A stretch of 21,712 nucleotides of DNA from a virus. Positions 1 through 21,712 of the stretch are shown here, in pieces. Each line of letters starts with the position of its first letter. Position 1 is the stretch's first letter. The notes beneath the pieces are model-generated. The model ran no database searches and was not told where the DNA came from. It saw only the letters and a program-made list of their open reading frames with translations. Location: positions 1 to 21,712 of the IMG/VR virus record IMGVR_UViG_3300025704_001628; one strand, given 5' to 3'. A program made the position numbers and the translations under genes.

Positions 1-728
1 ACTTGTCTAATTAAATCAAATGTTCTTGATGGTTCTTCAAATTTTTTATTACCAACGTAGGTCCTATACGCCTTTGCAATTCCATAAACATCTCTAACCG
101 TCTGATAAGGTACTCCGTTTTGTAAAGCTCCCGCGACTGTACAGTGAGATGAAGTTACATATGGATAGTCTCCCCAATCTATATCCAACTCAAATCCTTG
201 CGCACCTTCAAATAATATCTTAACCTCATCTTCTCCGTGAAGTTCATCATACATATCAACTACGTAATCAAATACTTCTTCACAGTCCTCTGCTCTTAAT
301 CCCGTTCTGTTATACTTTTCTCGGTATGTAGGTCCGTTACCTGTTTTTGTTGTGCCTATTTTGATGTCTTTGGTATCTTCCTCTACGTACTCATCTTTTG
401 TAATGTGAACTCTCTTATCTATTAGTAAGTTTTCCCTAACTTTGAATCCTCCTTTTTCTAAGGTTCTTATTTCCTCTTCAAGTTTTGATGGGTTGACTAT
501 ACAACCTGGCCCAATTATAGATTTAATACCATATATAACACCTACAGGTATATAATGGGTTACGAACTTATTCCCATCATGGTATATGGTGTGACCCGCA
601 TTCCCACCTCCGTTATATCTAATTACGTGTGTGTACTCATCTTTTGTCGACGCTAAAGCGTGTGCCACTTTTCCTTTTCCTGTATCACCAGCCTGTAAAT
701 CGACGATGATGTCTGTGTATTTAATCAT
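1..728 (-). CDS. PurA/PurZ-family adenylosuccinate synthetase-like ligase (3' part outside window)
   Basis: The reading frame is open from an ATG at 728 to the window edge, giving 242 residues; the C-terminal part is missing. It shows the family landmarks: N-terminal nucleotide/IMP loop LQAGDTGKGK, then YNGGGNAGHT, GTTKTGNGPTYREK, LFEGAQGFELDID and YPYVTSS. The family joins aspartate to a purine nucleotide with GTP or ATP hydrolysis (IMP to adenylosuccinate in PurA; dGMP to the aminoadenine precursor in phage PurZ). Only about 28 residues separate the GLR and FEGAQG motifs, far fewer than in E. coli PurA, as in short archaeal or phage forms. The usual WGDEGKGK loop reads AGDTGKGK: the catalytic Asp that PurZ loses is kept, but the following Glu is Thr. 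Substrate is therefore uncertain. It is divergent from the gene at 778. Confidence 0.88.
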   Translation of the reverse strand, partial: MIKYTDIIVDLQAGDTGKGKVAHALASTKDEYTHVIRYNGGGNAGHTIYHDGNKFVTHYIPVGVIYGIKSIIGPGCIVNPSKLEEEIRTLEKGGFKVRENLLIDKRVHITKDEYVEEDTKDIKIGTTKTGNGPTYREKYNRTGLRAEDCEEVFDYVVDMYDELHGEDEVKILFEGAQGFELDIDWGDYPYVTSSHCTVAGALQNGVPYQTVRDVYGIAKAYRTYVGNKKFEEPSRTFDLIRQ

Positions 729-754
729 TTCTTTTTATTAACACTTAATTATAA

Positions 755-761
755 TATTTAT
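755..761 (+). promoter_or_regulatory. ATATTTAT box upstream of the DUF6915-like gene
   Basis: AATATTTATAAACG, 16 bases before the ATG at 778, in the 49-base divergent spacer next to the PurA-like gene. A longer match, TATAAATA, lies on the opposite strand and is the T4 late-promoter core. Confidence 0.35.
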
Positions 762-777
762 AAACGATTAATCAAGT

Positions 778-1131
778 ATGGCACACCCATTATTACACGC
801 TAAATCATCAGTAAAAAAGTTCGGTGGAGAGGTAGAAGACTATATTGACATTCACAACTGGTTCGACGAGACTAAATCATGGATAGCACACAGTTACCAC
901 AGAGCATTTAGACACCATTCAGAAGGTATATTTGAGTGTGAAAAGGTATTTGGTGAGTCATTCATCAACTCAGACGGTAAAGTCGTTTATACACGTTATG
1001 TGGGAGAACAACATGTAAAAGAAGATTGTGCAAATACAATTCCATCAGCTAAGGATTGGATTGACGCACTTAACAAAAAAGAAAAACCTATGTGGATGAC
1101 TCGTAGTATGAACTTAAAGTTCGATGACTAA
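778..1131 (+). CDS. DUF6915-like conserved small protein
   Basis: A 117-residue protein. The layout MAHPLLHAKSSVKKFGG near the start, then IHNWFDETK, a His-rich stretch RAFRHHSEGIF (about residues 43-53), NSDGKVVYTRYVGEQHV and SAKDWI matches the DUF6915 family as I remember it, which occurs in bacteria and phages and has no assigned reaction. The conserved His residues could suggest a metal site, but that is speculation. It begins 49 bases from the divergent PurA-like gene, and an ATATTTATAA box lies 16 bases upstream of its ATG. The next gene follows after 11 bases on the same strand, so the two are probably co-transcribed. Confidence 0.75.
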   Translation: MAHPLLHAKSSVKKFGGEVEDYIDIHNWFDETKSWIAHSYHRAFRHHSEGIFECEKVFGESFINSDGKVVYTRYVGEQHVKEDCANTIPSAKDWIDALNKKEKPMWMTRSMNLKFDD

Positions 1132-1138
1132 TATTTAT
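1132..1138 (+). promoter_or_regulatory. ATATTTAT box four bases upstream of the 1143 gene
   Basis: TAATATTTATTAAC runs directly into the ATG at 1143. The preceding gene ends one base earlier. Confidence 0.3.
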
Positions 1139-1142
1139 TAAC

Positions 1143-1829
1143 ATGAAAGAACAAAACGAATTAAAGGTAGTATTAAATATATTTCAGAAGTTCTTAGAAC
1201 TTAATAAATGTAAAAAAGTTATAATTGACGTAGATGGGTACGACTTAAATGTCAGTGATGAAAGGTTTATGTGTAATGGTCAAAGGGTTAGTCCACCAAT
1301 CCCAATCGGAAAGTTTATTGAAAGTTTCATGGAGTCCATAGACGCTAGTGCTGATTTGGATAGAGATAGTGAAGATGGTGAACAGGAAATATATAACTAC
1401 GAATTCGTAATTGATTCAGAAAACAAACAAGTCTCTATCCTTGGTAACTACAGTAAATACATAGTTGAAGAAACACAGATAACAGAGCTGTACGCAAATG
1501 AAATGGATGATGAAGAGTTTTCAAACTTCTTCAAAAAACTAAGGGAAGAAGGTGATTTTGAATTGGACGTTCGGTTTGAAGGTGGTGGTGACTCAGGATG
1601 GATTCACGATACAGGTGAGACAAGAAAGACTGACAATTACCCCGTACCTCCATTCATGATGGAAAAAATGTATCAAATGTTAGAAGATTACCCTGGTTGG
1701 GAAATCAACGAAGGTTCACAGGGTGAGTTTACTTTTGAATCGGCAGGTGGAAAAGATAGACTAACTCTTCATTTCAATATGAATACTGAAGTAACCGCTG
1801 AAGATTTAGTCTATCAATTTAAATATTAA
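1143..1829 (+). CDS. Acidic protein of unknown function, possibly DUF6878-like at the C-terminus
   Basis: A 228-residue, strongly acidic protein. The C-terminal third has a recognisable pattern: FEGGGDSGWI (about residues 145-154), then YPGWEINEGSQGEFTF (about 183-198) and a final histidine-containing strand. This resembles the GGDSG...NEG.QG.F pattern of the DUF6878-type family; I am not certain of the match. The N-terminal half (residues 1-120) is unfamiliar. It lies 11 bases after the DUF6915-like gene and has TATTTAT four bases before its ATG. Its stop overlaps the convergent thymidylate synthase by four bases, with no visible terminator between them. Confidence 0.7.
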   Translation: MKEQNELKVVLNIFQKFLELNKCKKVIIDVDGYDLNVSDERFMCNGQRVSPPIPIGKFIESFMESIDASADLDRDSEDGEQEIYNYEFVIDSENKQVSILGNYSKYIVEETQITELYANEMDDEEFSNFFKKLREEGDFELDVRFEGGGDSGWIHDTGETRKTDNYPVPPFMMEKMYQMLEDYPGWEINEGSQGEFTFESAGGKDRLTLHFNMNTEVTAEDLVYQFKY

Positions 1830-2863
1830 TTACTCAGTGGAGCCTTAATTGTTGGGTGTGACTCATAATTATTAATCTTATATTCAAACTCACCATTTAA
1901 AATGTCTTGTTCAATAAGATGAATCTTAGGTAATTTAAAAGACTTTCTTTTAATTTGTTCTTTAGCCTGTTCTATATGGTTATTATATAAATGAACATCA
2001 CCTAAGTTACCAATCAAATCACCAGGAATCATATTAACTTCATCGGCTATTATTGTTAACAACATCGCATAAGACGCAATATTGAAAGGTAATCCTAAAA
2101 AGGTGTCTACACTCCTTTGATTCCACATAAGTGAAATCTCACGTCTTGGAATACCGTATGAGTCCATATGTTCGTGGAAATAATCACTCGAACGACTCAT
2201 AGGATTTACACCTTCATTATAGATGTCAATTCTCTCATCTAAATTTAATTCTCTTGTGTATACTTGAAAACCATAATGACATGGAGGTAATACCATTTTA
2301 TCAATATCACCTGGATTCCACGCGTTAACCATGAGTCTCCTTGAATCGGGATTATCTTTAATCTGTTCTATTAAATTTTTTATTTGGTCAACAGAAGACT
2401 TAACGTTTGGGAATCCCTTTTTGTTTGTTAGTTGGTGGTCGTACTTATCCCACTTTTTCCATTGTTTACCGTAAACTGGTCCTAACTCCCCATACAACTC
2501 CGCAAAACTATCATCAGTTTTAATGTTTTCTATAAATTCATCCATAGACACATAGTCAACATCCGTAGCTAATAAGTTCATGAGTTTATAATTCTTATAA
2601 GCATCTCCGTTCCATATCTTACAATTATTTTCAACTAAGTAACGAATATTTGTATCTCCTTTTAAAAACCATTTAAGCTCTGTCATAAGTGATTTAATCG
2701 CCATCTTCTTAGTTGTAAGAAGTGGGAATCCATCTCTCATTCTATGACGTATTGAATAACCGAAGATTGACTTGGTACCTGTCCCTGTTCTATCTTTTTT
2801 TTCTATACCATATTGCATTATGGTCATCAAAAGTTCTTGATATTGTTTATCTAATTTATTCAT
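1826..2863 (-). CDS. thyA: Thymidylate synthase (ThyA type)
   Basis: Converts dUMP to dTMP with methylene-tetrahydrofolate. The protein is 345 residues against 264 in E. coli. Family signatures: DRTGTGT (24-30, with the phosphate-binding Arg), FPLLTTKK (46-53), ELKWFLKGDTN (62-72), GPVYGKQW (128-135), the RR pair (175-176), the catalytic cysteine C195 in LPPCHYGFQ, LMWNQRSVDTFLGLPFNIASY (about 245-265) and GDVHLYNNH (288-296). The extra length comes from insertions around residues 91-125 and 203-240, which are common in phage and some bacterial forms. All key residues are present, so it should be active. Its ATG overlaps the stop of the upstream gene (ATGA), indicating translational coupling. 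Phages carry it to boost dTTP supply. Confidence 0.97.
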   Translation of the reverse strand: MNKLDKQYQELLMTIMQYGIEKKDRTGTGTKSIFGYSIRHRMRDGFPLLTTKKMAIKSLMTELKWFLKGDTNIRYLVENNCKIWNGDAYKNYKLMNLLATDVDYVSMDEFIENIKTDDSFAELYGELGPVYGKQWKKWDKYDHQLTNKKGFPNVKSSVDQIKNLIEQIKDNPDSRRLMVNAWNPGDIDKMVLPPCHYGFQVYTRELNLDERIDIYNEGVNPMSRSSDYFHEHMDSYGIPRREISLMWNQRSVDTFLGLPFNIASYAMLLTIIADEVNMIPGDLIGNLGDVHLYNNHIEQAKEQIKRKSFKLPKIHLIEQDILNGEFEYKINNYESHPTIKAPLSN

Positions 2864-3096
2864 AAAATTGTGTTGTTATAATCTTCTTTATTTAACATTA
2901 CAAGCTCACCTCTATATTTACCGTAAAAATCATACTCGAACTCTTCAATTAATTCGAAGTTATCTCTTTTAAATTCATTAACAATAACATAGTCAGATTC
3001 ATTAGGAAATCTCATTCTCACTTTAGAAAGTTCTTTCACCGCTTCGTTTAGGACCCTATCTAAAGCATCTTCTTCATCGAAGTTAATATCTTCCAT
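2860..3096 (-). CDS. Small acidic protein of unknown function upstream of thyA
   Basis: I chose the ATG at 3096 (78 residues). The frame stays open to a TTG at 3120, but that start would overlap the preceding gene, whereas the ATG leaves a four-base gap. The protein is acidic, with a helical N-terminal half (MEDINFDEEDALDRVLNEAV) and a tyrosine/glutamate-rich C-terminal half ending in LNKEDYNNTIL. I do not recognise a family. Its TGA overlaps the thyA ATG, so it is the middle member of a three-gene unit at 3304-1826. Confidence 0.7.
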   Translation of the reverse strand: MEDINFDEEDALDRVLNEAVKELSKVRMRFPNESDYVIVNEFKRDNFELIEEFEYDFYGKYRGELVMLNKEDYNNTIL

Positions 3097-3100
3097 AACT

Positions 3101-3304
3101 TTAACTGTGTTGAAATTCAATTATAGTACTCACTATAGGTACTCTAAATAAAGGTGCATTTTTTTCTGTATCTTCTTGCTTTTGTAGTACTTCATAATAA
3201 TCATCATGTGTTTTTATTGTCACTACATTCTCATAATGTCTTGTTGTGTCTCTATGTGTAAATGTTAACGTGTGCTCAGACGTATTAAATTTTAATTCTA
3301 TCAT
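3101..3304 (-). CDS. Small protein of unknown function, first gene of the thyA unit
   Basis: A 67-residue protein from an ATG at 3304. It looks like a small beta-rich fold: alternating hydrophobic strands IELKFN, TLTFTH, NVVTIKT, YYEVLQK and PLFRVPIVSTIIEF, with no cysteine, signal peptide or membrane segment. I do not recognise the family. It leads the minus-strand unit 3304-1826 (this gene, a 78-residue gene, thyA). The upstream 90 bases hold the terminator of the preceding gene at 3341-3371 and an A/T-rich leader but no clear promoter box. Confidence 0.65.
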   Translation of the reverse strand: MIELKFNTSEHTLTFTHRDTTRHYENVVTIKTHDDYYEVLQKQEDTEKNAPLFRVPIVSTIIEFQHS

Positions 3305-3340
3305 CTTTTGTATTTTTTGTAATTTTATTTTTATAAACAG

Positions 3341-3371
3341 AAAAACCTTTCCCTATATTAAGGGAAAGGTT
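3341..3371 (-). terminator. Intrinsic terminator after the 3396-3689 gene
   Basis: An 11-bp perfect stem (3344-3354 with 3361-3371; core CCTTTCCCT/AGGGAAAGG) with a six-base loop, followed on the minus strand by a T run (AAAAA on the plus strand at 3341-3345). It separates the 97-residue gene from the thyA unit. Confidence 0.85.
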
Positions 3372-3395
3372 CACATTAATCAAGTTTTATTCTAA

Positions 3396-3689
3396 TCAGT
3401 TTCCAATAACTAAATCACCATAATCCAATTCATCCATACCTCCTTTCCCCTCTACCTCATCGTACATAAAAGCCTTGACTACAGCAACTAAAGACTGTTC
3501 TGATTGGGCTATCTTTGATTCCATCCAATCTTCTAACTGCTCACCATCTTCCATCATTTCCCACATTTTATACGCTAATGTTGCTATAGTAAACATTTGT
3601 TGTTTGGCCATATATGAACCGTCTTTACTCTCTTTCAAGTTATCTTTAAGTTTTTTAAGCTGTTCCTCTGTAATAATAATATTACTCAT
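3396..3689 (-). CDS. Small phage-type protein, possibly virion-associated
   Basis: A 97-residue acidic, helical protein. The start MSNIIITEEQLKKLKDNLKES is an amphipathic helix ending in an LKE site. The centre, YKMWEMMEDGEQLEDWMESKIAQSEQSL cut in two around residue 50, has the form 'helix, LxxWxxSKIA, helix' that I associate with small proteins of T4-like marine phages (often LPEWCQSKIA or similar). That comparison is from memory. The tail MDELDYGDLVIGN is acidic. It stands alone, with a terminator just downstream and a TATTTAT box 21 bases upstream at 3711-3717. The N-terminal tag suggests packaging in the capsid, which is inference. Confidence 0.7.
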   Translation of the reverse strand: MSNIIITEEQLKKLKDNLKESKDGSYMAKQQMFTIATLAYKMWEMMEDGEQLEDWMESKIAQSEQSLVAVVKAFMYDEVEGKGGMDELDYGDLVIGN

Positions 3690-3710
3690 GTGTCTTTGTT
3701 TTTATATCTT

Positions 3711-3717
3711 ATAAATA
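3711..3717 (-). promoter_or_regulatory. ATATTTAT box upstream of the 3689 gene
   Basis: TATTTAT on the minus strand, 21 bases before the ATG at 3689. One of ten such boxes found just upstream of genes in this window. Confidence 0.35.
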
Positions 3718-3722
3718 TATCC

Positions 3723-4160
3723 TTATTTGTATTCCTCACAATAAATGTGCTCCCCGTCTCTACTTTTAACTATAATATTTACTATATAAATTCTACTTTC
3801 TATGTTATGCTCAAGACCTAAAAGTTTAAGTATTTTTTTTGGGATTACGTCAGCTTCCCACCACGCTGGGTCTACATTGTAATCATACCACAAACCATCA
3901 CAATCAATATAAGATTTATTAGTATTTAGGTACATAATAACATTAAATGAGTATTTAATTTCTTTAAATCCATTTTTAACTAACTCTTTCCTTTCATCTT
4001 CATCAATTTCACTGAATTCAAATTCAAAACGATTAATAACATTTTCACCTCTACCATATTGATTCCATTTTCCCGAATCATCAAGTTTACCTAAAATACT
4101 TATTATATCAGGTGTGTTTAATAGTTTTTCTATAAACTTAAATCTACTAGTGTCTAACAT
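3723..4160 (-). CDS. Protein of unknown function (145 residues)
   Basis: I start this at the ATG at 4160. The frame is open to a GTG at 4208, but that extension would encode a false hydrophobic leader translated from the upstream gene's terminator hairpin (4181-4210). With the ATG start there is a TATTTAT box four bases upstream. The protein begins MLDTSRFKFIEKLLN and has a tryptophan/tyrosine-rich middle (GLWYDYNVDPAWWEADVIP, about residues 89-107) and a C-terminal strand pair. No cysteine motif or membrane segment is evident, and I recognise no family. Confidence 0.65.
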   Translation of the reverse strand: MLDTSRFKFIEKLLNTPDIISILGKLDDSGKWNQYGRGENVINRFEFEFSEIDEDERKELVKNGFKEIKYSFNVIMYLNTNKSYIDCDGLWYDYNVDPAWWEADVIPKKILKLLGLEHNIESRIYIVNIIVKSRDGEHIYCEEYK

Positions 4161-4164
4161 ACAT

Positions 4165-4171
4165 ATAAATA
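4165..4171 (-). promoter_or_regulatory. ATATTTAT box four bases upstream of the 4160 start
   Basis: Minus-strand GATATTTATATGT directly precedes the ATG at 4160. If it is a promoter -10/-7 element the transcript would be leaderless or nearly so. Confidence 0.35.
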
Positions 4172-4179
4172 TCACAATA

Positions 4180-4210
4180 TAAAAAAAGGTGGAGAGTTTC
4201 CTCCCCACCT
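4180..4210 (-). terminator. Intrinsic terminator after the 4259-4522 gene
   Basis: Stem AGGTGG (4187-4192) with CCACCT (4205-4210), continued inward by GAG/CTC across a mismatch, loop TTTC. On the minus strand it is followed by a run of seven T. The 48 bases between this stem and the stop at 4259 contain a further hairpin, CTCGT/ACGAG. Confidence 0.85.
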
Positions 4211-4258
4211 GTAAGGCCGACTTGGATGTCGAACTCCACCACTCGTATCACGACGAGA

Positions 4259-4522
4259 TTAATTAACCCCCTCTTTCATTTTAGTAACTGCGTACTGTCC
4301 GAGAGTCATGGAAGATGTGCTTCCTACAATCACACATTCCTTAAGAATATCATAAGGGATGTGAATGAGATTGTCAACCCCGTTGAACATAGAAAGTGGG
4401 TTTTTCAATGCCAATGCCGAGTGGATGGCGTTGAGGTATACTTTGTGTTGGTCCATTTCGTTCTCAAACTCTTGGTTCAACAACTGTCCAAACTGTGGGT
4501 GAATAATGACTACGTTTTTCAT
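4259..4522 (-). CDS. Small protein of unknown function, second of a promoter-sharing pair
   Basis: An 87-residue protein, starting MKNVVIIHPQFGQLLNQEF, with a middle helix (VYLNAIHSALALKN) and a C-terminal helix (MTLGQYAVTKMKEGVN). I do not recognise it. Its start region, with TATATTTG four bases before the ATG, is repeated with one mismatch in front of the neighbouring gene at 4795. Both therefore probably use the same host-type promoter and would produce nearly leaderless mRNA. It ends in a structured trailer and a strong terminator, forming its own transcription unit. The host-like promoter suggests early expression, which is inference. Confidence 0.7.
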   Translation of the reverse strand: MKNVVIIHPQFGQLLNQEFENEMDQHKVYLNAIHSALALKNPLSMFNGVDNLIHIPYDILKECVIVGSTSSMTLGQYAVTKMKEGVN

Positions 4523-4526
4523 ATCA

Positions 4527-4558
4527 CAAATATAAGAAAATTAATTCATACAAACAAA
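4527..4558 (-). promoter_or_regulatory. Bacteroidetes-type promoter for the 4522 gene
   Basis: Minus strand: TTTG (4558-4555), a 20-base spacer, then TATATTTG (4534-4527), matching the Bacteroidetes consensus TTTG/TAnnTTTG. Only TGAT separates it from the ATG. The -33 box lies inside the end of the preceding gene. Confidence 0.6.
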
Positions 4559-4795
4559 TAATTCGTCACGAACTTGTGTAAGTTCTTCAGTAGAACATTG
4601 GTCAAACAGGTATTCGTACTCTTCAGGGATGTCTTCCATCATCAATTCGTGAATTGGAAAGTTGTTAATGTAGTTGTTCAGGTGACTCAGGAAGAATAGG
4701 TTACCTTCGATGTCGCATTCGAGAGATTGCCAACGCATCGGCTCATTGTGAATCATATTGTCGAAGAGGTTGAAAGAGATTTCATTGTTTTCCAT
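4541..4795 (-). CDS. Small acidic protein of unknown function, first of a promoter-sharing pair
   Basis: I place the start at the ATG at 4795 (84 residues). A GTG at 4810 is in frame but would leave the shared promoter box inside the gene. The sequence runs MENNEISFNLFDNMIHNEP, then IEGNLFFLSHLNNYINNFP and an acidic C-terminal half (MMEDIPEEYEYLFDQ). No cysteine motif, signal peptide or known fold is visible. It lies 18 bases upstream of the 87-residue gene and is divergent from the RmlB-like gene at 4849. Small, acidic, host-promoter-driven genes in phages are often early takeover genes; here that is only a guess. Confidence 0.68.
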   Translation of the reverse strand: MENNEISFNLFDNMIHNEPMRWQSLECDIEGNLFFLSHLNNYINNFPIHELMMEDIPEEYEYLFDQCSTEELTQVRDELFVCMN

Positions 4796-4799
4796 ATCA

Positions 4800-4807
4800 C
4801 AAATATA
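4800..4807 (-). promoter_or_regulatory. TATATTTG promoter box for the 4795 gene
   Basis: Minus-strand TATATTTG followed by TGAT and the ATG at 4795. It matches TAnnTTTG exactly. The 20 bases across box and start are the same as at 4515-4534 apart from one mismatch. I see no clean TTTG at the -33 position. Confidence 0.5.
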
Positions 4808-4848
4808 CACATTTTACTTTAATATCCTAACTTTTAAAAAAAAAAGAT

Positions 4849-5781
4849 ATGAGAATAATTGTTACAGGAGGATTTGGTTTTATAGGTTCAAACTTTGTGA
4901 ACTTAGTTAGAGAGAAACTACCGACAGCAGAAGTAGTAATCTTAGATAAAATGACTTACGCCGCTGACCCAAATAATATTAAACTACCTTGTAAGTTAAT
5001 TAAAAAAGACATATGTAACGTCACACCTGAAGATTTAGGTTTATACGATTACATAGTTCATTTCGCAGCTGAAAGTCATGTAGATAATTCAATATTGGAT
5101 GGTAGACCTTTTATGAATACCAACGTTATTGGAACATTTAACTTGGTTGAATGTGCTAGACAAAATAAATCTTTGAAGAAATTTATCCATATATCAACAG
5201 ATGAAGTTTATGGTGATATGATGGACTCTGAGTGGTTAAGTTCAAATGAACATCACAATCTCGCTCCAAGTTCTTACTACTCATCTTCTAAAGCATCTTC
5301 AGATATGATAGTACTATCAGCTAACAGGACATTTGGTCTACCCTATCTTTTAACAAGAACTTGTAACAATTATGGTGAAAACCAAAACAAAGAAAAGTTC
5401 CTACCTAAAATTTTCGATTCTATCATGGATGAAAAAACTGTTCCTGTTTACGGTGACGGAAAACAGATTAGAGAATGGATGTACGTTAAGGACAATGTTG
5501 AGGTCATTTATGATTTGATGATGGATGATGAGGTTGTCAATGAAATATACAATATTGGTACTGATAATACTTTCTACAACTTAGAGTTAGTTGAAAAGAT
5601 ATCTGAAATTATTGGTAAGGATGTGACTTTTGAGTTCGTCCCTGACCGTTTAGGTCACGATAAAAAATACAATTTAGATTGTACAAAACTTAAAGAATAC
5701 TACAAGTCAAAGGGTGAAGAGTATCAACCAAAAGATATCATTGATTGGATGAAGTCATTCCTCCTTGAAGAAGTGGTGTAA
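4849..5781 (+). CDS. NAD-dependent nucleotide-sugar dehydratase/epimerase, RmlB-like
   Basis: A 310-residue extended short-chain dehydrogenase. It shows the Rossmann loop TGGFGFIG (6-13), HFAAESHVDNS (71-81), the dehydratase signature STDEVYGD (116-123) with the D118-E119 pair, the catalytic YSSSK (144-148), RTCNNYGENQ (170-179) and REWMYVKDN (about 208-216). These match dTDP-glucose 4,6-dehydratase, which makes the 4-keto-6-deoxy sugar for rhamnose-type sugars. The protein is about 40 residues shorter than bacterial RmlB, so a related UDP-sugar dehydratase is possible. No partner genes (RmlA, C, D) are in the window. Phages use such enzymes to modify host glycans or glycosylate their own products. 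Its 3' end overlaps the convergent gene by 44 bases. Confidence 0.9.
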   Translation: MRIIVTGGFGFIGSNFVNLVREKLPTAEVVILDKMTYAADPNNIKLPCKLIKKDICNVTPEDLGLYDYIVHFAAESHVDNSILDGRPFMNTNVIGTFNLVECARQNKSLKKFIHISTDEVYGDMMDSEWLSSNEHHNLAPSSYYSSSKASSDMIVLSANRTFGLPYLLTRTCNNYGENQNKEKFLPKIFDSIMDEKTVPVYGDGKQIREWMYVKDNVEVIYDLMMDDEVVNEIYNIGTDNTFYNLELVEKISEIIGKDVTFEFVPDRLGHDKKYNLDCTKLKEYYKSKGEEYQPKDIIDWMKSFLLEEVV

Positions 5782-6115
5782 GTATATCTAAGTATCTCTT
5801 CTCCGCGTCTCTGGTCATTACGTAAGACATGTCGAAGTCGAGACCCATAGTATCTTTTATTCGATTCTCTAAGTATTCTTGCATTTCAGGTGATTGCTCA
5901 TAACCATAGTGTATGAGATTAGATGATGACGGTAATACTTTTAAGTCAATAAAACCCATTACGTTTCTAAGTAAAACAAAGTAAGGTTTACCGTCTTTGT
6001 GTAGAACCGCAGTGTCGTACACAAAACCTGGTAAGGTTCTATCTTCTAAATCCGTAAATATTAAACCATCTACGAGATTGTCTATTTGTTTCTTTAATAC
6101 TTCAGGTAATTCCAT
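5738..6115 (-). CDS. Protein of unknown function (125 residues)
   Basis: ATG at 6115, MELPEVLKKQIDNLVDGLIF. A beta-rich middle (GKPYFVLLRNVMGFIDLKVLP, about residues 42-62) is followed by a helical C-terminal half containing EMQEYLENRIKDTMGLDFD. No recognised family. Its last 44 bases overlap the 3' end of the RmlB-like gene on the other strand. I accept it as real because its start lies 16 bases after the stop of the upstream gene and it is full of ordinary codons. The C-terminal few residues are the least certain part. Confidence 0.6.
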   Translation of the reverse strand: MELPEVLKKQIDNLVDGLIFTDLEDRTLPGFVYDTAVLHKDGKPYFVLLRNVMGFIDLKVLPSSSNLIHYGYEQSPEMQEYLENRIKDTMGLDFDMSYVMTRDAEKRYLDILTPLLQGGMTSSNQ

Positions 6116-6131
6116 GTTATTTTTTTATCGA

Positions 6132-6806
6132 TTAATTATGGTCATACAATCTCCATGCGTTTTTATAGTTGTGGTCCATACCAGTCATAAACAATCCGTA
6201 CTTATCAGCTATGTCTAAAAAAGGTTCTTTTACTGTCATTCCTATTTCAGTAGTTACTTCATACAAATCATCCGAGCTAATACCGTGGTCAATCATAAAT
6301 AGTTCATCAAAGTCCCATCTAGTATCATCATCTCTATCTAAAAATTGTACTGAACCGTTAGTTATACGGACCTTCATACCTAATTCAACATCATATGGGT
6401 TTTCATCAGGAGTGTGTGTTTTCCTACTGATAACCCCAAAAGCTAAAGGTGTCACATCCATTTCGTATCCTCCTGAAGATATATGTCTTTTTTTACCTAT
6501 ACCTATTTCTTTTTTGGCTAACTCAAGTGCTTTATCATATCCACCATGGAATTTTATTTTCAGTTTGTCAATCTCCTGTTCGTGTTCTAAACAGTTCAAA
6601 CCAATATATCTACAGGGTGTTAGTTCTGTACCATTTTTACCCCAATAGTCAAATAAGAATTCTTCTACTTGAGGACTTAATTCCTTTTTTTTAGGTACTC
6701 CTTCCCAACCTTCACTCATTTCATACTCATCACTTTCAGGTGAAGCGTCAGTAACATGTGAATACTCTAAGTCTTCTTTCAATATTTTACGGATAAGTTC
6801 TCTCAT
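6132..6806 (-). CDS. Unknown protein with a possible capsid-targeting N-terminus
   Basis: A 224-residue protein. It starts MRELIRKILKED: a short amphipathic helix ending in an (I/L)xE site (LKE), then a polar linker, as in T4-like proteins sorted into the prohead and trimmed by the maturation protease. The body has a CRYIGLNCLEHEQ stretch (about 64-76) with two cysteines, and a C-terminal region GMKVRITNGSVQFLDRDDDTRW cut around residue 155. I recognise no enzyme family. It lies just downstream of the giant RNA's terminator, with a TATTTAT box nine bases before its start, so it has its own promoter. Confidence 0.65.
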   Translation of the reverse strand: MRELIRKILKEDLEYSHVTDASPESDEYEMSEGWEGVPKKKELSPQVEEFLFDYWGKNGTELTPCRYIGLNCLEHEQEIDKLKIKFHGGYDKALELAKKEIGIGKKRHISSGGYEMDVTPLAFGVISRKTHTPDENPYDVELGMKVRITNGSVQFLDRDDDTRWDFDELFMIDHGISSDDLYEVTTEIGMTVKEPFLDIADKYGLFMTGMDHNYKNAWRLYDHN

Positions 6807-6815
6807 AAGATATCA

Positions 6816-6822
6816 ATAAATA
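6816..6822 (-). promoter_or_regulatory. TATTTAT box upstream of the 6806 start
   Basis: Minus-strand CTATTTATTGATATCTT ends at the ATG at 6806. The box lies just beyond the T run of the preceding RNA terminator, as expected for a fresh transcription start. Confidence 0.35.
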
Positions 6823-6833
6823 GTTTATAAACA

Positions 6834-6863
6834 AAAAAACCTCAGTCGATTAGAACTGAGGTT
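6834..6863 (-). terminator. Intrinsic terminator of the large RNA
   Basis: Nine-base-pair stem AACCTCAGT (6838-6846) with ACTGAGGTT (6855-6863), eight-base loop; on the minus strand it runs straight into seven T. It fixes the 3' end of the RNA and its strand. Confidence 0.88.
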
Positions 6864-7059
6864 TTGATATTATATATATGTTGGGATTGGGGGTTAAGGA
6901 CGCTGAGATTACACGTTTGAAAGATTCGTCTTTTGTGGGATTATTATTACGTTTTCCCCACTTATCCACTCCCTTGACAGGAGTATCGAATCAGTGTCGG
7001 TTACTATCGGTAACCACTCGTATCGTTGATAACTACTCGATTATTACTTTACTCTCTTA

Positions 7060-7131
7060 AGACTTGCGGTCTCTCAAAGGGTTAGCCAACCCACGAGGTA
7101 TTTTATAACCAATATCCTTAGACTTGCGGTC
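7060..7131 (-). repeat. Two identical GCAA-loop hairpins within the large RNA
   Basis: AGACTTGCGGTCT (plus strand) occurs at about 7060-7072 and 7119-7131. On the minus strand it reads AGACCGCAAGTCT, a stem with a GCAA tetraloop-like end. The 7119 copy extends through TCCTT/AAGGA to a nine-pair hairpin. Confidence 0.75.
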
Positions 7132-7723
7132 TGAAGGAAAACTTCGTTGACAAAGGTCCGAAGTATTAGACACCTTTCGTCATCAACGCTCGAAGACTCG
7201 TGCTTTTCTAATTTAATTTTAGATAAACAACATGGATTTATGAAAGATGTGCTTCGAGAGAAGTTCTATACCTTTGGAGTACAGAATGCTTCACACCTCT
7301 CTGTAAGTCTGTCAACTTACGGTAATTCAGGACCACGTTAACTTACGTATCGGAGACCCATCATACTGGTACTCAGCCCTACAACACCTGACAGGGTGTG
7401 TCGAACCGTCACCTATAGCTTTTCCTATTGATATCACTATCTCAACTCTGATATTCCACGGATTCAGAGTGGTCTCGTCCCTTTAGCAGTTGCCCTTGGG
7501 GTCTTGACCGTAGCCACTTTGTTTAGTTGTCAGTCATACGACTGCGGATATCCGAGAGTTGCTCAACACTCTTCAATCCCTTTAGTCCTGTTGCCAGGGT
7601 TATCTACGACGCTAAACCGCCGATGACTAATAAACCTTTGTTTAAATTGAAAAAGGGGGTTAATCTTTTTTGATAAACTCGAACCAAAGGTTGTTCGTCA
7701 TTAGTATTTCAAAGAACTTTCGA

Positions 7724-7756
7724 CAAAGATAAGAAACTTTTTTCTTATTCTCCAAA
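7724..7756 (-). promoter_or_regulatory. Proximal promoter of the large RNA with an inverted repeat in the spacer
   Basis: Minus strand TTTG (7756-7753), a 21-base spacer, TATCTTTG (7731-7724): an exact match to the Bacteroidetes TTTG/TAnnTTTG consensus. Transcription would begin near 7717, about ten bases before the first helix. A perfect 8-bp inverted repeat, ATAAGAAA (7729-7736) with TTTCTTAT (7741-7748), fills the spacer and touches the -7 box; it could be an operator. Confidence 0.65.
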
Positions 7757-7818
7757 TGTTTTTTTACTTTTTTTAAAAAGGTAATATATAAATATTATTA
7801 TTTTCTTCAAAAGTCTTA

Positions 7819-7849
7819 CAAAGATATAAAAAAATCTATTTGAGTCAAG
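7819..7849 (-). promoter_or_regulatory. Distal promoter candidate of the large RNA
   Basis: Minus strand CTTG (7849-7846), a 19-base spacer, TATCTTTG (7826-7819). The -7 box is identical to that of the proximal promoter about 95 bases downstream. Initiation here would add roughly 95 A/T-rich bases to the RNA's 5' end. The stretch 7757-7818 shows nothing else recognisable. Confidence 0.45.
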
Positions 7850-7861
7850 CAAAAACTACAA

Positions 7862-8080
7862 TTATTCTTTAATTCGGTAGTTATCGAAGTTATTCATTAA
7901 TGTTTCTAACCGACCACTAGCGGACTCCATCTGTTCAATTAGTTTATCCATCTCTTCAAGTATACCAGGATGTTCTCCAATACCTGAGGGATTGTTAAAG
8001 TAAATTTCAAGTGTTGCTCGACTTTCTTCAATTAGCGCTTCGTATTTTTTAACCAAAGCATTAAAAATTATTGATTTCAT
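7862..8080 (-). CDS. Small helical phage protein with a GIGEHP motif
   Basis: A 72-residue, largely helical (coiled-coil-like) protein. The motif NPSGIGEHPGILEEMD (about residues 30-45), between two amphipathic helices, is one I recall from small hypothetical proteins of T4-like marine phages (NPxGIGEHP). This is a strong pointer to a phage origin, although its function is unknown. It ends one base before the promoter region of the large RNA and is divergent from the DUF192 gene, with 30 bases between starts. Confidence 0.78.
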   Translation of the reverse strand: MKSIIFNALVKKYEALIEESRATLEIYFNNPSGIGEHPGILEEMDKLIEQMESASGRLETLMNNFDNYRIKE

Positions 8081-8099
8081 ATTATTCTGTGATTACAAA

Positions 8100-8106
8100 T
8101 ATTTAT
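8100..8106 (+). promoter_or_regulatory. ATATTTAT box four bases upstream of the DUF192 gene
   Basis: AAATATTTATTATT runs directly into the ATG at 8111, the same geometry as at 1132-1138. Confidence 0.35.
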
Positions 8107-8110
8107 TATT

Positions 8111-8467
8111 ATGAAAGTAATCATAAAAGATAATATTTTTAAAGTCAAACTTTGCACCACACAGAATTCAATATCTAAAGGTATGATGGGTAAAAGATTC
8201 GATAAAGAATTTAATGGTATGTTATTTATGATGCCAAGTTCAGGAGAACAAAGTTTTTGGACATATAACTGTGTTATCCCTTTGGATATAATTATGATTA
8301 ATAACGGTGCTATTGACACTATTAACCATAGTTGTCCTCCATGTGAGATGAAAGAAAAATGTGAATCTTATACAGGTAAAGGTAATGAGGTTTTAGAATT
8401 ACAGGGCGGTACCTGTAAAAAATTGGGTATTAAAAAAGGAGACCGAGTCTCCTTTTCTTTAGTTTGA
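8111..8467 (+). CDS. DUF192 family protein
   Basis: A 118-residue protein matching the DUF192 pattern in order: KGMMGKRF (19-26), GMLFMM (36-41), FWTYNCVIPLDIIMI (49-63), the Cys-containing loop SCPPCEMKEKCESY (73-86) and VLELQGGTCKKLGIKKGDRV (93-112). The family is a small beta-barrel found in bacteria, archaea and phages with no firmly assigned reaction. There is no signal peptide, although many bacterial members have one, so this version is cytoplasmic. The last codons overlap a bidirectional terminator hairpin and the final nine bases overlap the convergent DHH phosphoesterase gene. Confidence 0.9.
   Translation: MKVIIKDNIFKVKLCTTQNSISKGMMGKRFDKEFNGMLFMMPSSGEQSFWTYNCVIPLDIIMINNGAIDTINHSCPPCEMKEKCESYTGKGNEVLELQGGTCKKLGIKKGDRVSFSLV
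8432..8458. terminator. Bidirectional terminator between DUF192 and DHH genes
   Basis: Stem GGAGAC (8438-8443) and GTCTCC (8447-8452), loop CGA, flanked by A6 on one side and TTTT on the other, so it can act for both converging genes. It lies inside the DUF192 coding sequence. Confidence 0.7.
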
Positions 8468-9874
8468 TTTACTTTCGTTAATCTTTTCTTTTAGAACTTC
8501 AACGAATCTTCGTTGAATCATCTTTACAAACTTAACGTATGGAGTGTCTCCCTCTTTTTTACCATACTTCTTTTTACCTGAAGGAGGTCTCTTACTTCTA
8601 CCAAAATAATTTAGTGCTGAAATATTTGTAATACATTTGTGACCACCTGAGTTTGCTTGAATCATTTCCCAAGCGGGTACCCCTAATTTATCTAATATTG
8701 CCCACTCAGAATCAGTTAACTCATTCGACGGTGTATTCATAATCGTTTTTAGTCTATCCATATACTCCTCTCCTCCATCTATTGAACGTACTTTATCTCC
8801 ATAAAATGCTTCTAAGTCGGCATTCGTAAATCCTACTGAATCTTCATCAAAACTTTTACCTGATTCAGAAATCCATTTAATTGTAGATAATGGAATTATT
8901 TTATCTTTTAGTTGTGGTTCCCATTTAGCTAACACTTCTTGAGCTATCTCACCTAAGTTTACACCTTTTAATTCTCTCTCTCCTTTGAATGGGTTACAAC
9001 TCGCCTGTACCAATCCCATTGGCCATGCTATGACTAAGAAGTCAGCACCAGGGTTATTCTTAAATGGTGTGTACCTATCATAAGAACCTGGTTTAAACAT
9101 TGAACCTCCACCGTATTGTACAATTATACCATCATCTACATAAACTTTGTCACTATTTTTTTGTTTTTGAACGTATCCTTTTTGATTCAAAGCCATTTCT
9201 TCAGGACTTGCATACCCTTCTTGTTGTGCTATCTTATTTATGTTTTGAAATATATTCAATAATGATGGTGTTGAGTTCATTACCAACTTCTCTAAGAATC
9301 CAGGTTTGTTTTTATATGCCAATAACAATTTATTTGTTGCCAAACCTAAAGCCATTTTATTTTGCTGTAATCCTTTATCTTTTTGTAATTTAAATATAAA
9401 GTTCATAATGTCTTGAGGTTCAAGACCAAATCTAGCGAAATCTGCCGAATCAACTGTTGATATTAATGTAATATCATCTGATGGGAATATGTCTGATGGT
9501 GACATAATATCAGAAAGTGTTGCCACATTTGAACGAGATGACCTAAAGGATGTTGAAGTATCTCCCTCAACACCAGTCTGACTATCGTGGTGGTCTGTAT
9601 GAACCACAAACATAGGTTTACCATGTGCGAAATCAACTAAGACCGGCATTGTATCTCCTTGAGCGTCCTGTTTCTTAACTGCAAACTCTTTATCTCCATA
9701 TTGAATTATTTCAGAGTCAACAACTTCAATACCATTATTTTCTAAGTAGTTTTTCATTGCCAATGCTGTAGTGACACCGTCTAAATCTTGGTGAAAGTAA
9801 ATTTTGGCTTTCTTATATCTATCGGCTAAGTCTTTTATATTTCTTAGTCCTGTCTCGTTTAATATTTTTTTCAT
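8459..9874 (-). CDS. DHH-family phosphoesterase
   Basis: A 471-residue member of the DHH superfamily (RecJ, NrnA, GdpP-type metal-dependent phosphoesterases). Metal-binding motifs are intact: HQDLDG (28-33), the Asp in VDFAHG (D81), the namesake TDHHDS (93-98) and TVDSADF (140-146). A GGHKC motif (410-414) matches the substrate-binding GGH of DHHA1-type domains. Substrates of relatives include short oligonucleotides, cyclic dinucleotides and single-stranded DNA; the sequence does not decide among them. The start MKKILNETGLRNIKDLADRY ends an amphipathic stretch in LNE, like capsid-targeting tags. It may therefore be packaged and injected. Its ATG overlaps the stop of the upstream gene by one base. 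The C-terminus is lysine/arginine-rich. Confidence 0.88.
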   Translation of the reverse strand: MKKILNETGLRNIKDLADRYKKAKIYFHQDLDGVTTALAMKNYLENNGIEVVDSEIIQYGDKEFAVKKQDAQGDTMPVLVDFAHGKPMFVVHTDHHDSQTGVEGDTSTSFRSSRSNVATLSDIMSPSDIFPSDDITLISTVDSADFARFGLEPQDIMNFIFKLQKDKGLQQNKMALGLATNKLLLAYKNKPGFLEKLVMNSTPSLLNIFQNINKIAQQEGYASPEEMALNQKGYVQKQKNSDKVYVDDGIIVQYGGGSMFKPGSYDRYTPFKNNPGADFLVIAWPMGLVQASCNPFKGERELKGVNLGEIAQEVLAKWEPQLKDKIIPLSTIKWISESGKSFDEDSVGFTNADLEAFYGDKVRSIDGGEEYMDRLKTIMNTPSNELTDSEWAILDKLGVPAWEMIQANSGGHKCITNISALNYFGRSKRPPSGKKKYGKKEGDTPYVKFVKMIQRRFVEVLKEKINESKSN

Positions 9875-10188
9875 TACGCTCCTATACTTCCAATGTTTAA
9901 GTCACCATCCAAAGCGAATGATGCTACTATTAAATCAGGGTTCTCTTCAAGTCTAAACCTATACTGAGTTCCGTATCCACCATGACAAACTTCACTTAAT
10001 TTATCACCTCCCAACTCTATTAACCAATTTAGTTTGTTTTTATCTTTTACGACTTCTTCAATACCTTTAACTTGATTTATTGGTATACATTTACTTTCTT
10101 GCTCATTCAAATATTGTCTTTTTGTTGCTGACTCGTGAAGATTTAATATTCTATCTTTTTCAGAGTCATCAATTCTAAATTGTCTCAT
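9874..10188 (-). CDS. Small protein with an EKxRIL..HExAT N-terminal module
   Basis: A 104-residue protein. The N-terminal 30 residues contain SEKDRILNLHESATKRQYLNE, a module that I recall at the start of many proteins of large Bacteroidetes phages. It contains LHE and LNE, both candidate (I/L)xE prohead-protease sites. The rest (IELGGDKLSEVCHGGYGTQ, about residues 57-75, then a beta-strand pair ending DGDLNIGSIGA) is unfamiliar. It is coupled to the DHH gene by a one-base stop/start overlap (TAATG), which suggests joint function or joint packaging. A TATTTAT box lies 17 bases upstream of the start. Confidence 0.7.
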   Translation of the reverse strand: MRQFRIDDSEKDRILNLHESATKRQYLNEQESKCIPINQVKGIEEVVKDKNKLNWLIELGGDKLSEVCHGGYGTQYRFRLEENPDLIVASFALDGDLNIGSIGA

Positions 10189-10205
10189 GGTAATATACTT
10201 TTAAT

Positions 10206-10212
10206 ATAAATA
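10206..10212 (-). promoter_or_regulatory. ATATTTAT box upstream of the 10188 start
   Basis: Minus-strand GATATTTATATTAAAAG, 17 bases before the ATG, placed just after the terminator of the FAS1 gene. Confidence 0.35.
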
Positions 10213-10222
10213 TCACCATAAC

Positions 10223-10252
10223 AAAAAAACCCCTCATACAGAGGGGTTTTTT
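10223..10252. terminator. Intrinsic terminator after the FAS1 gene
   Basis: Stem CCCCTC (10230-10235) and GAGGGG (10241-10246), loop ATACA, with A7 before and T6 after. It serves the minus-strand FAS1 gene and is symmetrical enough to act on both strands. Confidence 0.88.
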
Positions 10253-10277
10253 AAATTTATTAAGTTATAATTTAATT

Positions 10278-11321
10278 TCAGTTTTCAGTATGCATATACT
10301 GCTTACCGTTAAAGATATAAATTGTTCCAAATGGAATGTCGCGAGTGCTGTCAAATCTTTGACCCATGACATTGTAGTAATTATTATCTCGTGGTTGTTG
10401 AGTGTACTGAATCTCACCGACACTATTAGTGGTGTTGTCTAACAAGACTGCGTCGATAGCATGAACTACACCATTTTGAGCTTCCAAATCAGCTAAGACT
10501 ACTGTAGCCGTACCGTTAATTGTTACTGTTTCACCGACACCGACTGTTAAAGTACCACCACCAACTGTAGTTGCTTCTAATCCATCATATAAATCAGTAC
10601 TCATAACAGTAGTACCTAATACGTGATACAAAAGAATGTCAGTCAAATTAGGAAGGACCAAAAGGTCAGTAACCTCAACACCCAATGTGGTTGCTAATGA
10701 AACAAAAGCGTCATCAGTTGGTGCGAATACTGTAAAGGTACCTTCACCTTCTAAAGTCTCTTGTAGACCTCCTGCAATAACTGCAGCTTCGAGATAGTTA
10801 TGGACCTCACTTGATTCAATCCAATCCCATACCGCAGTTACTACAGGTTCGGTAGGTGGAAGAAGTACCGCGTCAATAACATGAACAACACCATTATCTG
10901 TTGTAATGTCAGCAACAGTAACCATTGCGTTATTAACCATAACGGTACTATCAGTAAGAGTGATAGTAATATCCTCACCCAAGAGTGTTTCAAAGGTATC
11001 ACCATCCATTAAATCACCGCTCAATGCAATTGCGTTAACAACATGGTACAATAAGATATCACCCAACCCTTCAAGAGCCAATAACTCTTCGGGTGTAATA
11101 CCTAATTCATAAACCAAGTTTGTAATTGCATCATCGGTAGGTGCAAATACTGTAAATGTACCCGTGGTATCACTTAACGCTTCAACCAACCCCGCCTCGA
11201 TAACAGCAGCTTCCAATAATGTATGGTCTTCACTACCAACTATCACGTCCACAACGGTGGACTGAGAAAAACTAACTAGGGATGTTAAGGCCAATCCCAA
11301 TGCCATTAATACTTTTTTCAT
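10278..11321 (-). CDS. Secreted double-FAS1 (fasciclin) protein with a T9SS-like C-terminal tail
   Basis: A 347-residue protein. Residues 1-20 (MKKVLMALGLALTSLVSFSQ) are a typical flavobacterial Sec signal peptide. Two FAS1 adhesion domains follow, about 22-155 and 166-295, each with the H1 motif TVFAPTDDA (57-65, 197-205), the YHV motif (92-94, 232-234) and a closing GVVHxIDAVLL. The last 35 residues (YYNVMGQRF, then IPFGTIYIFNGKQY) resemble the type A sorting domain that directs proteins through the type IX secretion system. The protein at 20552 ends with a very similar tail. A sampled line of the gene is 42% G+C, above its neighbours, suggesting recent acquisition from a host. It has its own TTGACT promoter and terminator. 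Probable role: cell-surface adhesion or aggregation during infection, an inference. Confidence 0.93.
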   Translation of the reverse strand: MKKVLMALGLALTSLVSFSQSTVVDVIVGSEDHTLLEAAVIEAGLVEALSDTTGTFTVFAPTDDAITNLVYELGITPEELLALEGLGDILLYHVVNAIALSGDLMDGDTFETLLGEDITITLTDSTVMVNNAMVTVADITTDNGVVHVIDAVLLPPTEPVVTAVWDWIESSEVHNYLEAAVIAGGLQETLEGEGTFTVFAPTDDAFVSLATTLGVEVTDLLVLPNLTDILLYHVLGTTVMSTDLYDGLEATTVGGGTLTVGVGETVTINGTATVVLADLEAQNGVVHAIDAVLLDNTTNSVGEIQYTQQPRDNNYYNVMGQRFDSTRDIPFGTIYIFNGKQYMHTEN

Positions 11322-11353
11322 GTTTTTTTTTAATTTGTTTTTATTGTCTTCAT

Positions 11354-11382
11354 AGTATAGAGTATTAAAAATTATTAGTCAA
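11354..11382 (-). promoter_or_regulatory. Sigma70-like promoter of the FAS1 gene
   Basis: Minus strand TTGACT (11382-11377), a 17-base spacer and TATACT (11359-11354), five of six matches in each box to the general bacterial consensus, followed by a 32-base A-rich leader. A similar TTGACT box precedes glutamine synthetase. Confidence 0.5.
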
Positions 11383-11420
11383 CTAATAAATTGTTTAATT
11401 TTTATATTGTTTTTTTAAGC

Positions 11421-11451
11421 AAAAAAGACCCCTTATTATAAGGAGTCTTTT
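11421..11451 (-). terminator. Terminator overlapping the PEP carboxykinase stop codon
   Basis: Stem built from GAC/GTC and CCTT/AAGG with one C-A mismatch (11427-11434 with 11440-11447), extended by A-T pairs; T6 follows on the minus strand. The TAA stop (11438-11436) sits in the loop, so the gene and its terminator are fused compactly. Confidence 0.8.
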
Positions 11452-12908
11452 ATCATATTAAAAAATTTATCTTGTCTATTATTATCAGGTTTTTCAAAAA
11501 CTTTTTCCATATTATACTCACATATTCTTTTTGGAATTTTTAATCCATTATAGTTTATGTAATCATCTTCGTAATCTCTATCTATAACTCCGTTAATTAC
11601 TCCGCGAGTTTGTTTTAGTGAAAATCTATTATAATTTTTATCAAAACCTGTATTTACTAACCAAACTTTTACTTTCTTATTATCCCCTATCCTTTCTCTG
11701 AACATGTCAGTGTAGTCAGATATTTTTCTAGGTAAGAATGGGTCGCCAAAACAAGGTGAGAATGTTGTGGTGGGTTCAGTAACCCCGACTTCAGTACCCG
11801 CAACTTTTGATGTATATCCTAACCCAAAGTACTTAACAGCTTGTTCTGTGTTGAGTAGTGATATTGGAGGTAATACACCGAAAGCATCGAAAGATAAGAA
11901 GAATATATTCTCAACCTCTACGCCCCTACCTGTCATACTTACTTTAACGTCACGCCTTATTTGGTCCAATGGGTAAGAAACTCTAATGTTTTCTGTTATA
12001 CTACTATCACTAAAGTCAACAACACCTTCCTCATTAACAATAACGTTCTCCAATAATGAAGTATTTGTTCTAGTGAATTTACTATGGATTGCATCCCATA
12101 TTACAGGTTCTTTATATTCATCTAAATCTATGAGTTTAGCGTAACACCCACCTTCAAAGTTATATATGTAATCATTATACCAACCGTGTTCATCATCCCC
12201 AATAAAATACTTTAAAGGGTCTGAGGATAAAGTTGTTTTACCAGTACCTGACAGTCCAAAAAATAAATTAACACCTCTACCATCTTTAGTATTAGCGTTA
12301 GCGGAACAATGCATCGGTAAGACTCCTCTATCAACTAAAAGAGTATTCATAACGGTAAAGATACTTTTCTTTATCTCACCCGTATAACTCGTACCAGCTA
12401 TTAGAATTTTTCTATCATCAAAATCTATTATTACGAAATTCTCATTTTTAACATCCTTGGGTCTATTTTTACTTACAAAATCAGGACAATGTAATATTTC
12501 CCATTCAGTGAATGTGGTTGAGAATGTTGTTACAAAACTTTGTGGGTCAATTAACATATTGTTGAAAAATATAATTGCCCAAGGCTCAGTACTCGTTATT
12601 TTAAAAGTCGCGCTGTGTTCATAGTTATAACCTGCTACTTGCCTAGCACTAAAAGTTTTTGTTTCTTCAATATAATCTTTAATTTCATTTTTTAATGAAA
12701 GATAACTATCTCTATTTACCCTTTGGTTTATGACTCTTTCAAAATCGATTGTATTATCTGTGTATTTTCCCTCAGAAAAATATCTGTCTTTAGGTGACCT
12801 TCCAGTAAACTTACCAGTATTAAAATATAATAGACCGTCTTTGGTCGTCTTTATTCCTCTCTCCTTAGCAAGGGCCATTAATTGCTCAGTAGTTTCGTAA
12901 TAAACCAT
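11436..12908 (-). CDS. pckA: ATP-dependent phosphoenolpyruvate carboxykinase
   Basis: Interconverts oxaloacetate plus ATP with PEP, CO2 and ADP. All catalytic motifs are visible in 490 residues: GRSPKDRYF (36-44, substrate Arg), AGTSYTGEIKK (171-181, metal-binding Lys), HCSAN (200-204, metal-binding His), the P-loop GLSGTGKTTLS (218-228), IGDDEHGW (236-243) and ENIRVSYP (306-313). It is about 40-50 residues shorter than E. coli Pck. The C-terminal region after VNTGF lacks the usual Gly-rich segment (KNYNRFSLKQTRG instead of GxxGxGKR). It begins five bases after the methyltransferase stop and closes a long minus-strand operon of phage-type genes, so it is an unusual auxiliary metabolic gene. 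It could pull carbon from the TCA cycle to sugars, or fix CO2 in reverse. Confidence 0.96.
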   Translation of the reverse strand: MVYYETTEQLMALAKERGIKTTKDGLLYFNTGKFTGRSPKDRYFSEGKYTDNTIDFERVINQRVNRDSYLSLKNEIKDYIEETKTFSARQVAGYNYEHSATFKITSTEPWAIIFFNNMLIDPQSFVTTFSTTFTEWEILHCPDFVSKNRPKDVKNENFVIIDFDDRKILIAGTSYTGEIKKSIFTVMNTLLVDRGVLPMHCSANANTKDGRGVNLFFGLSGTGKTTLSSDPLKYFIGDDEHGWYNDYIYNFEGGCYAKLIDLDEYKEPVIWDAIHSKFTRTNTSLLENVIVNEEGVVDFSDSSITENIRVSYPLDQIRRDVKVSMTGRGVEVENIFFLSFDAFGVLPPISLLNTEQAVKYFGLGYTSKVAGTEVGVTEPTTTFSPCFGDPFLPRKISDYTDMFRERIGDNKKVKVWLVNTGFDKNYNRFSLKQTRGVINGVIDRDYEDDYINYNGLKIPKRICEYNMEKVFEKPDNNRQDKFFNMIKDSL

Positions 12909-12913
12909 TTTTT

Positions 12914-13783
12914 TTAGTTTGTTAATTCATCAACTTTTATTTTAAGTTGTTGTTGTTCCAACTTATAATCTTTAATTCTTTGTTTAGCAACTTCACAATA
13001 GTTTTTTGAGATGTCAATCCCTATCCATTCCCTACCTAACATTTCCGCCGCTAAACAAGTTGTTCCTGAACCGTTGAATGGGTCAAGTACTATATCTTCT
13101 TTATATGAAAGTATTTTAATTGCTCTGTAAGGTATATCTAAAGAAAATGTTGCCTTTGTTTTTTGTTTGGTGTCAGCAAAGTAGTTCCACTGTCCAAAAA
13201 CTAAAGACATAAAATCTTTCTTGTCTTTATCTTCGTAAACGAGTTTCTTTCTCATCCCACCTTTTTTAGTATCTTCCACCATTTGGTGCTCTCCCTTCCA
13301 TTGTGGCGTACCCTTTACCTTTTTCTTGTGTAAGTTTTTGTAAGCCAAAATTACACATTCCTTAGGGTTATAAATATACGGCGAAGAAGGACTCATCCAA
13401 CTTCCCCAAGCGGTTGTCTTACTTCTGTGTGGTGAACTCTCCTCCAAATCAACAATACCGAAGAAACCAAAACCAATCTCTTTCATTATCATCCACATCT
13501 CAGCAGAGAAATAAATTCTACCTCCTTTATCCTGTCTGTTTATTTCATAAGGTATGTTAATAGCAATACGACCATCGTCTTTCAATACTCTATAAGCTTG
13601 AGTTAACCATTCCTTCGCGAAGACTTTATACTCCTCAAAGTATTTGTCATCGTCCCAACTATCATAATCAATACCAACACCATAAGGTGGTGATGTAACA
13701 ATAAGGTCAATCGACCCCTCCTCCATCACCTCCATTTTCTTTATAGAGTCTGACGTATAAATCGTGTTTGTTTCCATCTTCAT
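12914..13783 (-). CDS. DNA methyltransferase, N4-cytosine/N6-adenine type (beta order)
   Basis: From the ATG at 13783, 289 residues; a TTG at 13789 and an ATG at 13777 are also in frame. The catalytic motif TSPPY is at 30-34 and the AdoMet-binding motif DPFNGSG at 234-240, so the order is beta-type (catalytic first). TSPPY is more typical of N4-cytosine methylation, but N6-adenine enzymes also use it. The middle (TTAWGSWMSPSSP, about 121-133) would hold target recognition. No restriction endonuclease is next to it, so it is an orphan phage enzyme that probably protects phage DNA. Its start overlaps the end of the DUF3310 gene by 77 bases, and PEP carboxykinase follows after five bases. Confidence 0.93.
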   Translation of the reverse strand: MKMETNTIYTSDSIKKMEVMEEGSIDLIVTSPPYGVGIDYDSWDDDKYFEEYKVFAKEWLTQAYRVLKDDGRIAINIPYEINRQDKGGRIYFSAEMWMIMKEIGFGFFGIVDLEESSPHRSKTTAWGSWMSPSSPYIYNPKECVILAYKNLHKKKVKGTPQWKGEHQMVEDTKKGGMRKKLVYEDKDKKDFMSLVFGQWNYFADTKQKTKATFSLDIPYRAIKILSYKEDIVLDPFNGSGTTCLAAEMLGREWIGIDISKNYCEVAKQRIKDYKLEQQQLKIKVDELTN

Positions 13784-14000
13784 TTTCAATTGTTTTTATT
13801 CTTCTTTCCAAATACCATAAAGCTTTCTTTAAGTCTTGTAAAGGGGGATTATCATCTTTTTTTCCACTACGACCTATGTATTTCAATACGTTAAATAAGT
13901 AAGCATCTTTGTCTATTCCCCAATTTTCAGCCACTTTTACTACCTCATATGGATTATCTTCACCTCCGTAATGTTCAGGATGGTTGACATGCTCTTTCAT
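13707..14000 (-). CDS. DUF3310 protein
   Basis: A 97-residue protein with the DUF3310 signature: VNHPEHYGG (5-13), YEVVKVAENWGID (18-30), FNVLKYIGRSGKKDDNP (36-52) and LQDLKKALWYLERRI (54-68). The domain is common in phages and occurs next to or within phage nucleotide kinases (T7 gp1.7 type). The last 27 residues, ending GGDGGGVD, are encoded in the overlap with the methyltransferase and are probably dispensable. Its ATG overlaps the TGA of the 54-residue gene (ATGA), so translation is coupled. It is one of the clearest phage markers in the window. Confidence 0.9.
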   Translation of the reverse strand: MKEHVNHPEHYGGEDNPYEVVKVAENWGIDKDAYLFNVLKYIGRSGKKDDNPPLQDLKKALWYLERRIKTIENEDGNKHDLYVRLYKENGGDGGGVD

Positions 14001-14161
14001 TTTTCAAGTAATTTTAACATTTTATCTTCGATATCCATCGCATCTTTATATAGTTGGTCTGACTTTTTTCTATTTATTGTAGAATAAAGATTAGATTCAT
14101 TTAGTAATTTTTCTTTCTTTTTACGTAATGACTTTAACCTTATTAATCTAAAGATATTCAT
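13997..14161 (-). CDS. Small basic protein (54 residues)
   Basis: A short frame from the ATG at 14161 to a TGA that overlaps the DUF3310 ATG by four bases. The product, MNIFRLIRLKSLRKKKEK at the start and DAMDIEDKMLKLLEK at the end, is basic at the N-terminus and helical throughout. It fills a 161-base gap exactly: its ATG directly follows the stop of the upstream gene (14162), and its stop is coupled to the next start. That fit is the main reason to believe it. I recognise no family. Confidence 0.68.
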   Translation of the reverse strand: MNIFRLIRLKSLRKKKEKLLNESNLYSTINRKKSDQLYKDAMDIEDKMLKLLEK

Positions 14162-14380
14162 TTATTTTTCGTATTTTTTTCTTTTATTCTCTTTTCGGAG
14201 TTTTCTTTTCTTTTTTTCTGACATATTATCAGTAGTATCATTTAAACCTACCACTGGTTTATTTTTTTTACCTTCTTTCCAAAGGTTTTTAGGACAGTAC
14301 TCCCATCCGAACTTAACAAGGTGAATCGCCTCTTTATCTGAGACTCTCTTTATCTCACTATTTTTCTTAATTGTTTTCAT
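14162..14380 (-). CDS. Small lysine-rich protein (72 residues)
   Basis: Starts MKTIKKNSEIKRVSDKEA and has a central KFGWEYCPKNLWKEG (about 23-37). It ends in a very basic tail, EKKKRKLRKENKRKKYEK, suggesting nucleic-acid or ribosome contact. The WEYCPKNLWK centre resembles small 'CPK..WK' phage peptides, but I cannot name a family. It overlaps the upstream gene by 14 bases and abuts the 54-residue gene. Confidence 0.65.
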   Translation of the reverse strand: MKTIKKNSEIKRVSDKEAIHLVKFGWEYCPKNLWKEGKKNKPVVGLNDTTDNMSEKKKRKLRKENKRKKYEK

Positions 14381-14558
14381 AATGTTTAAGATTTTCTTTT
14401 ATTTCATTTATTGGTTTTTTGTCTGTGAACATTTTGTAAAACTCGTGTGACCAGTCATCACCAAAAATTAGCGCGTCTGAGTTGAACAAGTTTTCCATAT
14501 AATTGTCCTCAGTCATTTCAATTATTTCTTTTGTTATAAATCGCTTATTGAAACCCAT
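14367..14558 (-). CDS. Small acidic protein (63 residues)
   Basis: ATG at 14558, MGFNKRFITKEIIEMTEDNY, then ALIFGDDWSHEFYKMFTDKKP (cut around residue 40). No family recognised. Both ends overlap neighbours (25 bases with the DUF2452-like gene upstream, 14 with the basic protein downstream), as is typical of compact phage operons. Confidence 0.6.
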   Translation of the reverse strand: MGFNKRFITKEIIEMTEDNYMENLFNSDALIFGDDWSHEFYKMFTDKKPINEIKENLKHYENN

Positions 14559-14947
14559 TTTAATTCTGAATTAAGTTTTACTGATACTATATGTTTTTTA
14601 TCCCATTCGTTTGGTGATATTAAAGATAAGAACTTTTCTTCGTTATTTCCATAGTATAAATGATATATGTTACCAACAACTGGCTCAAAGGAATAGGTTG
14701 AGTTATATATCATATCATTTAGATTGACTTCGTCAACCAATTTATTGTATTTTTCTACAATTTGTTCAAACTCTGATTTGAATATTTTCTGTAGTTTGTT
14801 TGCACCTTTTTGCTTGAACAAGTCAATATCATCAATCTCAATCTTTGGACCTGATATACTTGAAGCGTAGGGTAAGATATTTGCGTGAAACTTTTCGTTC
14901 TCCTCATCCCACACAATGTGGTCAGGATATCTACTTTTCTTTGGCAT
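14534..14947 (-). CDS. DUF2452-like protein
   Basis: A 137-residue protein. The C-terminal half has the DUF2452 pattern: helix with KYNKLVDEVN, then YSFEPVVGNIYHLYYG (about 85-100), FLSLISPNEWDK (about 105-116) and a final VKLNSELKWVSISDL. The N-terminus MPKKSRYPDHIVWDEE also fits the YPD start I recall in that family. DUF2452 proteins are found mainly in Bacteroidetes and related phages; their role is unknown. The assignment is from memory of the pattern. It overlaps the 238-residue gene upstream by 17 bases. Confidence 0.72.
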   Translation of the reverse strand: MPKKSRYPDHIVWDEENEKFHANILPYASSISGPKIEIDDIDLFKQKGANKLQKIFKSEFEQIVEKYNKLVDEVNLNDMIYNSTYSFEPVVGNIYHLYYGNNEEKFLSLISPNEWDKKHIVSVKLNSELKWVSISDL

Positions 14948-15647
14948 TTGTTTCTTTCAATTCATCTAACTTTATTGTCTGAGCAATATAGTTAATTACT
15001 TTTCTCTTAATAATTGATAGTAGACAACCCTCTAATGGGAACTCACTATCAAACTTAGCTTCGAAAACCAATGACCTTTTTGTGAGTTTCTTTTTTATTT
15101 CTTCTCCCCTTTCTACAAGTGTGAAAATACATTTTCTTTCGTCATACTTAGGATGAATCTTTCTTATGTTAAATTTATATAATAACTTCTCATCTTTATA
15201 ATCAAACTTTATATAACCTTTTGTTGAGTTCTTTTTGGTGAATTTGAAATCTTTATTCGTGTTTTGTATTAAAACCGATTCAAATACAATAGACCAGATA
15301 GATTTTGCAATTAAAAAGTAGTCTTTAAGTCTATCGTTAGCGTCTTTAGATATCTTAACTATCTCTTTTAATTCGTTAGATTCAAATCCTGAAAGTTCTT
15401 TATAAACAATATTAGCTAGTAGTATTTCATCATCAACATCTTCAGGCTCATTTTTTAAGTGAATTCTTTTTAATTTACCTGAAATAGAGTTCAAGTTAGC
15501 TAAGTGTAATGTTAATTCTTGAAATGTTGGGTATAAATTAAAGTTCTCTAACTCTTTATTTATTTTAGAAATATAATCTAATAAAACATATTCTTTATGT
15601 TCCATATCTATAGGCTCTTGTAAAATCCAATCTAAAGGTAATTTCAT
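14931..15647 (-). CDS. Phage hypothetical protein with a YPTFQELTLH motif
   Basis: A 238-residue protein. The N-terminal part MKLPLDWILQEPIDMEHKEY, then LLDYISKINKELENFNLYPT and FQELTLHLANL (about 41-51), resembles a protein I recall from T4-like marine phages (YPTFQEL.LH). Residues 70-130 are helical, followed by beta strands (GYIKFDYKDEKLLYKFNIRK, about 143-162) and a closing helix (IIKRKVINYIAQTIKL). No catalytic motif is evident. It lies second in the operon, 47 bases after the WCTA-motif gene. Confidence 0.72.
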   Translation of the reverse strand: MKLPLDWILQEPIDMEHKEYVLLDYISKINKELENFNLYPTFQELTLHLANLNSISGKLKRIHLKNEPEDVDDEILLANIVYKELSGFESNELKEIVKISKDANDRLKDYFLIAKSIWSIVFESVLIQNTNKDFKFTKKNSTKGYIKFDYKDEKLLYKFNIRKIHPKYDERKCIFTLVERGEEIKKKLTKRSLVFEAKFDSEFPLEGCLLSIIKRKVINYIAQTIKLDELKETNAKEK

Positions 15648-15694
15648 AATTAAATATTATACCTTAAGAATAAAAAAAACTTTTAATTAATCAA

Positions 15695-17326
15695 TTAATC
15701 TACCCTAAATACATAATAATCGTGACCATCAATTCTAATGTCATATTCTACACCATCATAATGTGATATATTGTGACCAACACCATCCGTATCCACCGCA
15801 TCCTCAATTATCTCATCTTTATTTAAGAATTCCTCAAGGTCTAAATCGTAATCTTTAATATAATTTTGTGGGTTAGACCTAACGTCACTTAAATACTCAT
15901 CCACCTTTTTTTCTATCATTTCCTCAGTGGGTTCTCCCTCAGGACTTAATGTTAAATCATCTCTCTCCTCTTCTAACTCATCTATTTTATCATATACTTC
16001 ACCCCTTTCATCACTACTATAAGGTAACGAGTCAGTATCTCTTGTCTTTCTATAAAGTTCTTCAATCTCTTGGTCTAATTCTTCGTGTCTTTTCTTTTGT
16101 TCTGTAGATAACGGTAGTTCATCTTCATCGAATATAGATTCCCAATCATCTCTAACATAATCATCATACCAACTCTCAAAATAACTAACAATAGAATCTA
16201 TGTCTATGTAATTCATCAAATAGTCTTCGTTAAATGACTCCATTAACCCTATGTCATTAACCAAGTCGTTTAATCTAGATTTTGCGAGTTCGTAAACATC
16301 ATCCCATTCACCCACAATATATTCACTATCTGTTTCATTTTCACCCATCCATTTAAATGCTAAAATTTCTCCAGGATAAAAACTATTAGTCTCAGGTATT
16401 AAATTATATATGTCCTCATCTTCACCAACTTCATTCACTAACCACTCATTTCTTAAACCACTCATCACAGCATTTGCCTTTCTTCCTACCTCATCTAATT
16501 CGTTGTTTTCAGGATTCCACGCATCTCTTTCTCTTATATCGTCCATCCTCCTTAGTAATCTTTCTCTTCTTATTCTATCATCTCTTTGGGCTCGTCTTTG
16601 TAACTCTTGTTTCGCTTTAATTTCGTCTTTAAATAATTCGATATCACTAGCGTAATTTGTTGACATGTATCTTTGTATAACATTATCAATCTTTTCAAAC
16701 TCAGGTGTCCCTAAAATCCACCCCACTTTAAATGAATCATCAGGCGCATTATAGAAAATTTGTTTTCCATCATATTTTTGTAACATTGCAACTTTATAAA
16801 ACTTACTACCTGATTTAGCTTTTTTATCTAAAAAATAAAATAATTTACCGTCTCTATTGTAGGACATAAAGTGACTATCACTACTTTTAGCTGCTGTACA
16901 CCATTTACTACCCGCTCCGTAATAACAACTAGCCTCATGTGTCTTTGGCGTTATCACAGTAAACCTGTCGTCTTCATACACTATGTCAGCCCCATCTATT
17001 TTTTTAACGTCCCTCCTTACCTTGTTTTCGTGTTTTTCAATCGCATCTGTAATATCTTTTAAAGTATTGTATTGATTAATATCTTTTATTTCTAAATTTT
17101 TTTGAAATTTTATAAACTTCTCTACCGCAATTTTCGCTTTAACTAAATCATCATTTAGATTTTCAGATGAAATGACCTTACCTAAAAAGTTTAAAAACTT
17201 TTGGTTAGATGACAGTTCTCTTGATAATAAAAATATCTTTTTTAAATCTTCTTTATTAAATTTATCTTTATATCTTGATAGGAATTCATCTTTTCTTCCT
17301 TCTAACAATACTTTACTAAGATTCAT
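15695..17326 (-). CDS. Large phage protein with a GxGSKWCTA domain and a possible capsid-targeting N-terminus
   Basis: A 543-residue acidic protein. It begins MNLSKVLLEGRKDEFLSRYK: a short helix ending in LLE, a candidate prohead-protease site. Residues 1-110 are helical. A conserved block follows, CYYGAGSKWCTAAKSSDSHF (134-153) with NRDGKLFYFLDKK after it (157-169). This W-C-T-A block is widespread in large tailed phages, but I know of no proven function. Later there is an Arg-rich helix (QELQRRAQRDDRIRRERLLR, about 240-259) and a coiled coil (about 395-450) in a very acidic C-terminal half. It leads the 17326-11436 operon, with a TATTTAT box 18 bases upstream. Length and tag suggest a packaged virion protein, which is inference. 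Confidence 0.8.
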   Translation of the reverse strand: MNLSKVLLEGRKDEFLSRYKDKFNKEDLKKIFLLSRELSSNQKFLNFLGKVISSENLNDDLVKAKIAVEKFIKFQKNLEIKDINQYNTLKDITDAIEKHENKVRRDVKKIDGADIVYEDDRFTVITPKTHEASCYYGAGSKWCTAAKSSDSHFMSYNRDGKLFYFLDKKAKSGSKFYKVAMLQKYDGKQIFYNAPDDSFKVGWILGTPEFEKIDNVIQRYMSTNYASDIELFKDEIKAKQELQRRAQRDDRIRRERLLRRMDDIRERDAWNPENNELDEVGRKANAVMSGLRNEWLVNEVGEDEDIYNLIPETNSFYPGEILAFKWMGENETDSEYIVGEWDDVYELAKSRLNDLVNDIGLMESFNEDYLMNYIDIDSIVSYFESWYDDYVRDDWESIFDEDELPLSTEQKKRHEELDQEIEELYRKTRDTDSLPYSSDERGEVYDKIDELEEERDDLTLSPEGEPTEEMIEKKVDEYLSDVRSNPQNYIKDYDLDLEEFLNKDEIIEDAVDTDGVGHNISHYDGVEYDIRIDGHDYYVFRVD

Positions 17327-17344
17327 AATTGTGATACTTTTATG

Positions 17345-17390
17345 ATAAATACTTAAGATTATAGAAATATTCTATCTACGGACTATTTAT
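17345..17390. promoter_or_regulatory. Divergent ATATTTAT boxes between the operon at 17326 and the gene at 17428
   Basis: Minus-strand TATTTAT at 17351-17345 (18 bases before the ATG at 17326) and plus-strand TATTTAT at 17384-17390 (37 bases before 17428), arranged back to back in a 101-base divergent spacer. Confidence 0.35.
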
Positions 17391-17427
17391 ATAATGAATA
17401 ATAAACCTCTATAAAAAATTATCAATA

Positions 17428-17559
17428 ATGGGATGTGGATGTAAAAAAAAGGCTCAACAGTCTCAACAAACTGTTCAGACTCAAGCTCAAACAAATACTC
17501 AAGCAGTACAAGAAGCCGTAACAAAAACTGTTGAAAAGTATTATAAGAAAAAACAATAA
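17428..17559 (+). CDS. Small MGCGCKKK protein (43 residues)
   Basis: A complete short frame: MGCGCKKKAQQSQQ, a Gln/Thr-rich middle, and a basic end, VEKYYKKKQ. The CGC-KKK head recurs, as far as I remember, in tiny proteins of Bacteroidetes phages. The two cysteines could bind metal or be modified; there is no signal peptide, so it is not a classical lipoprotein. It has a TATTTAT box upstream and a clear plus-strand terminator 26 bases after the stop, making a self-contained unit. Confidence 0.68.
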   Translation: MGCGCKKKAQQSQQTVQTQAQTNTQAVQEAVTKTVEKYYKKKQ

Positions 17560-17584
17560 CCTATATTTTTTAGGTCATTAATTT

Positions 17585-17610
17585 AAAAGAGTCTTTTTAG
17601 ACTCTTTTTT
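17585..17610 (+). terminator. Intrinsic terminator after the 43-residue gene
   Basis: Stem AAAAGAGTC (17585-17593) with GACTCTTTT (17600-17608), six-base loop, followed by T residues to 17610. Confidence 0.85.
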
Positions 17611-17616
17611 ATTTAT
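17610..17616 (+). promoter_or_regulatory. TATTTAT box just upstream of the 17620 gene
   Basis: TATTTATTGT runs into the ATG at 17620 and follows the terminator of the 43-residue gene. If this is a promoter, the internal start at 17659 would have a normal leader. Confidence 0.3.
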
Positions 17617-17619
17617 TGT

Positions 17620-18486
17620 ATGTTTTTTTACACCTATTATTTAAAAAAATTAATAGGAATGGAAAGTGTATTGTATGGGACTAACTTGTGTAATATCTTA
17701 GTTAATGAGATAATAAAAGAATTTAACGTTGTTGATAAAACACATATTAGTAACATCACTCTTTGTGATTTATCTCAATTCATTGTATTGAAAGGAGAAA
17801 CAACTATTCAAAACCCTCTAAATTATTCTAAAGTATTCAGTTCTTTCTTAAATGGATTATCTGAAGTGGAAAGGAATTTTAATGTGATAGACTTAATAAA
17901 CTATAATTCAAAACCTGATATCCACGTAATAGATATTGATGTCACATTCACAAGTGACCTACTATCTGAACCGTTGGTTGATACCTTCCCCTTAATTGGT
18001 CGTTTTGAAATTGACCATTTAAATAATTTGGTAAAACATAATAATCATAAGATTTACGATGAGGTCATAAAACTACCTGAATTCAAAGATTACCATGGTT
18101 TAAGTATGAAGTACTACGAGCCATATTTTTCAACAAACTATTTTGGTAGAAATTTAATGAGTTCAAAATCATATGTAATTTATCTTAAATACATCGCATA
18201 TAATTTATTTGAAAAACAACTCTGTAAAGATATAAGATTTAAACTATTTTACACTGGCGATATAGATAAATTAGATTGGGAAACAATGTCTTTTGAAATA
18301 CATAGTGAGTCTAACATACCGAAAATAGAGTGGACAAAATCCTTAATATTAGATTTGTTTGATTTTAAATATTCATACATAAAAAAACACTTATCTTTAG
18401 ATGAATATGATTTCAATAATGAAATTCTTTCTAAGGATAAGTGTTGGATGAAAAGAGATAAAACTTCAGAGATGATATTACTCTGA
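17620..18486 (+). CDS. Protein of unknown function (288 residues, or 275 from the internal start)
   Basis: The first ATG is at 17620, only three bases after a TATTTAT box. A second ATG at 17659 (MESVLYGTNLCNILVNEI), preceded by an A-rich stretch and AGGA, is an equally good or better start. The protein is mixed alpha/beta with many Asn, Asp and Tyr residues. It has a repeated-looking DVTFTSDLLSEPLVDTFPLI (about 107-126) and a C-terminal basic end. I recognise no family, signal peptide or membrane segment. It is one of few plus-strand genes and converges on glutaredoxin with a nine-base overlap. Confidence 0.7.
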   Translation: MFFYTYYLKKLIGMESVLYGTNLCNILVNEIIKEFNVVDKTHISNITLCDLSQFIVLKGETTIQNPLNYSKVFSSFLNGLSEVERNFNVIDLINYNSKPDIHVIDIDVTFTSDLLSEPLVDTFPLIGRFEIDHLNNLVKHNNHKIYDEVIKLPEFKDYHGLSMKYYEPYFSTNYFGRNLMSSKSYVIYLKYIAYNLFEKQLCKDIRFKLFYTGDIDKLDWETMSFEIHSESNIPKIEWTKSLILDLFDFKYSYIKKHLSLDEYDFNNEILSKDKCWMKRDKTSEMILL

Positions 18487-18762
18487 TAAAAACCCCTTAA
18501 TCTTTTCTGCGGCCTCCTCAACTGTGTTGAATTGTTCGTCAGGTACGTTAAGTATAATCTTGTGTTTACCATCATCTTTAGTTTCTACTAAAGTAAACGC
18601 AGGTAAGAACTCACTACCAGAAGATTCAACGAATTGTTGGTATTCTTTTTCGTGTTCGTTAATATTTCTTACGTCAACATCAATACCTTCCTTATATATG
18701 ATGTTTTTTAGGTTTTCACAGTGAGGACAACCGTCCATAGTATATAAAATTGCAAACTTCAT
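18478..18762 (-). CDS. Glutaredoxin-like protein
   Basis: A 94-residue thioredoxin-fold protein: first strand MKFAILYTMDG, active site CPHC (12-15), cis-proline in FLPAF (P54) and a C-terminal helix. CPHC is intermediate between glutaredoxin (CPYC) and DsbA-type sites, so the exact redox partner is uncertain. It would deliver electrons for ribonucleotide reduction or thiol repair. Its ATG overlaps the thioredoxin stop by one base, so the two are a coupled pair. Confidence 0.88.
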   Translation of the reverse strand: MKFAILYTMDGCPHCENLKNIIYKEGIDVDVRNINEHEKEYQQFVESSGSEFLPAFTLVETKDDGKHKIILNVPDEQFNTVEEAAEKIKGFLSE

Positions 18763-19079
18763 TATAATATTTCTTTTACCATTTCACGTAATTGTGTTTC
18801 TGTTATAACACCGATTTTGTTTGTGACATTTTCACCTCCATTGAATCCTTTAATTGCCGGTATTGACCTAACCCCTAAACTAACAGCCATTTCCTTGTCT
18901 TGCTCTATGTCAAATTTATATAAACTAACTTCACTACCTTCTTCCTCAAGTTGTTTTGCAACTTTTTCCACTATCGGACCAATCATCCTACATGGTCCAC
19001 ACCAATCAGCATATAAGTCTACTATAAACTTTTCTCCGCTGTTAATTTTTTGTTTTAATTCTTCAGATGTTAATTTCAT
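18762..19079 (-). CDS. trxA: Thioredoxin
   Basis: 105 residues, the usual length. Active site WCGPC (26-30) after FIVDLYAD, cis-proline in RSIPAIKGF (P74) and a typical C-terminal helix. A disulfide reductase that can feed ribonucleotide reductase or act as a polymerase processivity factor in some phages. It lies between the small gene at 19076 (four-base overlap) and glutaredoxin (one-base overlap), so the set is translated together. Confidence 0.95.
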   Translation of the reverse strand: MKLTSEELKQKINSGEKFIVDLYADWCGPCRMIGPIVEKVAKQLEEEGSEVSLYKFDIEQDKEMAVSLGVRSIPAIKGFNGGENVTNKIGVITETQLREMVKEIL

Positions 19080-19426
19080 GATATTGTTTTGTATTTCTTA
19101 AATTTATTTAAGTAAAATATTATACTGTCTGTTGAACCTTCTTTAGATAGACAGAATAATTTATATATATTTTCATCTACTTTTTTTACGAAATAAAAAA
19201 GTATTTTATTATCAAATTCTATTAGTCCGTTATTATAAATAGTAGTTGAACCATTGTAGTATTTATTAGACCATATTATTTTGTTTGATTTAAGTATAGT
19301 CTGTAGTAACTCCACAGTATAAAAGTCTGTCTCAAGTATAGAGGGTTTAAAACCAATAATGTCCTCCGACAATTTTAGTAAATCATCGGGGACACTATCA
19401 TAAGTATTATTTTTTTCTGTAATCAA
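19076..19426 (-). CDS. Small unknown protein with a TTG start, coupled to glutamine synthetase
   Basis: 116 residues. The only possible start is a TTG at 19426, which overlaps the glutamine synthetase stop in the four bases TTGA; no internal ATG exists. A short helical N-terminal part (PDDLLKLSEDIIGFKPS) is followed by strands IIWSNKYYNGSTTIYNNG, KILFYFVKK and KLFCLS. The 'stimulus-free' SMI1-like look is weak and I assign no family. The tight coupling upstream and downstream (thioredoxin start overlaps its stop) suggests it belongs functionally to the set. Confidence 0.65.
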   Translation of the reverse strand: MITEKNNTYDSVPDDLLKLSEDIIGFKPSILETDFYTVELLQTILKSNKIIWSNKYYNGSTTIYNNGLIEFDNKILFYFVKKVDENIYKLFCLSKEGSTDSIIFYLNKFKKYKTIS

Positions 19427-20505
19427 CTTATCGAAAGTTCTTCAGACATTTCAAGTGGTTGGTCTTGACCATTTTTACATAAATCAATGGTGTCACTAAT
19501 CACTTTGGTTATCTTGTATGGGTCTCCATTAGAAGCTGGTCTTCGGTCTTCTAAATAACCGTTCCACGTTTTAGAGGTCTCAAGAGGAACTCTAATTGAT
19601 GCACCTCTATCCGATATACCCCAACTAAATTTAGTTATATTTTGAGTCTCGTGAAGACCTGTCAAACGTAATTCATTACATGAACCGTAGTTTTCTATGT
19701 GTTCCAAATGACGAGATTCAAATAACTCAAGAATAGTTTCATAATATTCCTTATTACCATCTTCTCTCATTATTTTATCTGAAAAATTGCAATGAAGTCC
19801 TGAACCATTCCAATCACCTAATACTGGTTTTGGGTGAAACTCAATATGATAATCATATTCCTCTGACATTTGTTGTAGAATGTATCTAGAAATCCACAAA
19901 TCATCACCAGCTTTAACCTTACCTTTACTAAATACCTGATATTCCCACTGACCTAACATAACCTCAGCATTTGTACCTGTAATGTCAATACCAGCCATTA
20001 GACAGTTTTCCAAATGTGAATCAACAAAACTTCTACCACTTACTTGTAATTTACCTACACCACAGTAATACTTTCCTTGTGGTTCAGGAAATCCGTCTTT
20101 TGGAAATCCTAAAGGTTTACCATCTTTCATAAGTGTGTATTCCTGTTCAAACCCAAACCAAAGATTTTCGTCTTCATTTGTAAACAATCCTCTTGTATTA
20201 GTTTCGTGTGGTGTTCCGTCAGGATTCATTACTTCACATAAAACTAAGTAACTATCTAACATACCTTTATTTAAAGGATTTGGATAAAGTTTAACGGGTT
20301 TAAGTACACAATCTGAAAAGTGTCCTTTAGCTTGTTGAGTTGACGACCCGTCAAATGCCCATTGAGGACAATCAGTTAACCCAACTCCGTGAACTTTTTT
20401 TCCGTTTACTTCATGTGTGGGTGAATTAATTATTTTTACCTTACTTCTTAGATTAGGTTCGGGTTCATACCCATCTAACCATATATACTCTAACTTAATT
20501 TTCAT
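19423..20505 (-). CDS. glnA: Glutamine synthetase, type II (beta-grasp form)
   Basis: Forms glutamine from glutamate, ammonia and ATP. The 360-residue length and motifs fit the short GSII class seen in eukaryotes and many Bacteroidetes: EYIWLDGYEPEPNLRSK (6-22), WAFDGSSTQQA (49-59), WFGFEQEY (116-123, metal-binding Glu), GQWEYQ (185-190), HPKPVLGDWNGSGLH (214-228), RLTGLHET (270-277), GASIRVP (291-297) and EDRRPASNGDPY (309-320). All key residues are present. About 15 extra C-terminal residues (QDQPLEMSEELSIS) follow the usual end. It heads the minus-strand set glnA, small gene, trxA, glutaredoxin. A phage copy would secure glutamine for purine and pyrimidine synthesis. Its own TTGACT promoter lies just upstream. 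Confidence 0.95.
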   Translation of the reverse strand: MKIKLEYIWLDGYEPEPNLRSKVKIINSPTHEVNGKKVHGVGLTDCPQWAFDGSSTQQAKGHFSDCVLKPVKLYPNPLNKGMLDSYLVLCEVMNPDGTPHETNTRGLFTNEDENLWFGFEQEYTLMKDGKPLGFPKDGFPEPQGKYYCGVGKLQVSGRSFVDSHLENCLMAGIDITGTNAEVMLGQWEYQVFSKGKVKAGDDLWISRYILQQMSEEYDYHIEFHPKPVLGDWNGSGLHCNFSDKIMREDGNKEYYETILELFESRHLEHIENYGSCNELRLTGLHETQNITKFSWGISDRGASIRVPLETSKTWNGYLEDRRPASNGDPYKITKVISDTIDLCKNGQDQPLEMSEELSIS

Positions 20506-20519
20506 TGGTTTTTTTTAAA

Positions 20520-20548
20520 AAAATATTAATTTTTATTAAATAAGTCAA
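20520..20548 (-). promoter_or_regulatory. Sigma70-like promoter of glnA
   Basis: Minus strand TTGACT (20548-20543), 17-base spacer, TATTTT (20525-20520). The -35 box is identical to the one before the FAS1 gene; the -10 box is weak in an A/T-rich context. Confidence 0.4.
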
Positions 20549-20551
20549 CTT

Positions 20552-21091
20552 TTATCTCTTACAATATTTTTTACCTCCCTTAATATATATTGCACCATAT
20601 GGTAAATTCTCAATGTTAGATAACTCCCTACCATTTATGTCATATATTTTACTGTTTGAAGTTTCATAAAGATTATTGATTTCTTCAATATTAACAGTCT
20701 CATCTACCTCATTTAACTCAATACCATCCCAAATCATATTTATACAACTGACAGGACAAATATGGGACAAAATATCTGGATATCCCGCATAAATTAGTGC
20801 GTAGTGACAAATATCAAAAATTTCATTTTTGTTTACATTGAAAATAACACTATCGTTTGGGTAGGTGAAGCATGTGTCAGTAATGTCATAGAACTCATTG
20901 TTAACGTTGAAGACAAATTTGGTTGTGTCTGTTGAGTATTCCATACTTACAGTATTATGACCTTTTAAAATTAATTGGTTATCAATAATTTCGTGGGTGA
21001 TGGAAACTTGAGTACACCAATAGGGTACCTGTGAAAATATTTTGGGTGTGGTAACTAATACTAATAGGAGTGTTAAAATATTGTTTTTCAT
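20552..21091 (-). CDS. Secreted protein with a T9SS-like C-terminal tail
   Basis: 179 residues. A Sec signal peptide, MKNNILTLLLVLVTTPKIFS ending at SQ (21), is followed by a mature region with six cysteines (residues 25-119), probably disulfide-bonded. The middle is beta-rich (NQLILKGHNTVSMEYSTDT, NNEFYDITDTCF). The last 33 residues (KIYDINGREL, then LPYGAIYIKGGKKY) match the tail of the FAS1 protein and resemble the type A sorting domain. Function of the body is unknown; NMIWDGIEL is just before the linker. It should be exported and anchored or released by the host's type IX system. A terminator separates it from the next gene. Confidence 0.82.
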   Translation of the reverse strand: MKNNILTLLLVLVTTPKIFSQVPYWCTQVSITHEIIDNQLILKGHNTVSMEYSTDTTKFVFNVNNEFYDITDTCFTYPNDSVIFNVNKNEIFDICHYALIYAGYPDILSHICPVSCINMIWDGIELNEVDETVNIEEINNLYETSNSKIYDINGRELSNIENLPYGAIYIKGGKKYCKR

Positions 21092-21122
21092 TGTACTAAA
21101 TTTTTATAATTTCTAAAAATAT

Positions 21123-21155
21123 AAAAAAAGGGATTCGAAAAACCAAATCCCTTTT
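21123..21155 (-). terminator. Intrinsic terminator after the 21181 gene
   Basis: Stem AAAAGGGATT (21126-21135) with AATCCCTTTT (21146-21155), ten-base loop, then T residues on the minus strand. Confidence 0.85.
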
Positions 21156-21180
21156 CATTTTTTTATGATATTATTGTAAA

Positions 21181-21712
21181 TTATTTAACCGGAATTGGAG
21201 TACCAACGGGATATGGTGACCCTTCTTTCGCAGCAGTAACAGAAGTCATACCTGAATCTACAGGAATAGCAAATCTTAATGGAATTGCCGCCTCATTTAA
21301 AGGACCGTAACATTTGGATAATATTATACCGTTGTCAAGTGTGTCTATAATGTCACATGGCATTGCAAACATATTACTCATACTGGTACTTGGTGAATTT
21401 GTGTCAACAATAAACTTACGATTAGTTGGTGGTAACCATTCCCATCCGTTAGTTTCAGGATTAAATTGTGGTACTGTATCACTTGATGTAAAGAACCAAA
21501 AGAATGACCATGTTGTTCCGTCTGTCCCATCAGGAGTTTGTTGATTTTCTTTTACATTAAACTCTCCCCAAGTTTCACTTTTACCTTCCATAGCCAAGTT
21601 GGAAATTGATAGTCCGTTCATAACAGGACAAATTGCACAACCTTCGTCGAACTCAGTTCCTTGTACAGTTATTTTTTTACCTGTAGGTACAGCACCTGAC
21701 GCCCCACAAAAT
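21181..21712 (-). CDS. Partial unknown protein, possibly a secreted or virion surface protein
   Basis: The frame is open to the window edge, so the N-terminus is missing; 176 residues are visible. An ATG at 21621 is internal, because 30 further codons lie before it. The upstream part carries a cysteine cluster, DEGCAICPVMNGLSISN, preceded by FCGASGAVP. The rest is a beta-type chain rich in Trp, Pro and Thr (TTWSFFWFFTSSDTVPQF; NGWEWLPPTNRKF), ending SPYPVGTPIPVK. No family is recognised. The CxxC and the Trp/Pro-rich strands suggest an extracellular or structural protein. Confidence 0.65.
   Translation of the reverse strand, partial: FCGASGAVPTGKKITVQGTEFDEGCAICPVMNGLSISNLAMEGKSETWGEFNVKENQQTPDGTDGTTWSFFWFFTSSDTVPQFNPETNGWEWLPPTNRKFIVDTNSPSTSMSNMFAMPCDIIDTLDNGIILSKCYGPLNEAAIPLRFAIPVDSGMTSVTAAKEGSPYPVGTPIPVK

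Follow-up and report, generated by a model that had tools for sequence, protein, structure and literature searches.

On the minus strand of the window, by which we mean the whole 21.7-kb stretch of viral DNA analysed here, the element at about 7720-6836 is, with virtual certainty, a GOLLD RNA, and its gene opens with a Bacteroidota-type promoter and a boxA-like motif, GTTCTTTGA. GOLLD is an established class, so the body of the RNA alone adds one further, ordinary GOLLD; the novel part is the gene head, that is, the promoter and the boxA-like motif, and not the RNA class. Reading from the sequence, we propose that GOLLD may be made in the manner of rRNA, as an antiterminated stable RNA that uses the Nus factors of the host, and we put the probability of this at roughly 0.7.

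The element lies in a gap of 1055 bases (6807-7861) without a plausible gene, between two minus-strand genes that have no Pfam match, a downstream neighbour of 224 aa (6132-6806) and an upstream neighbour of 72 aa (7862-8080). In the program-made ORF list, the only ORFs of at least 50 aa wholly within the gap are two of 60 and 64 aa on the opposite strand, in agreement with the first-pass annotation, which had seen about 1 kb without plausible coding sequence. It had also reported a raised G+C content, and this too holds: the value is 43% in 6900-7621 and 33% over the window as a whole, other parts of which reach 40-41% when measured over 500 bases. The Rfam model RF02032 (GOLLD) matches 6900-7301 on the minus strand over its full length (model positions 1-416 of 416) with 304.9 bits, far over the curated cut-off of 150, and no other Rfam model reaches its gathering score anywhere in the 21.7 kb. 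ROOL, OLE, HEARO and the group I and group II introns gave no gathering-score match in the window and none up to an E-value of 5 in 6500-8200, where, in a permissive search, all the matches other than GOLLD stayed under their own gathering scores. The Rfam comparison proposed at first pass, which named these same families, thus singles out GOLLD. With RF02032 alone passing its cut-off, the guess of a member or analogue of the GOLLD/ROOL class was correct and the class is one already known; the accompanying suggestion that the RNA may be undescribed can apply to the present copy, but not to the class.

For comparison, homologous loci were gathered by searching IMG/VR with three DNA patterns and with two proteins encoded nearby. 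The GOLLD region is present in 65 loci, several of which share one contig and one of which (L001) is the window's own. After L018, L007 and seven partial loci were left out, 56 were used, and these were collapsed at more than 90% shared 12-mers to 25 non-redundant full-length loci. Another locus found by pattern, L019, contains no GOLLD according to the model. The consensus fold derived from the 25 loci has 209 pairs in 37 helices, as the many hairpins noticed at first pass had suggested. Covariation was counted in an alignment of 27 sequences, namely the 25 loci and two megaphage copies, whose alignment is poor over some stretches of the 5' domain but which were retained for counting. In this alignment, 117 of the 209 pairs are changed on both sides (shuffles give 64.6 and slid copies 31-46); 95.3% of the cells are paired (84.1% in shuffles); and the covariation score is 0.382, compared with 0.173 when shuffled and 0.05-0.09 when the partners are slid, a control that favours the fold because the structure itself was derived from 25 of the 27 sequences. 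The both-side changes fall in 52 of the 95 pairs of helices 1-19, whose 5' strands lie in 7303-7621, outside the Rfam model, and in 65 of the 114 pairs of helices 20-37. The covariation across homologues that the first-pass annotation had proposed to look for is therefore present.

In other words, the body of the RNA is, by these sequence comparisons, a two-domain covarying GOLLD, in which the 5' domain (7302-7621, minus strand), beginning GGCGG and outside the Rfam model, covaries too, like the 3' domain (6900-7301, minus strand) that RF02032 describes. A variable linker at 7196-7241 is unpaired between helices in the consensus fold. The long-range pairing of GGGATTG with CAATCCC, which had been proposed as a possible closure of the core, finds no support: 7576-7579 pairs with 7546-7549 in the consensus fold, and the supposed partner, 6883-6889, lies in an unconserved stretch 3' of the GOLLD core. 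At the 3' end, a terminator scan finds an intrinsic terminator hairpin and T-run (6829-6865, minus strand), its hairpin part at 6865-6836 agreeing with the terminator noted earlier, and each of the 25 non-redundant loci shows a hairpin of terminator type 3' of GOLLD. The GOLLD match, the promoter and the terminator are all on the minus strand, the orientation assigned at first pass, and from the promoter and the terminator we predict a transcript of about 0.88 kb (6836-7720), its start at about 7720 being an estimate placed some 4 nt past the -7 element.

The available part of PMC12286853 describes GOLLD env-38 as a 14-mer cage with a 5' cap and a 3' ring, in which the linker matching 7196-7241 is disordered and lies within the cage. 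As far as that description reaches, the present copy resembles env-38 in its whole-model 3' domain, in possessing a 5' domain, a 3' domain and a variable linker, in being phage-borne and in its transcript of more than 800 nt; it differs in having its own Bacteroidota-type promoter and boxA-like motif. A structured but less conserved 5' domain is likewise found, in the covarying helices of 7302-7621, a correspondence judged from the alignment of the 27 sequences. By analogy, the present copy would probably form a cage too; a role of such a cage around translation components is unlikely.

The source is a jumbo phage with a probable Bacteroidota host, and a T4-type capsid gene occurs in its relatives. 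A 50.6-kb contig is 99.99% identical to the window over the 10.5 kb compared, and a 270-kb contig (G001) is 81-88% identical in long matching pieces. Eight of ten relatives searched with the model carry GOLLD, one copy each in G001, G002 (297 kb) and G003 (199 kb); it was not found by this search in G005 and G009, which may be fragments. G001-G003 carry a T4-type major capsid gene, and the window itself is a virus record, as expected of a phage-borne RNA. Compared through two proteins of the window, the closest public phages are uncultured megaphages, 634-735 kb in size (better matches, 41-56% identity), and among three of these that were searched, LR745206 and LR756502 have GOLLD and LR756501 has none. 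The Bacteroidetes host named at first pass is supported by the promoter type and the nearest named phages, short of proof. “Moraphages”, characterized in the part of PMC12619734 available as phages of 200-307 kbp with mostly Bacteroidota hosts and with glutamine synthetases, may be the lineage of the window. Among the metabolic genes of the window (11436-12908, 19423-20505, 1826-2863 and 10278-11321), PEP carboxykinase and thymidylate synthase were recognized by Pfam search, and a glutamine synthetase and a fasciclin-like protein were read by eye. A 471-aa protein at 8459-9874 (minus strand) has no Pfam match at an E-value of 0.001 and 595 relatives confirmed in viral contigs; by eye, it has what we take to be a DHH-like motif.

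TTG-N19-21-TAnnTTTG is the promoter form of the Bacteroidota. In 24 of the 25 loci it is present in the 200 nt that precede the GOLLD core, against a shuffle mean of 0.28 (the one exception, L015, lacks the -33 part), and 13 of the 25 have two such matches. In the window, the promoter kept across loci is TTTG ... TATCTTTG at 7724-7756 on the minus strand (TTG-N21-TAnnTTTG), and a candidate distal promoter, TTG-N19-TATCTTTG, may lie at 7819-7848 on the same strand. A consensus promoter at this end had been noted before; a sigma-70 scan is unspecific (13 found, 5.9 expected), and the one backed by conservation is of Bacteroidota type, at 7756-7724. At about 7780-7800 and in homologues, 21 of the 25 loci in all, TATTTATA is found no more than 330 nt ahead of the core; this is TATAAATA on the other strand, a sequence that we regard as T4-late-like and that is present on the GOLLD strand in none of the 25.

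Between promoter and core, all 25 loci have GTTCTT followed by TGA (21), ACA (3) or TAA (1), where the shuffle mean is 0.29 for these three variants, which were fixed after the alignment was inspected. GTTCTTTGA alone occurs in 21 of the 25 (shuffle mean 0.11), and promoter and boxA-like motif occur together in 24 of the 25, against none in 200 shuffles. In the window, the motif is at 7709-7717 (minus strand), so that the end of the element given at first pass, 7717, is the edge of the motif. The leader from there to the GOLLD core (7622-7708) is poorly conserved. Because the spacing varies on both sides, about 5-66 nt to the promoter and 22-108 nt to the core, the motif belongs rigidly neither to the promoter nor to the fold. 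In 24 of the 25 loci it follows the promoter, the transcript start being an estimated position; in eight loci it lies only 5-7 nt past TAnnTTTG, at the extreme edge of the predicted transcript, which counts against reading it as a boxA.

The same head is seen ahead of rRNA. GTDB genome scans with the GOLLD pattern (no match) and with the window's PEPCK protein (none confirmed) were empty and hence reached no Bacteroidota chromosome, so the rRNA leaders come from plasmid records: seven Bacteroidota records among the 40 matches listed out of 503 to plasmids. A scan for Bacteroidota 16S in viral contigs found none. Of the seven 16S leaders, six contain GTTCTTTGA at 122-223 nt ahead of the 16S anchor (Persicobacter two, Aureibacter one, Segatella three), the Flammeovirga leader has GTTCTTTTGA instead, and six have TAnnTTTG upstream; E. 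coli rrnH has GCTCTTTAACA. The likeness to the GOLLD gene is thus that of promoter element and motif ahead of a long untranslated RNA; the difference is that it is rRNA, and not a phage RNA, that is driven, and the boxA role in these leaders would follow from position and sequence.

The motif also marks other stable RNA genes of the phages. G001-G003 together contain 22 occurrences of GTTCTTTGA, of which five have a tRNA or GOLLD no more than 250 nt downstream (none of the 13 occurrences of the reversed control does), three head tmRNA genes, three stand ahead of a small ORF and 11 are elsewhere. The tmRNAs (G001:135635-136024, G002:234463-234852 and G003:75049-75438) have Rfam matches of 97, 85 and 83 bits, were detected by Rfam in all three jumbo phages and by ARAGORN in one, and are each headed by GTTCTTTGA 4-15 nt past TAnnTTTG. 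In all three, GTTCTTTGACATA (G001:167842, G002:268461 and G003:102370) precedes a small ORF, 111-114 aa long, that lies in the tRNA array or past it. With the third codon-length part of the motif widened to TGA, TAA or ACA, these contigs yield 67 occurrences, five of them near tRNA or GOLLD, and the reversed control yields 30, with none near. TAnnTTTG followed within 80 nt by the boxA-like motif is found 13 times, against two for the reversal, at three GOLLDs, three tmRNAs and seven other places. In the three megaphages, seven of 48 occurrences are within 250 nt upstream of tRNA or GOLLD, where 0.29 would be expected (p = 1.9e-8); the remaining 41 are elsewhere, and the bare 9-mer shows little excess over its reversal in eight records (75 vs 56), both of which count against a boxA reading. 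LR745206 has the motif between a tRNA and GOLLD, and in LR756501 it stands about 24 nt ahead of a sub-cut-off tmRNA match (21.1 bits), where ARAGORN finds no tmRNA. As a fact of sequence, a conserved rRNA-type head of GOLLD, shared with the tmRNA and tRNA arrays of the phages, is well supported.

This head is not universal, being absent from the GOLLDs of Acinetobacter phages and from one of the two GOLLD megaphages, LR756502, at whose GOLLD there is no GTTCTTTGA. The Acinetobacter phages (Ab15 and relatives) are alike in the RNA itself, with an RF02032 match of 218.9 bits in Ab15 and a 5'-domain start similar by eye, but their GOLLD sits inside a tRNA array and has no boxA-like head; a loose boxA pattern matches twice in three such loci, neither time where the GOLLD array begins. 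In its deposited record, the Ab15 GOLLD (L018, 2764-3129) is overlapped by small opposite-strand “hypothetical protein” genes, probably false gene calls. A neighbouring tRNA is frequent but not obligatory for the class: GOLLD adjoins tRNAs in LR745206, LR756502 and the Acinetobacter phages, the 21.7-kb window has none, and in G001 a tRNA array lies about 37 kb from GOLLD. The tRNA-like genes flanking GOLLD in the megaphages have apparent insertions in the D-arm region (L117, about 718-815 and 1914-2012; L118, about 854-970 and 1917-1990), and in LR745206 the copies on either side look identical by eye. ROOL and the ICP1 lncRNA are described, in the available parts of PMC5643018 and PMC7567579, as large non-coding RNAs of phages or prophages, abundant where tested. 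The element of the window differs from ROOL in having no ROOL match, and the 1-kb gap of ICP1 shows no GOLLD or ROOL match, nothing over gathering score and, by eye, no boxA-like head.

We speculate that host RNA polymerase would initiate near 7720, that host NusB-S10 would bind the boxA-like RNA and render the elongation complex resistant to Rho, and that the untranslated transcript of about 0.88 kb could in this way be completed and fold in the manner of rRNA. The GOLLD RNA would then self-assemble into an env-38-type cage with a 5' cap and a 3' ring and accumulate during lytic infection. That the Nus factors are those of the host is our inference, and it counts in its support that no NusB was found in six phage records. 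In E. coli, boxA-dependent antitermination serves rRNA transcription and NusB binds boxA, according to the parts of PMC10250234 and PMC4807359 available. A survey of gamma-proteobacterial boxA elements left out non-coding RNAs by its own statement (PMC5725501, in the part available). In the literature searched, mostly without subscription papers, we found no link between GOLLD and boxA and no case of GTTCTTTGA acting as a boxA in Bacteroidota; “boxA” has no occurrence in PMC12286853, PMC5643018 or PMC7567579, as far as their text was available.

Several other explanations should be weighed. That the stretch is not GOLLD at all, and instead an intron, the remains of a gene or a structured RNA of some other kind, has a negligible chance: apart from the absence of the GOLLD 5' domain from Rfam, no evidence was found for it, whereas RF02032 alone exceeds its gathering score, neither ROOL, OLE, HEARO nor an intron family appears at the permissive E-value in 6500-8200, the fold covaries and the ORFs wholly within the gap do not exceed 64 aa. 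A more serious objection accepts GOLLD and takes GTTCTTTGA to be a signal by which the stable RNA genes of this clade govern initiation, stability or RNA processing, rather than an antitermination site. The close approach to the promoter in eight of 24 loci, the position in three phages immediately before the 5' end of tmRNA, and the literature searched, which yielded no phage boxA function in Bacteroidota, all suit this view, and yet the distance to the promoter ranges from 5 to 66 nt, the motif stands between tRNA and GOLLD in LR745206, and the variants TGA, TAA and ACA are within known boxA forms, TAA being that of E. coli rrnH. ACA is the boxA form of the lambda nut sites. Such a signal is on balance unlikely, though it is the strongest competitor, and a boxA function of the motif at the head of GOLLD is, from its sequence, probable.

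It could also be imagined that the phage captured the start of an rRNA or tRNA operon by recombination, so that the head is a passenger whose boxA-like motif is useless to GOLLD. The tandem promoter matches in 13 of the 25 loci and the recurrence of this head at tmRNA and at tRNA arrays resemble the reuse of an operon start; against this, every one of the 25 loci retains the motif in a surrounding leader that is unconserved, and we regard capture without function as improbable.

Beyond the single gene, antiterminated transcription of GOLLD may be one case of a wider arrangement, which we favour slightly over its denial: large Bacteroidota phages would run a small stable-RNA regulon (GOLLD, tmRNA and parts of the tRNA arrays) headed by a boxA of host rRNA type, and would borrow the rRNA antitermination of the host to produce long untranslated RNAs, including that of a cage. 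How a long untranslated phage RNA avoids Rho has found no explanation for GOLLD in the literature searched, and the conserved rRNA-type boxA-like motif offers a testable answer, with the hint that GOLLD is made as rRNA is. The motif is also a sequence tag for finding further stable RNA genes of Bacteroidota phages. The stretch from promoter to terminator is a self-contained transcription unit, which could be transferred to a Bacteroidota strain to probe the task of the cage.
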